Positions 1 to 64,000 of a stretch of DNA of 64,000 nt are shown here, piece after piece. This stretch comes from Oceanimonas sp. GK1. GTDB lineage: Bacteria > Pseudomonadota > Gammaproteobacteria > Enterobacterales > Aeromonadaceae. The stretch spans positions 3,117,001-3,181,000 of the forward strand of contig NC_016745.1 in assembly GCF_000243075.1 (NCBI RefSeq). Direction: 5' to 3'. The position numbers and the translations under genes are program-made. The notes beneath the pieces were generated by a model that did no database searches, was not told the origin of the DNA, and saw nothing but the letters and a program-made list of their open reading frames with translations. Every line of letters begins with the position of its first letter. Within the stretch, counting starts at the first letter, position 1.

Positions 1-22
1 TGCCACTCCCGTGGAGGCCTGA
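1..22 (+). CDS. pcaH: C-terminal end of an upstream gene, probably pcaH (partial)
   Basis: The first 22 bases hold an open frame ending in TGA at 20-22, reading Ala-Thr-Pro-Val-Glu-Ala. In most gammaproteobacteria the beta subunit of protocatechuate 3,4-dioxygenase (PcaH) lies directly before PcaG, and the pcaG ribosome binding site (GGAGG at 13-17) lies inside this frame, so translational coupling is likely. The assignment rests on position only; six residues are too few to recognise the family. Confidence 0.4.
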
Positions 23-25
23 GCC

Positions 26-625
26 ATGACCATGAAACAAACTCCTTCCCAGACGGTTGGCCCCTACTTCGCCTATGGCCTGACCGCCCAGCAGTATCAC
101 TATAACCACGGCCAGGTGGCCGGCAGCCAGCTGGTACGGGGCGAGGTGCAGGGTGAGCGCATTCGCCTCACCGGCAAGGTCTATGACGGTGAAGGGGTGG
201 CCATTGACGACGCCATGATCGAAATCTGGCAGGCCAATGCCGCCGGTCGCTTCCATCATCCGCTGGACCAGCGCGCCGATCGCGCCCTGGACCCGGGCTT
301 CCTCGGTTTTGGCCGTTGCGGCACCGGTACTCAGGACGATCTGAGCTTTGTGTTCGACACCGTCAAACCGGGCGCCGCCCAGGATGGCCATGCCCCCTTC
401 ATCACCGTTGTGGTGCTGCTGCGCGGCCTGTTGAGCCATGCCTATACTCGCGTCTATTTTGAAGATGAAGGCCGCGCCAATGACGCCGACCCGGTGCTCA
501 ACAAGGTGCCCGCCGAACGTCGCCCCACCTTGCTGGCCAAGCGGGTGGAGACCGGCACCGGCGTGGAATACCGCTTTGATATTCACATGCAGGGCGACCG
601 GGAAACGGTCTTCTTCGAGGTGTAA
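26..625 (+). CDS. pcaG: Protocatechuate 3,4-dioxygenase alpha subunit
   Basis: PcaG is the alpha subunit of protocatechuate 3,4-dioxygenase, which opens the ring of protocatechuate between the two hydroxylated carbons to give 3-carboxy-cis,cis-muconate in the beta-ketoadipate pathway. The 199-residue length is normal. The N-terminal SQTVGPYF motif and the central RLTGKVYDGEGVAIDDAMIEIWQANAAG-type stretch (given here only as its family hallmark, residues about 45-75) are typical of intradiol dioxygenases. The iron ligands sit in the beta subunit, so their absence here is expected. The start follows GGAGG with an 8-base spacer and lies 3 bases after the stop of the upstream frame. The next gene is pcaB, the following step of the pathway. 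Confidence 0.93.
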   Translation: MTMKQTPSQTVGPYFAYGLTAQQYHYNHGQVAGSQLVRGEVQGERIRLTGKVYDGEGVAIDDAMIEIWQANAAGRFHHPLDQRADRALDPGFLGFGRCGTGTQDDLSFVFDTVKPGAAQDGHAPFITVVVLLRGLLSHAYTRVYFEDEGRANDADPVLNKVPAERRPTLLAKRVETGTGVEYRFDIHMQGDRETVFFEV

Positions 626-737
626 GGCACCCGGGCGCCAGCCGGCGGTGTTTTCTTCGCAGAGAAATGGCGCCGGCCTGTGTATCGGGTGGGCCTGAGC
701 ATCGATATGCTTCTGGACGCCCCGCGTAGTCAGGGAG

Positions 738-774
738 CAAGGCGCCTTCCCATGGGCCCGGGGAAGGCGCCTTG
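738..774. other. Perfect 14-bp hairpin between pcaG and pcaB
   Basis: Bases 738-751 (CAAGGCGCCTTCCC) pair perfectly with 761-774 across a 9-base loop. No T-run follows on either strand, so it is not a standard intrinsic terminator. It lies in the 229-base gap between two genes of one pathway. It may act as an RNA-stabilising stem, a weak or Rho-linked terminator that lowers pcaB expression, or a dispersed palindromic repeat. No second copy was noticed in the window. Confidence 0.6.
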
Positions 775-854
775 CGGCTCACGGTGTTCACCCTCAAGGT
801 TTGCCGTGCCGGTATGCTTTATATTGAATGTCCCACCCGATCCTCAGCGAGACC

Positions 855-2186
855 ATGATGTTTTCCATTTCTCCTTTTGATTCTTCCCTGTTCCGTGAGC
901 TGTTATCCGACTCAGAGGCCGCCCGCCTGCTGGGGGACGAGGCCAGGATTAGCGCCATGCTGACCACGGAGGGCGAGCTGGCCCTGGCCCAGGCCGATTG
1001 CGGCCTGATCCCCCGCGACGCCGCCGAGGCGATTGCCCGCACCGCCGCCACCCTGACCGTGCCCGCCATCAAGCTGGCTTCGGGAACCGGTGCTGCCGGC
1101 GTGCCGGTGCCGGCCCTGGTCAGGGCGCTGAAGCAGGCGCTGCCCGAGGAGCAGGCCCGCTGGGTCCACTTTGGCGCCACCAGCCAGGACATTGTCGATA
1201 CCGCCCTGGTGCTCAACTGCCGGGCGCTGCTCATGCTTTTTGAGCAACGCCTGGCGAACCTCATTTCCAGCCTGGCCGCGCTGGCCCGGACCCACCGCCA
1301 CACCCTGACCGCCGGCCGCACCCGTACCCAGCAGGCGGTGCCGATGAACTTTGGCTTCAAGGTCGCCAACTGGCTGGCGCCTCTGCTGCGCCAGCAGGAA
1401 CGGCTGCAGCAGTTGAAGCCACGCCTGCTCAAGGTCCAGCTGGCCGGTGCCGTCGGCACCCTGGCGGCCATGGGCGAGCAGGCTCCCCGCATCGCCGAGC
1501 GCCTGGCCGAGCGGCTGGCGCTGGCTCCCGGCCGTAACTGGCATACTCAGCGTGACAGCCTGGTGGAGCTGGCCGACTGGCTGTCCATGACCACGGGGGT
1601 GCTGGGCAAAATGGGGCAGGATTGGCTCTGGCTCAGCCAGACCGAGGTGGGCGAAGTCACCTTCAGCAACGGCGGCGGCTCTTCCACCATGCCCCAGAAA
1701 TGCAACCCGGTGAATGCGGAAATGCTGGTGGCCATGGCCCGCCACAATGCGGGCCTCACGGGGCAGATGCACCAGGCCATGTTACAGGAGCACGAGCGCA
1801 GTGGCAGTGCCTGGGCCCAGGAATGGCTGGTGTTGCCCACCATGCTGATGGCCACGGCGGTAGGGCTGCATCATGCGCAGGAGGCGCTCGATCACCTGGT
1901 GGTCAACACCGGCCGCATGCAGGCGAACCTGGAGCTGCATAACGGAGTGATCTTCGCCGAAGCCGCCACCTTTGCCCTGGCCCGGCACATGCCCCGAGAC
2001 CAGGCCGCCGACCTGGTCAAGGCCGCCTGCCAGCAGGCTCTGACCGGACAACAGCACCTGTTTGAACTGATCCGGGAGCAATGCGGGCACCAACTGGATC
2101 TGGCGCAGTTACAGCAGCACCTGCTGGAAGGAGGCGCTACCCTGGCCTGGTTTGACGATATTCTGAACGCTGCCGGTCCTGCCTGA
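855..2186 (+). CDS. pcaB: 3-carboxy-cis,cis-muconate cycloisomerase
   Basis: PcaB converts 3-carboxy-cis,cis-muconate, the product of PcaGH, to 4-carboxymuconolactone. It belongs to the fumarase/aspartase superfamily: the signature GSSTMPQKCNPVNAE at about residues 275-289 and the FGATSQDIVDTA motif near residue 110 are both present. The start is uncertain. ATG codons exist at 828, 855 and 858; none has a strong ribosome binding site. I prefer 855 because family members begin just before the SPFDSSLF segment and because AGCGAG lies a few bases upstream. This gives 443 residues, normal for the family. A perfect hairpin lies between pcaG and this gene. Confidence 0.93.
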   Translation: MMFSISPFDSSLFRELLSDSEAARLLGDEARISAMLTTEGELALAQADCGLIPRDAAEAIARTAATLTVPAIKLASGTGAAGVPVPALVRALKQALPEEQARWVHFGATSQDIVDTALVLNCRALLMLFEQRLANLISSLAALARTHRHTLTAGRTRTQQAVPMNFGFKVANWLAPLLRQQERLQQLKPRLLKVQLAGAVGTLAAMGEQAPRIAERLAERLALAPGRNWHTQRDSLVELADWLSMTTGVLGKMGQDWLWLSQTEVGEVTFSNGGGSSTMPQKCNPVNAEMLVAMARHNAGLTGQMHQAMLQEHERSGSAWAQEWLVLPTMLMATAVGLHHAQEALDHLVVNTGRMQANLELHNGVIFAEAATFALARHMPRDQAADLVKAACQQALTGQQHLFELIREQCGHQLDLAQLQQHLLEGGATLAWFDDILNAAGPA

Positions 2187-2237
2187 GCCGGCCGATAGTG
2201 CCGCCGCCCCACCCCATCATTGCAAGAAGGTGTCTCC

Positions 2238-3170
2238 ATGCAGGCCATCATCTCCATTACCGCCCCCATCTTTCTGCTGATTGGTATCGGCTACGCCGCC
2301 GTTCGATGGCGCATCATTCCCACCGAGACCATTCCCGGCCTGGGCCGTTTCGTGCTCTATTTCGCCATGCCCGGACTCATCATCAATAACCTGAGCAAGA
2401 TGCACATAGGGGACGTCCTCGAGCCCGGTTACATCCTGGCCTATAGCCTGGGCTCCCTGCTGCTGATGGGACTTGGGCTGTTGCTTTTTCGTCTGCTGCG
2501 CCAGGAGCCGGTGCTGGCCTCGCTCAAAACCATGGGCATGGTCATGCCCAACACTCCCTATTTCGGCTTTCCCATACTGCTGCAGGTCGTGGAAGGGGTC
2601 GCCAGCCAGGCGCTGGCCATGGCCATGCTGGTGGAGGCCCTGCTGATCATTCCCCTGTCGATGGCGCTGCTGGAATTTCACTCCTCACGCCATAGCAACC
2701 AGCCCCTGAGCCAGGTGCTACTGACCCTGCCCAGGCGGGTGCTGCGCAATCCCATGATCATCGCCATTCTCGTCGGCCTGCTCATCGCCTTGCTGGAGCT
2801 GCGCCTGCCATCGGCCCTGAGCACCACCCTGAACATGCTGGGCCAGGCGTCGGCCGCGGTCGCCCTGTTCGTGATCGGCGCCTCCCTGGTGGGCAGCCCA
2901 CTCAAGGGCAAGGTGGGTGCCATGCTGCCCGTGATGGCGGGCAAACTGATCGCCCACCCACTGCTGGTGGGGTTGATGATTTGGCTGCTGCCCCCCTTTA
3001 ACCCCGATCTGCAGCTGGCGCTGCTGTTGCTGGCCGCCATGCCGATGATGAGCATTTACCCCATTTTCGGCAGCCAATATGGTCATCGTCATTTTGCTGC
3101 CGGTACCCTGCTGCTGACCACCCTCGGCGCCTTTATCAGCGTCTCCCTCCTGCTGTTATTTGTCCGCTGA
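2238..3170 (+). CDS. AEC-family auxin efflux carrier-type permease
   Basis: A 310-residue integral membrane protein with about ten hydrophobic segments in two halves and no signal peptide. It starts MQAIISITAPIFLLIGIGYA and has a central PNTPYFGFP element, which resembles AEC (auxin efflux carrier, Mem_trans) permeases. In bacteria this family moves small carboxylates, often malonate or malate. AGAAGG at 2225-2230 sets the ATG at 2238, seven bases downstream; a TTG 18 bases earlier has no such site. It follows pcaB by 51 bases in the same direction and ends at a terminator. The position suggests transport of an aromatic acid or a pathway intermediate, but the substrate cannot be read from sequence. 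No PcaK-type MFS transporter is seen in the window. Confidence 0.8.
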   Translation: MQAIISITAPIFLLIGIGYAAVRWRIIPTETIPGLGRFVLYFAMPGLIINNLSKMHIGDVLEPGYILAYSLGSLLLMGLGLLLFRLLRQEPVLASLKTMGMVMPNTPYFGFPILLQVVEGVASQALAMAMLVEALLIIPLSMALLEFHSSRHSNQPLSQVLLTLPRRVLRNPMIIAILVGLLIALLELRLPSALSTTLNMLGQASAAVALFVIGASLVGSPLKGKVGAMLPVMAGKLIAHPLLVGLMIWLLPPFNPDLQLALLLLAAMPMMSIYPIFGSQYGHRHFAAGTLLLTTLGAFISVSLLLLFVR

Positions 3171-3175
3171 GCGGC

Positions 3176-3206
3176 ACCGGGCCGCCAGGGGGATGGGCCC
3201 GGTTTT
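3176..3206 (+). terminator. Intrinsic terminator after the AEC carrier
   Basis: ACCGGGCC at 3176-3183 pairs with GGCCCGGT at 3196-3203, followed by TTTATAT. The 12-base loop is rather long. It closes the pcaG-pcaB-AEC unit. Confidence 0.6.
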
Positions 3207-3427
3207 ATATGCAAAACGATATAGAAGCAGCCTCGCTTTTTCATTGTTCCATTTCCTTCCGGTGCTTTAACGTTGTTTCGACAATGAAAACAGGATGTAG
3301 CCAGATTGACAGGGGATTCCGCCCTTTATGTTGTCGGAACTGACGCTGCCTGATGCTGCTTCCTGTGCTGAATTCCCTTTCCACCGGCGGGCCGGCGCCC
3401 GACCGATATTTCATACAAAGGACTGAT

Positions 3428-4348
3428 ATGACCTGTTCACATGTTCAGACTGCTTTCGGCCGGCGCCAGGCGTTGGCGCCTCTGGTTGTCACCCTGCTGC
3501 TGACCGCCCCCACCGCCCTTGCGGTCACCGGCCACTATGTGCCCGGAGTGGAAGGGGTCAAGGGCGCCTCGGTGCCGCCGGCCGGCACCTATTACCGGGG
3601 CTACGCGGTGCATTACGATATTGAGCAACTCAATGACGACAACGGCCAGGCCCTGCCCGACAGCAACACCGGCTCGGTCACCGCCCTGGCCAACCGCGTT
3701 ATTCATATTACCGACAAGCAGTTTCTCAACGCCGACTACGGCTTTGAAACCATTATTCCCGTGCAGCGTACTTCCCTGGATTTTGAACGGCTCGGGGTCA
3801 ACAGCACCGAAACCGAAATCGGTGATGTCTTTATCGGCCCGGTCGTACTGGGCTGGCACGGCCAGCAGTGGGATGCGGTGTTTGCCTCCGGAGTCTGGTT
3901 CGACACCGGCAGCACCGCCGAGCCCGCCTCCGCCGGCAAGGGCTACAAAAGTGTGATGACCACCCTGGGCGGCACCTACCATATGGACGCAGCCAAAACC
4001 TGGTCGTTCTCGGCCCTGTCCCGTTACGAAATCAATTTCGATGACGACAATGGCGTGGACAGGGGTGACAGCTTCCTGGTGGAGTGGGGCCTGGGCAAGC
4101 GCCTGAGCAACGGCCTGGAACTGGGCCTGGTCGGCTATGACGGCTGGCAGCTTGACGAAAACACCGGCGGCGACCTGGCCCCTGGCCAGGACCAGGTAAA
4201 AGTGGAAAAACACGCCCTGGGCCTGGAAGTGGGCTATTTCTGGCCAAGCCTGGGCTTTGGTCTCAACGGCGCCTACCTCAACGAATACCAGGCGGACAAC
4301 AGCACCGAAGGCGACCTGTACCGCCTTACCCTGACCAAGATCTTCTAA
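3428..4348 (+). CDS. Outer-membrane SphA/MetA-type protein of aromatic degradation clusters
   Basis: A 306-residue secreted protein. The start at 3428 follows AAAGGA at 3417-3422. A signal peptide (residues 1 to about 34, hydrophobic core LVVTLLLTAPTALA, likely cleaved before VTGHY) precedes a mature part rich in Gly, aromatic and alternating polar/hydrophobic residues, ending in aromatic Phe, as outer-membrane beta barrels do. The N-terminal VPGVEGVKGASVPPAGTYY stretch is characteristic of the Phenol_MetA_deg/SphA family (COG4313). These proteins occur beside phenol, benzoate and protocatechuate genes and are thought to help aromatic compounds cross the outer membrane. A weak TTGACA/TATGTT pair with a short 15-base spacer at 3306-3332 may be its promoter. 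Lying between pca and pob genes, it probably serves 4-hydroxybenzoate or protocatechuate uptake. Confidence 0.8.
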   Translation: MTCSHVQTAFGRRQALAPLVVTLLLTAPTALAVTGHYVPGVEGVKGASVPPAGTYYRGYAVHYDIEQLNDDNGQALPDSNTGSVTALANRVIHITDKQFLNADYGFETIIPVQRTSLDFERLGVNSTETEIGDVFIGPVVLGWHGQQWDAVFASGVWFDTGSTAEPASAGKGYKSVMTTLGGTYHMDAAKTWSFSALSRYEINFDDDNGVDRGDSFLVEWGLGKRLSNGLELGLVGYDGWQLDENTGGDLAPGQDQVKVEKHALGLEVGYFWPSLGFGLNGAYLNEYQADNSTEGDLYRLTLTKIF

Positions 4349-4388
4349 CCCCCTTCTCCCGGGCCGATGCCTGCCAGGGGTCGCTTCC

Positions 4389-5297
4389 TTAACGGAGCGG
4401 CCCCGTTTTGTTCTCGTCGGCAGCCGCGCCGAATTGGGCGATGCCCGCCTGTCGAAAGGCGTTGGGCGAGGTGCCGGTCAGACGGCGAAAAAAGCGGGAA
4501 AAATAGGCCGGCTCGCTGAATCCCAGCCGGTCGGACACCTGGCTGACCGTCATCGGGGTATAAAGCAGGCTGCGCTTGGCTTCCAGCAGCAGCCGCTGGT
4601 GCATACACTGCAACGCACTCTGTCTGCCCAGGCGACGACAGAGGGTGTTGAGGTAGGCCACGGAAATCCCCAGCGTGTCGGCATATTTCTGCACCGGCCA
4701 TTGCTCTGCATAATGCTCTTCCACCAGCCGGGAAAAACGGAAAAATAGCCGGTATCCCCTGGTGACCGGCGCTTCATCATCGCCCGGCTCCAAGCTTTTT
4801 CGCTGCAGCCAGGTCAGCAACAAATGAACCCAGGACAACAGTGCCAGCTGCCGTCCCGGCAAGTAGTGAAAGTATTCCCGAGCCAGTCCGTCAAACAGGG
4901 AGCGTAGCCAGGCCGCGTCTTCGCCGAGCTCCATGCAGCGCGACGCGCTGCCAAAGGCCAGGGGCATGTTCAGTGACTGCTCAAACTGGCTGACCAGCGG
5001 CACCGCCAGGGTCAGCACGCCGCCGGTCACATTCGGGGAAAAGCGAAAGCCGTGCACGCACAGGGGCGTCACCCATTGCACCACGCCGTCAGTCAGGGTT
5101 CTGATGTCGCCTTCAATATTCAGCTCGACCTCTCCCTGATGCACATAAAGTAACTGGTAAAGATCACCATGCCGGTGCGGCTTTATCTCCCAGTCGTGCA
5201 AGCGGCTGCGCTGAGCAATCGACTCATAGTGCAGCATATCGGGCGCTCCCCAGGGATCCTGCTCACCATACAGTTTGAAAATCGGAATCTCGCTCAC
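4389..5297 (-). CDS. pobR: AraC-family activator of pobA
   Basis: A 302-residue AraC-family regulator. Residues 1 to about 170 form a cupin-like sensing domain (HRHGDLYQLLYVHQGEVEL). Residues about 190-290 hold two helix-turn-helix motifs, including VSQVSDRLGFSEPAYFSRFF and GTSPNAFRQ. It begins with GTG, preceded by AAGGAGG at a 7-base spacing, inside the region shared with the divergent pobA. Pseudomonas-type PobR, an AraC protein responding to 4-hydroxybenzoate, has the same size, N-terminus (IPxFKLYGE) and placement. It most likely activates pobA when 4-hydroxybenzoate is present. The Acinetobacter PobR is an unrelated IclR protein. Confidence 0.88.
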   Translation of the reverse strand: MSEIPIFKLYGEQDPWGAPDMLHYESIAQRSRLHDWEIKPHRHGDLYQLLYVHQGEVELNIEGDIRTLTDGVVQWVTPLCVHGFRFSPNVTGGVLTLAVPLVSQFEQSLNMPLAFGSASRCMELGEDAAWLRSLFDGLAREYFHYLPGRQLALLSWVHLLLTWLQRKSLEPGDDEAPVTRGYRLFFRFSRLVEEHYAEQWPVQKYADTLGISVAYLNTLCRRLGRQSALQCMHQRLLLEAKRSLLYTPMTVSQVSDRLGFSEPAYFSRFFRRLTGTSPNAFRQAGIAQFGAAADENKTGPLR

Positions 5298-6615
<1,318 letters not shown>

Positions 6616-6667
6616 TCGCCGGCGGTGTCACCGTATCGCCATACCACAGCCATGAAGGAGACGTCTT

Positions 6668-6862
6668 ATGGGAATAGGTGGAATCGGTATTTGGCAGTTG
6701 TTGATCGTAGCGCTGCTGCTCGTGCTGCTGTTCGGTACCAAGAAGCTGCGCCACCTAGGCAATGATCTGGGCGGCGCAATCAAGGGCTTCAAAGGGGCGA
6801 TGAAAGACGACGCCCCTCCCCCCAAGGAACACCCCAACCGCGTTCAGGATCTTCGCTCCTGA
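6668..6862 (+). CDS. tatA: TatA/TatE-like twin-arginine translocase subunit
   Basis: A 64-residue protein with one N-terminal membrane helix ([20 protein letters not shown]), the [21 protein letters not shown] amphipathic helix typical of TatA/TatE, and a short charged tail. TatA forms the pore for export of folded proteins through the inner membrane. AAGGAGA at 6655-6661 sets the start. It lies 52 bases after pobA in the same direction and is followed by a terminator, with no tatB or tatC nearby. It is therefore an orphan or second copy, perhaps transcribed with pobA. The family call is firm; why it is here is not known. Confidence 0.88.
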
Positions 6863-6867
6863 TCCCC

Positions 6868-6890
6868 AGCCGGGGCCCGCCCCGGCTTTC
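6868..6890 (+). terminator. Terminator after pobA-tatA
   Basis: AGCCGGGG at 6868-6875 pairs with CCCCGGCT at 6880-6887 over a CCCG loop; only a short TTTC follows. The strong stem and position at the end of the pobA-tatA unit support a terminator. Confidence 0.55.
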
Positions 6891-6938
6891 CATCCCAATA
6901 AGCACATCGTCGGCACAATTCTGAGCCAAAAACGGGGA

Positions 6939-7841
6939 TCAGGTTACCGGCACCGGTTTCAGCTCCCGCACCACCTCGATAAAATTCTGCAAGGCGGGTG
7001 AGTAATGACCGGTATTCCAGGCAAAAGACACCGATACATCACATGCAGCCAGCTCCGGCATCTCGATGAAATGTACACCGGGCGGTGCTATCCATTTGCA
7101 ATCGTCCGGCACCACGGAAATGCCCAGGCCGGCGGCCACCAGGCTGAGTATGGTGATATTGTCGGCCCCGCTCTGCACGACCTTGGGATAGAAGTTCAGC
7201 CGGTTCAGGAAATTGATCACGCGATCGTAATACACCGGTGACGAAACCCGCGGACCCCAAACAAAATTAAACGGCTCAAGCTGCTCCACCCGCTGCGGTG
7301 GGGCGCCGACCAGAGGCGATTGTTCGGGTACGGCAAGCACCAAATGGCCCCGATTAAACAGCCGGGATTCCAGGGAATCGGCTGGCTTGTCATCCATATA
7401 GAGAAAACCGGCATCGATGGTGCCGTCCTGCAAGCGTGTGCGCTGAGGGCCGGACAACAGCGGAAGCACTTCCAGCGCAACCCGGGGATAACGCGTTCTG
7501 AAGGTCGACAGGACCTGCTTGATGACCGGCACCCACAGGTGCGCGACCGTCACTCCCAGGGTGATCTTGCCGGTGGTACCCTCGCTGAGGGAACGAATGC
7601 GGGTGATGGAGCTTTCCCGACAGGCCAGCAAGGTTCTCGCTTCTTCGTACAATGCCCTGCCACTGACCGTAAGCCGGATTTCCCGGGCTCCGCGCTCAAA
7701 CAGACTGGTTTCCAGCTCGGTTTCCAGGGCCTGGATCTGACGGCTCAGGGCTGGCTGGGCAATGTGTACCCTGCGGCTGGCGGCCGAGATCGAGCCCTCT
7801 TCCACGATGGCCACAAAGTAGCCCAACTGACGAAAATCCAT
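6939..7841 (-). CDS. LysR-family transcriptional regulator
   Basis: A 300-residue LysR-type regulator. The N-terminal winged helix-turn-helix (MDFRQLGYFVAIVEEGSISA, then ALSRQIQALETELETSLFER) spans residues 1-60. The rest is the periplasmic-binding-like effector domain, with VAAGLGISVVPDD near residue 245. I start it at the ATG at 7841, preceded by GGAGGGAAGG, rather than 33 bases upstream. It faces the DUF3311-symporter-amidohydrolase operon across a region with two inverted repeats. Family behaviour suggests it controls that operon in response to the imported compound. The effector is unknown. Confidence 0.88.
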   Translation of the reverse strand: MDFRQLGYFVAIVEEGSISAASRRVHIAQPALSRQIQALETELETSLFERGAREIRLTVSGRALYEEARTLLACRESSITRIRSLSEGTTGKITLGVTVAHLWVPVIKQVLSTFRTRYPRVALEVLPLLSGPQRTRLQDGTIDAGFLYMDDKPADSLESRLFNRGHLVLAVPEQSPLVGAPPQRVEQLEPFNFVWGPRVSSPVYYDRVINFLNRLNFYPKVVQSGADNITILSLVAAGLGISVVPDDCKWIAPPGVHFIEMPELAACDVSVSFAWNTGHYSPALQNFIEVVRELKPVPVT

Positions 7842-7918
7842 TTTGACCTTCCCTCCTGACAGCCTCTCAGACATACCTTATCAGCATGGCTTGTATATTT
7901 ATTTAATATTTTTTCTAT

Positions 7919-7968
7919 GGTTAAAGCTTTGTTAACCTGCCGAAACGTTACCCACACAGGCTGGTAAC
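7919..7968. promoter_or_regulatory. Two adjacent inverted repeats, likely LysR operator
   Basis: GGTTAA at 7919-7924 is mirrored by TTAACC at 7932-7937 (7-base gap). GTTACC at 7947-7952 is mirrored by GGTAAC at 7963-7968 (10-base gap). The half-sites are related. They lie between the lysR start (7841) and the DUF3311 start (8002), where a LysR tetramer usually binds. A direct repeat CATTGCA follows just before the ribosome binding site. Confidence 0.5.
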
Positions 7969-8001
7969 AAAAACATTGCAGCATTGCAAAGGAGATGCCA
8001 C

Positions 8002-8208
8002 ATGCGAAGCAACTACTGGATAGGGTTACATTTTGTGCTCTGCACCCTGGCCATGATCTGGCCCGGCGCCCTGATCGCCAACCGCTACGAGCCCACGGTG
8101 CTGGGCCTGCCGTTCCTGTTTTTCTGGTACATCCTGTGGATGTTCCTGCTGTTTGCCGGCATGCTCGCCGCCTTTATCAAGCTGCACGGAGGCAAGCGCG
8201 ATGTCTGA
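8002..8208 (+). CDS. DUF3311 small membrane protein, symporter partner
   Basis: A 68-residue protein with two membrane helices (about residues 6-26 and 36-60). DUF3311 proteins of this size are regularly encoded directly before sodium:solute symporters and are presumed partner subunits, similar in layout to YhdT before PanF. AAAGGAG at 7988-7994 fixes the ATG at 8002. Its last 8 bases overlap the symporter start, so the two are probably translated together. No enzymatic motif is present. Confidence 0.85.
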   Translation: MRSNYWIGLHFVLCTLAMIWPGALIANRYEPTVLGLPFLFFWYILWMFLLFAGMLAAFIKLHGGKRDV

Positions 8209-9655
8209 TTCCATGATCGTCACCGGTATCACCCTGCTCTACCTGACGGCCGTATTGTGGGTTGGCGTGCGGGCCAGAACCAAAAACACCGGCTCCAGCC
8301 TGGAAGAGTACGTGGCTGGCGGCCGCCATGTGGGCGTGGTCATTCTGTTTTTTATTCTGGGTGCGGAAATCTTCTCGGCCTTTGCCTTTCTCGGCGCGCC
8401 CGGCTGGGCCTACAAGCACGGCGCTCCCGCCCTCTATATTCTGGCTTACCTCAGCCTGGTACCCATCATCATCTGGATCATGGGACCCAGGGTGCGCGAA
8501 CTGGGCCAGCAGCACGGTTACCTGACCCAGGCTGATCTGATCTCCCATCACTACAACAGCAAAGCCCTGGGGGCCTTCGCCGGTATCATCAGTGTGGTGG
8601 CCTTTATTCCCTACCTGGCCATTCAGATCGCCGGGGCCGGCCTGCTGTTTCAGGCGGCAACCGGTGGTCTGGTGCCTTTCTGGCTCGGCTCCCTGCTCGC
8701 CTTTCTGGTGGTCGCCGCCTACGTCTACTGCAGCGGCCTGGGCGGCATAGGCTGGACCAACCTGATGCAGGGGGTGATGATGGTGATCATTGCCTGGTTC
8801 CTCGGCTGGACGGTTACCGACAATCTGTTTGGCGGCGTCGGCCCCATGTTTGCGCAGATCCAGCAGCAGATGCCGGAATACCTGACCATGCCCGGTGCCA
8901 CCGGCGTCATGGGCTGGGGGGCGTTCAGCACCGCCATTCTGGTCAGTGCCTTTGGCGGCGCCATGTGGCCACACTTGTTCATGAAGTTCTATACCGCGGA
9001 AAGCGTTCACAGTCTGCGCAAGGTCAGCGTGTTTTACCCCCTGTTCGCCTACCTGCTGGTACCGCTGCTGTTTATCGGTTTCGCCGGCATTTTGACCTTT
9101 GCCGACGAGCCCCTCGCCAAGCCCGATGAAGTACTGCTGAAACTGGTGATGGAAGTGCTGGATCTGTCTCCCTGGGTCACCGGCATCATGCTGTCGGGCG
9201 CACTGGCCGCGGCCATGTCTACCGGCGCCAACCTGGCGCATACCGCCGCCACCATCGCCGTGCGGGATATTCTCTGCCACTCTGTTATGCGAAACGCCTC
9301 GGAAAAAGCCGTGGTCAAGGCCATTCAGATAAGCGTGCTGGTCATCTCCCTGCTGGGCTACCTGTTCGCCCTGTACAGCCCGGCCTCCCTGGTCGCCGTG
9401 CTGCTTGGCGCCTTCGGCCTGATCCTGCAACTGATGCCCATGGTGCTTGGCGCCCTGTTCATGCCAACCCTGCTTAGGGGCGCCGTGGTTGCCGGCGCCG
9501 TTCTGGGCGGTGTGCTAACACTGACCTACCAGTTTTACCTGCCCTCACCGCTCAACTTCCACCCGGGCTTTTGGGGCATCTCCCTGAACCTGCTGGTGGT
9601 CGCACTCTGGCAGTGGCTAAGCCTGCGCGGCGCGCAAGCCGCCGCCGTCAAATAA
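8201..9655 (+). CDS. Sodium:solute symporter (SSF family)
   Basis: A 484-residue inner-membrane transporter with about 13 hydrophobic helices. The N-terminal half holds EEYVAGGRHVG and the conserved small-residue helices of the SSF (solute:Na+ symporter) family, which includes PutP and PanF. The start overlaps DUF3311 by 8 bases and has ACGGAGG at 8186-8192. The next gene, 12 bases on, encodes an M20 amidohydrolase. The likely job is sodium-driven uptake of the compound that the amidohydrolase splits, for example an N-acyl amino acid such as hippurate. The substrate is inferred from context only. Confidence 0.88.
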   Translation: MSDSMIVTGITLLYLTAVLWVGVRARTKNTGSSLEEYVAGGRHVGVVILFFILGAEIFSAFAFLGAPGWAYKHGAPALYILAYLSLVPIIIWIMGPRVRELGQQHGYLTQADLISHHYNSKALGAFAGIISVVAFIPYLAIQIAGAGLLFQAATGGLVPFWLGSLLAFLVVAAYVYCSGLGGIGWTNLMQGVMMVIIAWFLGWTVTDNLFGGVGPMFAQIQQQMPEYLTMPGATGVMGWGAFSTAILVSAFGGAMWPHLFMKFYTAESVHSLRKVSVFYPLFAYLLVPLLFIGFAGILTFADEPLAKPDEVLLKLVMEVLDLSPWVTGIMLSGALAAAMSTGANLAHTAATIAVRDILCHSVMRNASEKAVVKAIQISVLVISLLGYLFALYSPASLVAVLLGAFGLILQLMPMVLGALFMPTLLRGAVVAGAVLGGVLTLTYQFYLPSPLNFHPGFWGISLNLLVVALWQWLSLRGAQAAAVK

Positions 9656-9667
9656 TAAGGAGACCGC

Positions 9668-10939
9668 ATGAATCCCAGTCCGCTGATATCAAGCGCCATT
9701 GATGAGATCTATGACGACATTGAACGGCTCTACCAAGATCTGCACCAGCATCCCGAACTGCCGTTTGAAGAGTATGAAACCAGCCGCAAGCTCGCCGAGC
9801 AACTGCACCAGGCGGGTTTCGAGGTCACCACAGGCGTGGGCAAGACCGGGGTGGTGGGCCTGCTACGCAACGGTGAGGGTCCCTGTGTCATGCTGCGGGG
9901 TGACATGGACGCCCTGCCCATTCGCGAGCAGACCGGACTGAGCTATGCCAGCCACAAGGAAACGGACGCCGGGGTGCCGGTGATGCATGCCTGCGGCCAT
10001 GATCTGCACGCCAGTTGCCTGAGTGGGGCCGCGGCGGTACTCAACGCCCTGAAAGCGCACTGGACCGGCACCCTGATGATAGTGCACCAGCCGGCAGAAG
10101 AGATTTTCGGCGGTGCCCAGGCCATGCTCGACGACGGCCTCTACACGCGCTTTGCCCGGCCCGATGTGATCCTTGGCCAGCACAATATGCCGGCCCTGTC
10201 CGGTATGGTCGGTCACCGCGCCGGACAGACCATGGCGGCGGCCACGACCCTGGGCGTCACCATCCATGGCAATGGTGGCCATGGCTCCATGCCGGCGCAG
10301 ACGGTGGATCCCGTGGTGATCGCGGCCCATGCAGTTGTACGCTTGCAGACCATAGTGTCCCGTGAGGTGGAGCCGAGTGAGCAGGTTATTGTTACCGTCG
10401 GCAAACTGCACGCAGGTACCCAGGGCAACGTGATCCCCCACAGTGCCGAGCTTGAAATCAACATTCGCAGCTTCAGCGACGAGGTGCAGGAGCAGGTGAT
10501 CACCGCCATCAAACGGATCATTGATGCCGAATGTCAGGCCGGGCGCTCACCCAGGCCCGCCGAGTATCGAGTGCTGAGCCAGACCATCACCATGAACAAC
10601 GATGAGAGCACGGTGCAACGCCTGCAGCAGGCCCACCGGCGTTTTTTTGGAGAAGAACAGGTCTTCGAAATGAGCCGTCTGGGAGGCAGCGAGGATTTTC
10701 CCTATTTTGGCAACGCCGCGGCCGGGGGCTTTGGTGGTCAGGATATTCCCTATGGCTACTGGTTTATCGGTGCCGCCACGCCGGAAAAATGGCAAGCGAC
10801 CACCGGAGATCAGCCTGCCGAGCGCATGCGCCAGCTGCCCATGCCCCACTCCCCCTACTACGCCCCGGATCGACGGGCTTCCCTGATCACCGGTATGGCC
10901 GCCATGGTCACCGGGGCCCTGGCCTTTTTCGAACACTGA
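9668..10939 (+). CDS. M20 family amidohydrolase (hippurate hydrolase-like)
   Basis: A 423-residue cytoplasmic enzyme of the M20D/hippuricase family, which cleaves N-acyl amino acids, indole-acetyl amino acids or hippurate with a metal centre. Likely metal ligands are visible: Cys109 and His111 in MHACGHDLH, Glu144-Glu145 in QPAEEIFGG, His172 in GQHNMP, and a C-terminal His in LPMPHSPYY. The GNGGHGSMP motif of the dimerisation domain is present near residue 200. AAGGAGA precedes the ATG. It closes the operon with DUF3311 and the symporter. Release of benzoate or another aromatic acid would fit the neighbouring aromatic pathway, but the true substrate is unknown. Confidence 0.87.
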   Translation: MNPSPLISSAIDEIYDDIERLYQDLHQHPELPFEEYETSRKLAEQLHQAGFEVTTGVGKTGVVGLLRNGEGPCVMLRGDMDALPIREQTGLSYASHKETDAGVPVMHACGHDLHASCLSGAAAVLNALKAHWTGTLMIVHQPAEEIFGGAQAMLDDGLYTRFARPDVILGQHNMPALSGMVGHRAGQTMAAATTLGVTIHGNGGHGSMPAQTVDPVVIAAHAVVRLQTIVSREVEPSEQVIVTVGKLHAGTQGNVIPHSAELEINIRSFSDEVQEQVITAIKRIIDAECQAGRSPRPAEYRVLSQTITMNNDESTVQRLQQAHRRFFGEEQVFEMSRLGGSEDFPYFGNAAAGGFGGQDIPYGYWFIGAATPEKWQATTGDQPAERMRQLPMPHSPYYAPDRRASLITGMAAMVTGALAFFEH

Positions 10940-10947
10940 CACATACC

Positions 10948-10977
10948 GCCCGGCATATCGGGCCTGCCTGATGGCAG
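10948..10977. terminator. Tandem small hairpins between convergent genes
   Basis: GCCCG/CGGGC (10948-10952 with 10959-10963) is followed at once by CTGCC/GGCAG (10964-10968 with 10973-10977). They fill the gap between the convergent amidohydrolase and bcsC genes. There is no T-run, so termination here is only a guess. Confidence 0.35.
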
Positions 10978-10999
10978 CCTGATTCTCCCTCCAGTCTCC

Positions 11000-13900
11000 T
11001 CAACGCCATTCCGAATAGGGAGTAAGCGGTTCTACCGGCATGTCCAGATCACCGAGCCAGGGCGAAAAGTGATAGCGCAGATACAAAAAGCCATGCCCGG
11101 GGGCATACTCATCACTCAGCTGCCAATTCAGGCCGCCCCCCAGGATCCAGTGTTCATCAAGACGATACTCGCCCCGGGCCGCCAAGCTGATGCCGGGGCC
11201 GCCGCCCGTGTCGGCTTCGCTGGTGCGGGCTGCATTTGGCCGGGTTGGCTTGCCGCTGGCTGCAATAGCCGACCACTGCGCCGGGTAAAGGTCGCCCCCC
11301 TCGGAGCGGGACCAGGACCAGCCTGGTGATCCCTCAAGTACCCCGGACCAGTGCTCGCCACGGCGGGCATAACGCACCGGCAGGCCCAGAGAGACATAGC
11401 GCTGCGGGCTGTAATACCCCCCCTGCCCCAGGGTGTCTTCACTCAAATCCTTCTGATACTGAAAATAAAGCAGTGAGGTGCCCACCCGCAGTTGCTCATG
11501 GGGTTGTTCAATCAGCCGGTAGTAATAGCCGGTCATGGCACTGAAACGCTGATTGTCAGCCACGTTTTCGCCATTCAGCGAGTGCGCTCCCAGGCTGCCC
11601 CAGATACCGCTTTCCTCGCCCTGATCATAACTTAGCCCCAGGGTCAGGCCGGTGGCGGTAACCCCGCCCCAGCGCTGGCCAGTCACCGGATCCACGGCAC
11701 CGGCGTAAGACACCAGCGAATTGCTCATGGGCCGGCGCGACAGGGTCAGGTTGTAGCCCAGCTCTCCCCAGTCTCCATCGTAATTGAGGCCGCCCAGCCA
11801 GTTGTTTACCTCAAAGCCAAGAGGAGAATGGCCCAGATCCCAGCTCCACTGGTCGCCCTGCCAGCCCACCGCCAGGCCGGTACCTGAGCTGTTCTGCGAG
11901 CCAACATCGCAACCGCCAATGACCGCATTACAGCCGCCAAAACGATCGTCCGCTTCCGGTGTGCCGGCATTCAGCCCCACTTGCTCCGCCTGCAACCAGG
12001 CTCGGCCATTCACCCAGGGCCATTCGGCCCTGAGCAAGCTGGTGTTAAGGCGCAAATCGTTCACCCCGGTGGGATTGTTGTCGGTACGCCAGCCGAAGTC
12101 CTGTTGCAGTTGCAGGGTGAGATTCTGCCGGCGATAGCGATCGGCACCTTCCCGTTTCAGACTGCGCTGTAGCCAATCATCGCCGGATTGTTCACGGGTA
12201 GCCCGGGTCAGGGCGGCCCCGTCAAGAGGCGCAACCGCTTCAAAATCCAATTCGCCGAGTGCCGCCAATCCCTGAGCATACAGCGACAGTGCATGCTCGG
12301 AATTGTCTTGCAGGCGGGCCGCATCCCGTAACAACAAGGGATCTGCCGGGGCCTCGGCCACCAGAGCCGTCATTTGCGCCGCCGCCTGCTGCTGCTCTCC
12401 CGTGGCCGCCAGCACGTTGATATAGCGCCGGCGCTGGTTCATGCTGGCATCGGCAGGCAGTGAATGTGACTGAAGCCACGCTCGCGCCTGTGCGAGTTGC
12501 TGCAAGGCCAGCCGGCTTTCCGCCACTCCCAGCCAGGCATCGGTGTTGTCGGGCGCCTCTGCATAAATACGCTGATAGGCACGCAACGCCTGGGGGTAGC
12601 GCTCATCTTCCGTTAACCAATCTGCCAGTAACAGCCGGTCGTCTACCGTGCCGGCCTGCGCCAGCAGCTCCTGCGCCCCGGCCTCATACCCCTGCTCACG
12701 CAGTTGCACGGCCCGGGCCCGGCGCAGTTCGCCTGCCAGCCGGCTGGCCAGGGCACTCATGCCCTCGGACCAGCGTTCAGGCTCAATCTGCTGCAAGCTG
12801 GTAAGGGCGGCGGCATCCTTGTTCTGCGCCGCCAGAAACTGGGCATGGGCATGACGTACTTCGGGATCATCACCATGGCGTTGCAGCAGGGGAGCAAAAA
12901 CGACGGCGGCATCCTGGCTTTGCCCCTGCTGTTGCAGCAAATTGGCCAGATCATAAGTCAACCAGGGCTGAGGCGGCGCCAGCTGCACCGCCTGGCGCAA
13001 CAGGGAAATGGCATCATTTGTGCGCCCTTCGGCCTGCGCCTGCTCTATTTGCGGCGTCAGTTGTTCCAGCTGCAGACGGTCTTCCAGCGCCGCATAATCA
13101 CGGCGTACGCCTACCGGTAGCGCACGCAGCACCGCCACTGCCCGCTCGGATGATTCAACGCGATAAAAGTCCACCAGAGCATAAATCACTCTGGCATCCA
13201 GCGGCACCATTTGTCTGGCCCGTTGCAGCCAGCGCTCGGCCACTATCCTGTTTTCCTGCGCCAGTGCCACCTGCACCAGCCCCAGTAGTGGCGGTACATC
13301 CGCCGGGCGTAGTTGCCGCGCTTGTAAAAAGGCCTGCTCGGCAAGACGGTATTGCTCGTTGGACAGCGCTCGATCGCCCTTCTGCACCCACACCAGAGCC
13401 TGGGCATACTGCTGCAGATCCTGCCATTTGGAGATCAAGCCGCCATCCTGCTCCCGTTCAACCGCCCGGCTTAGTGCCGCCTCAGCCTGAGGGTATTGCT
13501 CCAGCTGAATAAGTGTCTGCCCCAGGGCCCCCTGAAAGCCGGCATGCTGAGGGTAAGCGGTTACCGCGCGACGCAGCAGTGGCAGTGCCTGGTGGTAACG
13601 TTCCTGTTCTGCCAGCACCACGCCGCGCTGGCCGGCCCGCCAGGCGGGATCGTTCAGCAAGGCCCGCTGCTGCTGCCACACGCGCCGACCGCCATGCTCA
13701 TAGCTGCTGCCCGGGTAACGCTCAAGAAAGCGCTGCCAGAGCCCGGCGCTGCGTTCGGATACCGGCAAATCAATCAGATAGTTGTATTCCAGCTCGGCGG
13801 CCCGGTTAGCAACCGCCGGACTTTCCGCAAGTTGGCCCAGTAGGGCCAGCGCCCGCTCCGGCTGTTCATCGGCCAGCCACAAACGGGCCAGAGTCAGGCG

Positions 13901-14452
13901 CAGCTCGGGGTTACCGGGAAAACGCTGCTCCAGTTGTTCCAGGCGGGAAATGGCCCGAGGGCGCTCACCGTCCACCTGCGCCTGAGTACGCCAGTGCTCC
14001 AGCCCAAACTGCAACCCGGGCGGCTGCTCTCCCCACAACTGCCGGTACAGCGCCATGGCCTTTTGCGGCTGACCGCTGGCCGCCAGCAACTGCGCCTGCT
14101 GACGCAGCGCTTCGCCGTCGTCGTTATAGGCGGCCAGCAGCGCTTGGCCTTGTTGCAGCGTGATTTCAGACACGCCCGCCGTCCTCAGCCGCGCCAGCCG
14201 GGCTCGCGCCTGTTCGAATTCTCCCTTGCGCAGGCTGAATTCCATCGCGGCCAGGGCCACATCGGCATCGAGCGGAGCCATCAGCTCCAGCCGGCCCAGG
14301 GCATTTTCCACCATGTCATCCCGGTACAGGGCCTGGCCCAGACGTAACTGTTCCAGCAAAAAGGCACGCTGCCCGGCCGGTGTGCCGGGCTCGGCCATCA
14401 CAGAATGACTCAGTGCCCACAGGCAACAGGCCGATAACACCGCTAGTTGCAT
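11000..14452 (-). CDS. bcsC: Cellulose synthase outer-membrane export protein BcsC
   Basis: BcsC carries cellulose across the periplasm and outer membrane. This 1150-residue protein has a signal peptide (residues 1-21, ending VMA), a long array of TPR-type helical repeats (about 25-770), and a C-terminal 16- to 18-strand barrel of the BCSC_C type (about 790-1150), with repeated aromatic-rich strands such as DWGELGYNLTLSRRPM. Its length matches the E. coli protein (about 1150). It is the last gene of the cellulose operon and overlaps bcsZ by 10 bases. It is convergent with the amidohydrolase gene. Confidence 0.96.
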   Translation of the reverse strand: MQLAVLSACCLWALSHSVMAEPGTPAGQRAFLLEQLRLGQALYRDDMVENALGRLELMAPLDADVALAAMEFSLRKGEFEQARARLARLRTAGVSEITLQQGQALLAAYNDDGEALRQQAQLLAASGQPQKAMALYRQLWGEQPPGLQFGLEHWRTQAQVDGERPRAISRLEQLEQRFPGNPELRLTLARLWLADEQPERALALLGQLAESPAVANRAAELEYNYLIDLPVSERSAGLWQRFLERYPGSSYEHGGRRVWQQQRALLNDPAWRAGQRGVVLAEQERYHQALPLLRRAVTAYPQHAGFQGALGQTLIQLEQYPQAEAALSRAVEREQDGGLISKWQDLQQYAQALVWVQKGDRALSNEQYRLAEQAFLQARQLRPADVPPLLGLVQVALAQENRIVAERWLQRARQMVPLDARVIYALVDFYRVESSERAVAVLRALPVGVRRDYAALEDRLQLEQLTPQIEQAQAEGRTNDAISLLRQAVQLAPPQPWLTYDLANLLQQQGQSQDAAVVFAPLLQRHGDDPEVRHAHAQFLAAQNKDAAALTSLQQIEPERWSEGMSALASRLAGELRRARAVQLREQGYEAGAQELLAQAGTVDDRLLLADWLTEDERYPQALRAYQRIYAEAPDNTDAWLGVAESRLALQQLAQARAWLQSHSLPADASMNQRRRYINVLAATGEQQQAAAQMTALVAEAPADPLLLRDAARLQDNSEHALSLYAQGLAALGELDFEAVAPLDGAALTRATREQSGDDWLQRSLKREGADRYRRQNLTLQLQQDFGWRTDNNPTGVNDLRLNTSLLRAEWPWVNGRAWLQAEQVGLNAGTPEADDRFGGCNAVIGGCDVGSQNSSGTGLAVGWQGDQWSWDLGHSPLGFEVNNWLGGLNYDGDWGELGYNLTLSRRPMSNSLVSYAGAVDPVTGQRWGGVTATGLTLGLSYDQGEESGIWGSLGAHSLNGENVADNQRFSAMTGYYYRLIEQPHEQLRVGTSLLYFQYQKDLSEDTLGQGGYYSPQRYVSLGLPVRYARRGEHWSGVLEGSPGWSWSRSEGGDLYPAQWSAIAASGKPTRPNAARTSEADTGGGPGISLAARGEYRLDEHWILGGGLNWQLSDEYAPGHGFLYLRYHFSPWLGDLDMPVEPLTPYSEWR

Positions 14453-15540
14453 GTACCCTCCTTGGCTAACATCAACCTGCCTTGTTGATCAAAGCGATAG
14501 CGTTGCTCGTAGTTCCCCATGCCAAACAGCAGCAGGGAGCGATCATAGTAGGCATCCGCCGTCGGTGGCTGCTCGTGCAGCCGCTGCAACTGGCGCTTGA
14601 GCTCGGACGCCTGATCAGGCAAGGCCGCCAGCATGGGCAGTAGGGCGGCGGAGAACCCGACGGGCCCGGTGCCGTTAAACGCACCGGTGACAGTATTTGT
14701 CCGCTCAGGCGGCGCGCCGGTTTGCCGGACGTGTGCCAGCATGGGCCGAAAATGAACCAGCAGCTCACTCCGGCCCGGCGAACCCGGCGCCGCCAGCCCG
14801 GCCCATAAGTACACGCGTATGGCGTCGTAGCTGCCGGTTTCCAGCGCTGTCAGTTCAGGCGCTCCGCTGCGTTGCCACCACAGCCAGTCGGGTGCCAGCC
14901 CTTGGGGCGCCGAGACCTTCAGCAAATGCAGACTGGATTCATACACATCCTTCCAGACCCGGGCCTCTTCGGCAAAGCGGGCCAGCAACGGCAAGGGCAG
15001 GTAAGACGGGTTCAGCTTCCAGCCTTCAGCTTTTTCAAACCCCTGTTTGCCTGGCAGCAGGGTTAACCCCAGCCCGGGCAGCCAATGCAGGCTTTCCGCT
15101 GCCGAGCGCCATAACAGCGCCCGCCCCCGCCGAGTATATTCGGGTTGGTGCCAGAGCCGGCCCGCTTCCAGCAGGCTGTAGGCAATCCATAGATCCGAAT
15201 CAGCGGCGTTGTTGGGATCCAGTACGCGCCAGTCGCCCTCGTCACTTTCGCCCCACAGCCAGGCCGGCAGGCGTGCAACCAGATCGCCGCCGGCCAGGTT
15301 GTTCTCGGTCCAGCGCAACAGTTGCGCAAAGGCTGGCTTATCATTGGCCACCAGGGCAAAGAACAAGGCATAACTCTGCCCCTCTGACGTTGTAATGGCC
15401 CGGGGCGAAGCCCCATCAATAATGCGGCCATCCTCGCTCATCATGGCTGCCTTGTATTGCTGCCACAGCGGCCAGCCACACTCTGCCCCGAGCGCGCTTA
15501 ACGGCAATAACAGCCATAATCCTGCTAGCCAGCGTATCAT
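14443..15540 (-). CDS. bcsZ: Periplasmic cellulase BcsZ (GH8)
   Basis: BcsZ is the glycoside hydrolase family 8 endoglucanase of the cellulose export machine; it trims or relieves stalled chains in the periplasm. The 365-residue protein has a signal peptide (1-19, ALGA). Glu53 in TTSEGQSYALFF is the predicted general acid, and the YDAIRVYLWAGLA segment (about residue 238) contains the conserved Asp of GH8. It starts 3 bases after bcsB and overlaps bcsC. All hallmarks of the E. coli enzyme are present. Confidence 0.95.
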   Translation of the reverse strand: MIRWLAGLWLLLPLSALGAECGWPLWQQYKAAMMSEDGRIIDGASPRAITTSEGQSYALFFALVANDKPAFAQLLRWTENNLAGGDLVARLPAWLWGESDEGDWRVLDPNNAADSDLWIAYSLLEAGRLWHQPEYTRRGRALLWRSAAESLHWLPGLGLTLLPGKQGFEKAEGWKLNPSYLPLPLLARFAEEARVWKDVYESSLHLLKVSAPQGLAPDWLWWQRSGAPELTALETGSYDAIRVYLWAGLAAPGSPGRSELLVHFRPMLAHVRQTGAPPERTNTVTGAFNGTGPVGFSAALLPMLAALPDQASELKRQLQRLHEQPPTADAYYDRSLLLFGMGNYEQRYRFDQQGRLMLAKEGTCN

Positions 15541-15543
15541 GGC

Positions 15544-17805
15544 TCAGGGCTCGCCACGCACATCACGCCGGTGCGCCAACCAGCGCAGGCTACGCCACAG
15601 CAGCACTGCCAGCAGCAGGACACTCAGCACCGCCAGTAACGCCAACCACACCGGATGAGGTGACAGCAGATACCAGAGTTTCACCCACCAGGGCAGATGG
15701 CCAATATAATACTGCTCCCCCACCAGCTGGCTGCTGACGCCGCTATCCCGCAACAGCGCCACCGAGCCGAAAATGTCGTTTAGACGGCCATCATCCTGCA
15801 GGGTTTGGCGCAGCAATTCATAATCCTGGGGCTGATTACCCAGCAATGCCACCAGGCTGCGGCCGGGGGCATAGGGAGACTCCATGCCCACGATAGCGGC
15901 CAGCGGCCCTTCAGCCGACACCGCCACTTTGGCGTTGGCATCAAAGTGGGTTTTGTTCAGCCGGGACGGTGGCCAGGCCTGTAGTGGCGAGGCATTGGCG
16001 GCCTGCATCAGCCAGTCGGTGGGTTGGTTCAAGCTTGCCGCCGGCGCCTGTGTCAGGCCTTCCGGTAACGGGCCGAAAACCAGCAGATCGAGCTCGGACT
16101 CCCTTAGGACCGCGGGATCCTGGGTCAGCCTCAGCGCCAGGGCCGGATAGCCGGTTTGCGCCGCAATGCGAGCCAGCGTCTCCAGCATCAGGCCGGTCTG
16201 CAGGGGGCTGGGCGACGCCGGCATCAGCACCAGGGTATCGGACAAGTCCGCCATGCGGCTGAACGGAAAGCCGCTGCGCACAAAGGCGCCAAGATCGGGC
16301 ATGGCCATAAAGTGGTGATAGCCGGAAAAGTCGATCACCGAGTTTTCATCAATCACCGCACGGCTGTCCACCACCAGAGTGGTCTGGCAGCGGCCGGGCT
16401 GGGCGCTGCCAAAAGTGCTAGCAAAACTGAAGTCGTAGCGAATGGTGTTGCTGGTACCAATTTTCAGCGACGGCACCATTAACTGATTTCGGGCGTTGGC
16501 AGTTTCACTGGAGGTTACCGCCAGCCGCAGCTTTTCCAGCTGGTTGTCCCGCTCAGCGGTTAGCGGCAAACTACCGATGAATTCGCCGTTAATGCTGATG
16601 TTCAGGCGCGAGTCGTCGTTGGCGGTGGGGGCCGTGTAGCGATAACGAGTCTGCAGGGGAATGCCCTGGTTCTGCCACACAAACAGATCCGGCGGCAGCC
16701 GTACTGTCAGCTCAATGGGATCAGGAATAAGGCCACTGGCCTGCAACTGCCCCGGGTACTCCACCAGCTCGGCAAACCGCACCGGCCGATCGGTAGGCGT
16801 CCAGTTGGGCGCATCATAGGGTTTACGGGGGGTCAGTGGCTCTGCCTGCTCAATCACCGCCCGTTCCCCCCGTAACAGCTTGCCGCCCAGCGCCAGGGCC
16901 CGCACCGCCCGCGCCAGCTCGTCATTGCCCTTGCCCTGTACCAGCAGGATTTTGGCATAAGGACTGTCGGGATGATCCAGCAGCCGCACTTCGGCCTTGT
17001 CGACCGGCGGATACAGCGTTTTATCGGCCATAAAGGCGGGCCGGTGATCGTTGGTAGCCAGTACCATAATTCGAGCCAGCGGTGCCCTGTCGTCAAGCAG
17101 CGGTAAAGCGTCATAACTGACCTCAAAGCCGGCGCCGCGCCAGCCGGCCAGGCTGCCAAAGTAGGAGGCCAGCACACCGGCCGACTGCAAAGTGGCGGTA
17201 TCGGGCGCGCCGGGCAGCACCATGTTCAGGCGCAGTGGCTCATTGTCGCTGGTATCGAAAAACGGTTGCGGAAAATAGGACAGATCATTGGTCAGCGCCA
17301 GCGCCTGCTCGGTCAAGGAGACCCGGCTGTTTTTGGCTAGGTTGAGCCACAGCGCGCTATGTGCCGGATCTTCACAGATGTCGGTATAGTGCCCCACAAA
17401 TTCAATGCGGATCTGGTTAAAGTCGGTGATTAGCCGCGGGTCCAGGCGCACTTGCCTTTGCACCTGCCGGCCGGGCTCCCCTTCGGCAATCACCAGGGTG
17501 TCCATCAGCACTTCGTTCAGGTACACCCGCAGGTGCGACAAGCCCGGCAGCAGGGCCGGCGACGGCGTATAGGCCAGCGTCAGCTCGCCGTTTTTGGCAA
17601 TGCGATCCCGGCGCAGGGCAAAGTTGATCACCTGGCTGTTTTTGACTCCCCGCAGCATCAGATCCCTGCTCTGGGCCAGTTGCTCAAAGCTGCGCTGCAC
17701 CGGCCAGGCCGGGGGTTCCTGTTCATGCTGCTCCGCCTGGGCCCAGGCATTCAGTGTCAGCAGCAACATCAGGCTGGCGGTCAGCCAGCTTGGCAATTGA
17801 CTCAT
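15544..17805 (-). CDS. bcsB: Cellulose synthase periplasmic subunit BcsB
   Basis: BcsB is the membrane-anchored periplasmic partner of the BcsA synthase and guides the growing glucan. I start it at 17805, where ATGA overlaps the bcsA stop, giving 753 residues with a signal peptide (ASLMLLLTLNAWAQA). Much of the mature protein consists of the two repeated carbohydrate-binding/flavodoxin-like units of BcsB. A single C-terminal membrane helix (about 715-740) is followed by a basic tail. An in-frame extension of 82 codons upstream lies inside bcsA and is not credible. The stop is 3 bases from bcsZ. Confidence 0.95.
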   Translation of the reverse strand: MSQLPSWLTASLMLLLTLNAWAQAEQHEQEPPAWPVQRSFEQLAQSRDLMLRGVKNSQVINFALRRDRIAKNGELTLAYTPSPALLPGLSHLRVYLNEVLMDTLVIAEGEPGRQVQRQVRLDPRLITDFNQIRIEFVGHYTDICEDPAHSALWLNLAKNSRVSLTEQALALTNDLSYFPQPFFDTSDNEPLRLNMVLPGAPDTATLQSAGVLASYFGSLAGWRGAGFEVSYDALPLLDDRAPLARIMVLATNDHRPAFMADKTLYPPVDKAEVRLLDHPDSPYAKILLVQGKGNDELARAVRALALGGKLLRGERAVIEQAEPLTPRKPYDAPNWTPTDRPVRFAELVEYPGQLQASGLIPDPIELTVRLPPDLFVWQNQGIPLQTRYRYTAPTANDDSRLNISINGEFIGSLPLTAERDNQLEKLRLAVTSSETANARNQLMVPSLKIGTSNTIRYDFSFASTFGSAQPGRCQTTLVVDSRAVIDENSVIDFSGYHHFMAMPDLGAFVRSGFPFSRMADLSDTLVLMPASPSPLQTGLMLETLARIAAQTGYPALALRLTQDPAVLRESELDLLVFGPLPEGLTQAPAASLNQPTDWLMQAANASPLQAWPPSRLNKTHFDANAKVAVSAEGPLAAIVGMESPYAPGRSLVALLGNQPQDYELLRQTLQDDGRLNDIFGSVALLRDSGVSSQLVGEQYYIGHLPWWVKLWYLLSPHPVWLALLAVLSVLLLAVLLWRSLRWLAHRRDVRGEP

Positions 17806-20393
17806 AAGGCAGTCCGTTCCTGTGGGTAGGTTGCGCCGGCTTTCGGCCAGCGCGGTAAAAAGGATCCCAGCCAGCGCAACAGGGCCAGCAGGGGAGAAAA
17901 CAGCAAGCGCAATTCGGCGGGCAAGAACCGCCACAGGCGGGCATAGCCCCGGGCGCCAACGGCAAATACATCCAGCAAACTTTGCAGCGGGCGCTCCTGC
18001 CCCTGGACCGGCAGCCAGCCCAGCCAGGCATCGGTCCGGGCAAAGGTGCATTGCACAAAATCAATGCGCTGCTCGCGGCTGAGGCTGGCCAGAATAATGC
18101 CGGTTACGCCGTTACGTTCCCGGCTGACCACACCGGGAAAGGCAAAGACCCGCTCGCCCCGGTACAGCACCAGCTCCACTTCGGTGTCCGGTGCCAGGCT
18201 GCCAGCAGCGGGGGCACGAATGGCGACACCGCCATCGGAATAATCCAGCAGGGTGCCTGCCAGCAAGTGACCGCCCGGCAGGCGCAGGGCCGCCGGCAGG
18301 CTGATGGTGACCCGTGGGCTTTGCCGCACTTGGCGAGCCTCGGCGGCAATGGCCACGGCGGCGCCGATGATCAGCAGGTTATAGAACACCCACAGGCAGG
18401 TGATGATTACTGTGCCCTGCTCCATGGCCGGGCCATATACAAAGCGCCATACCCCAACACCCAGCCCGGCCAGGTTCAGCAAGGCCAGCACCAGATAGGG
18501 CCGGGCAATGCGCCAGTCGAACAGGGCCTCAGTCATCAGCCCGCCCTTGGCGGTGACATTGAATTTGCCCTTGGACGGCGCCAGCAAGGCCACAGTAGTG
18601 GGCCGGGCGATATACCAGGCCAGCACGGTTTCATACACCTCGCCCCAGAAGGTTCTGCGATAGCGGCCCTGCATGCGGGCGGCGGTCAGGCTGGAATGCA
18701 TCATGTGCGGCAGCACATACAGCATCAAAAGCGCGGCCGGCGCGTAAATGATGTAGGAATGCAGCAACAAAAAGGCCAGCGGCGCCAGCAGGAACACCAA
18801 CCGGGGCACCCCCGCCAGAAAGTGCAGCATGGCGTTGGCGTAACACAGCCGCTGAAACAGGGTCAGCCCCTTGCCCAGCAAGGGGTTGTCTACCCGAAAT
18901 ATCTGCGCCATGCCCCGGGCCCAGCGAATGCGCTGGCCCACATGGGCCGACAGGCTTTCGGTGGCGAGCCCCGCCGCCTGGGGAATGCGCATATAGGCCG
19001 AGTTCCAGCCCCGTCGGTGCAGACGCAAGGCAGTGTGGGCGTCTTCGGTGACGGTGTCGACGGCAATACCGCCAATTTCTTCCAGGGCGCTGCGCCTGAG
19101 CAAGGCGCAGGAGCCACAGAAAAAGGTGGCATTCCACATGTCGTTGCCATCCTGCACCAGACCATAGAACAGCTCACCTTCGTTGGGCGTGCGCCGGAAC
19201 AGCCCCAGGTTGCGCTCCACCGGATCCGGCGAGAAGAAGTGATGCGGAGTCTGCACCAGCGCCAGCCGTGGGTCCTGCAAAAAACCTCCGGCGGTGAGTT
19301 GCAAAAAAGAGCGCACCGGCACATGGTCGCAGTCGAAGATGGCCACCAGTTCGCCACTGGTTTGCTTTAAGGCATGGTTGAGGTTACCAGCCTTGGCATG
19401 ATTGTGCTCGCTGCGGGCAATGTAGCCCACCCCCGCCTCTTCGGCGAAACGGCGAAACTCCATTCGTCCGCCATCATCGAGAATATAAACCTTCAGCTTG
19501 TCCGCCGGCCAGTCAACGCCCAAAGCAGCGTAAACCGTGGTGCGAACTACCGACAAGGGCTCGTTATAGGTAGGGATCAGCAGGTCCACCGTGGGCCACT
19601 GCGAGGTGTCCTTTGGCAGCGGCACCGGCCGACGCTTGAGCGGCCAGCAGGTTTGTATATAACCCAGCAGTAAAATCAGCCAGGAATAGGTTTCCGCTGC
19701 CAGTAAAATCAGCCCCAAAGTCAGATCCAGACTGTCGTTCCAGTTCAGCGTGGCACTATAGCGCCACCACAGGTAACGACAGGAGATCAGCACCGACAGT
19801 ACTATCATCAGCAGGGTGGGAAAACGCCCGGGCAGCCGCCGTACCGCCATGGCCAGCCCCCACAACAGCACCACAAACACCAGTTGAGCCCCATAGCCAA
19901 AAGGCTGGGTCACCCCCAGCAGCGCCAGCAGCAGCGCCAGCCCCAGCATCAGCCAGAGGGTCAGTTGCCGCTTGCGGCGCCCCCGGTTGCGCCACCAGGT
20001 TCGACTACGTACCGTTCCCGGCGCCGACAGAGTATTTCTCAGTGAGGAAAGCAGTCGCTTGCCCAACTTTCGCCGGCTGCGACCGGCTACGGTACCCATG
20101 CCTTTCAGCCGGCTCCTGCCCCAGGCCATCAGGCTGACGGGGCGCTCCGGCCAGGGCCGCACCAGCAAGAGCCAGCCCCCCTGAATAAGGTAACGCAACG
20201 GGTCTCCGGGCCGCGGCCGCCCCCTGCTCAGGTGAGGCATGGCATGGTCAAGCTGGGCCAGCCAATGCTGCCAGCCCGGTTGCTCCAGGCGCAGCACCAG
20301 CCGGGCCAGTAACCACCACAGCGTCAGCCAGATTGCCGTGGCGCGTGTGCCGCCCTGCCGGCGCAAGTGGTGATAAAGCGCACTCGGGGTCAT
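17802..20393 (-). CDS. bcsA: Cellulose synthase catalytic subunit BcsA
   Basis: BcsA polymerises UDP-glucose into cellulose and passes it through the inner membrane. The 863-residue protein shows the GT2 motifs of a processive synthase: DDG at 306-308, DCDH at 354-357, TED at 449-451 and QRIRW at 487-491. Hydrophobic helices lie on both sides of this domain. A C-terminal PilZ domain follows, with RQSPR (R690/R694) and DYSDGG (717-722), so both c-di-GMP binding motifs are intact and activation by c-di-GMP is expected. The ATG at 20393 shares one base with the bcsQ stop (TGATG); ten further codons upstream are unlikely. Confidence 0.97.
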   Translation of the reverse strand: MTPSALYHHLRRQGGTRATAIWLTLWWLLARLVLRLEQPGWQHWLAQLDHAMPHLSRGRPRPGDPLRYLIQGGWLLLVRPWPERPVSLMAWGRSRLKGMGTVAGRSRRKLGKRLLSSLRNTLSAPGTVRSRTWWRNRGRRKRQLTLWLMLGLALLLALLGVTQPFGYGAQLVFVVLLWGLAMAVRRLPGRFPTLLMIVLSVLISCRYLWWRYSATLNWNDSLDLTLGLILLAAETYSWLILLLGYIQTCWPLKRRPVPLPKDTSQWPTVDLLIPTYNEPLSVVRTTVYAALGVDWPADKLKVYILDDGGRMEFRRFAEEAGVGYIARSEHNHAKAGNLNHALKQTSGELVAIFDCDHVPVRSFLQLTAGGFLQDPRLALVQTPHHFFSPDPVERNLGLFRRTPNEGELFYGLVQDGNDMWNATFFCGSCALLRRSALEEIGGIAVDTVTEDAHTALRLHRRGWNSAYMRIPQAAGLATESLSAHVGQRIRWARGMAQIFRVDNPLLGKGLTLFQRLCYANAMLHFLAGVPRLVFLLAPLAFLLLHSYIIYAPAALLMLYVLPHMMHSSLTAARMQGRYRRTFWGEVYETVLAWYIARPTTVALLAPSKGKFNVTAKGGLMTEALFDWRIARPYLVLALLNLAGLGVGVWRFVYGPAMEQGTVIITCLWVFYNLLIIGAAVAIAAEARQVRQSPRVTISLPAALRLPGGHLLAGTLLDYSDGGVAIRAPAAGSLAPDTEVELVLYRGERVFAFPGVVSRERNGVTGIILASLSREQRIDFVQCTFARTDAWLGWLPVQGQERPLQSLLDVFAVGARGYARLWRFLPAELRLLFSPLLALLRWLGSFLPRWPKAGATYPQERTAL

Positions 20394-21109
20394 CACAGCC
20401 GCTCCCGTCTGGCCATGCACCATGCCGCCAGGCTGTCTGCAGTGATGGCATTTTGGCTTTGCGGCGCATAGGCCCCCAGCGGCAGCTTGTGCGCCAGGGC
20501 TTCGGCGGTCGCTTCATCCCGGTGCATGGTCAGCGGCAACAAGCGATCGGCAAATTGTTGCCGCCATAGCAACAATACATCTTGCTGCAGCCGGCTGGCG
20601 GGGTCAAAGCGGTTGACCAGCAGCCAGTGCCTGGAAGGCTGAGCCTGCAGCAACACGTGACAGGCAGCATCGGCATTCACCACCTGAATGCTTAAATCCG
20701 GCTGCAGGCTGCGCGTCTGGGCAAGTGCGTCATGTGGGGAGTCAAATAACACCCAGTCAAAACCGGCCAGCAGCCGGTTCATGCGCCGGTTCCACTCCCC
20801 TGGATGATTACGCAACCACAGCGCCAGCCGCTCCCGTTCCTGCACACTGGTATGGCCATAAGGCAACAGGCACAATCCAGGTTGCAGCTCTACCGCCTGA
20901 GCTCGCCAGTCGGCGCTTTCCACATGGGTACGAGCCCAGCCCTGCCGGCGGCTGATGGGCTGCTCAAAATGCAGGCCCAGCATATTGGCAGAGGACAAGT
21001 CTACCAGTAATACTCGCTGCTCCAGCCGGTGCAGGGCATGGGCCAGCGCCGCCAGCATGGTGGTACTGCCGGTGCCGCCGCGAATGCCGCTGACGCAGAC
21101 CAGTTTCAT
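20393..21109 (-). CDS. bcsQ: Cellulose synthase accessory ATPase BcsQ (MinD/ParA-like)
   Basis: A 238-residue member of the ParA/MinD ATPase superfamily. BcsQ localises the cellulose synthase at the cell pole and is essential for assembly in E. coli. The N-terminal GIRGGTGSTT loop has the GG-G-TT pattern of BcsQ rather than a standard Lys-containing P-loop. RRQGWARTHVESADWRAQ matches the family's RRQGWAR segment. LLPYGHTS and DWVLFDSPHD follow at the expected places. It overlaps bcsR (ATGA) upstream and bcsA (TGATG) downstream, so the three are translationally coupled. Confidence 0.94.
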   Translation of the reverse strand: MKLVCVSGIRGGTGSTTMLAALAHALHRLEQRVLLVDLSSANMLGLHFEQPISRRQGWARTHVESADWRAQAVELQPGLCLLPYGHTSVQERERLALWLRNHPGEWNRRMNRLLAGFDWVLFDSPHDALAQTRSLQPDLSIQVVNADAACHVLLQAQPSRHWLLVNRFDPASRLQQDVLLLWRQQFADRLLPLTMHRDEATAEALAHKLPLGAYAPQSQNAITADSLAAWCMARRERL

Positions 21110-21318
21110 ATATCGGCCTCATATCTTGTGTCGGCAGAAGGCTGCCCTCCGGTCAGTTCAGCCAGTTCGGCCAGCAGAGGCCAGCGCCGCAAGGCCTGCT
21201 CCAGTGCCTGTTCATCAGCAATGTTCCTGTGCTCCCATTGCCCCAGTTGGCGACACAGCAACAAGGTATCGTCTGCCGATCTGACCGATTCGCTCAGTTT
21301 GTCGGGTATGGTAGCCAT
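21106..21318 (-). CDS. bcsR: Cellulose biosynthesis regulator BcsR
   Basis: A 70-residue protein. The C-terminal part EQALEQALRRWPLLAELAEL closely resembles the LAAALKRWPLLAEF block of E. coli BcsR (YhjR). BcsR forms a complex with BcsQ and supports assembly of the synthase. GAGGAGAG precedes its ATG by about 7 bases. Its start lies inside the last 25 bases of bcsG and its end overlaps bcsQ by 4 bases. The small size and overlaps make it easy to miss. Confidence 0.9.
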   Translation of the reverse strand: MATIPDKLSESVRSADDTLLLCRQLGQWEHRNIADEQALEQALRRWPLLAELAELTGGQPSADTRYEADI

Positions 21319-22883
21319 TTTCCGCTCTCCTCAAGCTTCACAAAGGCTTTTCCCTGCTGTTGCATCACCAGGGTGCCGGCGTTTTCCGCTATCCACTCTG
21401 TTTCGGGCAGACTGGCCGTCAGAGCGCGCCAATCCGGGACGCCGCCCTCCGTTATCTGTTGCCGGTACAACCGGGCTACCAGCTCCGCCAGCGACAAATA
21501 ACTACTGGTTTGAGTAATATGCAGAGGAACGGTATTGGTCGTATCCATACCAAAAAATTTGATGCCCACCGGCACATGGGTAATGGCCGGTGCCGGCAGC
21601 TCACGCATACCGGCTATCTGCATGCGATCCCCATGCAGGTTGGCACCGTGCTCAGGCACCAGCACCACCATCACCCGCCGGCCGCTTTGCTCCAGCCGAT
21701 CAAAAAAAACGTCAAGATCATCAAACAACTGCTCGAGTCGTGCCTGATAAGGGGCCGGCTGTGTGCCACCATCGGCCAGCACCCAGCGATTGCCATCGTG
21801 CAGACTGGTGCTGTTGTAATAAAGAGCACGGCCGCCTTCTCCCTGCTGCAACCGCTGCTGCCACCAGCGGTTGAGCACATCGGCATCGCGCCGAATGGGA
21901 GCACCATCAAAACCGATAAGGTAACGTGGCAGCCCCTGAGGCCCCACTGTCGGTTGCCCCAGGCCGCCCTGACGTTGTACTTCACCCAGAAAATCATCGA
22001 ACTGGCCGTTATGGTTCAGTGCCAGGTCGGTGCCAAACCCCAGGTTACGTAGGTTTTCCATCAGCATGCACTGCTGCGGGGCCGGCTCAAACAGACTCTG
22101 GTGGCTGCCCTGACCGCAGCCGGCCCGCAGCAGCCGAATCGCCGCCGGGCCACTGTATGAGGTCGCCGAGTTAAAGCGATCAAAAACAAGATCCAGACGT
22201 GCAAACAGGGCATGGTTTGTCAGGCCCGTCTCCTGCAAATCATCCCAGGACAGGGAGCAGATATTCAGCATCAACAGATCGAAAGGCGCGCTGCTGGCCG
22301 ATGATGGAGGGAAATTCGCAACAAGCGTCTGCTGCTTTTGGTAAAAGGTCTGCAGTTGCGTATCAAGGGGCATGGCCGGGGCGGCCGCCGGCTCGGAGGC
22401 GACGACCAGATCATGGGCCGACGACTCCTGCTGGTACAGCAGGGGCTGCAGTGCCAACCAGCCAAGCCCCGCCAGGGTCAGGGTGGTAAAACGAATCCAG
22501 TGTTGCAAATACAGGTAGACCACCGACGCCACCAGCAGGCCGCCCAGCAACTGCCAGTTAATAAAGCGTCCAGTCAGCTCCAGCAGATAATCGGCGGTAA
22601 AATCGGCCACGCCGGGCTGGGCCAACAACCGCGAAAACGGTGGCAGCCAGCTGTCCTGATAAAGCAATGCCAAGGCCAGCGGCAAGGCCAGCAATAGCCG
22701 CAAGCGGGGTAACCAACGTCCGGACAGGGGCAACAACAAAAATGCTGCCAGCGCCAGGTTGGGCAAGGGTTGCAAGTTCAAATAGCCTTGCCACAACAAC
22801 AACAACTTGACGATAAAATACAAGTTCCAGTGGCTCAGCCCAGGCCAACGCAGTGGCGGCCTAGTGGTAGCGTCAGCTTTCAC
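21294..22883 (-). CDS. bcsG: Cellulose phosphoethanolamine transferase BcsG
   Basis: BcsG is the inner-membrane enzyme that transfers phosphoethanolamine from phospholipid to cellulose. I start it at GTG 22883, preceded by AAGGAG, giving 529 residues; an earlier GTG lacks such a site and lies deep inside bcsF. Four or five membrane helices (to about 155) precede the alkaline-phosphatase-like periplasmic domain. The TSYSGPA motif (241-247) contains the predicted nucleophile serine. Cys209 (NICSLSWDD) and Cys256 (RAGCGQG) correspond to the disulphide and metal-site region. PEHGANL further on supplies the Glu-His zinc ligands. The enzyme therefore looks intact, and the cellulose is probably modified. 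Confidence 0.94.
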   Translation of the reverse strand: MKADATTRPPLRWPGLSHWNLYFIVKLLLLWQGYLNLQPLPNLALAAFLLLPLSGRWLPRLRLLLALPLALALLYQDSWLPPFSRLLAQPGVADFTADYLLELTGRFINWQLLGGLLVASVVYLYLQHWIRFTTLTLAGLGWLALQPLLYQQESSAHDLVVASEPAAAPAMPLDTQLQTFYQKQQTLVANFPPSSASSAPFDLLMLNICSLSWDDLQETGLTNHALFARLDLVFDRFNSATSYSGPAAIRLLRAGCGQGSHQSLFEPAPQQCMLMENLRNLGFGTDLALNHNGQFDDFLGEVQRQGGLGQPTVGPQGLPRYLIGFDGAPIRRDADVLNRWWQQRLQQGEGGRALYYNSTSLHDGNRWVLADGGTQPAPYQARLEQLFDDLDVFFDRLEQSGRRVMVVLVPEHGANLHGDRMQIAGMRELPAPAITHVPVGIKFFGMDTTNTVPLHITQTSSYLSLAELVARLYRQQITEGGVPDWRALTASLPETEWIAENAGTLVMQQQGKAFVKLEESGKWLPYPTN

Positions 22884-23055
22884 GATGGCTCTCCTTGCGT
22901 AATACCCAGCGCACACCGACTCGTTTCAAATAGCGGTTGGGTAATAACAGATCGATCAGCGCCAGAACAGCACGCCCTGTCCGTGCCAGCAGCCACCAGC
23001 CAATCAGGGCCAGCAGGCCGCTCAACAGGGCCAACTGCCATATATCCGTGTACAT
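22873..23055 (-). CDS. bcsF: BcsF small membrane protein
   Basis: A 60-residue protein with one N-terminal membrane helix (about 5-25) and a basic C-terminal tail (NRYLKRVGVRWVLRKE). E. coli BcsF (63 residues) has the same plan; it recruits BcsE to the membrane and links it to BcsG. Its ATG follows the bcsE stop directly (TGAATG), and its end overlaps bcsG by 11 bases. Sequence identity to E. coli is low, so the call leans on size, topology and exact gene order. Confidence 0.85.
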   Translation of the reverse strand: MYTDIWQLALLSGLLALIGWWLLARTGRAVLALIDLLLPNRYLKRVGVRWVLRKESHRES

Positions 23056-24558
23056 TCAGCCTTCCCGTGCTTCCAAAAAAACAGGCTTGCTGTCAAAGTG
23101 CCTGTTATTATTAACTTTCTCAATATTCAACGAGGTCGCCGATGTGATCTCGGGTAGGGTATCATCCTGCTCAAAGCGTGCCTGAGGCAGCTCCTCGGTA
23201 TCACTAAATATCCGGCATTCGCTGAACAACTCAGGCCAAGGCAACCGGCAGATATTGCCCAGTGCGGCTTCCCGCATTTCATTGGGGCAGGCAAACAAAA
23301 ACAAATAAACACAATCATCCACCAGGCAGGCCAGATCTCCCTGACGACGCAGGTTCAGCTGGCTCAGACACAATTCCGTACTCAGGCCGCTACGCAGCGG
23401 CAAGGCCAGCAGCTGATGATCTGCCTCACCGCTGCTGGCACGAAACACCGCATCGGACTGTGCGTAAAATGCGCTCGGGCTGAGCAAGCCGCTGGCCGCC
23501 GGCGGCCGGTAGCGCAACAGGAGTTCATGCAGATTGTCCACCCAGGGGCGGTGCCAGCGCTGCCCGTGCAAACAGCTCAGCAGGCCCATAAATTGCGCAT
23601 GGGACAAACCGGAAGGAATAATCAGGTTGGCACCGCAGTGCAGCAGCAGCTCCTGCTCCGCATTCCGTAGGCAGGGGCGCAGCTTGCGAATGGCCAGCCG
23701 AAGGCAGGGCCCCCGCTGACTGCGCAGCCGGTGCAGTTGTTGCGCCAGCTCCGGCACTTCTTCGTTATGGCTCACCGCCGCCACCAGGGTACCCTCGGTG
23801 GCGGTCAGCGCTGCCTGCCAGAACTTCTCATCTTGTTCTACTGTTCGCCAGCCGGCGGCTGGTGGCGGCATTCGCTCCAGCGCCCTCTGCTGGATCAGTA
23901 CCCCCTCCGCTTCATGCAGACTGTCGCTTTGCCAGGTGACTGCCGGCCGCACAGCAAAGCGCTCGCGTTCAAGCTGCAGTGTGTATTCTGTCCCTGCCAG
24001 CCAGCCCAGCCGGTTGTGCCAGCCTTCTACCACCAGGCGGACGCCGCCATCGTTGCGCTCCAACCTGAGCAAACCGGAAAGGCGGTTAGCCAGCGCTCCA
24101 GGCAGCACCCGTTCCTGGCCATGACAAAACACCACTATCGCCACTCCCCGGCGCTCGGCCCAAGCCTGCATGGTCTGGACCCAGGCGGTTACTTTACCGC
24201 CCAGTGCCGCCACCCGTCCGGCGGGCAGCAGCACCATCAGCAAACCGGCTCGAACTCCGGCCCGGCGCAGCTCGGTTGGCAGCCGCTTCAGCTCGGCGCC
24301 ACGGCGCCCGGCGGCCAGCGTAAACAGCGCCATGTGTTCGGGGCCGGCCTCGGCAGGCAGTGCCTGCAACAAGGCTTCTCGTTCATCGGCCGGTGCCACC
24401 AGGGTGGTTTGCTGCGCAAACGGCAGCCCGATAATCAGCTGTCTTGCCAGCCGCAGCATGTCGTCATGCCGGACCACCGACAGCCAGTGCAGGCCCGCCA
24501 TGGTCAGCAGGCTCGCCTCGCGGGGCAGGCGGTCAATAGCCAGGTTAAGTGAAAACAT
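23056..24558 (-). CDS. bcsE: c-di-GMP-binding cellulose regulator BcsE
   Basis: BcsE is a cytoplasmic c-di-GMP receptor with a GIL domain and is needed for maximal cellulose production. This 500-residue protein has degenerate receiver-like and NTPase-like N-terminal parts and a C-terminal GIL domain. RQGD in LNLRRQGDLACLVDD fits the RxGD ligand motif of GIL domains. I prefer the ATG at 24558, which has GGAG nine bases upstream, over a GTG ten codons earlier with no site. It is the first gene of the cellulose operon here, whereas in E. coli bcsEFG is divergent from bcsRQABZC. Confidence 0.92.
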   Translation of the reverse strand: MFSLNLAIDRLPREASLLTMAGLHWLSVVRHDDMLRLARQLIIGLPFAQQTTLVAPADEREALLQALPAEAGPEHMALFTLAAGRRGAELKRLPTELRRAGVRAGLLMVLLPAGRVAALGGKVTAWVQTMQAWAERRGVAIVVFCHGQERVLPGALANRLSGLLRLERNDGGVRLVVEGWHNRLGWLAGTEYTLQLERERFAVRPAVTWQSDSLHEAEGVLIQQRALERMPPPAAGWRTVEQDEKFWQAALTATEGTLVAAVSHNEEVPELAQQLHRLRSQRGPCLRLAIRKLRPCLRNAEQELLLHCGANLIIPSGLSHAQFMGLLSCLHGQRWHRPWVDNLHELLLRYRPPAASGLLSPSAFYAQSDAVFRASSGEADHQLLALPLRSGLSTELCLSQLNLRRQGDLACLVDDCVYLFLFACPNEMREAALGNICRLPWPELFSECRIFSDTEELPQARFEQDDTLPEITSATSLNIEKVNNNRHFDSKPVFLEAREG

Positions 24559-24690
24559 GGTGTCGAGCTCCGTCAATGAGGCTGGCACTGCTCACGAGAA
24601 GAAAAAGGAATCAATTGAGACTCAATGTATGCATTTTGGGGAACAGAATCCAGCCCGGCCGGAAATAGACACACCTACAGTGAACATGCG

Positions 24691-24761
24691 GATACCACCT
24701 TGGTATCAAGGCGGCGATATTTTATGCGTTCTCATCCTTTATTGCACTTTGTTTAAACAAA
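24691..24761. promoter_or_regulatory. Dyads in the cellulose operon leader region
   Basis: The 220-base gap before bcsE holds two overlapping dyads, GATACC-N5-GGTATC (24691-24707) and CCTTG-N4-CAAGG (24698-24711), and a perfect 14-base palindrome TTTGTTTAAACAAA (24748-24761). This is the only place for a promoter of the nine-gene operon unless it is read from the regulator upstream. The sites could be operators; no -35/-10 pair stood out. Confidence 0.4.
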
Positions 24762-24778
24762 CTCAGGCGACTCTGTGT

Positions 24779-25531
24779 TCACTGCCGACTTTCCACTCGA
24801 ATGCGCACGGCGTCGTGGCGCCAGATTTCACGGTCACAGTCGATCACCCGATCGTACTGATCGTAATTGATGCGGTTCACCGCCAGCACCGGGCTGCCCG
24901 GCGCCAGGTTCAGCGTCCGCGCCGCTTCTCCCCGGGCCGCCGTGGGGCAGATATCAAAGCGCGAACGGCCGTACTCCAGCCCGTAATCCCGCCGGTAAAG
25001 GGCGGTCAGCGACTGGCTCAGATCCTGCTGTGCAATGCCCGGAAACAGCTCGGGGCGCAGAAAATGCTCCACATAGAGCACGGTACGGCCGTCGATACGC
25101 CGCGCCCGGCAAATACGGAGCAACCGGCTCAGGGGGGAAAGGCCCATCTCCGCCACCAGCTCGCAGGGCGCCACCACCGTCTCGCAGGCCAGCACCTCTG
25201 TCTGGGCCTGGCGCTGCTGGGCGCGCACCAGCTCGTGAAAATGAGAACGGCTGACCGGGTTGTATTCCAGCCGGGGCAGCGACACAAACCAGCCGCGTCG
25301 CTCTTCCCGGTAAATCAGCCCCTCGGCTTCCAGCATCGACAGTGCGTCTTTTACCGTAATGCGGGTGGTATCAAACAGGGTGGCCAGCTCCCGCTCGGCG
25401 GGCAGCTTGTGTCCGGGGGCCAGGGTGGCGGCGGCAATTTGCCGGCGCAGGGTATCAATGATCAGGGCATTCAGGGATGAAGTCGTCAAAATCGTACGTG
25501 GACTGGTCCAGGAAATGGGTAGCGCCAGCAT
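24779..25531 (-). CDS. GntR/UTRA transcriptional regulator of the organophosphorus uptake operon
   Basis: A 250-residue regulator with a GntR winged helix (about residues 20-85: LPAERELATLFDTTRITVKDAL is its core) and a C-terminal UTRA ligand domain (about 95-245). It resembles the HutC/PhnF subgroup, including PhnR regulators of 2-aminoethylphosphonate uptake. The ATG at 25531 has no good ribosome binding site, and a start at a TTG further in is possible. It is divergent from an ABC operon across a region of repeated TGACA/TGTCA half-sites. It probably represses that operon until the imported ligand, or a product of it, is bound. Confidence 0.85.
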   Translation of the reverse strand: MLALPISWTSPRTILTTSSLNALIIDTLRRQIAAATLAPGHKLPAERELATLFDTTRITVKDALSMLEAEGLIYREERRGWFVSLPRLEYNPVSRSHFHELVRAQQRQAQTEVLACETVVAPCELVAEMGLSPLSRLLRICRARRIDGRTVLYVEHFLRPELFPGIAQQDLSQSLTALYRRDYGLEYGRSRFDICPTAARGEAARTLNLAPGSPVLAVNRINYDQYDRVIDCDREIWRHDAVRIRVESRQ

Positions 25532-25542
25532 GGCGAGTCAAG

Positions 25543-25641
25543 ATGACACCGCCATGACAGCAGCGGGCGATATTTCCATCAAGCCGCCGCAAAACTGCCA
25601 CGCAACTGTCGCCTCGCTGTAGCCTCACTGTCATCTGTCCC
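25543..25641. repeat. Helically phased short repeats between the GntR gene and the ABC operon
   Basis: ATGACA occurs at 25543 and 25554, exactly 11 bases apart. CTGT occurs at 25606, 25617 and 25628, again at 11-base steps, with CGCCTC/AGCCTC spacers. CTGTCAT at 25628-25634 is the exact reverse complement of ATGACAG at 25554-25560. Such one-turn phasing on both flanks of a divergent promoter is typical of operator arrays. The GntR-family protein encoded alongside is the obvious candidate ligand. Confidence 0.5.
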
Positions 25642-25688
25642 GCCTAGCATGAGTTCGAACCTGACCTAGTCCAGAGGACACCACACTC

Positions 25689-26735
25689 ATGAAACAGTTG
25701 TTCACCGCAAGTCTGCTTACCCTGGCCCTGGGCACCACCGCCCAGGCCACCGATCTCAGCGAACTGGAAGCCAAGGCCCGGGCCGAAGGCCAGGTCAACA
25801 GCGTCGGCATGCCCGACAGCTGGGCCAACTGGAAGGATACCTGGCGGGATCTGGGTAACCGGTACGGCCTGAAGCACCAGGACACCGACATGAGCTCGGC
25901 CCAGGAAATCGCCAAGTTCGCCGCCGAAAAAGAGGATGCCACCGCCGACATCGGTGACGTGGGCGCCGCCTTTGCCCCCATCGCCGTGCAGCAGGGCGTG
26001 ACTCAAGCCTACAAACCCTCCACCTGGAGCGAGATCCCCGACTGGGCCAAGGATGCCGACGGCCACTGGATGCTGGGCTACACCGGCACCATCGCCTTTA
26101 TCGTCAACAACGAGCTGGTAAAAAAGGTGCCTACCTCCTGGGCGGATTTGCGCGACGGCGACTATCAGGTCACCGTGGGGGATGTGGGCGTGGCCGCTCA
26201 GGCCAACAGCGCCATTCTGGCCGCCGCCTTTGCCCTGGGTGGGGACGAGTCCAACCTGGCCCCGGCCCTGGATCTGTTCGCGGATCTGGCCCGCCAGGGC
26301 CGGCTGTCGCCGGTGGACACCACTATCGCCAACCTGGAAAAAGGCGAAATTGAAATGGCGGTGCTGTGGGACTTCAACGCCCTCAACTACCGGGATCAAA
26401 TCGACCGGGATCGCTTTACCGTGGTGATCCCCTCAGACGGATCCCTGATCTCCGGCTATGCCACCATCATCAACAAGTACGCCAAGCACCCCAACGCCGC
26501 CAAGCTGGCGCGGGAGTACATTCTGAGCGACGCGGGCCAGATCAACCTGGCCCGGGGCTATGCCCGCCCCATTCGCAGTAACGTCACCCTGCCCGACGAC
26601 GTGCAGGCCAAGCTGCTGCCCAACGAGATGTACGCCAATGCCCGCCCCATTGCCGACTTCGGCACCTGGGAGCAAAGCACCAAGCGCCTGCCGCGCCAGT
26701 GGCAGACCGAGGTGTTGGTGCACCAGCAGAGGTAA
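25689..26735 (+). CDS. ABC transporter periplasmic substrate-binding protein
   Basis: A 348-residue secreted protein with a signal peptide (residues 1-20, TTAQA) and a PotD/AfuA-type bilobed binding fold (VNSVGMPDSWANWKDTWRDL at about 35-55, DIGDVGAAFAPIAVQQG at about 95, YTGTIAFIVNN at about 137). Members of this group bind 2-aminoethylphosphonate, polyamines, iron or sugars. The two downstream permeases, ATPase, phosphodiesterase-like and phosphatase-like genes favour a phosphorus-containing ligand. It is the first gene of a six-gene operon, divergent from the GntR regulator. The ligand cannot be read directly. Confidence 0.86.
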   Translation: MKQLFTASLLTLALGTTAQATDLSELEAKARAEGQVNSVGMPDSWANWKDTWRDLGNRYGLKHQDTDMSSAQEIAKFAAEKEDATADIGDVGAAFAPIAVQQGVTQAYKPSTWSEIPDWAKDADGHWMLGYTGTIAFIVNNELVKKVPTSWADLRDGDYQVTVGDVGVAAQANSAILAAAFALGGDESNLAPALDLFADLARQGRLSPVDTTIANLEKGEIEMAVLWDFNALNYRDQIDRDRFTVVIPSDGSLISGYATIINKYAKHPNAAKLAREYILSDAGQINLARGYARPIRSNVTLPDDVQAKLLPNEMYANARPIADFGTWEQSTKRLPRQWQTEVLVHQQR

Positions 26736-26737
26736 GC

Positions 26738-27541
26738 ATGCACAAGGTCATACTGATCATCATTGACGGTTTGGCCCACGAGGTAGCCCGGCACAGCCTG
26801 GGCTACCTGCTGGCCATGACCGAAGCGGGGCGCGCCACCGGCTACAAGCTGCAGTGCGAACTGCCGGCGCTGTCGCGCCCCTTGTATGAAACCATTCTCA
26901 CCGGCACCCGGCCGGTGGATCACGACGTGGTGCACAACGGCGTGGTGCGTTTGAGCAACGAAACCAGCCTGTTTCACCTGGCTCAGCGTGCCGGCCTCAC
27001 CACGGCGGCGGCGGCCTACCACTGGATGAGCGAGCTGTACAATCGCGCCCCCTACGATCCGCTGCGGGATCGCTTTACCCAGGACCCACAGCTGCCCATT
27101 CAGCACGGCATTTTCTACCACCAGGACGATTACCCCGACAGCCACCTGCTGCTCGACGCCGAGTGGCTGCGCCAAGGCGCGGATCCGGATCTGCTGCTGA
27201 TCCACCCGATGAACGTGGATCATGCCGGCCACCAGTTTGGCCTGGACTCCTCCCAGTACCGCAACAGCGCCCGCCGCTTCGATCTGCTGCTGGCCGATTA
27301 CGTACCGCGCTGGCTGCAGCAAGGCTATCAGCTGATGATCACCAGTGATCACGGCATGAACCGGGATCGCAGCCACAGCGGCGCCCTGCCGGAAGAGCGG
27401 GAAGTGCCGCTGTTCGTGCTGGGCTCGGCGTTCAGTCACGACCGCCACGCCCACCCTCGCCAGACCGAGCTGTGCGGCACCCTGGCCAGCCTGCTCGGCC
27501 TCGATCACCACAAACCCCAGTGCCGGGAGCTGCTGACATGA
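26738..27541 (+). CDS. Alkaline phosphatase superfamily phosphodiesterase/pyrophosphatase-like enzyme
   Basis: A 267-residue protein without a clear signal peptide, related to nucleotide pyrophosphatase/phosphodiesterases (COG1524). Metal-site motifs are visible: IIIDGLAHEV at residues 5-14, a nucleophile segment LSRPLYETILTGTRP near 47-61, HPMNVDHAGHQFG near 155-167, and ITSDHGMNRDRSHSG near 201-215. These enzymes use two metals to split phosphodiesters, phosphomonoesters or phosphonoacetate. The ATG lies 3 bases after the binding-protein gene, and the end overlaps the permease by ATGA. Placed within an uptake operon, it probably acts on the imported compound in the cytoplasm. The exact bond cleaved is unknown. 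Confidence 0.8.
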   Translation: MHKVILIIIDGLAHEVARHSLGYLLAMTEAGRATGYKLQCELPALSRPLYETILTGTRPVDHDVVHNGVVRLSNETSLFHLAQRAGLTTAAAAYHWMSELYNRAPYDPLRDRFTQDPQLPIQHGIFYHQDDYPDSHLLLDAEWLRQGADPDLLLIHPMNVDHAGHQFGLDSSQYRNSARRFDLLLADYVPRWLQQGYQLMITSDHGMNRDRSHSGALPEEREVPLFVLGSAFSHDRHAHPRQTELCGTLASLLGLDHHKPQCRELLT

Positions 27542-28449
27542 CCGATCTTGCCCTGACCACCGACCGGCCCTCACACACCGCGGCTCCCGTGAACACCGGC
27601 ACGCTCCCGGCCGCTCGTCCTTCTCCCTGGCGGCGCCGGCTGCCGCTGCTGTTGCTGCTGCCCTTTGGCCTGGTGTTTGCCCTGTTTCAGCTGGCGCCCA
27701 TTGCCTGGGTGGCGATCAACGCCTTTCAGGCGGGCGGCGACTGGAGCCTGGCCCACTTTCGCGAGATCCTCGGTTCCCCCTGGTATCACCAGTCCTTTAC
27801 CAACAGCCTGGATCTGGCGTTCTGGTCCAGCCTGGCAGGGCTGGCCATTGCCACTCTGGGCACGGCGGCACTGCGGCGGGTGCCGGGCCGGCTGCAAAAC
27901 GCCGTGGTAGCCTTTACCACCATGTCCAGCAACTTTTCCGGCGTGCCCCTGGCCTTTGCCTTTATCGTGCTGCTGGGCATGAACGGCGCCCTGACCCTGT
28001 TACTGCAGCAGCTGGGGCTGGCCGAGCAGTTCAATCTCTATTCCCGTGGTGGCCTGCTGGTGCTCTACACCTATTTTCAGGTGCCATTGGCGGTGCTGTT
28101 GCTGTACCCGGCCTTTGACGCCCTGCGCGACGACTGGCGCGACGCCGCCGCCCTGCTGGGCGCCGGCCCGGTGCGCTACTGGCTGCGGGTGGCGCTGCCG
28201 GTGCTGAGCCCGGCCCTGCTCGGTACCTTTATCATTTTGCTGGCCAACGCCCTCGGTGCCTATGCCAGCACCTATGCGCTGATGACCAGCAACTACAACC
28301 TGGTGACCATTCAAATTGCCGGCCTGGTGGCGGGAGACATCTTCCTCGAGCCCCAGCTGGCGGCGGCGCTGTCGCTGCTGCTGATGGCCCTGCTGTTGCT
28401 GGTCACCGCCGTTAACCAGTGGCTTGTTGCCCGGAGTCGTCATGTCTAA
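27538..28449 (+). CDS. ABC transporter permease (first)
   Basis: A 303-residue inner-membrane permease of the MetI-like (BPD_transp_1) fold, with about six helices after a 35-residue polar N-terminus. The cytoplasmic EAA-like loop DAAALLGAGP (about residue 200) contacts the ATPase. Its ATG overlaps the previous stop (ATGA). It pairs with the next permease to form a heterodimeric channel of the PotBC or PhnUV type. Confidence 0.88.
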   Translation: MTDLALTTDRPSHTAAPVNTGTLPAARPSPWRRRLPLLLLLPFGLVFALFQLAPIAWVAINAFQAGGDWSLAHFREILGSPWYHQSFTNSLDLAFWSSLAGLAIATLGTAALRRVPGRLQNAVVAFTTMSSNFSGVPLAFAFIVLLGMNGALTLLLQQLGLAEQFNLYSRGGLLVLYTYFQVPLAVLLLYPAFDALRDDWRDAAALLGAGPVRYWLRVALPVLSPALLGTFIILLANALGAYASTYALMTSNYNLVTIQIAGLVAGDIFLEPQLAAALSLLLMALLLLVTAVNQWLVARSRHV

Positions 28450-29224
28450 GCCCCCGCTGTCCGCCCGACTTACGGTCTGGACCCTGGTGGTCCTGCTGGC
28501 CGCCCCCATCGCCATTACCCTGGCCTATTCCCTGGCCGAGAGCTGGGGTGCCCGAATACTGCCACAAGGGTTCAGCCTCGAGTGGTATGCCAAACTGTGG
28601 ACCGACCAGCGCTTTCTGGCCGCCTTTGGTCGCTCGCTGCTGGTGTGCCTGGCGGCGCTTACGCTCAGCCTGGTGCTGATTCTGCCGGCGCTGTTTGTGG
28701 TGTTTTACTACTTTCCCAAACTCAAAGGGCTGATGAACCTGCTGGTGCTGCTGCCCTTTGCGGTGCCGCCTGTAGTGTCGTCGGTGGGCCTGCTGCAACT
28801 CTACGCCGGCGGCCCGCTGCCCCTGGTGGGCACGCCCTGGATCCTGGTGCTGTGCTACTTCACCCTGAGCCTGCCCTTTATGTACCGGGCTTTGGCCAAC
28901 AACCTGGAGGCGGTCAACCTGCCCGATCTGATGGATGCCGCCCACCTGCTGGGTGCCGGCACCACCCGCGCCTTTTTGCGAGTGGTGCTGCCCAACCTGC
29001 GCAACGGCCTGCTCAGCGCCCTGTTCCTGGCGTTTTCCTTCCTGTTCGGGGAATTTGTGTTTGCCAACCTGCTGGTGGGCACCCGCTTTGAAACCCTGCA
29101 GGTTTACCTGTACAGCCAGCGCACCACCAGCGGCCACTTCACCAGTGCCATGGTGATGTCCTATTTCCTGTTTATCGGCCTCGCCACCTGGGTGGCGCTG
29201 CGCCTGCAATCCCGGAGCGCCTGA
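28442..29224 (+). CDS. ABC transporter permease (second)
   Basis: A 260-residue MetI-like permease with six hydrophobic segments and the EAA-like loop DAAHLLGAGTTRAFLRVVLP near residue 165. The ATG at 28442 overlaps the first permease by 8 bases and has GGAG at 28433-28436. Its stop shares one base with the ATPase start. It has the size and pattern of the C-type permease of polyamine/phosphonate importers. Confidence 0.88.
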   Translation: MSKPPLSARLTVWTLVVLLAAPIAITLAYSLAESWGARILPQGFSLEWYAKLWTDQRFLAAFGRSLLVCLAALTLSLVLILPALFVVFYYFPKLKGLMNLLVLLPFAVPPVVSSVGLLQLYAGGPLPLVGTPWILVLCYFTLSLPFMYRALANNLEAVNLPDLMDAAHLLGAGTTRAFLRVVLPNLRNGLLSALFLAFSFLFGEFVFANLLVGTRFETLQVYLYSQRTTSGHFTSAMVMSYFLFIGLATWVALRLQSRSA

Positions 29225-30240
29225 TGTTCTATCTGGAAGTTGCCCATCTCGCCAAATCCTTTGGCGACACCCGCGTGTTCAGTGACATTCACTTCGATAT
29301 TCGCCGGGGCGAGCTGGTCACCCTGCTCGGCCCCTCGGGCTGTGGCAAGTCGACCCTGCTGCGCAGCCTGGCCGGGCTGGTCAGCCCCGATCACGGCCAT
29401 ATTCGCGTGGCCGGCGAAGACATCACCCATCTCAAGCCCCAGAAGCGGGGCATCGGCATGGTGTTTCAGAGCTATGCCCTGTTTCCCAACCTGACGGTGG
29501 CCGGCAACATCGCCTTTGGCCTGAGTATGCAAAAGCTGAACAGGGCCGAGCTGAACCGCCGGGTGGCGGAAGCCGTGGAGCTGGTGGGTCTGGAAGGCCG
29601 GGAAAAGCACTACCCCGCCCAGCTTTCCGGCGGCCAGCGCCAGCGGGTGGCGCTGGCCCGGGCATTGGTGGTGCAGCCGCGCATTCTGCTGCTGGACGAG
29701 CCGCTGTCGGCGCTGGATGCCCCCATTCGCAAGCGGCTGCGCGAGCAGATCCGGCGCATTCAGCAACAGCTCGAGCTCACCACGGTATTCGTGACTCACG
29801 ATCAGGAAGAGGCCCTGACCATGTCGGATCGCATTTTTGTGATGAACCAGGGCAGTATTGTCCAGGCCGACACCGCCGAGGGCGTTTACACTCACCCGGC
29901 CAGTGACTTTGTGGCGGGCTTCATGGGCAGCTATAACCTGCTCGAACCGGCGCAGGCCGCCGCCCTGTTCGGCCTGCGCATTCGCGGCCGGCTGGCCATT
30001 CGCCCCGAGACCATTTACATTCGCGAACCGGGCCGCGACTATGGTCCGGCCATGACCGCTCCCCTGCCGGCCCGAGTGGAGCACCACCAGCTGCTGGGCA
30101 ACGTGATCCGCTACCGCATGCGGCTGGCCCACGCCACCTTGGAGGTGGATACCCTCAACCGGGGCCCGGCCTCGCTGCTGGCCACCGGCACGCCCGTGGA
30201 GCTGCTGTTGCCCAAGAACGAACTGAGAGAGGTTGCCTGA
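29224..30240 (+). CDS. ABC transporter ATP-binding protein
   Basis: A 338-residue ATPase of the PotA/UgpC group. Walker A GPSGCGKST is at residues 36-44, the signature LSGGQRQRVALARAL near 136, Walker B ILLLDEPLSALD near 157, and the H-loop TVFVTHDQEEA near 190. A C-terminal TOBE-type domain (about 240-338) is present. It starts at TGATG with the second permease and ends at TGATG with the phosphatase gene, so the operon is tightly coupled. Confidence 0.92.
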   Translation: MFYLEVAHLAKSFGDTRVFSDIHFDIRRGELVTLLGPSGCGKSTLLRSLAGLVSPDHGHIRVAGEDITHLKPQKRGIGMVFQSYALFPNLTVAGNIAFGLSMQKLNRAELNRRVAEAVELVGLEGREKHYPAQLSGGQRQRVALARALVVQPRILLLDEPLSALDAPIRKRLREQIRRIQQQLELTTVFVTHDQEEALTMSDRIFVMNQGSIVQADTAEGVYTHPASDFVAGFMGSYNLLEPAQAAALFGLRIRGRLAIRPETIYIREPGRDYGPAMTAPLPARVEHHQLLGNVIRYRMRLAHATLEVDTLNRGPASLLATGTPVELLLPKNELREVA

Positions 30241-30893
30241 TGAACCTGGCCATTTTTGATCTGGACGAAACCCTGATTGCCGGCGACGCCGCCACCCTGT
30301 GGCTGGGCTTTCTCGCCGAGCAAGGTCTCGTCAGCGACGGCCTGCTGGCCGAAGAGCGGCGGCTGATGGAGCACTATTACGCCGGCACCCTCGACATGAA
30401 CGCCTACATGGCGCTGACCCTGGCGCCGCTGGAAGGACAAGGCCCCGAGACGCTGGCGCCACTGGTGAATACCTTCATCCGCGAACGCATTGCGCCCATC
30501 GTCTACCCCCAGGCGCGGGAGCGGCTCGACTGGCATCGCGCTTTGGGCCACCGCTGCCTGATCATTTCCGCCACCGGCGAGCACCTGGTGAAACCCATAG
30601 CGCAGCACCTGGGGGTGGCGGACGCCATTGGCGTGCAAACCGAAATGAAAAACGGCCGCTACAGCGGCCGACCAACCGGCATTTTCAGCTTTCAGCACGG
30701 CAAGGTGGTGCGCCTCGGCCACTGGCTGCGGGATCACAACCTGGAACCCGGCTTCTGCTATGGCTACAGCGACTCCCACAACGATCTGCCGCTGCTGGAA
30801 TACGTGGACGAGGCGGCGGTGATCAACGGCGATGACGCCCTGAACGCCATCGCCGCCGAACGCGGCTGGCAGCAATTAAGCTGGGCGTTGTAA
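30240..30893 (+). CDS. HAD-superfamily phosphatase (SerB-like, subfamily IB)
   Basis: A 217-residue HAD hydrolase. The nucleophile motif FDLDETL gives Asp7 and Asp9; motif II LIISATGEH lies near residue 102, and motif IV YSDSHNDLPLL near 176. Subfamily IB members include phosphoserine phosphatase and related phosphomonoesterases. It is the last gene of the ABC operon (TGATG overlap with the ATPase). Together with the upstream phosphodiesterase-like enzyme it suggests a two-step release of phosphate from the imported compound. It is convergent with wrbA, whose end is one base away. Confidence 0.85.
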   Translation: MNLAIFDLDETLIAGDAATLWLGFLAEQGLVSDGLLAEERRLMEHYYAGTLDMNAYMALTLAPLEGQGPETLAPLVNTFIRERIAPIVYPQARERLDWHRALGHRCLIISATGEHLVKPIAQHLGVADAIGVQTEMKNGRYSGRPTGIFSFQHGKVVRLGHWLRDHNLEPGFCYGYSDSHNDLPLLEYVDEAAVINGDDALNAIAAERGWQQLSWAL

Positions 30894-30894
30894 C

Positions 30895-31494
30895 TCAGCC
30901 AAACAGCTTCTTCGAAAGCTCAGCCACGGTTTTGCCCTGATAGCGGGCGATGGCCAGCTCCCGCTCATCGGGCTGACGTGAACCGTCGCCGCCGGCAATG
31001 GTCGTCGCCCCATAGGGTGTGCCGCCGCCCACCTGGGAGATGTCGGCCACCTCAGGGGTAGCGTAACCGATGGGCACGATGATCATGCCGTGGTGAGCCA
31101 GGGTGTTCCAGGTGCTGGTAATGGTGGTTTCCTGGCCCCCCCCGGTACCGGTGGAGCTGAACACGCTGGCCAGCTTGCCCACCAGGCCGCCCTTGACCCA
31201 GAGGCCGCCGGTCTGATCAAAGAAGTTGCGCATCTGGCCGCTCATGTTGCCAAAGCGGGTGGGCGTGCCGAAAATAATGGCGTCGTAATCGCCAAGCTCC
31301 CCGGGGCTGGCCACTTCCGCTTTTTGATCCACCTTGCCGCCGGCCTGTTTGAACGCCTCCTCCGGCATGGTTTCCGGCACCCGCTTGATGGTGACCTCAA
31401 CCCCGGCGACTTCCCCCGCGCCCTTTGCCACCGCCTCGGCCATGGTTTCGATATGGCCGTACATGGAATGGTACAACACCAGCAATTTGCTCAT
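30895..31494 (-). CDS. wrbA: NAD(P)H:quinone oxidoreductase WrbA
   Basis: WrbA is a flavodoxin-like, FMN-dependent NAD(P)H:quinone oxidoreductase that reduces quinones by two electrons and limits redox cycling. The 199-residue protein starts [14 protein letters not shown], the FMN phosphate loop. It contains [25 protein letters not shown]-type residues around 75-100 and the [13 protein letters not shown] motif near 112, all diagnostic of WrbA. AAAGGAGA precedes the ATG. An intrinsic terminator lies 64 bases before the start; TTGTGC and TAGAGT, 17 bases apart between them, could be its own promoter. Confidence 0.95.
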
Positions 31495-31558
31495 CGCACT
31501 TCTCCTTTGCCTTGTGAATATTGCCTTTCACACTCTAGCCGCGGTAAGCGCAGGGCAC

Positions 31559-31588
31559 AAAAAAACGGCACTCCAAAGAGCACCGTTT
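31559..31588 (-). terminator. Intrinsic terminator upstream of wrbA
   Basis: Read on the minus strand, AAACGGTGCTC pairs with GAGTGCCGTTT across a TTTG loop (two G-T wobbles), followed directly by seven T in total. It lies between the DUF2750 gene and wrbA, both on this strand. It can end transcription from DUF2750 or from the structured element in between, or attenuate wrbA. Confidence 0.75.
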
Positions 31589-31602
31589 CTGGGCTGAGGT
31601 GC

Positions 31603-31735
31603 CACTGACATCGGACAAAAGGACTACTTCACGACACGCTTCAAGCACATCCCTGTGTCGCTCGGCAAATGCCATCCATGGCATTTGATCGGTCGTGAAG
31701 CAGTTCCTTATGCCCTTCCGTCAGAAACAGATCCG
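31603..31735. repeat. Structured palindromic intergenic element
   Basis: Outer arms CTTCACGAC (31627-31635) and GTCGTGAAG (31692-31700) pair, with imperfect extensions outward (AGTCC-like sequence on both sides). Inside, CAAATGCCA (31666-31674) pairs with TGGCATTTG (31679-31687) over TCCA, and CGACAC (31632-31637) can pair with GTGTCG (31655-31660), competing with the outer stem. It looks like a dispersed palindromic repeat of the MITE or ERIC kind, or a structured RNA on the minus strand ending at the terminator at 31559. No second copy was found in the window. Confidence 0.55.
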
Positions 31736-31766
31736 TTCGCCTGCAAGAAATTCAAAAACATAAAAA

Positions 31767-32108
31767 TCAGGCGAATTCCTTCACCATTTCCAGTACGTCC
31801 AGCTCGACGCCGTCAAGCTCTTCGTTCCAGTTGGGACCAATGCGCACGCCGTCTTCCGACAGGTCTTCCACCCAGATTTCCAGGAATTCGGCCAGAGTAA
31901 TCTCAAAAGGCTCGTACTCGGACCACTCGTCCACGCACTGGGCCTGGGCCTCGGCCCTGGTGGACCACAGCGGCATCACTTCGGTATCCTCAAACTCGGT
32001 GGAATCACACACCACCCACTCGTCTCCGAAGCGAAGCCCCCACATCAGGTTGTCGGCTTTCACTTGTTCGATAAAACGCTGGTATTCTGGCTGGTGGAGC
32101 TGGCTCAT
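31767..32108 (-). CDS. DUF2750 protein
   Basis: A 113-residue, very acidic cytoplasmic protein. The Trp-rich pattern (LMWGLRFGDEWVV, VMPLWSTRAEAQAQ, EFLEIWVEDL) fits DUF2750, a family of unknown function common in gammaproteobacteria. AAAGGTGA sets the ATG at 32108; a longer in-frame extension upstream runs into the pncA promoter region and is not credible. It is divergent from pncA. No catalytic motif is visible. Confidence 0.8.
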   Translation of the reverse strand: MSQLHQPEYQRFIEQVKADNLMWGLRFGDEWVVCDSTEFEDTEVMPLWSTRAEAQAQCVDEWSEYEPFEITLAEFLEIWVEDLSEDGVRIGPNWNEELDGVELDVLEMVKEFA

Positions 32109-32244
32109 TATGGTCACCTTTGGCTTAATGAGGGGAAGACACCCCGATAGGGGGCGATACTGAACCAAATTAACCCTAGACTCAATCAAAACAATTTTAA
32201 ACACCGTGCTACGCAGTGCCCACATTGACTCAAGGAGGTGGCGT

Positions 32245-32892
32245 ATGAAACTGCCCGCCAAACACAGGGTAGCCAGTCTCGACGTGGATGCCCAGTATAC
32301 CTTTACTCCCGTCTGCCCCGATGAACTGCCGGTGGCCGGTGGCGATACCCTTGCCGCCGAACTCAACCGCCAGGCCGCCTTTGCCGGTGTTCGCCTGGGA
32401 TCCAAGGATGCCCATTCACCGTCGGCCCACTGGGTCGCCAGCGACGACAAGCCCGCCTTCAACAAAATATCGGGCGACAACGTCGATATTCGCTGGCCCC
32501 TGCATGCAGTGCCCGGCACCAAAGGCTTTGAACTGCTCGACGGCCTGCCCCACCCCGCCGACTACGACTTTTTCGTGTGGAAGGGGGTCGAGCTCGACAT
32601 GCACCCCTACGGCGCCTGCTATCACGACTTGAGCGAGCGCCTGAGTACCGGGGTCATTGAGTACCTGCGCGGCAACCACATCGACACCGTGCTGGTAGGG
32701 GGGCTGGCCACCGACTACTGCGTGTTTCACACGGTCAAGCAGCTGCTGGCCGCCGGATTTAACGTCATCGTCAACCGCGCCGCCACCCGGGGCGTGGCCG
32801 ACGACAGCAGCCGCCATGCCATTGCCGAGATGATCCAGCTGGGTGCCCACTTCGTGCATGATGCCGGCGAGCTGGAGCAGGCCGATGACTGA
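32245..32892 (+). CDS. pncA: Nicotinamidase
   Basis: PncA deamidates nicotinamide to nicotinate in NAD salvage. The 215-residue protein has the isochorismatase-like catalytic triad: Asp13 (LDVDAQYTFTP), Lys113 (FVWKGVELD) and Cys159 (GLATDYCVFHT), with metal-site DAHSPSAHW near residue 55. AAGGAGGTG at 32232-32240 fixes the ATG at 32245. The last 8 bases overlap pncB, the next step. This places both salvage enzymes in one operon. Confidence 0.92.
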   Translation: MKLPAKHRVASLDVDAQYTFTPVCPDELPVAGGDTLAAELNRQAAFAGVRLGSKDAHSPSAHWVASDDKPAFNKISGDNVDIRWPLHAVPGTKGFELLDGLPHPADYDFFVWKGVELDMHPYGACYHDLSERLSTGVIEYLRGNHIDTVLVGGLATDYCVFHTVKQLLAAGFNVIVNRAATRGVADDSSRHAIAEMIQLGAHFVHDAGELEQADD

Positions 32893-34075
32893 GCCCGTGA
32901 TCACCACCCTGCTCGACACCGATCTGTACAAATACACCATGATGCAAACGGTGCTGCACCAGTACCCGGCCGCGGAGGTGGAATACCGCTTTCGCTGCCG
33001 CACCCCGGACGTGGACTTTTCCGCCTGCATGGCCGATATCAGCCGGGAGCTCGACCACCTCTGTACCCTGCAGCTCACCGACGACGAGCTCGGCTACCTG
33101 GCCGGGCTCGACTACCTCAAGCCCGACTTCATTCACTTTCTGCGGCTGTTCCGGCTCGATCGCCGCTTCGTGCAGCTGGACTGCATTGACGGCCGGCTGG
33201 AGCTCACCCTTCGTGGCCCCTGGCTGCACACCATTCTGTTCGAGGTGCCGCTGCTGGCGATCATCAGCGAGGTGTACTGCCGCCATCACTACTCAAGCCC
33301 CGACTGGCACCGGGCCCGTGAAAAGCTGCAGCAAAAAATCGCCCTGGCGGCCGACGCGCCCGCCAGCTTTCACTTCACCGACTTTGGCACCCGGCGCCGC
33401 TTCTCCCGCCATTGGCATGAGGAGGTGGTGACCCGCCTGGCCCAGGCCCTGCCGGTGCAGTTCACCGGCACCAGCAATCTGGATCTGGCCCGCCGCCTGG
33501 GGCTGAGCCCGGTGGGGACCATGGCCCATGAGTTTTTGCAGGCCTTTCAGGCCCTGGGACCACGGCTGATTGACAGTCAGAAGGCGGCGCTCGATGCCTG
33601 GGTGCGGGAATACCGCGGCCGCCTTGGCATCGCCCTCACCGACGTGGTGGGCATGGACGCCTTTCTGCACGACTTTGATCTCTACTTCGCCAAGCTGTTT
33701 GACGGCCTGCGCCACGACTCGGGCGATCCCATACGCTGGACCGAAAAGGCCCTGGCCCACTACCGCCGCATGAAGATAGACCCGCACAGCAAAACCCTGG
33801 TGTACAGTGACAGTCTGACCATGCGCCGGGCGCTGGAAATTCATGAGCGTTTCAAAAACGACTGCGCCATGGCCTTTGGCATCGGCACCCACCTGACCAA
33901 CGATGTCACCGAGCCGGCTCCGCTCAACATGGTGATCAAGATGACCCGCTGCAACGGCCAGGCGGTGGCCAAGCTGTCCGACAGCCCGGGCAAGACCATG
34001 TGCGAGGACGCCGGCTACCTGGCCTATCTGTCCCGCGTGTTTGGGGTGCAGTTGTCCGCCGTAAACCAGAGCTGA
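32885..34075 (+). CDS. pncB: Nicotinate phosphoribosyltransferase
   Basis: PncB joins nicotinate to PRPP with ATP to give nicotinate mononucleotide, following PncA. The 396-residue length agrees with the E. coli enzyme (400). Typical motifs are TLLDTDLYKYTMMQTVL at the N-terminus, FTDFGTRRRFSRHWH near 165 and RHDSGDP near 277. The start at 32885 lies inside the end of pncA, so translation is coupled. Ten or more in-frame codons further upstream overlap pncA more deeply and are not needed. Confidence 0.96.
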   Translation: MTEPVITTLLDTDLYKYTMMQTVLHQYPAAEVEYRFRCRTPDVDFSACMADISRELDHLCTLQLTDDELGYLAGLDYLKPDFIHFLRLFRLDRRFVQLDCIDGRLELTLRGPWLHTILFEVPLLAIISEVYCRHHYSSPDWHRAREKLQQKIALAADAPASFHFTDFGTRRRFSRHWHEEVVTRLAQALPVQFTGTSNLDLARRLGLSPVGTMAHEFLQAFQALGPRLIDSQKAALDAWVREYRGRLGIALTDVVGMDAFLHDFDLYFAKLFDGLRHDSGDPIRWTEKALAHYRRMKIDPHSKTLVYSDSLTMRRALEIHERFKNDCAMAFGIGTHLTNDVTEPAPLNMVIKMTRCNGQAVAKLSDSPGKTMCEDAGYLAYLSRVFGVQLSAVNQS

Positions 34076-34173
34076 CACAGGCGTAAAACCACACTGCCAC
34101 TCAGCCCTTCTCAGCCTTCGTTCCGCTCTCTAAATTAAGAGGCAATGAATAACGCTGACGAAGGGCACCTGCA

Positions 34174-34968
34174 ATGACCGCCTCCCCCTACGTGGCCCGT
34201 ACTCCGGGGCCCGATGGCATCATTCACTACTCACAGGAAGACAACGCCGTCTGGCACACGCTTATCACCCGCCAGCTCGGCTGCGTGCAGGGCCGCGCCT
34301 GTCACGAATACCTGACGGGGCTAAAGCAGTTAAACCTGCCTCATGACCGTATTCCCCAGCTCGACGAGATCAACCGGGTGCTGGAGCCCGCCACCGGCTG
34401 GCGCGTGGCCCGGGTGCCGGCACTGATCTCCTTTGACCACTTTTTTGAGCTGCTGGCCGGCCGGCAGTTTCCCGTGGCCACCTTTATTCGCCGGCGGGAG
34501 GATCTCGATTATTTGCAGGAGCCGGACATTTTTCACGAGCTGTTCGGCCACTGCGCCATGCTCACCCACCCGGCCTTTGCCCGCTTTACCCATACCTATG
34601 GCCGGCTAGGCCGAGATGCCAGCCCCAAAGAGCGCGGCTTTCTGGCCCGGCTGTACTGGTTTACCGTGGAGTTCGGCCTGCTCAATACACCGGAAGGCCG
34701 GCGCATCTACGGTGGCGGCATACTGTCGTCGCCGGGCGAAACCCGCTACGCCTTTGAGTCGGACCAGCCCGAATTCCGCGCCTTTAACCTGCTGGACGTG
34801 CTGCGCACGCCCTATCGTATCGATATCATGCAGCCCATCTATTATGTACTGGACAGCCTGGACCAACTCTTTGCCATTGCCGACATGGACATCATGGCCG
34901 AGGTGCACAAGGCGCAGGCCCTGGGGCTGTTTGCCCCCACGTTTCCACCCAAACCCACCGCCGTTTAA
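34174..34968 (+). CDS. phhA: Phenylalanine 4-monooxygenase
   Basis: PhhA hydroxylates phenylalanine to tyrosine with iron, oxygen and tetrahydropterin. The 264-residue bacterial form lacks a regulatory domain. The iron ligands are His121 and His126 in FHELFGHCAM and Glu166 in YWFTVEFGL. The pterin-recycling partner phhB follows 9 bases downstream. The product tyrosine is degraded via HppD, encoded 23 kb away in this window. No TyrR/PhhR box was found in the 98 bases upstream. Confidence 0.96.
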   Translation: MTASPYVARTPGPDGIIHYSQEDNAVWHTLITRQLGCVQGRACHEYLTGLKQLNLPHDRIPQLDEINRVLEPATGWRVARVPALISFDHFFELLAGRQFPVATFIRRREDLDYLQEPDIFHELFGHCAMLTHPAFARFTHTYGRLGRDASPKERGFLARLYWFTVEFGLLNTPEGRRIYGGGILSSPGETRYAFESDQPEFRAFNLLDVLRTPYRIDIMQPIYYVLDSLDQLFAIADMDIMAEVHKAQALGLFAPTFPPKPTAV

Positions 34969-34977
34969 GGAGCATTC

Positions 34978-35319
34978 ATGACCCACCTGGCCCAACAACA
35001 GTGCGAGGCCTGCCGGGCCGACGCGCCCAAAGTCAGCGATACCGAGCTGGCCGAGCTGATGAAGCAAATTCCCGACTGGACCCCCCAGGCCCGGGACGGC
35101 GTGCTGCAGCTGGAGCGGGAGTTCACATTCAAAAACTTCAAGCTGGCCTGGGCCTTTGCCGACAAGGTCGCAACGCTTGCCGAAAGCGAGTTTCACCACC
35201 CGGCCATTTTGCTGGAATGGGGCAAGGTCACCGTCACCTGGTGGACCCACGCCATCGGTGGCCTGCACCGCAACGACTTCATTATGGCGGCCCGGACGGA
35301 CCGGCTGCTGGACGAGTGA
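34978..35319 (+). CDS. phhB: Pterin-4a-carbinolamine dehydratase
   Basis: PhhB dehydrates the 4a-carbinolamine formed by PhhA, so that the pterin cofactor can be recycled. The 113-residue protein has the family's core [20 protein letters not shown] and the active-site [24 protein letters not shown] region (histidines near 80-81 and 98). AAGGAGCATTC precedes the ATG. It forms a two-gene operon with phhA. Confidence 0.95.
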
Positions 35320-35341
35320 GGAAAAACGTAAGACGTAAAAC

Positions 35342-35414
35342 GTGAGGAGTAAGGGGTGAGGAGTAAGGAATGAGTGAGTCTCCATCTCTCCTACCTCTTC
35401 ACCCCTCACATTCG
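35342..35414. repeat. Short direct and inverted repeats after phhB
   Basis: GTGAGGAGTAAGG occurs at 35342-35354 and again at 35356-35368, with further variants (GTAAGACGTAAAACGTGAGG) just before. A related inverted copy, CTCTTCACCCCTCAC, lies at about 35395-35409, so a long imperfect hairpin with the AAGGGGTGAGGAG stretch is possible. It fills the gap between convergent phhB and puuB and may serve as a bidirectional terminator or be a simple-sequence repeat. Confidence 0.55.
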
Positions 35415-35416
35415 GC

Positions 35417-36691
35417 TTAAACCCCAAGCTTGTCGCGCAGGCTGTAGTAGACCGCCCCCATGGCGCTGAAGGGCACCTGGAAACGGCGGCCGCCGAAAAA
35501 CGGCAGGTGTGGCAGGCGAGCAAAGGCGTCAAAGCGCTCGGCCTGGCCTTTCAGCACTTCCGACAACAGCCGTCCCGCCAGATGGGTGCAGGTCACGCCG
35601 TGGCCGCTGTAGCCCTGCATGTAGTACACATTGGGCTCGAGCCGGCCGAACTGGGGCAGGCGCGACAGGGTCAGCAGAAAATTGCCGGTCCAGCGGTAGT
35701 CAATCTTTACTCCTTCCAGTTGAGGAAAGGTCTTCAGCAGTTTGGGCAGCACCAGGCGGTCGATGTCGTCCGGATCCCGGGCGCCGTACACCACGCCACC
35801 GCCGTACAGCAGCCGGTTGTCGCCGGTAATGCGGTAGTAATCCAGCAGGTAGTTGCAGTCTTCCACGCAATACTGGTTGGCAATCAGGCTTTGCGCCTGC
35901 TCGTCGCTGAGGGGCTCGGTGGTCACAATCTGAGTGCCGCAGGGCATGGCCTTGGCCGACAGTTTGGGCTCCAGGTTGCCCAGGTAGGCATTGCCCGCCA
36001 GCACCATAAATTTGGCGCTGACACTGCCCTTTTCGGTTTTCGCCAGGGCCGGTTCGCCATACCGAATGTCGGTGACCGCCGACTGCTCAAAGATGCGCCC
36101 GCCCAGTTGGCGAATGGCCTCGGCCTCGCCCAGGGCCAGGTTGAGCGGGTGTATGTGGCCGCCACGGTGATCCAGCAGGGCGCCCACATAACGATCGGTG
36201 TCGATCTCCCGGGCCACTCGGTCGGCATCCAGCAGCTCCAGGCCGTCGTGACCGTAGCGCTCCCAGTTGCCCTTCTGGCTTTCCAGCTCGTGCAGCTGGC
36301 GACTGTTCAGCGCAGCAAAAATGCCGCCGGGCTTGAAGTCGCACTGAATGTCGTACTGCTGAATGCGTTCGCGAATGATGTCGCCGCCTTCAAACATCAT
36401 GCTGCCCAGCATGCGGGCGGTGTCGGCCCCGTAACGGGACTCGATCACATCGATGTCCCGGCTGTAGGAGTTGACCAGCTGGCCGCCGTTGCGGCCACTG
36501 GCGCCAAAGCCGATGCGGCCGGCTTCCAGCAGCACCACGTCAAAGCCCGCTTCGGTCAGGAACAGCGCGGTGGACAGGCCGGTGTAACCGCCCCCCACCA
36601 CGCACACATCGCAGTGAATGTTTTCGGTCAGTTGCGGCCAGGACGCATGGGCGTTGGCGGTGGCCGCGTAATAGCTGTTGACGTGTTCCAT
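35417..36691 (-). CDS. puuB: Gamma-glutamylputrescine oxidase
   Basis: PuuB is the FAD enzyme that oxidises gamma-glutamylputrescine to the aldehyde. The protein starts MEHVNSYYAATANAH and is nearly the size of the E. coli enzyme (426). The FAD-binding VVGGGYTGLSTALFL segment lies at about residues 32-46 and GFGASGRNGGQLVNSYSRDI at about 61-80, as in DAO-family oxidases. Two ATG codons nine bases apart compete; AAGGGAG stands too close to the first, so I use 36691. It is the last gene of the puuDRCB unit. Confidence 0.94.
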   Translation of the reverse strand: MEHVNSYYAATANAHASWPQLTENIHCDVCVVGGGYTGLSTALFLTEAGFDVVLLEAGRIGFGASGRNGGQLVNSYSRDIDVIESRYGADTARMLGSMMFEGGDIIRERIQQYDIQCDFKPGGIFAALNSRQLHELESQKGNWERYGHDGLELLDADRVAREIDTDRYVGALLDHRGGHIHPLNLALGEAEAIRQLGGRIFEQSAVTDIRYGEPALAKTEKGSVSAKFMVLAGNAYLGNLEPKLSAKAMPCGTQIVTTEPLSDEQAQSLIANQYCVEDCNYLLDYYRITGDNRLLYGGGVVYGARDPDDIDRLVLPKLLKTFPQLEGVKIDYRWTGNFLLTLSRLPQFGRLEPNVYYMQGYSGHGVTCTHLAGRLLSEVLKGQAERFDAFARLPHLPFFGGRRFQVPFSAMGAVYYSLRDKLGV

Positions 36692-36706
36692 GATATGCAT
36701 ACTCCC

Positions 36707-38194
36707 TTAATCCAGTGCCAGCCAGGTGGTCTTGAGCTCGGTGAACTTGTCAAAGGCGTGCAATGACTTGTCCCGGCCGTTGCCGCTTTGCTTGACGCCA
36801 CCAAAGGGCACCGTCATGTCGCCGTCGTTGTAGTTGTTGATAAACACCGAGCCCGCCTTGAGCCGGCGCGCCAGCCGGTGGGCCCGGCGCAGATCCGAGG
36901 TCCACAGCCCGGCGCCCAGGCCATACTGGCTGTCGTTGGCGAGCTGCACCGCCTCGTCTTCTTGGTCAAAGGTGGTCACCGCCAGCACCGGGCCGAAGAT
37001 CTCTTCCCGGGCCACCGTCATGTGCGGATTGACCTGCTCCAGCACCGTGGGTCCCATAAAGTTGCCGGCCTGCTCCCGGCCGTCCAGCCCCAGCACGGCG
37101 CCCTGCTCCAGGCCCTCGGCAATGTAGCGGCACACGCTGCCGTGGTGATCACGGTCGATCAGCGTCCCCATGGTGGAGGCCGGATCCAGCGGATCCATCG
37201 GTTTGAAATGCTCGGCGGCCTTTTTCAGCTCGGCCAGAAAGGCGTCCTTGATGCTGGCTTCCACCAGCAGCCGGGTGCCGGCAATGCACACCTGGCCCTG
37301 GTTATAGAAAATGCCGGCGGCGGACGCCCGGGCCGCCTTGGCCAGATCCGGGCAGTCGGCAAACACGATGTTGGCGCTCTTGCCGCCGGCCTCCAGCCAG
37401 ACCCGCTTCATGTTGGAGCGGCCGGCGTATTCCATCAGCAGCCGTCCCACCCCGGTGGAGCCGGTGAAGGTGAGGCAGTCCACGTCCTCGTGCAGGGCCA
37501 GCGCCTTGCCCGCCTCGTGGCCGAAGCCGGGCAGCACGTTGAGCACGCCGTCGGGCAGGCCCGCCTCCTTTGCCAGGGCGGCGAGACGAATGGCGGACAG
37601 CGGGGATTTTTCCGAGGGCTTTAAAATCACCGAGTTGCCGGCGGCCAGCGCCGGGCCCAGCTTCCAGCAGGCCAGCAACAGCGGAAAGTTCCAGGGCACG
37701 ATGGCCGCCACCACGCCAATGGGCTCGCGGCTCACCAGGGCCAGGGCGTCGGGGCCGGTGGGGGCGATTTCACCGTAAATTTTGTCCACCGCCTCGGCGT
37801 ACCATCGCAGGCAGCGCACGGCACCGGGAATGTCGTCCCGCAGGCTGTGGCGAATGGGTTTGCCGGTGTCCAGGGTTTCCAGCAGCGCCAGCTCCTCGGC
37901 ATGCTGCTCCATCAGCGCCGCCAGTTTCAGCAACACCGCCTTGCGCTCGGCGGGCGCGCGCTGCGACCACAGGCCCGATTCGAAACTGGCCCGGGCGGCG
38001 AGCACCGCCAGGTGCACATCGGCTTCCTGCGCCCGGCTCACTTCGGCCAGGGTGGCGTTGGTGGCAGGGTTGCTCACGGCGAAGCGCTCTCCGGCCACCG
38101 CCTCACGGTATTGTCCTTCAATAAACAGCCGGCTTTCGGGTTGCAGTTTTTCCGCTTCGGCCTGCCAGTGGGCCTTGTTCCTGAATTGCATCAT
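36707..38194 (-). CDS. puuC: Gamma-glutamyl-gamma-aminobutyraldehyde dehydrogenase
   Basis: PuuC oxidises the PuuB product to gamma-glutamyl-GABA with NAD(P). The 495-residue aldehyde dehydrogenase has the NAD site FTGSTGVG near residue 240, the catalytic Glu in LEAGGKSANIV near 265 and the catalytic Cys in NQGQVCIAGTRL near 300. GGAG lies upstream of two adjacent ATG codons. It is 15 bases after puuR and just before puuB. Confidence 0.94.
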   Translation of the reverse strand: MMQFRNKAHWQAEAEKLQPESRLFIEGQYREAVAGERFAVSNPATNATLAEVSRAQEADVHLAVLAARASFESGLWSQRAPAERKAVLLKLAALMEQHAEELALLETLDTGKPIRHSLRDDIPGAVRCLRWYAEAVDKIYGEIAPTGPDALALVSREPIGVVAAIVPWNFPLLLACWKLGPALAAGNSVILKPSEKSPLSAIRLAALAKEAGLPDGVLNVLPGFGHEAGKALALHEDVDCLTFTGSTGVGRLLMEYAGRSNMKRVWLEAGGKSANIVFADCPDLAKAARASAAGIFYNQGQVCIAGTRLLVEASIKDAFLAELKKAAEHFKPMDPLDPASTMGTLIDRDHHGSVCRYIAEGLEQGAVLGLDGREQAGNFMGPTVLEQVNPHMTVAREEIFGPVLAVTTFDQEDEAVQLANDSQYGLGAGLWTSDLRRAHRLARRLKAGSVFINNYNDGDMTVPFGGVKQSGNGRDKSLHAFDKFTELKTTWLALD

Positions 38195-38209
38195 GTGTCT
38201 CCGCCTTGA

Positions 38210-38770
38210 TCACAGGTTGGCCGGGGTATGGGCGCTGATGATGCGGCATTCCCGGTCCGATGAATTGGTAAAGGTGTGGGGCAGACCGGTATCGATCACA
38301 TAGCTCTGCCCGGCGCTCAACCGGTAGTGCTCGCCGTCCACCGTCAGCTCGATTTCCCCTTCCAGCACGGTGCCCACTTCCTCGCCCTGGTGTTTGAGGT
38401 GGCCGCCGGTGCTGGTGCCCGGGGCATAGCATTCAAGCAGAAAGCCCAGCGCCCGCCGGCGGTTGCCGTTGTGCACCAGCCGGAACGACACCCCTCGGCT
38501 GCCGATTTCCACCAGCTCCTCGGGCTCGATCACCACCTTGTTGCGCGCAGGCGCCTGGGGCTCGGCAAAAAATTCCGACAACGACATGTTGTAGACCTTG
38601 AGCAGCTTTTGCAGGCTGCTCACCGCCGGGCTGACCTTGTCCTGCTCTATGGTGCAGATGGCGCCGTGGGTCAGCCCCGAGAGTTCAGCCACCCGCCGCT
38701 GACTGAGCCCCAGCCGCCGGCGAATGTCCGCCAGCCGGCTGCCCGGGGCCAGCTCCTGGGCCGGGCTCAC
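38210..38770 (-). CDS. puuR: Puu operon repressor
   Basis: PuuR represses putrescine utilisation genes until putrescine accumulates. The 186-residue protein has an N-terminal XRE-type helix-turn-helix (about 12-66, LGLSQRRVAELSGLTHGAI) and a C-terminal cupin domain (about 105-183, HQGEEVGTVLEGEIEL). It starts at a GTG that overlaps the puuD stop (GTGA). The position inside the operon is the same as in E. coli. Confidence 0.93.
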   Translation of the reverse strand: MSPAQELAPGSRLADIRRRLGLSQRRVAELSGLTHGAICTIEQDKVSPAVSSLQKLLKVYNMSLSEFFAEPQAPARNKVVIEPEELVEIGSRGVSFRLVHNGNRRRALGFLLECYAPGTSTGGHLKHQGEEVGTVLEGEIELTVDGEHYRLSAGQSYVIDTGLPHTFTNSSDRECRIISAHTPANL

Positions 38771-39537
38771 GCGCCGCTCCGGGTTCGGCCGTGCGCCCGG
38801 CAGGCGGCCACAAAGCCGTCGAACAGGGCCCGGGACAGCGGGTTATCGCGGCTGTGCCATTCCGGATGCCACTGCACGCCCAGGGCAAAGGGGTGATTCG
38901 GCAGGCTGATGGCTTCCACCAGGCCGTCGGGGGCGGTGGCCTCCACCCGCACGCCCGGCCCCACCTCCCTGGCCCCCTGCATGTGCAGGGAATTGACCCG
39001 CTGCACGCCGGCACCCGCCAGTTGCGCCAGCAATCCCCCCGCCACCGGCGTAATGTCGTGGGCCGGGGCATACTGCTGCTCCAGGGGGAGCTCCTTGTTT
39101 TCCCGGTGCTCGGCAAACAGGCCGGTTTCGTGCAGCCGCCGGTGCAGCCGGCCGCCGCTGGCCACCACCATTTCCTGAAAGCCGCGGCAGATACCCAGCA
39201 GCGGCAGCGTCGAGGCCCGAGCGGCGGCGATCAATTGCAGGCTGAGCCGGTCCCGGCCCGCATCGGTGTGCGCCTCTTCGCCGGTTTCGCCATAATGGTG
39301 CGGCTCCATGTTGCTGTAGCTGCCGGTGAGCAAAATGCCGTCGAGCCGCGCCAGCATGGCCGCCAGACTCTGTTCGTCCTCGCCCAGCTGGTGCACCAGG
39401 GGCACCGGCACCGCCCCGGCGGCCACGATCGCATCCAGGTATTTCTGTTGTACGGTCAGTCCGGGATGCGGCCCCAGCTGCTGCTGGCAGAGGATCACGC
39501 CCACCCAGGGTTTGTTAAATATATGAACCATCGTCAT
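38767..39537 (-). CDS. puuD: Gamma-glutamyl-GABA hydrolase
   Basis: PuuD releases GABA and glutamate from gamma-glutamyl-GABA, the PuuC product. The 256-residue protein is a class I glutamine amidotransferase-like hydrolase: nucleophile Cys in LGICRGFQE near residue 115, and His-x-Glu in GVQWHPEW near 223. It is first in the puuD-R-C-B unit, divergent from puuA, exactly as in E. coli. Confidence 0.94.
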   Translation of the reverse strand: MTMVHIFNKPWVGVILCQQQLGPHPGLTVQQKYLDAIVAAGAVPVPLVHQLGEDEQSLAAMLARLDGILLTGSYSNMEPHHYGETGEEAHTDAGRDRLSLQLIAAARASTLPLLGICRGFQEMVVASGGRLHRRLHETGLFAEHRENKELPLEQQYAPAHDITPVAGGLLAQLAGAGVQRVNSLHMQGAREVGPGVRVEATAPDGLVEAISLPNHPFALGVQWHPEWHSRDNPLSRALFDGFVAACRAHGRTRSGA

Positions 39538-39721
39538 GTTCGCTCATCCGCTTTAAATTTTGAACACTTCGCGCTGTATCGCGCTTCACTGTAAAAAATA
39601 TACTCAAAACCCTAGCATTCACGTTTTGAAAGCTCAATAATTTTTAACACTTGCAAAACAAAATAAACACACCTAACGTATCAACGTAAATTATATTTAA
39701 CAGCCACATGACGGTGAGATC
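39538..39721. promoter_or_regulatory. Divergent puuD-puuA control region
   Basis: This AT-rich region of 184 bases must hold both promoters. TTTAAATTTTGAACA at 39552-39566 shares the TGAACA end and A/T-rich front of the E. coli PuuR box, and a weaker TTTTGAA occurs near 39623. These are plausible PuuR operators but not exact matches. Confidence 0.4.
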
Positions 39722-41134
39722 ATGCAAGCGAACCCAACGGTAATGCCCCTTCCTTCGGCCAGCGAGCCGGCCCCGACGCCCTTTGAGCAGGAGGCCGCCG
39801 CCTACCTTGCCCGCTACCCCCAAACCCAATATGTAGACGTATTGCTGACCGATCTCAACGGCATCTTTCGCGGCAAGCGGCTGCCGGTCAGCGCCCTCGA
39901 CAAACTGGAAAGCGGCTGCTTTTTTCCCGCCTCGGTGTTTGCCATGGACTTTCGCGGCAACGTGGTGGAAGAAACCGGCATCGGCCAGGATATCGGCGAG
40001 CCGGATCTGCCCTGTTACCCCATTGCCGGTACCCTGGTGCCTTCAGCGGCGGATCCGGACACCGTGGCCCAGCTGCTGCTGACCATGGTGGATGAAGATG
40101 AGCAGCCCTTTGCTCTGGAGCCCCGCAACGTGCTGGCGCGGGTATGGCAGCAGGTGAAAGCCCGGGGGCTGACCCCGGTGATCGCCCTGGAGCTGGAGTT
40201 TTATCTGGTGGACCGGGATAGGGACGAGCAGGGCCGGCTGCAGCCGCCCTGCTCGCCGCTGACACAAAAGCGGGACACCTACAGCCAGGTGTATTCGGTG
40301 GACAACCTCAACAACTTCGCCGAGATCCTGGCCGACATCGACAACCTTGCGGTGTTGCAGGGGCTGCCCGCCGACGGTGCAGTGGCCGAGGCCGCGCCGG
40401 GCCAGTTTGAAATCAACATGCACCATGGCAGCGACGTGCTGGCGGCCTGCGACCAGGCCCTGGCCCTGAAGCGGCTGATCAAGCTGGTGGCCGAGCAGTA
40501 CGAGATGGATGCCACCTTTATGGCCAAGCCCTACCAGGATCACCCCGGCAGCGGTCTGCACGTGCACATTAGCATTACCGACGAGCAAGGCGAAAACCTG
40601 TTCGCCGACGAGCAAGGGGAAGACTCGCCGCTGCTGAAGCGCTCCCTCGCCGGCATGCTGGATCTGATGCCCGACAGCATGGCGCTGCTGGCCCCCAACA
40701 TCAACGCCTTCCGTCGCTTTCAGCCGGGCATGTACGTGCCGGTGCAGGCGTCCTGGGGCCACAACAACCGCACCGTGGCGCTGCGCATTCCCTGTGGCGA
40801 CGACGAGGCCCGCCGCATCGAATACCGGGTACCCGGCGCCGATGCCAACCCTTACCTGGTGGTGGCCACCCTGCTCGCCGGCCTGCTGCACGGCCTCGAT
40901 AACCCGCTGCCGCTGCCGGAGCCGGTGGTGGGCAACGGCCTGGAGCAGGAAGGGCTGCCCCTGCCCACCCGCCAGAGCGACGCCCTGGCCCGGCTGGAAG
41001 GCGACACCCCGCTCAAGCGCTACCTGGGTGAAGACTTCATCGAGGTGTACCGCATCTGCAAGCAGGATGAGTTGCTCGAATTTGAACAGCGCATTACCGA
41101 CATCGAACTGGAATGGATGCTGAAAAACGCCTGA
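39722..41134 (+). CDS. puuA: Gamma-glutamylputrescine synthetase
   Basis: PuuA, a glutamine synthetase homologue, ligates glutamate to putrescine with ATP and starts the Puu pathway. The 470-residue protein matches the E. coli enzyme in size. Typical glutamine-synthetase motifs are visible: VIALELEFYLV near residue 155, GQFEINMHHG near 225, KPYQDHPGSGLHVHIS near 267 and NRTVALRIP near 350. The first 20 residues are Pro/Ser-rich and probably flexible. It is divergent from puuD. Confidence 0.94.
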   Translation: MQANPTVMPLPSASEPAPTPFEQEAAAYLARYPQTQYVDVLLTDLNGIFRGKRLPVSALDKLESGCFFPASVFAMDFRGNVVEETGIGQDIGEPDLPCYPIAGTLVPSAADPDTVAQLLLTMVDEDEQPFALEPRNVLARVWQQVKARGLTPVIALELEFYLVDRDRDEQGRLQPPCSPLTQKRDTYSQVYSVDNLNNFAEILADIDNLAVLQGLPADGAVAEAAPGQFEINMHHGSDVLAACDQALALKRLIKLVAEQYEMDATFMAKPYQDHPGSGLHVHISITDEQGENLFADEQGEDSPLLKRSLAGMLDLMPDSMALLAPNINAFRRFQPGMYVPVQASWGHNNRTVALRIPCGDDEARRIEYRVPGADANPYLVVATLLAGLLHGLDNPLPLPEPVVGNGLEQEGLPLPTRQSDALARLEGDTPLKRYLGEDFIEVYRICKQDELLEFEQRITDIELEWMLKNA

Positions 41135-41196
41135 TTTCACCACACAGGTAACAGAGCGCCGGCCGGCGCCCCCCTCTCGATCAAAGGAAGATGACG

Positions 41197-42681
41197 ATGG
41201 AACAACCCAACACCCTGGCCCTCAACCCCAGTGTCAAATGGCCACCGCTCTGGCGTGGCCTGGCGGTGGCCGTGGTGGCCGCCCTGGCCTTTGCCTGGCT
41301 CGGCTTCACCCATGAGCAAGGCAGCGACTATGGCGCGCTGAGCCTGTTGCCGGCGGCGCTGGTGATCACCATGGCGGTGCTGACCCGCAAAACCGTGGAG
41401 TCCCTGCTGGCGGGCAGCCTGCTGGGCCTGCTGCTGCTCAACCCCGCCGATCTGGTCAGCCCATTGGCGGACGTGACCCTGGCGGTGATGATGGACGAAA
41501 CCATCGCCTGGCTGATCCTGGTGTGCGGCATGATGGGCGGGCTGATTAACCTGCTGGCCCGGGGCGGCGGCGTGCACAGCTTTGGTGCCGTCATGACCCG
41601 GCTTATCACCTCGCCCCGAAGCGCCATGATGGGTACCGTGGGCCTGGGGCTGGTGGTGTTTATCGACGACTACCTCAACTCCCTGGCGGTGTCGTCCTCA
41701 ATGAAAAGCATCACCGACCGCTTTGGCATCTCCCGGGAGAAACTGGCCTACATCGTCGACTCCACCGCCGCGCCCATCTGCATTCTGGTGCCGGTGTCCA
41801 CCTGGGCGGTGTTTTTCGCGTCCCTGCTGGAAGACTCGGGCGCCGCCGAGGGCGGCCAGGGCATGTCGCTCTATGTGGCCAGCATCCCCTGGATGCTGTA
41901 CGGCTGGGCCGCGCTGCTGGTGGTGGCGCTGGTGGCGACCCGCAAGTTGCCGGATCTGGGCGCCATGAAAGCGGCCGAGGCCCGGGCTCAAGGCGGCCAG
42001 CCGGTGCCCACGGGCTGGCAGGACGAGGCAACACCCGCCCCCGAACGCAGCGTGCCCGGCTGGCTGGGTCTGACCAACTTCCTGCTGCCCATGGTGGTGC
42101 TGGTGCTGGCCAGCGTGTATTACGACATTGACCTGCTGAAAGGCGTGCTGGTAGCCCTGGGCGTGACCATGGTGCTGTATTCGGTGCAGCGGCTGCTGTC
42201 GTTCCAGCAGCAGGTGGACGCCACCCTGGACGGTTTCAAGGTGATGCTGTATCCGCTGGCCACCGTCTGTGCCGGCTTTATTTTGAAGGAAGTGAACGAT
42301 CAGCTGGGCATGACCCGCTACATCATCGACACCGTGACCCCGCTTCTCACCCCGGCGCTGTTGCCCGCCGTGGTGTTTCTGGTGATGGCCGCCGTGGTCT
42401 TCAGCACGGCGTCGAGCTGGGGGGTGTTCGTGATCTCCCTGCCCATCGTGGTGCCCCTGGGCCAGGCCATGGACGTGCCCATGCCGCTGGTGGTGGGCGC
42501 CCTGCTGTCGGCCTCGGCTTTTGGCAGTCACGCCTGTTTTTTCAGCGACTCCACCGTACTGTCCGCCCAGGGGGCCGGCTGCGACACCATGGATCACGCC
42601 CTGACCCAGCTGCCCTACGCACTGATCGGCGGCGCCATCACCCTGGCCGCCCTGCTCGCCGCCGGGTTCTGGATGGTGTAA
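41197..42681 (+). CDS. NhaC-family Na+/H+ antiporter-type transporter
   Basis: A 494-residue integral membrane protein with about 11-12 helices, resembling the NhaC/ion-transporter superfamily (IDDYLNSLAVSSSMKSITD and DSTAAPICILVPVSTWAV are hallmark blocks near 150 and 190). The ATG at 41197 is six bases from AAGGAAG; the ATG at 41191 is too close. It follows puuA by 62 bases. In E. coli this place is taken by puuP, the putrescine importer. It may therefore serve polyamine or GABA transport, or pH and sodium balance during amine catabolism. The family call is solid; the substrate is a guess. Confidence 0.84.
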   Translation: MEQPNTLALNPSVKWPPLWRGLAVAVVAALAFAWLGFTHEQGSDYGALSLLPAALVITMAVLTRKTVESLLAGSLLGLLLLNPADLVSPLADVTLAVMMDETIAWLILVCGMMGGLINLLARGGGVHSFGAVMTRLITSPRSAMMGTVGLGLVVFIDDYLNSLAVSSSMKSITDRFGISREKLAYIVDSTAAPICILVPVSTWAVFFASLLEDSGAAEGGQGMSLYVASIPWMLYGWAALLVVALVATRKLPDLGAMKAAEARAQGGQPVPTGWQDEATPAPERSVPGWLGLTNFLLPMVVLVLASVYYDIDLLKGVLVALGVTMVLYSVQRLLSFQQQVDATLDGFKVMLYPLATVCAGFILKEVNDQLGMTRYIIDTVTPLLTPALLPAVVFLVMAAVVFSTASSWGVFVISLPIVVPLGQAMDVPMPLVVGALLSASAFGSHACFFSDSTVLSAQGAGCDTMDHALTQLPYALIGGAITLAALLAAGFWMV

Positions 42682-42701
42682 ACCAATCCCTTTGTACCGT
42701 C

Positions 42702-42728
42702 ATGCCGGCCTTGCGCCGGCATCTTTTT
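42702..42728 (+). terminator. Intrinsic terminator after puuA-nhaC
   Basis: ATGCCGGC (42702-42709) pairs perfectly with GCCGGCAT (42715-42722), loop CTTGC, followed by CTTTTTG. A textbook Rho-independent terminator for the plus-strand unit. Confidence 0.85.
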
Positions 42729-42771
42729 GCCAGCAACTCGCCGGCTGACATGACCTGCGCTCCAATCACCC

Positions 42772-44508
42772 TTAGCCGTTCCGGCTCTGGCAATACTCAA
42801 TAAACACCTCGGGCTTGAGCGGCGGCGAATACCAGTAGCCCTGCACCTGGGTGCAGCCCATGGCACGCAACAAGGCCACCTGCTCGGGCCGCTCCACCCC
42901 TTCGGCCACCGTCTCGCAGCCCAGAATGCGGGCCATCTGAATCACCGCCTGAGCCAGCCCCCTGTCCTGCTCATCGGTGTCCATTTGATCCACAAAGGCC
43001 CTGTCTATCTTGAGCACCGACACCGGCATGGTTTTCAGGTAAGCCAGCGACGAATAGCCGGTGCCGAAATCGTCGATGGCAATACCGATGCCCGCCGCCG
43101 CCAGCTGGTTAAGCTGCACCAGCGCCAGCTCCATGTTTTGCATCAGCCCCGACTCGGTGACCTCAATCTCAATGGCCCCCGGCGGCAGCCGGCTGTGGGC
43201 CAGACGGCGGATCAGGCCGTCGGCAAAGCCCGGTTGCATCAGCTGCAACGCCGCCACGTTGACCGCCACTCGAAAACCGGGCGACACCTGCTCCCGTTCC
43301 AGCCACTGCTCCAGCTGGCCAATGGCGGTGTCGATCACCCAGCCGCCCAGGCGCAGAATATCGCCGCTGCTCTCGGCGATGGGAATAAAGTCCGCCGGCG
43401 GCACAAAACCAAACTCGGGGCTGACCCAGCGCAGCAGGGCCTCGGCACTCACCACCCGCTCTCCTTGCAGCGCCACCTTGGGCTGATACACCAGAAAAAG
43501 CTGCCGCTGCTCGGCGGCGGTGCGCAATGCCTGGCGGTAGTGGCTCAGAGTCAGCAGCCGCTGCTCCAGCACCGGCTCAAAGCAGCGCCACTCCCCGGCC
43601 TTGGGCGGCAGCGCAATGGCCGCCTGACGCACCAGGTGCTCATGGTTGTCGTGCATCATGCCGCTGTGACTGACGCCAATACGGCAATCCAGCTGCAACA
43701 GCAGTTGCTCCACCTCAATTCCCTGCGCCAGGCCGGCCAGCAGCCGCTCGGCCTGGCGGGCAATATCAGACTCGTTGGGCAGGTTCCTGTCCAGCACCAG
43801 CCACTCGCTGCTGCTCCAGGCGCCCACCACACACTCCTGCTCCTGCAGCAGCGACTGCAGGCGCGCACTCAGGGTCCGGCTCAGGGTTTCGGCCACCCGC
43901 AGGCCGTGCAGCCGGGCAATGTCTTCCAGGCCGTCGAGGGCAATAAAATACAGCACCACGCTGCCCTGCGGACTGTCCTGCAGCTGCTCCAGCAAACCGC
44001 GCCGGTTCAGCCGGCCGGTGACCGGATCACTGATCGCCTGCAACTGCAGTTCACTGGTACGCTGGCGCACCTCGTCTTCCAGCCAGGCGGCCCGGTCGCT
44101 GCGATCCCGCAACAGAAAGTGGGCCTCCAGGGTATTGCGAATGCGCTGCAATACCTCCGGCTGATCAAAGGGCTTGTTGAGAAAGTCCCGGGCCCCCAGG
44201 CCCAGGGCCCGCAGCCGGGTCTCGGCGTCGGTCTGGGCACTGAGCACAATCACCGGCGGGGCCCGCTCGCCCCACTCCTCCCGCAGCCATGCCAGCACCT
44301 GGTAGCCGTCCAGATATGGCATGCGAATATCAAGCAGCAACAGATCCACCGGCTGCTCGTGCAGGTGCCGGGCCAGCCGGCGCGGATCGGTTTCCGCGTA
44401 CACATGGCGGTAGCCTTCGTCCTCCAGCAAGCACAGCAACAGCTCCACATTCACCGGATTGTCATCAAGCACCAGAATACGGGCATCGGTGTGGACGGGC
44501 GTGGTCAT
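42772..44508 (-). CDS. Response regulator with REC, degenerate GGDEF and EAL domains
   Basis: A 578-residue response regulator. A receiver domain (about 8-130) has LDDN and LLLLDIRMPYLDGY with the phosphorylatable Asp near residue 58. A GGDEF-like domain (about 155-300) has lost its active motif, reading SSSEW where GGDEF is expected. An EAL domain (about 325-572) keeps EALLRW, EVTESGL, DDFGTGYSSLAYLK, KIDRAF and AEGVE, so it should be an active c-di-GMP phosphodiesterase. Its start shares one base with the stop of the hybrid kinase (TGATG), which makes that kinase its likely partner. Lowering c-di-GMP would reduce BcsA/BcsE-dependent cellulose synthesis, a link that is only inferred. Confidence 0.9.
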   Translation of the reverse strand: MTTPVHTDARILVLDDNPVNVELLLCLLEDEGYRHVYAETDPRRLARHLHEQPVDLLLLDIRMPYLDGYQVLAWLREEWGERAPPVIVLSAQTDAETRLRALGLGARDFLNKPFDQPEVLQRIRNTLEAHFLLRDRSDRAAWLEDEVRQRTSELQLQAISDPVTGRLNRRGLLEQLQDSPQGSVVLYFIALDGLEDIARLHGLRVAETLSRTLSARLQSLLQEQECVVGAWSSSEWLVLDRNLPNESDIARQAERLLAGLAQGIEVEQLLLQLDCRIGVSHSGMMHDNHEHLVRQAAIALPPKAGEWRCFEPVLEQRLLTLSHYRQALRTAAEQRQLFLVYQPKVALQGERVVSAEALLRWVSPEFGFVPPADFIPIAESSGDILRLGGWVIDTAIGQLEQWLEREQVSPGFRVAVNVAALQLMQPGFADGLIRRLAHSRLPPGAIEIEVTESGLMQNMELALVQLNQLAAAGIGIAIDDFGTGYSSLAYLKTMPVSVLKIDRAFVDQMDTDEQDRGLAQAVIQMARILGCETVAEGVERPEQVALLRAMGCTQVQGYWYSPPLKPEVFIEYCQSRNG

Positions 44509-47144
44509 CAGGACGTCTCCCCGGTCAGGGTTTCCAGCAACGCCAGCAGCCGGGGAAGATCCACCGGCTTGGTCAGGTAATCCCGAAAGCCCGCCTGGCG
44601 GGCCTGGTTCAGCTCTTCCGGCATGGCCCTGGCCGAAAGCGCCACCACCGGCACCTGCCGGGTGCGCGGATGCCGGCCCAGCAGCAGGGCGGCTTCCAGC
44701 CCGCTCATGCCAGGTAGGTTAATGTCCATCAGAATAAGACTCGGCGGGCTGGCACAGGCCATTTCAAAGGCCAGCTCCGCCGAGGGCACGCAGGTGAGCT
44801 CAACGCCGTCGAGTGGCTCGAACAGCTCGCTCAGCAGCCGCTGATTGGCCGGGTTGTCTTCCACATACAGCACCGTCCTGCCGGCCCCCTCGGCCGGCGC
44901 CCGGGACGGCAATGCCTCCGTCAGGGCCGCGGGTGCCGGTGTGGCCAGCGGCAGGCAAAACCAGAACTCGCAGCCTTCCCCCGGTACCGTCTCGACGCCA
45001 ATCTCCCCCTGCATCTGCTCGACGATGCGCTTGGTCAGGGCCAGGCCCACGCCGGTGCCCTCGATGGCGCCGTTTTCGGCGCCCAGGCGGTTAAAGGGCT
45101 GGAACAGCTGACTGAGCTTGTCGGCGGCAATGCCCGGGCCCGTGTCCCGTACCGAAATGCGCAACCGCTCCCCCTCGCAGCGACAGCCGATGTGCACCTG
45201 GCCCTGCGGACGATTGTATTTGATGGCATTGGACAGCAGGTTGAGCAGCACCTGCTTGAGCCGGGTGTAATCGGCGGTCACGGCCCCGCACCGGCCCATC
45301 TGGGGCTGCAGCCGAATATGTTGTTGCTGGGCCATGGGCGAGAGAATATCGCAGGCCTCGCGCACCACATCGGCCACCTCAATGGCCTCAAACGACATGT
45401 CGATGCGGCCGGCCTCGATGCGTGCCAGATCCAGTACCTCGTTGATCAGCGTGAGCAGGTGATTGCCGCTTTTATAGATTTGCTCCACCTGCCGGTGCTG
45501 ACGCTCGTCCAGAGGCGTGCGCTGGTTGTTCAGCAGCAACTGGGCAAAGCCCATGATGGCGTTGAGTGGCGTGCGCAGCTCGTGGCTCATGGAGGACAAA
45601 AATTCGGTCTTCGCCCGGCTGGCCCGCTCGGCTTCGTCCCGGGTCTGGCGCAACTGCTCGGTAAAGGCATCCCGCTCGTTGAGCTGGCGATAAAGATTGA
45701 TCAGCAGGGCACAGGTGGAGGTAAAGGGCTCCAGCCAGGCCACCAGCTCCTGACTGTAGTCGTCGCGGCCGTTGGCGATGGCAAACATGCCAATCACTTC
45801 GCCGTCATCGAGAATGGGCACCCCCAGAAAGTTGTGCAGCGGCGGGTGGCCGGGGGGAAAGCCGCCCCGGCGGGGATCTTCGGCCAGGTCGTTACTGAGC
45901 ACGGTTTCCCCCCCGGCGAACACGCGGCCCAGCATGCTGTCCGGATTGGTGAGCAGCATCTCCCCCGCCTGCCATCGCTGCATCAGCTGGCGGGACGCCT
46001 CGCTCCAGGACAAGTCGGTAATGGCATGCACCTTCAGCGCCGGCCCGTTTTCCGCGGGCAGCACTTCGCCGATCAGCGAATAATCACTGCCGGTCAGCGT
46101 ACGCAGGGCGTCCTGCAAAAAGGCCCACAGCCGGTTGCCGGACATCAGCGCGTGGTAGTCGGTCAGCCCCTTGTGCAGCACGCTCAGCAACTGCTGCTGG
46201 CGCGCCACCATTTCCGCTGCCCGGCGCTCGCGCTGCTCGGCGCTGTGCATCTCGCTCAGATCCGTGAGAATACCGATAAACTCGGCATGCTCATGGGGCC
46301 CGCTCTGGTGCACCTGGCCCACCGCCAGATGCACCGGCACCGAGTGTCCGTTCCGGTGCAGCGCCGCCACCCTGCGGCCCTTGCCGATAACCCTGGCCTC
46401 GCCGCCCTCGAGATAGTTGCGAATATAGTGATCGTGATGGGGCGCCCACCGGGCCGGCATCAGCCGGCTGACATTGTGCCCCAGCACCTCGTCGCGCCGG
46501 TAACCGAGCAGGTTGAGGGCATAGTCATTGATTTCCTGAATAAGCCCCCGGCCATCGATACGCACTATGCCCGCCGCCGCCCCCTGGGTAATGGCCTGGT
46601 AGCGGGCCAGCCGGCTGTCGCTCAGGAGTGCCTGCTCATTCAGCATGTGCCGCTTTCTGCGCAGTCGCAGCAGCGCCCGGGCCTGGCCGGCCAGCAGCTC
46701 CAACTGGCGTAGCGCCTCCTCATTCAGGGTACGGGGCTGGCTGTCCAGCACCGCCAGCACGCCCACCACCAGACCGGGCTCCAGGCAAAGGGGCACACCG
46801 GCGTAAAAACGCAGGCCCGGCTCGCCGGTGACCAGGGGATGCTCGGCAAAACGCGGATCCTGGCTGGCATCGGCCACCACCAGCGGCGTACCGTCGGCCA
46901 CCACCCAGTTGCAGAAGGCGGTGTCCCGCGGGCTCTGCTGCACCGCCAGGCCCCAGCGACCACGGCTCCACTGGCGGTCTTCGTCCACCAGCGAAATCAG
47001 CCCCATGGGCATCTTCAGTAACAAACAGGCCAGCTCGACCAGTTGATCGAATTCCGGATCGACCGGGGTGTCGAGCAGATGCAGCCGACGCAGGCTGGCC
47101 AGTCGGGCCGGCTCGTTGGCAGGCAGGGGGGCGGGGCTTTTCAT
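44508..47144 (-). CDS. Hybrid sensor histidine kinase, GAF-PAS-GAF-HisKA-HATPase-REC
   Basis: An 878-residue soluble sensor without membrane helices. Domains in order: GAF (about 15-165), PAS (about 180-310), second GAF (about 330-500), HisKA with SSMSHELRTPLNAIM near residue 530, HATPase with NLLSNAIKYN, DTGPGIA and GTGVGLALTKRIV to about 735, and a receiver with YVEDNPANQ and LILMDINLPGMSG (about 755-870). AGGGA precedes the ATG at 47144; longer versions upstream would read through a perfect hairpin. The following gene encodes the EAL response regulator. Signal identity is unknown; cytoplasmic GAF/PAS input suggests a small molecule or redox cue. Confidence 0.9.
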   Translation of the reverse strand: MKSPAPLPANEPARLASLRRLHLLDTPVDPEFDQLVELACLLLKMPMGLISLVDEDRQWSRGRWGLAVQQSPRDTAFCNWVVADGTPLVVADASQDPRFAEHPLVTGEPGLRFYAGVPLCLEPGLVVGVLAVLDSQPRTLNEEALRQLELLAGQARALLRLRRKRHMLNEQALLSDSRLARYQAITQGAAAGIVRIDGRGLIQEINDYALNLLGYRRDEVLGHNVSRLMPARWAPHHDHYIRNYLEGGEARVIGKGRRVAALHRNGHSVPVHLAVGQVHQSGPHEHAEFIGILTDLSEMHSAEQRERRAAEMVARQQQLLSVLHKGLTDYHALMSGNRLWAFLQDALRTLTGSDYSLIGEVLPAENGPALKVHAITDLSWSEASRQLMQRWQAGEMLLTNPDSMLGRVFAGGETVLSNDLAEDPRRGGFPPGHPPLHNFLGVPILDDGEVIGMFAIANGRDDYSQELVAWLEPFTSTCALLINLYRQLNERDAFTEQLRQTRDEAERASRAKTEFLSSMSHELRTPLNAIMGFAQLLLNNQRTPLDERQHRQVEQIYKSGNHLLTLINEVLDLARIEAGRIDMSFEAIEVADVVREACDILSPMAQQQHIRLQPQMGRCGAVTADYTRLKQVLLNLLSNAIKYNRPQGQVHIGCRCEGERLRISVRDTGPGIAADKLSQLFQPFNRLGAENGAIEGTGVGLALTKRIVEQMQGEIGVETVPGEGCEFWFCLPLATPAPAALTEALPSRAPAEGAGRTVLYVEDNPANQRLLSELFEPLDGVELTCVPSAELAFEMACASPPSLILMDINLPGMSGLEAALLLGRHPRTRQVPVVALSARAMPEELNQARQAGFRDYLTKPVDLPRLLALLETLTGETS

Positions 47145-47165
47145 GATCAACATTCCCTGTTGGCC

Positions 47166-47185
47166 GCACCGGCAGGCGCCGGTGC
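47166..47185. other. Perfect 8-bp hairpin in the leader of the hybrid kinase
   Basis: GCACCGGC (47166-47173) pairs with GCCGGTGC (47178-47185) over AGGC, 22 bases upstream of the kinase start on the minus strand. An A/T-rich TAATAATAC just upstream could be the -10 element. The stem could influence translation or be a chance palindrome in GC-rich DNA. Confidence 0.4.
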
Positions 47186-47230
47186 TGCGTATTATTATCT
47201 TTCTCAACGGCATCTTAACGCTCCCGGAAA

Positions 47231-47253
47231 ACAAAAACGACCCGTCAGGGTCG
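47231..47253 (-). terminator. Intrinsic terminator after cydAB
   Basis: On the minus strand CGACCC (47253-47248) pairs with GGGTCG (47243-47238) over TGAC, followed by TTTTTGTTTT. It closes the cytochrome bd operon 20 bases after the small DUF2474-like gene. Confidence 0.8.
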
Positions 47254-47273
47254 CTTTGTGATCAAGGGGAAGG

Positions 47274-47381
47274 TCAGATGCCCGTGAGCAGCAGCCGAAT
47301 GAGCAGGCCGGCCAGAGTGAGCACCGCCACCCCCGCCAGGTAAAGGCCGGCAAACCACAGCCAGCCTTTTTTACCCGCCAT
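47274..47381 (-). CDS. 35-residue single-helix protein, DUF2474/CydX-like
   Basis: A tiny gene encoding 35 residues: a short basic start (MAGKKGW), one membrane helix (LWFAGLYLAGVAVLTLAGLLI) and a short end. Its ATG shares one base with the cydB stop (TGATG), and a terminator follows. Small proteins in this exact place include CydX in E. coli and DUF2474 in CIO-type operons. The KKGWLWF...AGVAVLTLAGLLIRLLL pattern fits DUF2474 better than CydX, which starts MWYFAWILG. It probably stabilises the oxidase. Confidence 0.8.
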   Translation of the reverse strand: MAGKKGWLWFAGLYLAGVAVLTLAGLLIRLLLTGI

Positions 47382-48376
47382 CAGTAGCCTTCCTCAAAGT
47401 CTTCCACCTTGCCGGAGAAAATGCGGTAGCCCCACAGGGTATAGGCGCAGATCAGCGGCAAAAAGATGAGAATGCCGGGCAGCAGGAACAGCAGGCTGGA
47501 GTCCGGCGCGCTGGCCTGCCACAGGGTCAGCTGGTGGGGGATCAGGTAAGGGAACAGGCTCACCACCAGGCCGCCAAAGCCCAGCAGGAACAGACCGCAG
47601 GCCAGCCAGAAGGGCCGGGTTTCGTGCGGCTCGCCGTCCAGATCCCGGTACAGCAGAAAACCGAGCACCGCACTCAGCAGCGGCAGCGGCGACAGCCACA
47701 GCAAATTGAGGCCGTCAAACCAGCGGGCACTCACCTCCTCGTTGGCCAGCACCATCCACAGGCTGAGTACCAGCAAAATGACCATAATGGCCACCACCAG
47801 CCGGCGGCCAAGCTGGGCGGCCCGGGCCAGCACGGGATCCCGGCTTTTCAGCACCAGGTAGCAACAGGCCAGCAGGGCATAGGCCACCATCAGCGAAAAC
47901 CCGGTGAAGATGCTGAACGGGCTGAGCCAGGCCAGGGCGCCCAGCTCACCGGGACCGGCCTCCACCCCCTGCACCACGGCACCGAGAATGGCGCCCTGAC
48001 AAAAGGTGGCCACGGTGGAGCCAAGCCAGAACGACTTGTCCCACCAGGGCTTGGAGCGGTGCGACTTGAAGCGGTATTCAAAGGCCACGCCGCGGAAAAT
48101 CAGCCCGATCAGCATAATGATGATGGGCGTATACAGGGTGGACAGAATGCCGGCGTAGGCGGCGGGAAAGGCCGCAAACAGCACCACGCCGCCAAACACC
48201 AGCCAGGTTTCGTTGCCGTCCCACACATGGGAGATGGAGCGCATCATGTGATCCCGCTCGCCTTCGCTTTGAAACCAGGGATACAGAATGCCGAGGCCGA
48301 GGTCAAAGCCGTCCAGCACCACGTACATCAGCACCGCAAAGCCCAGCAGCAAATAATAAAACAGCGCCAGATCCAT
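47381..48376 (-). CDS. cydB: Cytochrome bd (CIO-type) ubiquinol oxidase subunit II
   Basis: CydB is the second core subunit of the bd-type quinol oxidase in the inner membrane. The 331-residue protein has about eight to nine helices, with the N-terminal VVLDGFDLGLGILYPW motif and WDGNETWLVFGG near residue 58 typical of CydB/CioB. I start it at the ATG one base after the cydA stop rather than six codons earlier inside cydA. The length is nearer to CioB (about 335) than to E. coli CydB (379). The stop overlaps the small DUF2474-like gene. Confidence 0.94.
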   Translation of the reverse strand: MDLALFYYLLLGFAVLMYVVLDGFDLGLGILYPWFQSEGERDHMMRSISHVWDGNETWLVFGGVVLFAAFPAAYAGILSTLYTPIIIMLIGLIFRGVAFEYRFKSHRSKPWWDKSFWLGSTVATFCQGAILGAVVQGVEAGPGELGALAWLSPFSIFTGFSLMVAYALLACCYLVLKSRDPVLARAAQLGRRLVVAIMVILLVLSLWMVLANEEVSARWFDGLNLLWLSPLPLLSAVLGFLLYRDLDGEPHETRPFWLACGLFLLGFGGLVVSLFPYLIPHQLTLWQASAPDSSLLFLLPGILIFLPLICAYTLWGYRIFSGKVEDFEEGY

Positions 48377-48377
48377 C

Positions 48378-49784
48378 TCAGTTCTCCACCACATCGTGTT
48401 GCAGTTTTTTCACCCAGGCCAGGGCGAAGCCGGGGGCCTGAATGCCGATCATGTGCTGCTCCAGCCGGGCCATGTCCGGCGGCCCCTTGCGCACCAGTTT
48501 GGCCATAAAGTAGAGGTACACGCAAAACAGCAGGCTGTAGGTGAGCACGAACAGGGTGAGCGAGAACAACACCCGCTCCGCCGGCAACGGCGACACCACC
48601 TCCATGGTGCGCACCAGGCCATGCACCAGCCAGGGCTGGCGGCCCACCTCGGCCACGTACCAGCCGGCCAGGGTGGACACCACCCCCGAGGGGATCATCA
48701 GCATCATCAGCCACTGAAAGGGCTTGCTCTCAAACTGACCGTGCTTTCTGCGCAGCCACAGTCCCCACAGGGCGGCGCCGATCATCAGCACCCCCAGCCC
48801 CACCATGATGCGGAAGGAATAAAACACCAGCGGCACATGGGGGCGGTCTTCCGCGGGCACCGACTTCAGGCCCTGCAGTTCGCCGTCCAGCTCGTGGGTG
48901 AGGATCAGTGAAGCCAGCTTGGGAATTTTAATCTCGAAACGGTTGGTCTCGGCCTCCATGTCGGGCACCGCAAACAGCAGCAGCGGCGCGCCACTTTCCT
49001 GCTCGGGCCAGATCCCTTCCATCGCCGCCACCTTGATGGGCTGGTGCTCTTTCACGTTGAGGCCGTGAAAGTCGCCGACAATGGCCTGCAGCGGGGCCAG
49101 CAGCAGCGCCGCCCACAGCGCCATGGACAGGCCCTTGCGACCAAAGGCCATCTCGCGCTTTTTATACAGATACCAGGCGCTGATACCCCCGATCACAAAG
49201 GTGGCGCTGAGCATGGCCGCCAGCAGCATGTGCACCAGCCGGTAGGGCATGGACGGGTTGAAGATCACCTCCATCCAGCTGGCCACCTCGAAGCGACCGT
49301 CCACCAGCTCATACCCCGCCGGGGTCTGCATCCAGGAGTTGGCGACGATAATCCAGAACGCCGAAATCCAGGTGCCGACCGCCACCACACAGGTGGAGAA
49401 AAAGTGCAGTTTTTCCCCTACCCGCTGCCAGCCGAACAGCATGACGCCCAGAAAGCCCGCCTCCAGAAAGAAGGCGGTCAGCACCTCGTAGGCCATCAGC
49501 GGCCCGAGCACGGCGCCGGTGATTTCGGAGAAGCGGGAGAAGTTGGTGCCGAACTCGTAGGACAGCACGATGCCGCTCACCACCCCCATGCCAAAGGTAA
49601 TGGCAAAGGGCTTGATCCAGAACTTGGCCAGCTGAAAATACACCGGATTGCGGGTTTTCAGCCAGAGCCCTTCCCAGATGGCAATGGCGGTGGCCAAGCC
49701 GATGGTGATGGCCGGAAAGATAATGTGAAAACTGACGGTAAAGGCGAACTGTATTCGCGATAAAATGGCGGCATCAAGCTCCAT
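48378..49784 (-). CDS. cydA: Cytochrome bd (CIO-type) ubiquinol oxidase subunit I
   Basis: CydA carries the three haems and the quinol site of a bd oxidase, a high-affinity terminal oxidase that makes no use of a proton pump. The 468-residue length and short Q-loop (the segment around residues 250-320) point to the cyanide-insensitive CIO/short-loop class rather than E. coli CydA (522). His20 (SFHIIFP) and the His in YRLVHMLLAA near 187 are the expected haem ligands; the Met of SFRIMVGLG and GWYVAEVGRQPW are also conserved. AAGGAGG seven bases upstream overlaps the stop of a 32-residue ORF. An FNR-like box lies further upstream. Confidence 0.95.
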   Translation of the reverse strand: MELDAAILSRIQFAFTVSFHIIFPAITIGLATAIAIWEGLWLKTRNPVYFQLAKFWIKPFAITFGMGVVSGIVLSYEFGTNFSRFSEITGAVLGPLMAYEVLTAFFLEAGFLGVMLFGWQRVGEKLHFFSTCVVAVGTWISAFWIIVANSWMQTPAGYELVDGRFEVASWMEVIFNPSMPYRLVHMLLAAMLSATFVIGGISAWYLYKKREMAFGRKGLSMALWAALLLAPLQAIVGDFHGLNVKEHQPIKVAAMEGIWPEQESGAPLLLFAVPDMEAETNRFEIKIPKLASLILTHELDGELQGLKSVPAEDRPHVPLVFYSFRIMVGLGVLMIGAALWGLWLRRKHGQFESKPFQWLMMLMIPSGVVSTLAGWYVAEVGRQPWLVHGLVRTMEVVSPLPAERVLFSLTLFVLTYSLLFCVYLYFMAKLVRKGPPDMARLEQHMIGIQAPGFALAWVKKLQHDVVEN

Positions 49785-49793
49785 GGGTCCTCC

Positions 49794-49892
49794 TTAGCGG
49801 GCCAGCTGGCGGCGAACCAGTGCCGGCAGCCCCGCCATCAGAAGAACAACCAGGATTGCGGAAAATTCCATCAACAGCGTGATCAGGTTCAT
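49794..49892 (-). CDS. Putative 32-residue membrane peptide before cydA
   Basis: An ORF of 32 residues starting MNLITLLMEFSAILVVLLMAG and ending VRRQLAR. It has one hydrophobic helix and a basic end, as expected for a small inner-membrane protein. Its TAA is part of the cydA ribosome binding site (TAAGGAGG), so translation would be coupled. The ribosome binding site before its own ATG is weak (GAGTGAG about ten bases upstream). It could be a new accessory subunit, a leader peptide controlling cydA, or a chance ORF. Confidence 0.5.
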   Translation of the reverse strand: MNLITLLMEFSAILVVLLMAGLPALVRRQLAR

Positions 49893-49971
49893 TATTGTTT
49901 TGCTCACTCGTTAGTCTGGTGACCAGGTAACTGCATTAAGCGTGCCAGCCTTTTGAAAACCCCGTACCGCC

Positions 49972-49985
49972 TTGCTCTGGATCAA
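49972..49985. promoter_or_regulatory. FNR/Anr-like box
   Basis: TTGCTCTGGATCAA matches the FNR consensus TTGAT-N4-ATCAA at all but one position. It lies in the 186-base region between the cyd genes (minus strand) and the 7TM kinase (plus strand). Oxygen control of a bd oxidase by FNR-type regulators is well established, so the context supports the match. Confidence 0.6.
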
Positions 49986-50078
49986 TCAAACCGCAAAAAC
50001 TTGTGTTCACCGACAACAGGGTTTACAGTTTTTTCGCCTCCAACTGTCAACGTCATTTACATCCGGACACGCCGCGTT

Positions 50079-51947
50079 ATGCCCCTGGAACTCGCCTTTG
50101 AACTGATGATGATGCTCACCAGCGGCTGCGCCCTGCTGGTGTCGGCCTGGCTGTTCTGGCGCGCCCGCAACCGGCGCAGCATGAAGGCGCTGGCGGGCTT
50201 TGGCGTGATGATGGCGCTGTGGTGCGCCGGCCATGTGGCGGTGTTTTACGGCTGGCACGATCTCGGCATGGCGCTGATCCTGGCCAACCCGCTGATGCCC
50301 ACCTTTTTTCTCGACTTTGCCATTGGCTTTGTCAACCAGGGGCCAAGCCAGCGCCCCTGGTTGAGCCGGCTGGCCCGCTATCGCGGTTTGCTCTATGGCG
50401 CCGCCGTGCTGGTCAGTCTGGTCACCCTGTGGCGAGGCGGTGGCGACATCATCGCCTTTGGCCCCTTTGAGCACTATTTCGTGTTTCGCGGCAGCGGCTG
50501 GTTCAACATCGGCTACACCATTTTCATCGGCGTGCTGGCCCACGCCCTGCTGCTGTGGGGCTTTGTGCGCCAGCAAGGCAACCGCCGCCGCTCCATCGCC
50601 GCCATGTTTGCCGCCGGTGCCTGGGGGCTGTGGCTGGCCACCAGCTTTATTTTTCCGTCGCTGGGGCTGCTGTGGTATCCCTGGCCCATGCTGCTGCTGC
50701 CCAGCTACGTGCTGCTGCTGGTGTATGGTGTGGTGCGCTACCAGATGCTGGAGGTTAACGCCTGGGCCAACCGGGCGCTGCTGTGGATTTTAATGACCGG
50801 CCTGCTGCTGGGGCTGATGGCGCTGTTCAGCGCCATGGCCGGGCGCCTGGGGATGCAGGCCCTGGCCGCCGTGCCCCAGTGGCAGCTATGGCTGTATTCG
50901 CTGTTGCTGCTGATGCTGGCCCTGGCCCTGTACCAGCCGGTCAGCAAGCTGGTGGAGCGGCTGATCTACCCGGGCAGCCGGCTCGATGAGCAACTGCTCG
51001 AGACCTGGCTGGCACAACTGCGGGATGCCGACGGCTGGAATTCCCTGGCCGGGACCGCCCAGCAGTTGCTGGCCCGGCAGATGGGCCAGCCGGTCACGGT
51101 GCGCCTGCTAACCCGGCCGCCCTATTTCGAGCCCGGTACCGGGCTCGAGCTGTGGTGCCTGCAACTGGCCAACGGCTGGCAATTCCGGCTCAAGGGGTTT
51201 GACGATGTCACCCCCGGCATGCGGCTGACCGCCGAGGTGTTCGGCTCTCTGCTGGCCACCCGCTGCGGCCTGCTGGAGCGTTCGCTGCAACTGGCCGAGG
51301 CGGAGCGCAAGCGGGTGTCGGAGCAGCACCTGGTAGAGCTGGGCGGGCTGTCGGCAGCCATGGCCCATGAGCTGCGCAACCCGCTCAATATCATTTCCAT
51401 GGCCACCGCCGGGCTGGACGCGGATCGCAAGGCCATGATCCAGGGGCAGCTCAAGCGGGCCGATCGGCTGATCGTCGACATGCTGGCCTACTCCGGCCAG
51501 TTGCAGATTCAGCCGCGCACCCTGCCCCTGGCGCCCCTGCTGGACAGCCTGCGCCCCCAGTTCGACTGGCAAGGGGTGCAGTTTGATTACGCCCTGCCGC
51601 CAGACTACCGGCTGTATGCGGATCCGTACCGGCTGCAACAGGTGCTCATTAATCTTGTCGACAACGCCCTGTCGTTTGTGCGCAACCAGGCAGACGGTCA
51701 ACTGAAGCTGGAAGCCACCGCCACTCCCGGGGTGCTGTGGCTGCACAACAACGGTCCGGCCATCGAGGCCGACCTGCAGGCCCGGCTGTTCCGGCCGTTC
51801 GTGACCCAGCGCCAGGGCGGCAGCGGCCTGGGACTGGCCATTGTCCAGCGCATTATGGAGGCCCACGGCGGCCATGTTCGCCACCGCAACGACGCCGGCT
51901 GGCCGGTGACCTTTGAGCTTTATTTTCCCGAGGAGTCCACATCATGA
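50079..51947 (+). CDS. Membrane sensor histidine kinase with 7TM-type N-terminus
   Basis: A 622-residue kinase. About eight hydrophobic helices (residues 1 to about 290) form a 7TM-like sensor. A non-catalytic linker, possibly GAF-like (about 310-425), leads to HisKA with MAHELRNPLNIIS (His near 430). HATPase motifs follow: NLVDNALSFV near 530, GSGLGLAIVQRIM near 590. The ATG at 50079 is preceded by no strong ribosome site; a much longer upstream frame is not credible. Its end overlaps the sigma-54 response regulator by ATGA. It resembles PrsK-type kinases in layout. Divergent from cydA, it might sense respiratory state, which is only a suggestion. Confidence 0.85.
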   Translation: MPLELAFELMMMLTSGCALLVSAWLFWRARNRRSMKALAGFGVMMALWCAGHVAVFYGWHDLGMALILANPLMPTFFLDFAIGFVNQGPSQRPWLSRLARYRGLLYGAAVLVSLVTLWRGGGDIIAFGPFEHYFVFRGSGWFNIGYTIFIGVLAHALLLWGFVRQQGNRRRSIAAMFAAGAWGLWLATSFIFPSLGLLWYPWPMLLLPSYVLLLVYGVVRYQMLEVNAWANRALLWILMTGLLLGLMALFSAMAGRLGMQALAAVPQWQLWLYSLLLLMLALALYQPVSKLVERLIYPGSRLDEQLLETWLAQLRDADGWNSLAGTAQQLLARQMGQPVTVRLLTRPPYFEPGTGLELWCLQLANGWQFRLKGFDDVTPGMRLTAEVFGSLLATRCGLLERSLQLAEAERKRVSEQHLVELGGLSAAMAHELRNPLNIISMATAGLDADRKAMIQGQLKRADRLIVDMLAYSGQLQIQPRTLPLAPLLDSLRPQFDWQGVQFDYALPPDYRLYADPYRLQQVLINLVDNALSFVRNQADGQLKLEATATPGVLWLHNNGPAIEADLQARLFRPFVTQRQGGSGLGLAIVQRIMEAHGGHVRHRNDAGWPVTFELYFPEESTS

Positions 51948-53308
51948 CCCAGGCCCGCATCGTCGTCATCGACGACGAGCCCGCCTTTCGCACCCTGAGC
52001 GCCCAGTGGCTGCAGGCCGAAGGCTACGAGGTGCACACCGGCGCCGATCTCGAGGCATTGCGCGACCTGCTGACGCGGGTAGACGCGGATCTGATCCTGC
52101 TGGATCTGTCGCTGCCGCCCCGCTTCGATCCCCATCACACCCTGAGTGCCCTGTCCGAATTCACGGATCGGCCGGTGATCATCCTCACCGGCCACGGCGA
52201 GCGGGAGCTGGCCCTGGAAGCCCTGCGTCAGGGTGCCTGGGATCTGCTGGCCAAGCCGATGGATCCGGATCTGCTGGCGGTGGTGATCCGCCGGGCCATT
52301 ACCAAGCACCAGCTGGTGCGCGAGCTCAACAGCCTGAAAACCCGCATCAGCCGGCAAAGCCCCATCACCACCCTGATCGGGGCCTCGCCCGCCATGAACA
52401 CCATTCGCGCCCTGGTCAGCCGCATTGCCCCCACCGACGTCCGGGTGCTGGTGACCGGCCCGTCCGGCACCGGCAAGGAAGTGATTTCCCGCGCCATTCA
52501 CGATCTCAGCGCCAGGGCCAGGGGGCCCTTTATTTCGGTGCATTGCGGTGCCATTCCCGCCGAGCTGCTGGAAAGCGAGCTGTTCGGCCACACCAAAGGC
52601 GCCTTTACCGGGGCGGATCGCAACAAGGACGGACTGCTCAAGCTGGCCGACGGCGGCACCCTGTTTCTGGATGAAATCGGCGACATGCCAGCGGCCATGC
52701 AGGTCAAGCTGCTCAGGGTATTGCAGGAGGGCAGCTTTTATCCGGTGGGCGGACGGGAGTTGGAAACCATTAACGTACGGGTGATCTCGGCCACCAACGC
52801 CAGCCTGCCCGACAAGGTGGCCAGCGGCGAATTCCGGGAGGATCTGTTCTACCGCATCAAGGGAGTGACCATTGAAACCCAGCCGCTGGATCAGCGTCCG
52901 GAAGACATTCCTTTACTCATCAGCCACTTTCTGGAATTGCAGGCGCAAGGCAGCGGCCAGCCGCCGCTGCATCCGGACGCCGCCGCCTTTCAGTGGTTTA
53001 TAGAGCGGCGCTGGCCGGGCAATGTGCGCGAGCTGAAAAGCACCCTCGACAGCGTGGCCGCCATCGCCCAGGGCGGCCTGATCACCCTGGACGACATCGC
53101 CCTGCTCTATCCCGAGGCCAGAGACAGCAGCCCGGCCATGCCCTCACCAGGTGGCGATACCCTGGAGGCTCAGGTGCGGGCGCTGGAGATTTCCCTGATT
53201 ACCGAGGCCCTGGCCCGCCACGGCAACAACCGCACCCATGCCGCCCAGGCCCTGGGCTTGTCACGCCAGGGTCTGCTGAAAAAAATCGAGCGTTACGGGC
53301 TGTCATGA
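51944..53308 (+). CDS. Sigma-54-dependent response regulator (NtrC family)
   Basis: A 454-residue regulator with a receiver (about 5-120, [18 protein letters not shown]), an AAA+ domain (about 140-365) and a C-terminal Fis-type helix-turn-helix (about 415-452, [20 protein letters not shown]). The AAA+ part keeps Walker [15 protein letters not shown] for contact with sigma-54, and FLDEIGDMP. It should therefore activate sigma-54 promoters when phosphorylated by the overlapping kinase. No clear -24/-12 promoter was recognised in this window, so its targets are unknown. Confidence 0.92.
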
Positions 53309-53335
53309 CCGGCGCCGGCCGGCGCTGTGCGCACA

Positions 53336-53358
53336 AAAATGCCGGCTCAAGAGCCGGC
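53336..53358 (-). terminator. Terminator after the M48 protease gene
   Basis: GCCGGCTC (53341-53348) and GAGCCGGC (53351-53358) form a perfect stem; on the minus strand it is followed by ATTTTTG. It ends the M48 gene and may also act on the converging regulator transcript. Confidence 0.7.
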
Positions 53359-53383
53359 AAAAAACCAACAAGGAAGAATACGG

Positions 53384-54136
53384 TTAGCTCTGGCAGGAAG
53401 CGTTGGCGGCCGCTTGCTGCGCCTTCTCGATGCGGGTGTCGGTGGCCGGATGGCTGGAGAACAGGCCGCCGCCACTACCGGCGTGCTTCATCAGCTTCTG
53501 CTGGGCGCGCACGGCAGCGTACGGGTTCATGCCCAACTGGCACAACACCTCAACGCCGTAAGCATCGGACTCCAGCTCATCCTGCTGGGAGAACTGGGCG
53601 CTGAGGAACTTGGTGCCGATGTCGCCATACTGGGACGACGCCAGCGAGCCCACGGTGCCGCCGGCCGCCACCGCGGCCTGTTTGGCGGCCTCGGTCAGGT
53701 AGGCGGTTTTGAACTGGTTCAGGGAGTGCTCAAACTTGACGTGGCCAATCTCGTGCCCAATCACCGCCACCAGCTCGGCATCGTCCATCACATCCATCAG
53801 GCCGGAATACACCCGCACCGTGCCATCGGGCATGGCGAAGGCGTTGATCTCGTCGGACTCGTACACCGCAAAATTCAGCGGCGTGCCGTCGATGCTGGTC
53901 AGCTCCCGGGTCAGTTTCGCCAGCCGCTTGCTGTAACGGCTGCTGGCCGGTGACAGCTTGCTCTGGGCATCCATCTGCTCCGCCGACAGGCTGGCCTGAG
54001 CCTGCAGCTCGGCCTTGGACAGGGTGATGCCCTTAAAGGCGGTCATGCCGGCGCCGAGCAGGCCGCTGGTGTCATTGGATACGCAGCCGGACAGGCCCGC
54101 TACGGCCACCAAGGCGGCGATCATGGTTTTTTTCAC
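53384..54136 (-). CDS. M48 family metalloprotease lipoprotein (LoiP/YggG-like)
   Basis: A 250-residue lipoprotein: signal MKKTMIAALVAVAGLSGC with a lipobox at LSGC, so Cys18 is lipidated. The zinc motif HEIGH (near residue 126) and the downstream Glu in QDELESDAYG (near 187) complete the M48 active site. The SSHPATDTRIEKA end is typical of the YggG/LoiP group, which handles envelope quality control, mainly at the outer membrane. A GTG start is used because the signal peptide needs the lysines; no clear ribosome site is visible. It is divergent from the chemoreceptor. Confidence 0.88.
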   Translation of the reverse strand: MKKTMIAALVAVAGLSGCVSNDTSGLLGAGMTAFKGITLSKAELQAQASLSAEQMDAQSKLSPASSRYSKRLAKLTRELTSIDGTPLNFAVYESDEINAFAMPDGTVRVYSGLMDVMDDAELVAVIGHEIGHVKFEHSLNQFKTAYLTEAAKQAAVAAGGTVGSLASSQYGDIGTKFLSAQFSQQDELESDAYGVEVLCQLGMNPYAAVRAQQKLMKHAGSGGGLFSSHPATDTRIEKAQQAAANASCQS

Positions 54137-54381
54137 TTTATGCTATCTCTGAATATTGATGGCGAGGGACAACCCGGGCTCGGTGAAAGCCAGCCTCTCA
54201 TTTTGGGAAAGGCGCAATGTAAATAAATAAAGATTCATTTGCAACCTTAATGGCCAACCAGAAAGGTTCCATATAAGGCCACTTCTGTACCTATACTGAG
54301 GTTGTTGATCTTCCGCAAACCGGCTGCGGCAGCGCTCACTTATGATGCTCACCAACAGAATGCCATTCGAGAGGTACAGCC

Positions 54382-56004
54382 ATGCTGAGAAAACTTAAAA
54401 TCGGCCCCAGATCCATCTTGTCCTTCAGCATGCTGGGTCTCATTACCCTGCTGCTCGGGCTGGTTGCCATCGTGCAGCTGGGCCGCATCGGTCAGGAAGT
54501 CAACGTCATGGCCAGCCTGCGTATTCCTGCGGCCACCGAGGTCGGTGAAATCAGACGGGACTTCCTGCTGATCCGCCTGTACACCCTCAACGCGCTCTAT
54601 GCCGACGACGCTCAGCGCCGGCAGGATGCGCTCGTGCGCCTGAATGAGCTGGAAAGCAGCTATCAGAAAAACATGGCGGAAATGGAAAAGCACATTGAGT
54701 CGGACGAGGGCCATCAGCTGCTGGCAAAGGTGGTCAGCAGCAAGACCGACTACGACCAGCTGCAACAGCGCCTGCTGGCCATGATCCGCGCCGGCGACCT
54801 GGCCGGTGCCGAGCAGTTTCGCCATCAGGGCTTTAACGAGACCGGCCAGCTGGTGACCAGCCACCTCAATGAACTGGGCGCCTATCAAAAGCAGCGGGCC
54901 AATGACGCCGCCGCCATCACCAACAAAATGATTGCCCGATCCAATACCATCATGGTGGTGGCCATTGTGCTGGCCATGGCCCTGGTGGTGGTACTGGCCC
55001 TGCTGTTCAGCCGCAGCCTGCTGCTGCCCATTCGCAAGGCGGTGGAAGTGAGCGGCACCATTGCCTCGGGTAACCTGACCTCCCGCTTCAGCGACGATGC
55101 CAGGGACGAAGCCGGCGACATGATCCGGGCGCTGGCCACCATGCAGCAACGGCTGAAACAAACCATCATGGAAATCAACGATTCATCAAGCCAGCTGGCC
55201 TCCACCGCCGAAGAGCTCAGCGTGGTCACCGATCAGTCTACCCGCACCCTGCAACAACAAAGCGACGAGCTGGAGCAGGCGGCCACCGCCGTCAATGAAA
55301 TGACCTCGGCGGTGGAAGAAGTGGCCCGTAACGCCGCCGCCACCTCCCACAACTCCGACACCGCCGACGACAAGGCCCGTATCGGTCGTGACAAGGTGAC
55401 CCACACCATCAATACCGTTGCCGAGCTGGAGCAGGAAATTAGCCACACCCGCCAGGGCGTGGAAAGCCTGGCCACCAGAGTGCGCGACATTGGCACCGTG
55501 CTGGATGTGATCCGCGGCATTGCCGAGCAGACCAACCTGCTGGCGCTGAACGCCGCCATCGAGGCGGCCCGGGCCGGTGAGTCGGGCCGGGGTTTTGCGG
55601 TGGTCGCCGACGAGGTTCGGGCCCTGGCCCACCGCACCCAGGAGTCGACCAAAGAGATTGAGGCGATGATGCACGCCATTCAGAGCGAAACCAACGACAC
55701 CGTCAGCGCCATTCAGGTCAGCACCGAGCGCAGCGCCCAGACCCGGCAAATCGCCCAGGAAGCGGGCGAGGCCCTGGCGCTGATTGCCGATGCCATCATG
55801 CAGATCAACGAGCAGAACCAGACCATTGCCAGCGCCGCCGAAGAGCAGGCCTCGGTCTCCCGGGAGGTGGACCGCAACCTGGTGAACATACGGGATCTGT
55901 CGGTACAGACCTCCGCCGGCGCCAACCAGACCAACGCCTCCAGCAACGATCTGGCCCGCCTGGCCGAACAGCTCAATCAGCTGGTGGCCAGGTTTCAGGT
56001 TTAA
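54382..56004 (+). CDS. Methyl-accepting chemotaxis protein
   Basis: A 540-residue chemoreceptor. Helix 1 (about 12-34) and helix 2 (about 190-212) flank a 155-residue periplasmic four-helix-bundle (4HB_MCP) ligand domain. A HAMP domain (about 212-265) and the cytoplasmic signalling domain follow. The hairpin tip is the conserved EQTNLLALNAAIEAARAGE block near 378-396. No NWETF-type pentapeptide ends the protein, so adaptation would rely on other receptors. GAGAGGT precedes the ATG. Ligand unknown. Confidence 0.93.
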   Translation: MLRKLKIGPRSILSFSMLGLITLLLGLVAIVQLGRIGQEVNVMASLRIPAATEVGEIRRDFLLIRLYTLNALYADDAQRRQDALVRLNELESSYQKNMAEMEKHIESDEGHQLLAKVVSSKTDYDQLQQRLLAMIRAGDLAGAEQFRHQGFNETGQLVTSHLNELGAYQKQRANDAAAITNKMIARSNTIMVVAIVLAMALVVVLALLFSRSLLLPIRKAVEVSGTIASGNLTSRFSDDARDEAGDMIRALATMQQRLKQTIMEINDSSSQLASTAEELSVVTDQSTRTLQQQSDELEQAATAVNEMTSAVEEVARNAAATSHNSDTADDKARIGRDKVTHTINTVAELEQEISHTRQGVESLATRVRDIGTVLDVIRGIAEQTNLLALNAAIEAARAGESGRGFAVVADEVRALAHRTQESTKEIEAMMHAIQSETNDTVSAIQVSTERSAQTRQIAQEAGEALALIADAIMQINEQNQTIASAAEEQASVSREVDRNLVNIRDLSVQTSAGANQTNASSNDLARLAEQLNQLVARFQV

Positions 56005-56023
56005 GCTTGCCGCAACAGGTAAC

Positions 56024-56049
56024 AGCCCCGCATTCAGCGGGGCTTTTTT
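56024..56049 (+). terminator. Intrinsic terminator after the chemoreceptor gene
   Basis: AGCCCCGC (56024-56031) pairs with GCGGGGCT (56037-56044) over ATTCA, with six T following. The last bases coincide with the stop codon of the convergent transporter gene. Confidence 0.88.
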
Positions 56050-57418
56050 ATTTCAGGTTGAAATAAAACACGATCAGCAGGGCAATGGGCGACAGGTAGC
56101 GGATCACCGGAAACCACAGCTTGTGCCAACCGCCCAGCTCGGCGGCGGAGTGCGCCGGCTTCATTTTCCAGCCCACAAAGCAAGCGGTAAACAGCGCCCC
56201 CAGGGGCATCATGATATTGGCGGTGAGGTAGTCGTACAGATCGAACAACGTCTTGCCCTCAAAGCGCGCAAACATGTCCAGCGGTGTAAAGCCGGACCAT
56301 TCGTTCAGCGACAGCACTGTGGTAATGCCCACCAGCCAGGCCAGCAGGCCGCCGCCGACGGCGGCTTTTACCCGGCTTACGCCTTTTTCGTTCAGGTAAC
56401 TCACCAGCGATTCCAGCATGGAAATGGACGAACTCCAGGCCGCAAACAGCAACAGCACAAAAAACAGAGTGGCAAAGAAGCTGCCACCGGGCATCTGGCC
56501 AAAGGCCACCGGCAGGGTCACAAAAATCAGCCCCGGCCCCGCCCCCGGCTCAAGGCCGTTGGCAAACACGATGGGGAAAATCGCCAGCCCCGCCAGCAGC
56601 GCCACCCCGGTGTCCATCATCGCCACCACCACGGAAGTGCGGGCGATGGACACTTCCTTTTTCAGGTAGGCGCCGTAGGCCATCATGGCGCCGCTGGCCA
56701 GGCTCAGGGTAAAGAAGGCATGGCCCAGCGCGACCAGTACCGCCTCGGCGGTGAGCGCTGAAAAGTCGGGCCGGAACAAAAAAGCGGCCGCCTTACCGAA
56801 GTGCCCCGTGGTCATCGCATAGCCCACCAGGATCAGCAGCAGCACAAACAGCGCCGGCATCAGCTTGGTGACCGCCCGCTCCAGACCATGGCGTACCCCG
56901 CCCGCCGACACCAGTACCGTCAGCCCCATAAACACCGAGTGCCACAGCAACAGCTGGCCGGGAGACGCCAGCAGCCCCTCAAACAGGGCGCCGGTGTCGT
57001 TCGCCGAGATACCACTGAACTCCCCACTGGCCGCCGAGACGATATAGGGCATGGTCCAGCCGGCAATCACGCTGTAAAAAGACAGGATCAAAAACGCCGC
57101 CAGGGTGGCCATGATACCCACCCCCACCCAGCCGCGGCTGCGTCCTTCGCTGGCCGCCACCCGCTCCATGGTGCCGATGGGACTCTTGCCGCCACGGCGA
57201 CCCAGCATGACTTCCGCCATCATCAGCGGCAGCCCGATAACGGCGATGCAGGCCAGATACACCAGCACAAAGGCACCGCCGCCGTTTTCACCGGTGATAT
57301 AGGGAAACTTCCAGATATTGCCAAGCCCCACCGCCGAGCCGACCGCCGCCATGATAAAGGCAAACCGGCTGGACCACTGCGCCGGACGAACGCCGGCTTG
57401 CTGCGCACTGTTAACCAC
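56048..57418 (-). CDS. Sodium-dependent amino acid transporter (SNF/NSS family)
   Basis: A 456-residue transporter with about 12 helices. The N-terminal RFAFIMAAVGSAVGLGNIWKFPYITGENGGG block (residues about 17-47, quoted as a hallmark in part) is diagnostic of the neurotransmitter:sodium symporter family, like LeuT, TnaT and TyrT. I prefer the GTG at 57418, five bases after GGAG, over a GTG two codons earlier. hppD lies directly upstream on the same strand, and a weak TyrR-like box precedes this gene. Together they suggest uptake of tyrosine or another aromatic amino acid. Confidence 0.88.
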   Translation of the reverse strand: MVNSAQQAGVRPAQWSSRFAFIMAAVGSAVGLGNIWKFPYITGENGGGAFVLVYLACIAVIGLPLMMAEVMLGRRGGKSPIGTMERVAASEGRSRGWVGVGIMATLAAFLILSFYSVIAGWTMPYIVSAASGEFSGISANDTGALFEGLLASPGQLLLWHSVFMGLTVLVSAGGVRHGLERAVTKLMPALFVLLLILVGYAMTTGHFGKAAAFLFRPDFSALTAEAVLVALGHAFFTLSLASGAMMAYGAYLKKEVSIARTSVVVAMMDTGVALLAGLAIFPIVFANGLEPGAGPGLIFVTLPVAFGQMPGGSFFATLFFVLLLFAAWSSSISMLESLVSYLNEKGVSRVKAAVGGGLLAWLVGITTVLSLNEWSGFTPLDMFARFEGKTLFDLYDYLTANIMMPLGALFTACFVGWKMKPAHSAAELGGWHKLWFPVIRYLSPIALLIVFYFNLK

Positions 57419-57473
57419 ACCCACTCCATTCTTGTTTTAGCCTGTTGGCAATATCAGCCACCCCGGCTAAAGG

Positions 57474-57491
57474 TGTAAAGAATGGCTGACA
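57474..57491. promoter_or_regulatory. Weak TyrR-like box before the SNF transporter
   Basis: TGTAAA-GAATGG-CTGACA fits TGTAAA-N6-TTTACA with a perfect left half and four of six bases on the right. It lies 56 bases before the transporter start. Weak boxes are common in TyrR regulons when paired, but a match this partial could be chance. Confidence 0.4.
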
Positions 57492-57555
57492 GCATGTCCT
57501 GCTATTTTGCCAGCTTGTGTTCAAATAAAAAACGGCTGAGTGCAAAAACTGAAGG

Positions 57556-58629
57556 TTATTCCGCCTTCAGTACGCCCCGGCGTATCTGATCCTCCTCAAT
57601 GGATTCAAACAGTGCCTGAAAATTGCCCTCGCCAAAGCCGTCGTTGCCCTTGCGCTGAATGATTTCAAAGAAAATGGGACCGATGACGGTATCGGTGAAG
57701 ATCTGTAACAGCAGCCCCTGCCCCTGAGTGGGCGCGCCATCCATTAATATGCGGTTTTGCCGCAACCGGGCCAGGTCTTCGCCATGGCCGGGAAGACGGG
57801 AGTCCAGACGCTCGTAGTAAGTGTCGGGCGTATCCATAAAGCCCATGCCACCGGCGCGCAACTGCTCCACGGTGCAGTAGATGTCGTCGGTCCCAAGAGC
57901 GATATGCTGAATGCCCTCGCCTTTATACTGACGCAAAAATTCCTCGATCTGGCTGTGTTCGTCGGAAGACTCGTTGATGGGAATGCGAATTTTGCCGCAG
58001 GGGCTGGTCATGGCCCGGGAACGCAACCCGGTCAGCTTGCCTTCGATGTCGAAATAGCGGATTTCCCGAAAATTGAACAGCCGCTGATAAAACCCGGCCC
58101 AGGTATCCATGTGCCCGCGGGCCACGTTGTGGGTGAGATGATCGATATAGGTCAGCCCCACCCCGAGAGGATGGCGCTCCACTCCTTCCATGGGGCGAAA
58201 GTCCACGTCGTAAATACTGTGATCGCCGTACCTGTCCACCAGGTAGATAAGGGAGCCGCCGATGCCTTCAATGGCCGGAATTTGCAGCTCCATGGGGCCG
58301 GCGCCGGACGGCACCACTTTGGCACCGTCGGCCTGCAACCGGCGAATGGCGGCGGCGGCGTCCTTCACTCTGAACGCCATGGCATTAGCGCAGGGGCCAT
58401 GGCTCTGGGCGAAGCGCGCCGCCTGGCTGTCGGGCTCGGCGTTGAGAATAAAATTGATGTCGCCCTGGCGGTACAGGGTCACGTTTTTACTGCGATGGCG
58501 GGACACAGCCACAAACCCCAGCCGCTCAAACAGCCGCGCCAGCCGCTCGGGCTCGGTGGAGGCATACTCCACAAATTCAAACCCGTCGGTCCCCAGCGGA
58601 TTTTCCCAAAGATGGTGGTTCTGCGCCAT
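57556..58629 (-). CDS. hppD: 4-hydroxyphenylpyruvate dioxygenase
   Basis: HppD converts 4-hydroxyphenylpyruvate to homogentisate, the committed step of tyrosine breakdown. The 357-residue protein has two vicinal-oxygen-chelate halves. The iron ligands are the His of IDHLTHNV near residue 163, the His of [12 protein letters not shown] near 241 and the Glu of [10 protein letters not shown] near 322. AAAGGAGG precedes the ATG. A TyrR-like box stands 82 bases upstream. With phhAB in this window it allows phenylalanine to be converted to homogentisate, except that an aminotransferase is needed between them. Confidence 0.96.
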
Positions 58630-58710
58630 GATGCCCTCCTTTATCCCCCGAACCTTGCGGGTTAAGTATAGAGCCGAGGGTATTTAGAGAAGTGAAAGCT
58701 GCATGCTAGG

Positions 58711-58728
58711 TGTAAAAAAATGATTACA
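58711..58728. promoter_or_regulatory. TyrR-like box upstream of hppD
   Basis: TGTAAAAAAATGATTACA matches the strong TyrR box TGTAAA-N6-TTTACA with a single mismatch. It ends 82 bases before the hppD start on the minus strand. Regulation of hpd genes by TyrR/PhhR proteins is established in other gammaproteobacteria, so a tyrosine-responsive promoter is likely. Confidence 0.65.
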
Positions 58729-58752
58729 GCTATTAACCGAAAGCACCCTCGC

Positions 58753-61572
58753 TTAGCGAACTCTGCGAAGCGGGGTAAACATCCAGCCACCGCGCAAAGC
58801 CATAAAGCGTCCCTGGCTGATCTCACCAGTGGCCATTAAATCCCCCAGCATGGTATCTCTGGTGTAAGGGCTGCTGGTTTCAAAGGCCATCACATAGTCG
58901 CATACATACCCGGCCTGCCCTCTGTCGTCTGCACAGCCCAGTTTTTCAAAACGAGTGATACGAGCACTCACCGACTGTCCATGACCTGCCGCCATGATAG
59001 TCAGGCAACTCATGGCCCTTAAAGGATCATTCTGGAAGTCACCTCTTTGGCAGCGCTCATACTGACTTTGCAGGTTGCTGTTAATCTGATCCAACTTCGC
59101 TTTGACAGCAAAGAACATATCTTCTGCGCTGGGCGCCCCCGGTATTTGCTCTGTTGAATGATCAACCAGCCCTACCGAACGCAGCTCCAGTTGCTCAGTG
59201 GCCTTCCTGACTGCCATTGCCAATGGCGTTACCCCTATCAGATCTTGCTCATCGACATAACGCAGTGCAATACCACGAATCATCCTTTCGGGGTTGCCAT
59301 CTCCCGGTTTGGCCTCAAAGAGCATGGCACTGATTGCACTTTGAATCTGATCATTTTCAATCATGACTCTGCGCCGTTTATCAAGAGCAGGAATGATGTC
59401 GAAATCAATGCGTTGTTTAATCGAAAGCGGCAGATTGCTTCTGAGTTGGCTCAGTCGTCGCTGATGATGAGTCAAGGCCGCCAGAGATTCGGGTGACATA
59501 CGGCTTTCAGCTAGCTCCGTCTGTGCCTGCAGCAACTGCGGTGTCAGGACCTTCAAGGCCTTATCACTGGCCAGCTGAGTTAACTTTTGTTGTAAGTCTG
59601 CAGGAAGGCGAAGCCCTTCGGCTTCATCAAACAACTGCTTTAGCCGTACCAAAGTTGAGTTATCCTGAGCCATATTAGGAATACGTTCTACACTCAGCAT
59701 AAATTCGGCCAGTGTAATTGATCGCCGTTTGCCACTGATAATTCGATTCATTCTCTCTAGGTCGGAAGCGTTCAGCTCAGCTTTTTTACTGCGTAATTCC
59801 CGCTCAATGGTATTAACCTGCGCCAGAGAAGCACGGTTATCATTCAGCGATGCTATATCGGCCATTTTTTCTTTCAACCACAGCGCGGTCTGACTACGAT
59901 TCATTATTTGTGCCTGCAGCCGTTCATATTCAAAGTCACGATCAAAAATATCGGCCAACTTGAATGGGCGCGGGTCATTCACTCGCCTTGAACAACTCTG
60001 AGCAAGCTGGTAGATGGCCATACGCTCCACTTCTGTGGTCAACATCAAGGAAAGCCCGAAAACCGGCTCAAACACATCATCTTCCACCAGTGGTAATGCG
60101 GCGATCTGCATGTCGGTCCCTGTCATTCTACTGATCTCATGCTCGGTGCCAAAAGGAGTTGCCCAGTCAAGCAGAACCTGACACTGCTGATCGAGCGAAT
60201 GCACCTGCGCCAGTTCGCCCCCCAAACTCCCCATAGACACCGCCGGCGCTTCGCCACGCTGAATGGCAGCAAGGGCAGCCCCCTGCAGTGGCAAAAGCTG
60301 AAACGTATCATCCTGATGATGCCGATTACGGCGGGTAACGTGCAGCACCTGATTTTCATCAGGTTCCAGCAATATAATAAAAGGGTCACGCAAGTAATGT
60401 GCAGGAAGGTTGCTGAATAGTCCTTCCGCCCGTTCTACTCCCAGAGGGACATAAACGATTTTCCCATCAGCCAGTGTGGTCAGCGGCTGCAACCGATAAA
60501 CGTAACGATCTTGCTGAACGGGTGGCTCGTCCATCGGTGCCGAGGCGGAATAAAGCCCAAGCGGCGCATGATTATCCGAGGCCAGGGTCAGGGTTATCTG
60601 TGTTACATTGGGCAGCTCGCTCACCCACTGTGAAACAGGCACATTTTGCTTCCGGGCTCTGCGGTTAATATAACCAGCCCAGGTGCCTTCAATTGCTCCC
60701 CCAGAATAGTCCGGAAGAAAGGCGTCGCTACTACGCTGCAGACTAATGCTATTGCAGTGGTAGTTCACTGGCAGACCATCCACCTGGCCTGAAAGCTGGT
60801 CTCCGTTAGGCGACACACTTAAGTTTACGCCAAAGCGATTTTTACTATTGCTTAGCCACATACGATGACCAAGAGATAGCTTTCCGCTGTTATCCGCATG
60901 ACCAGACGCAAGCCCATGAAGCTGAACGAATTCCTTGCTGTGTGGCCAGTCAAGAAAGTAACTGCCAATCAACTCATTACCATGCTGAAACAGTGTCAGC
61001 CGATATGGCCACTGAGCCTCATTTTTACAACTGATATTGCCTTCCCATACTCCTTGCAAAACTCCCCCACTGGCTGAAGTAACCCCGACTGCAGATGGTA
61101 AAAAGGCGGGTGCGCCCTCACGCTGAGCCGAAAAATTGCCGCACCCTCCTCTAATTTTTCCCTCCATGTAGAAACCATTACTGTGAAGCTTTCCATCAAA
61201 ACCAAGGGCTGTATACCCCTCGGGTCGCTTAATCCATTCCTGTGGAGTAAAATGAAACTCCTTCGACGCCTCATTAAAACGCCCCAACACTCGAAAAACA
61301 CCCTCTTCATTGGCCGTGTCAAAAACGGCAAAACGAAACTCTCCTTGCAGGAGTTCACCCCGCTCATTATTAGAAGGATTAACAAGCAATGAAAATGGGT
61401 TATCGGAAATGGAACCACAGTCGTAAGTTCCGGACCATCGCCCTGTCAGTTCACCGGCCGAAACCGCTCCGGCGAATAATAAGGCGAAAGTCAGCACCAG
61501 CAGTCCTCGCACAGAGAACATCAAAATAACCCGCCTAAAAAATACAAGCTCGCACCGGATAACTGACTGCAT
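58753..61572 (-). CDS. Large secreted protein of unknown function with duplicated Cys-rich modules
   Basis: Not recognised. From the ATG at 61572 (GGAG seven bases upstream) it has 939 residues, with a hydrophobic segment near 22-38 ending AVSA, a likely signal peptide. Other starts are an ATG at 61623 overlapping the previous stop (TGATG) and one at 61521. Two similar modules start GxWxG near residues 43 and 174, each with a Cys soon after (52, 182) and a closing Cys (144, 273), and each followed by an AFLP segment; a third GTWAG block lies near 297. The middle (about 480-800) is polar and largely helical. The C-terminus has a four-Cys cluster (RCQRGDF to YVCDYVMAFE). It forms an operon with the next gene upstream. 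Confidence 0.75.
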   Translation of the reverse strand: MQSVIRCELVFFRRVILMFSVRGLLVLTFALLFAGAVSAGELTGRWSGTYDCGSISDNPFSLLVNPSNNERGELLQGEFRFAVFDTANEEGVFRVLGRFNEASKEFHFTPQEWIKRPEGYTALGFDGKLHSNGFYMEGKIRGGCGNFSAQREGAPAFLPSAVGVTSASGGVLQGVWEGNISCKNEAQWPYRLTLFQHGNELIGSYFLDWPHSKEFVQLHGLASGHADNSGKLSLGHRMWLSNSKNRFGVNLSVSPNGDQLSGQVDGLPVNYHCNSISLQRSSDAFLPDYSGGAIEGTWAGYINRRARKQNVPVSQWVSELPNVTQITLTLASDNHAPLGLYSASAPMDEPPVQQDRYVYRLQPLTTLADGKIVYVPLGVERAEGLFSNLPAHYLRDPFIILLEPDENQVLHVTRRNRHHQDDTFQLLPLQGAALAAIQRGEAPAVSMGSLGGELAQVHSLDQQCQVLLDWATPFGTEHEISRMTGTDMQIAALPLVEDDVFEPVFGLSLMLTTEVERMAIYQLAQSCSRRVNDPRPFKLADIFDRDFEYERLQAQIMNRSQTALWLKEKMADIASLNDNRASLAQVNTIERELRSKKAELNASDLERMNRIISGKRRSITLAEFMLSVERIPNMAQDNSTLVRLKQLFDEAEGLRLPADLQQKLTQLASDKALKVLTPQLLQAQTELAESRMSPESLAALTHHQRRLSQLRSNLPLSIKQRIDFDIIPALDKRRRVMIENDQIQSAISAMLFEAKPGDGNPERMIRGIALRYVDEQDLIGVTPLAMAVRKATEQLELRSVGLVDHSTEQIPGAPSAEDMFFAVKAKLDQINSNLQSQYERCQRGDFQNDPLRAMSCLTIMAAGHGQSVSARITRFEKLGCADDRGQAGYVCDYVMAFETSSPYTRDTMLGDLMATGEISQGRFMALRGGWMFTPLRRVR

Positions 61573-61622
61573 AAATACTCCACTAAAGATTTGGCAATAA
61601 TAGTCAGATGACGCTATCAACA

Positions 61623-64000
61623 TCAAAAGGCGATACTGCTCTCCTTAGTTTCTTCAGACGACACTTCACTTAGCAGCTCATCACTGCGTTCATAACTTTC
61701 CGCAAACAATTTGGCATATCGACGCTGGTCGTGCAGCCAGATCACTATTTCATCATGATCCTGAGTGGGGTTAGAATAGCGGGTCTGCCGGGTTGGTGTG
61801 ACCGGATTCAGGGGCTGAGTAATACTGGCTCCCAGCATCAGTGGACAGAAACTTTGTTGCCCGTATATCTGGCTGACCTCATCATTGCTTCCAATAAACC
61901 TGAAATTACCCGTGGCTATATCGGGGTAGCGATGCTGACCAATCGAGCTGGGCGGAGTAGCCTGCTTGTCACCATCCATCCAGAAACTTTCATTACGTAT
62001 CGTAACTCCCTGACACATCTGACTGGGTTCAAATTCAGCCCAGATGAAATCAAGGCCGCTACGACCGAAGCTATTGGTTGTACGAGAAAATATCGGCGAT
62101 CCATAGCGCTGCTCTAGCGATGACTTAATTCCAATCAGGTTAATGCTTTTTGGAGAGAAACGCATTTGCCGGCGAATAGCCACCACCTTACCAGATGCTG
62201 CCGGAGGCTCATCAAACAACGTAATCATTTCCTGTTCGTTCTCAGAAATATACATTCGACCGGAGCTGTAAGCTTCCAGCTTGCCTGCCAGAGTAGTGGT
62301 CTGGTGCACACGGTCTGCAACCAGCATGCGTCCCACCGGCATATGTTTGCGGATAAGCAGCTCTGCCTCATCAAAACTCATTCCCAGCTTAATACCGAGT
62401 ATGTCCAGATCTGGCTTCGATTCGGGATCCGGTGCCGATAGCAATGCAACCGGTAAGGATAAGGGATTGGCGAGTTCAAGTTCGAACCGCACCTCGCCAG
62501 TGTCGCGATCAACTAACCGGGCAGCCAGAGTCCTGGCCTCAAACAACAGGGTGTTGGCGGGATTGGCGACCGGCTCATCAGGAGGAGATCCCAAAGATAA
62601 CCCAAAGCGTTGGGCAAAGGGCTGAGCCTCACGCAGGGCTTCAAGCCAGGAAGTATCTGGCCAGACCTCGGGTACTGTGGCACCGGTTGGCTGCAGCTCA
62701 ATCTCCAGTACCAGGCCACTTCTTATCTTCCGGTGATCAGCTTTCAACACCGGCAGGCGGTCAATGCGGATCAAATCACGATAATAAATTGCCTTATTAC
62801 CGGCGCCCTGCTTAAGCACCTTCTGCATTGCTCGACAGTAAGGATCTTCATGACCACTACATTCATAGCGAGGGCCGTTACCACGATTAGCAATAAAATC
62901 GGGGCTGTAATTCGAGTTACGCAACCACAACACCGAATCTGGGCGCGCCCAAGAGACACCCAGAAAATCACACAGTCTGAGCTGCATGCTCAGGCTTTCA
63001 GTCAGCGCTTCGCCACGCTCCTTGCTTCGCCGTGCCTGATCACAGGTAATACGGTGAGACTGATTACCATAAACCTCATTCTGTGCCACGCCATTATCAA
63101 AACGGAGCCTCACGGTCAGCCGTTCGGGCAACTGCGCAATGCGTTTCATACTCCAGGCTTTAAACTCGGCCAGCCGCTCCGTCAGTTGTTCCGGTGCAGG
63201 CGGCTGAGAAAAATCGGTGAAAAAACGCCCGCCAGGAACAGGTGCCGGGGCTACTTTCTCATAACTGAAACGACTGAGCATCATGCGCCTGAGCATGGCG
63301 TCATCTACTGTGTCCGGCAGATATTTCAGCTGCAGCAGGTCAGCCACCTCGGCAGAAAACGGTTGCGGACTATCGGTTTTCGCTGGCTTAACTAAAGCGG
63401 GTCCGGAAGGTACCGGCTCTGTGGGCATAACCTCAAAGGTGGTTGATGCAAGCGACTGCCTCTGTTGGCCAGCAGTTTTGACAAAAGCTTTCGCTGACCT
63501 GGGTACAGCTTCAATCACAATCAAAGGCGTGCCGGATGAGGCCCTCTCAAGACGAATACTGCCCATCTCAAGGCCGGCGGCAAGTGTCAGAAACTCTTCC
63601 TTCTCTGTTGACTTTGGTGCCAGCACAAGGGTATATGCGTCTCTTGGCTCAGGCAGTACCATCACCAGTTCTACTTCCTCATCAAGTCCGAAAACCTGCC
63701 CCTTCCCCCAGCGGCGCGGGATAACCAGACGGTCTTCAGACACCTGCAAACGCCTGGAGAATTCCTCGTACTTTTTCACACTGCTGGTGCCGGGCTTGGC
63801 AAACACAAAAACCTGACTACCATTCTCCTTGCCTGTCAGGTAGTCTCTACTCGCATGATTGGTCTCAATCCACAGAGTGTCCGGCAACGCGGCTGCCCGG
63901 GCCCGGGTCCACTCGGCAAAGTTGGTAATCAGCCATGAAGGCACTACCGCATCGCGATCTCGCAAGGCCAACGTTAAATCCGGAGGAAAGAATGCAGCCC
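61623..64000 (-). CDS. Large protein of unknown function with BamE-like C-terminal part (5' end outside window)
   Basis: The frame stays open to the edge of the window (AAFFPPDLTLALRDRD upstream of position 63971), so the gene begins beyond 64000 and only the last 793 or so residues are seen. It is not recognised as a whole. Near the C-terminus, LDILGIKLGMSFDEAELLI followed later by LEQRYGSPIF recalls the GMsxxEv...yGxP pattern of BamE/SmpA-like domains, common in periplasmic proteins. A Pro/Thr-rich linker lies about 185-215 residues into the visible part, and a Cys-containing block (PRYECSGHEDPYCRAM) in the centre. Its stop overlaps an ATG of the next gene (TGATG). Confidence 0.7.
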   Translation of the reverse strand, partial: AAFFPPDLTLALRDRDAVVPSWLITNFAEWTRARAAALPDTLWIETNHASRDYLTGKENGSQVFVFAKPGTSSVKKYEEFSRRLQVSEDRLVIPRRWGKGQVFGLDEEVELVMVLPEPRDAYTLVLAPKSTEKEEFLTLAAGLEMGSIRLERASSGTPLIVIEAVPRSAKAFVKTAGQQRQSLASTTFEVMPTEPVPSGPALVKPAKTDSPQPFSAEVADLLQLKYLPDTVDDAMLRRMMLSRFSYEKVAPAPVPGGRFFTDFSQPPAPEQLTERLAEFKAWSMKRIAQLPERLTVRLRFDNGVAQNEVYGNQSHRITCDQARRSKERGEALTESLSMQLRLCDFLGVSWARPDSVLWLRNSNYSPDFIANRGNGPRYECSGHEDPYCRAMQKVLKQGAGNKAIYYRDLIRIDRLPVLKADHRKIRSGLVLEIELQPTGATVPEVWPDTSWLEALREAQPFAQRFGLSLGSPPDEPVANPANTLLFEARTLAARLVDRDTGEVRFELELANPLSLPVALLSAPDPESKPDLDILGIKLGMSFDEAELLIRKHMPVGRMLVADRVHQTTTLAGKLEAYSSGRMYISENEQEMITLFDEPPAASGKVVAIRRQMRFSPKSINLIGIKSSLEQRYGSPIFSRTTNSFGRSGLDFIWAEFEPSQMCQGVTIRNESFWMDGDKQATPPSSIGQHRYPDIATGNFRFIGSNDEVSQIYGQQSFCPLMLGASITQPLNPVTPTRQTRYSNPTQDHDEIVIWLHDQRRYAKLFAESYERSDELLSEVSSEETKESSIAF

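Follow-up and report, generated by a model that had tools for sequence, protein, structure and literature searches.

An operon for three predicted envelope proteins, with support for horizontal acquisition, between a UvrD-like helicase gene and hppD in Oceanimonas sp. GK1

At the end of a 64,000-nucleotide stretch of the Oceanimonas sp. GK1 genome (3.5 Mb; positions 3117001-3181000, the whole stretch being hereafter the window), two long genes lie in DNA poorer in GC than its surroundings, which raises the questions of what they encode, how far the unit extends and whether it was acquired. Both minus-strand ORFs are present and overlapping, as an earlier reading of the letters (hereafter the sequence-only reading) had described them: the overlap is TGATG, in which the stop TGA of gene B (61625-61623) takes in the first base of the ATG of gene C (61623-61621), and an additional ATG of gene C, preceded by GGAG, lies at about 61572. 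The same reading suspected a unit longer than the window, and the genome sequence past 64000 proved it right, giving gene B in full (1378 aa, window-equivalent 61623-65759; L002 4623-8759, where L002 position plus 57000 is window position) and recovering a third gene, A, which precedes B at a spacing of 17 bases, so that the gene order is A-B-C (Table 1). The sister genome, which shares the block, is that of Oceanimonas marisflavi (G002, NZ_QAGM01000002.1; Aeromonadaceae), against whose orthologues the long frames have dN of 0.07-0.17 and dS of 0.55-0.61; dN far below dS points to purifying selection, indicating that they are real genes. Purifying selection and the overlap or 17-base spacing among the three genes support an operon.

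Table 1. Positions, in window coordinates or their equivalents beyond 64000, of the genes, predicted domains and block boundaries
Feature	Position	Strand	Description	Basis
Gene C	58753..61626	minus	957 aa as listed from TTG; predicted exported protein	
Gene B, in-window part	61623..64000	minus	upper long ORF, continues beyond 64000	
Gene A, outside the window	65777-66613 (L002 8777-9613)		278 aa predicted lipoprotein, glycine zipper and SH3_3	
B, PG_binding_1 (PF01471)	about 65193-65321			34.8 bits vs cut-off 23 (1.9e-8)
B, YDF module	64248-64745		within hypervariable residues 201-500	
B, first "LLxL...RFF...FxxWsxxRxxxLP" (FxxW) module	63692..64000	minus	runs past 64000, limits approximate	family motif listing
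B, second FxxW module copy	62982..63389	minus	limits approximate	family motif listing
B, conserved C-terminal domain	61626..62420	minus	about 265 aa	alignment across family
C, first "WxGxYxC" domain	61141..61449	minus	about 100 aa, residues 60-162	family profile and alignment
C, second "WxGxYxC" copy	60775..61059	minus	degenerate, residues 190-284	family profile, iE 6e-5
Putatively acquired block	58731..64000 in window		left boundary about 58731 (58730), just upstream of hppD	blastn vs G007, G013, G009, G005 and G003, and boundary sequences
Right boundary of the block	about 66733-66748, outside window		at end of UvrD-like gene	

The less GC-rich composition noted in the sequence-only reading is borne out by both GC and codon usage, which over 58.7-64 kb are atypical rather than ordinary. 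In 1-kb windows GC is 0.48-0.55 over 59-64 kb and 0.56-0.68 everywhere else in the 64 kb; the surroundings are at about 62% GC, and the low-GC block stops near 66.6-66.7 kb. The GC3 values of C (0.497), B (0.454) and A (0.484) are three of the four lowest of 53 ORFs, for which the local mean is 0.746 (sd 0.10), and the adjacent helicase gene stands at 0.82. The O. marisflavi orthologues are equally low in GC3 (0.46-0.50), and the relatives in G001 and Paracoccus are near 0.7.

Comparison with the genus placed the block in the interval between the UvrD-like gene and hppD, a variable-cargo site that ranges from 228 bases to 12.5 kb. Both flanks are collinear with the window in G007 and G013, where the interval is only about 760 bases and contains a small ORF resembling an endonuclease, by inspection of the DUF559 type; it shrinks to 346 bases in G006 and 228 bases in G012, and reaches 2.9-10 kb in G005, G009 and G003, which carry GntR, amidohydrolase or ABC-transporter genes. 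These last gene types recur at the site in several species, and beside A-B-C in O. marisflavi. Gene order is conserved in O. marisflavi, the only genus member sharing the block there, with A-B-C adjoining the same helicase gene. Of the 23 genus members searched, only 2 have B or C at this site, and the sole occurrence elsewhere is at a different locus of G001, which has a diverged A-B pair. Atypical composition, this narrow distribution, and an interval that is near-empty or differently filled in relatives support horizontal acquisition of the three-gene operon, which the sequence-only reading had proposed, and the combination of atypical composition with absence from the syntenic site in relatives is that of a genomic island. 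Conserved flanks with cargo differing per species are shared with variable-cargo chromosomal hotspots in general; the difference is that the flanks here are a UvrD-like helicase gene and hppD, with no integrase among the block ORFs, no tRNA gene at the ends, and no direct or inverted repeat of 9 bases between them. The clean near-empty sites in sister species would make the operon directly deletable or comparable.

An acquired block could also be a phage or prophage remnant, and among the PHROGs matches of B only those to the wall-binding parts of endolysins are notable. However, scans of 50,697 phage records and of IMG/VR gave zero matches, and neither an integrase nor a phage gene was seen in the block, so that we regard a phage origin as extremely improbable.

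The sequence-only reading had suggested an envelope system, and the signal peptides, lipobox and domain matches of the three proteins agree with this. Protein A has a lipobox (LLGC) without Asp at +2, a glycine zipper (PF05433, 37.1 bits against a cut-off of 24.2; 3e-9) and an SH3_3 domain (PF08239, 2e-10). Lipobox and glycine zipper together are the features of a glycine-zipper outer-membrane lipoprotein, as which A is predicted, and it shares them with the 17-kDa antigen and SlyB-type lipoproteins of PF05433; it differs in adding SH3_3 and a C-terminal Cys-pair tail, and in sharing an operon with B. For A, no curated NCBIfam equivalog scored above its cut-off.

Protein B begins, by inspection, with an ordinary N-terminal signal peptide, and its N-terminal domain, ending in "CPQ", is common to a 461-aa exported protein of G411. 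Signal peptide and PG_binding_1 match together make B a predicted peptidoglycan-binding periplasmic protein; as in other proteins of this kind, PG_binding_1 occurs once or twice close to the N-terminus in B and several relatives, but the remaining 1000 or so residues of B belong to no named family, and none covering them was found in Pfam, NCBIfam or PADLOC. The two window genes had been described as having no recognisable function; this holds for C and most of B, which are without a named family, but not for the PG_binding_1 part of B. The YDF module of several B relatives matches DUF4852 (PF16144) repeatedly and at the same position, but below threshold: the best match is 17 bits against a curated cut-off of 22.8, no member reaches it, and a literature search found no paper naming DUF4852. 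PDB sequence searches with profiles of the YDF module and of the C-terminal domain gave nothing credible. TasL, a large envelope lipoprotein described as having fibronectin type III repeats and as connected with a T6SS island (PMC9040878), was set aside as a counterpart, there being no sign of either feature here.

The two halves of the conserved C-terminal domain of B are marked by "DILGxxLGMxxxEAE" and "LxxKYGxP...W...C", respectively, and the tail ends in L or F in all 11 different family members (P about 3e-10 on composition), with I, L or V two residues before the last in 8 of them. Such a tail resembles an outer-membrane beta-signal or a C-terminal peptide of the kind read by PDZ domains. 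Because the GMxxxE and YGxP motifs had been called BamE-like, we considered whether this domain is a BamE relative, making B an accessory of outer-membrane protein assembly whose L/F tail mimics the beta-signal. The motif is real and conserved across the whole B family, but a relationship to BamE found no support: PF04355 finds the true bamE in each of ten genomes yet leaves B unlisted, even at E 10, profile-profile comparison by hhalign gives a probability of 1.9%, and the PDB search gave no hit. BamE is, moreover, a small lipoprotein of the outer membrane (about 110 aa), against the 1378 aa and ordinary signal peptide of B. A BamE-type role is very unlikely on these grounds.

Protein C carries the signal peptide that the sequence-only reading had suspected in the downstream protein (MFSVRGLLVLTFALLFAGAVSA before GE, about 61521-61456; mature protein from 61455). 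Its two WxGxYxC domains are followed by a long stretch that a low-confidence model renders as helical and then by a conserved Cys-containing C-terminus. C has no family in Pfam, NCBIfam or PADLOC, a PDB sequence search with its profile gave nothing credible, and the WxGxYxC domain has no PDB or Pfam match. The orthologue in O. marisflavi, 78% identical, was the only match in a genome-contig scan with C; relatives at 24-27% occur in Paracoccus, where they are solitary, and in Shinella, where they appear to be. The WxGxYxC profile matches at nine other loci (4e-8 to 3e-16), including otherwise unrelated exported alphaproteobacterial proteins, one of which, by inspection, has Sel1-type repeats. 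It recurs as an unnamed domain in exported proteins of Alphaproteobacteria (L076-L081, L046-L048), and nine positions of the alignment are invariant. AlphaFold2 gave mean pLDDT of 36.5 for C (900 aa) and 31.2 for the 782 aa of B inside the window, which include the C-terminal domain compared with BamE; each run had one orthologue as alignment, and the prediction was uninformative because only that close orthologue was supplied; with no fold predicted, known structure or activity is confined to PG_binding, SH3 and the glycine zipper.

Relatives of B extend well beyond the genus. A profile of its C-terminal half found them in 7 of 289 alphaproteobacterial genomes, at about 1080-1550 aa with one shorter, and more were found on plasmids of Pseudooceanicola, Leisingera and Paracoccus seriniphilus; three plasmid-borne relatives outside the sequences of the profile match the C-terminal domain at 2e-25 to 9e-18. 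Other searches of phages and plasmids for B gave no match, and full-length B against the class returned mostly unrelated PG_binding proteins, those read looking like lytic transglycosylases. The C-terminal domain is the hallmark of the B family. Most members also carry one to three copies of the YDF module, and PG_binding_1 recurs in the relatives from G001, G703, G755 and G1016. The A-B pair recurs at the G001 locus, where the C-terminal part of B has diverged to about 27%; the pair is followed there by a 388-aa exported protein (L043 9888-11054) whose C-terminal half resembles a second B C-terminal domain. In G703, the gene upstream of the B relative encodes an exported protein of 1294 aa (L053 12038-15922) that combines PAN and PG_binding_1 domains with several Asp-rich repeats ("DGDDRIYI").

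In G849 and P. seriniphilus, an M15 D-Ala-D-Ala carboxypeptidase-type gene stands directly before the B relative, with overlapping ends (L070 6285-11440 and L084 5093-9756, respectively). The P. seriniphilus B-like protein seems to carry an LprI-like stretch as well.

We tentatively favour, as plausible but short of probable, the reading that A-B-C is an acquired operon making an outer-membrane- and peptidoglycan-associated assembly, likely a periplasmic scaffold docked on peptidoglycan. The localisation of all three proteins is predicted from their sequences. A would sit in the outer membrane and touch the wall, B would dock on peptidoglycan and serve as scaffold or adaptor, its variable YDF module binding some ligand or partner, and C would be a co-translated soluble partner of B. 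Given that some Alphaproteobacteria pair the equivalent protein with a peptidase of the cell wall, the likely job of the assembly would be to position or hold back an enzyme acting on the wall, or else to strengthen the wall under stress. We infer this link with wall enzymes from the domain content and the M15 coupling, and the limitation of that coupling to 2 of about 13 B relatives counts against it. Since alphaproteobacterial relatives of B and C are mostly found apart rather than together, it is the operon itself that would argue for a B-C complex.

Comparison of the two B orthologues, from the source Oceanimonas and O. marisflavi, revealed a mosaic. Residues 201-500 are only 31-42% identical, with dS very high or saturated (dN/dS of 0.64/2.39 for residues 201-300 and 0.70/1.85 for 401-500; 301-400 saturated), whereas dS is 0.04-0.06 in residues 601-800, ten times below that of A, C or the helicase gene (0.55-0.61), and an ordinary 0.6 or so in the remaining outer parts. 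Such a scarcity of synonymous differences over 200 codons has a probability of about 1e-23 at the background rate, by a rough binomial with the site count approximated. There being too few synonymous differences in residues 601-800, part of B was probably exchanged between lineages by recombination, beside a deeply diverged module.

A mosaic of this kind might be expected of a surface receptor, adhesin or self/non-self recognition protein, in which an exposed middle module is swapped under diversifying or frequency-dependent selection and its flanks are homogenised by recombination. The lowest GC3 in B (0.25-0.35) falls in the variable stretch, and the O. marisflavi module is as similar to that of alphaproteobacterial G703 (34%) as to the source module, though the two Oceanimonas modules are sisters in the tree (92/94). 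However, within the variable part dN/dS is below 1 wherever an estimate of dS is possible, B has no known adhesin or surface-display domain and looks periplasmic from its PG_binding match, and two known alleles do not separate selection from recombination. We therefore consider a receptor unlikely. A more elaborate proposal, that B is a peptidoglycan-anchored recognition protein whose recombined middle module sets an envelope response (to a ligand, a neighbour's wall fragment, a phage or a bacteriocin), with A and C completing an undescribed three-part sensor or guard that spreads via the hotspot, is less likely still. If the modules did prove to be swapped recognition parts, they would be determinants of envelope specificity of a new type; if not, A-B-C would be an ordinary accessory envelope operon.

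The variable module, together with low GC, acquisition and very large proteins, could also belong to a secretion- or effector-linked island, such as a polymorphic toxin with export parts, and the sequence-only reading had offered secretion as an option. That option was not sustained: Pfam, NCBIfam, PADLOC and PHROGs returned zero secretion components or toxin domains in the block, none was seen in the relatives' neighbourhoods, and the conserved end of B is its C-terminus, the reverse of polymorphic toxins. A secretion-linked island is highly improbable as a result.

As a putative wall-associated assembly, the operon is a solid but modest addition to known acquired envelope systems, most of its domains being unnamed in current databases. 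In particular, three recurrent exported domains, namely the YDF module, the C-terminal domain of B and the WxGxYxC domain, are unnamed in the libraries searched and are linked to predicted peptidoglycan binding and, at some loci, to a wall peptidase. Further low-GC3 genes lie nearby beyond the window, comprising a gene pair at L002 13700-14748, one member of which looks by inspection like a nucleotidyltransferase type (GC3 0.447), and a gene for a HipA-like protein, also by inspection, at L002 18026-19384 (GC3 0.589).
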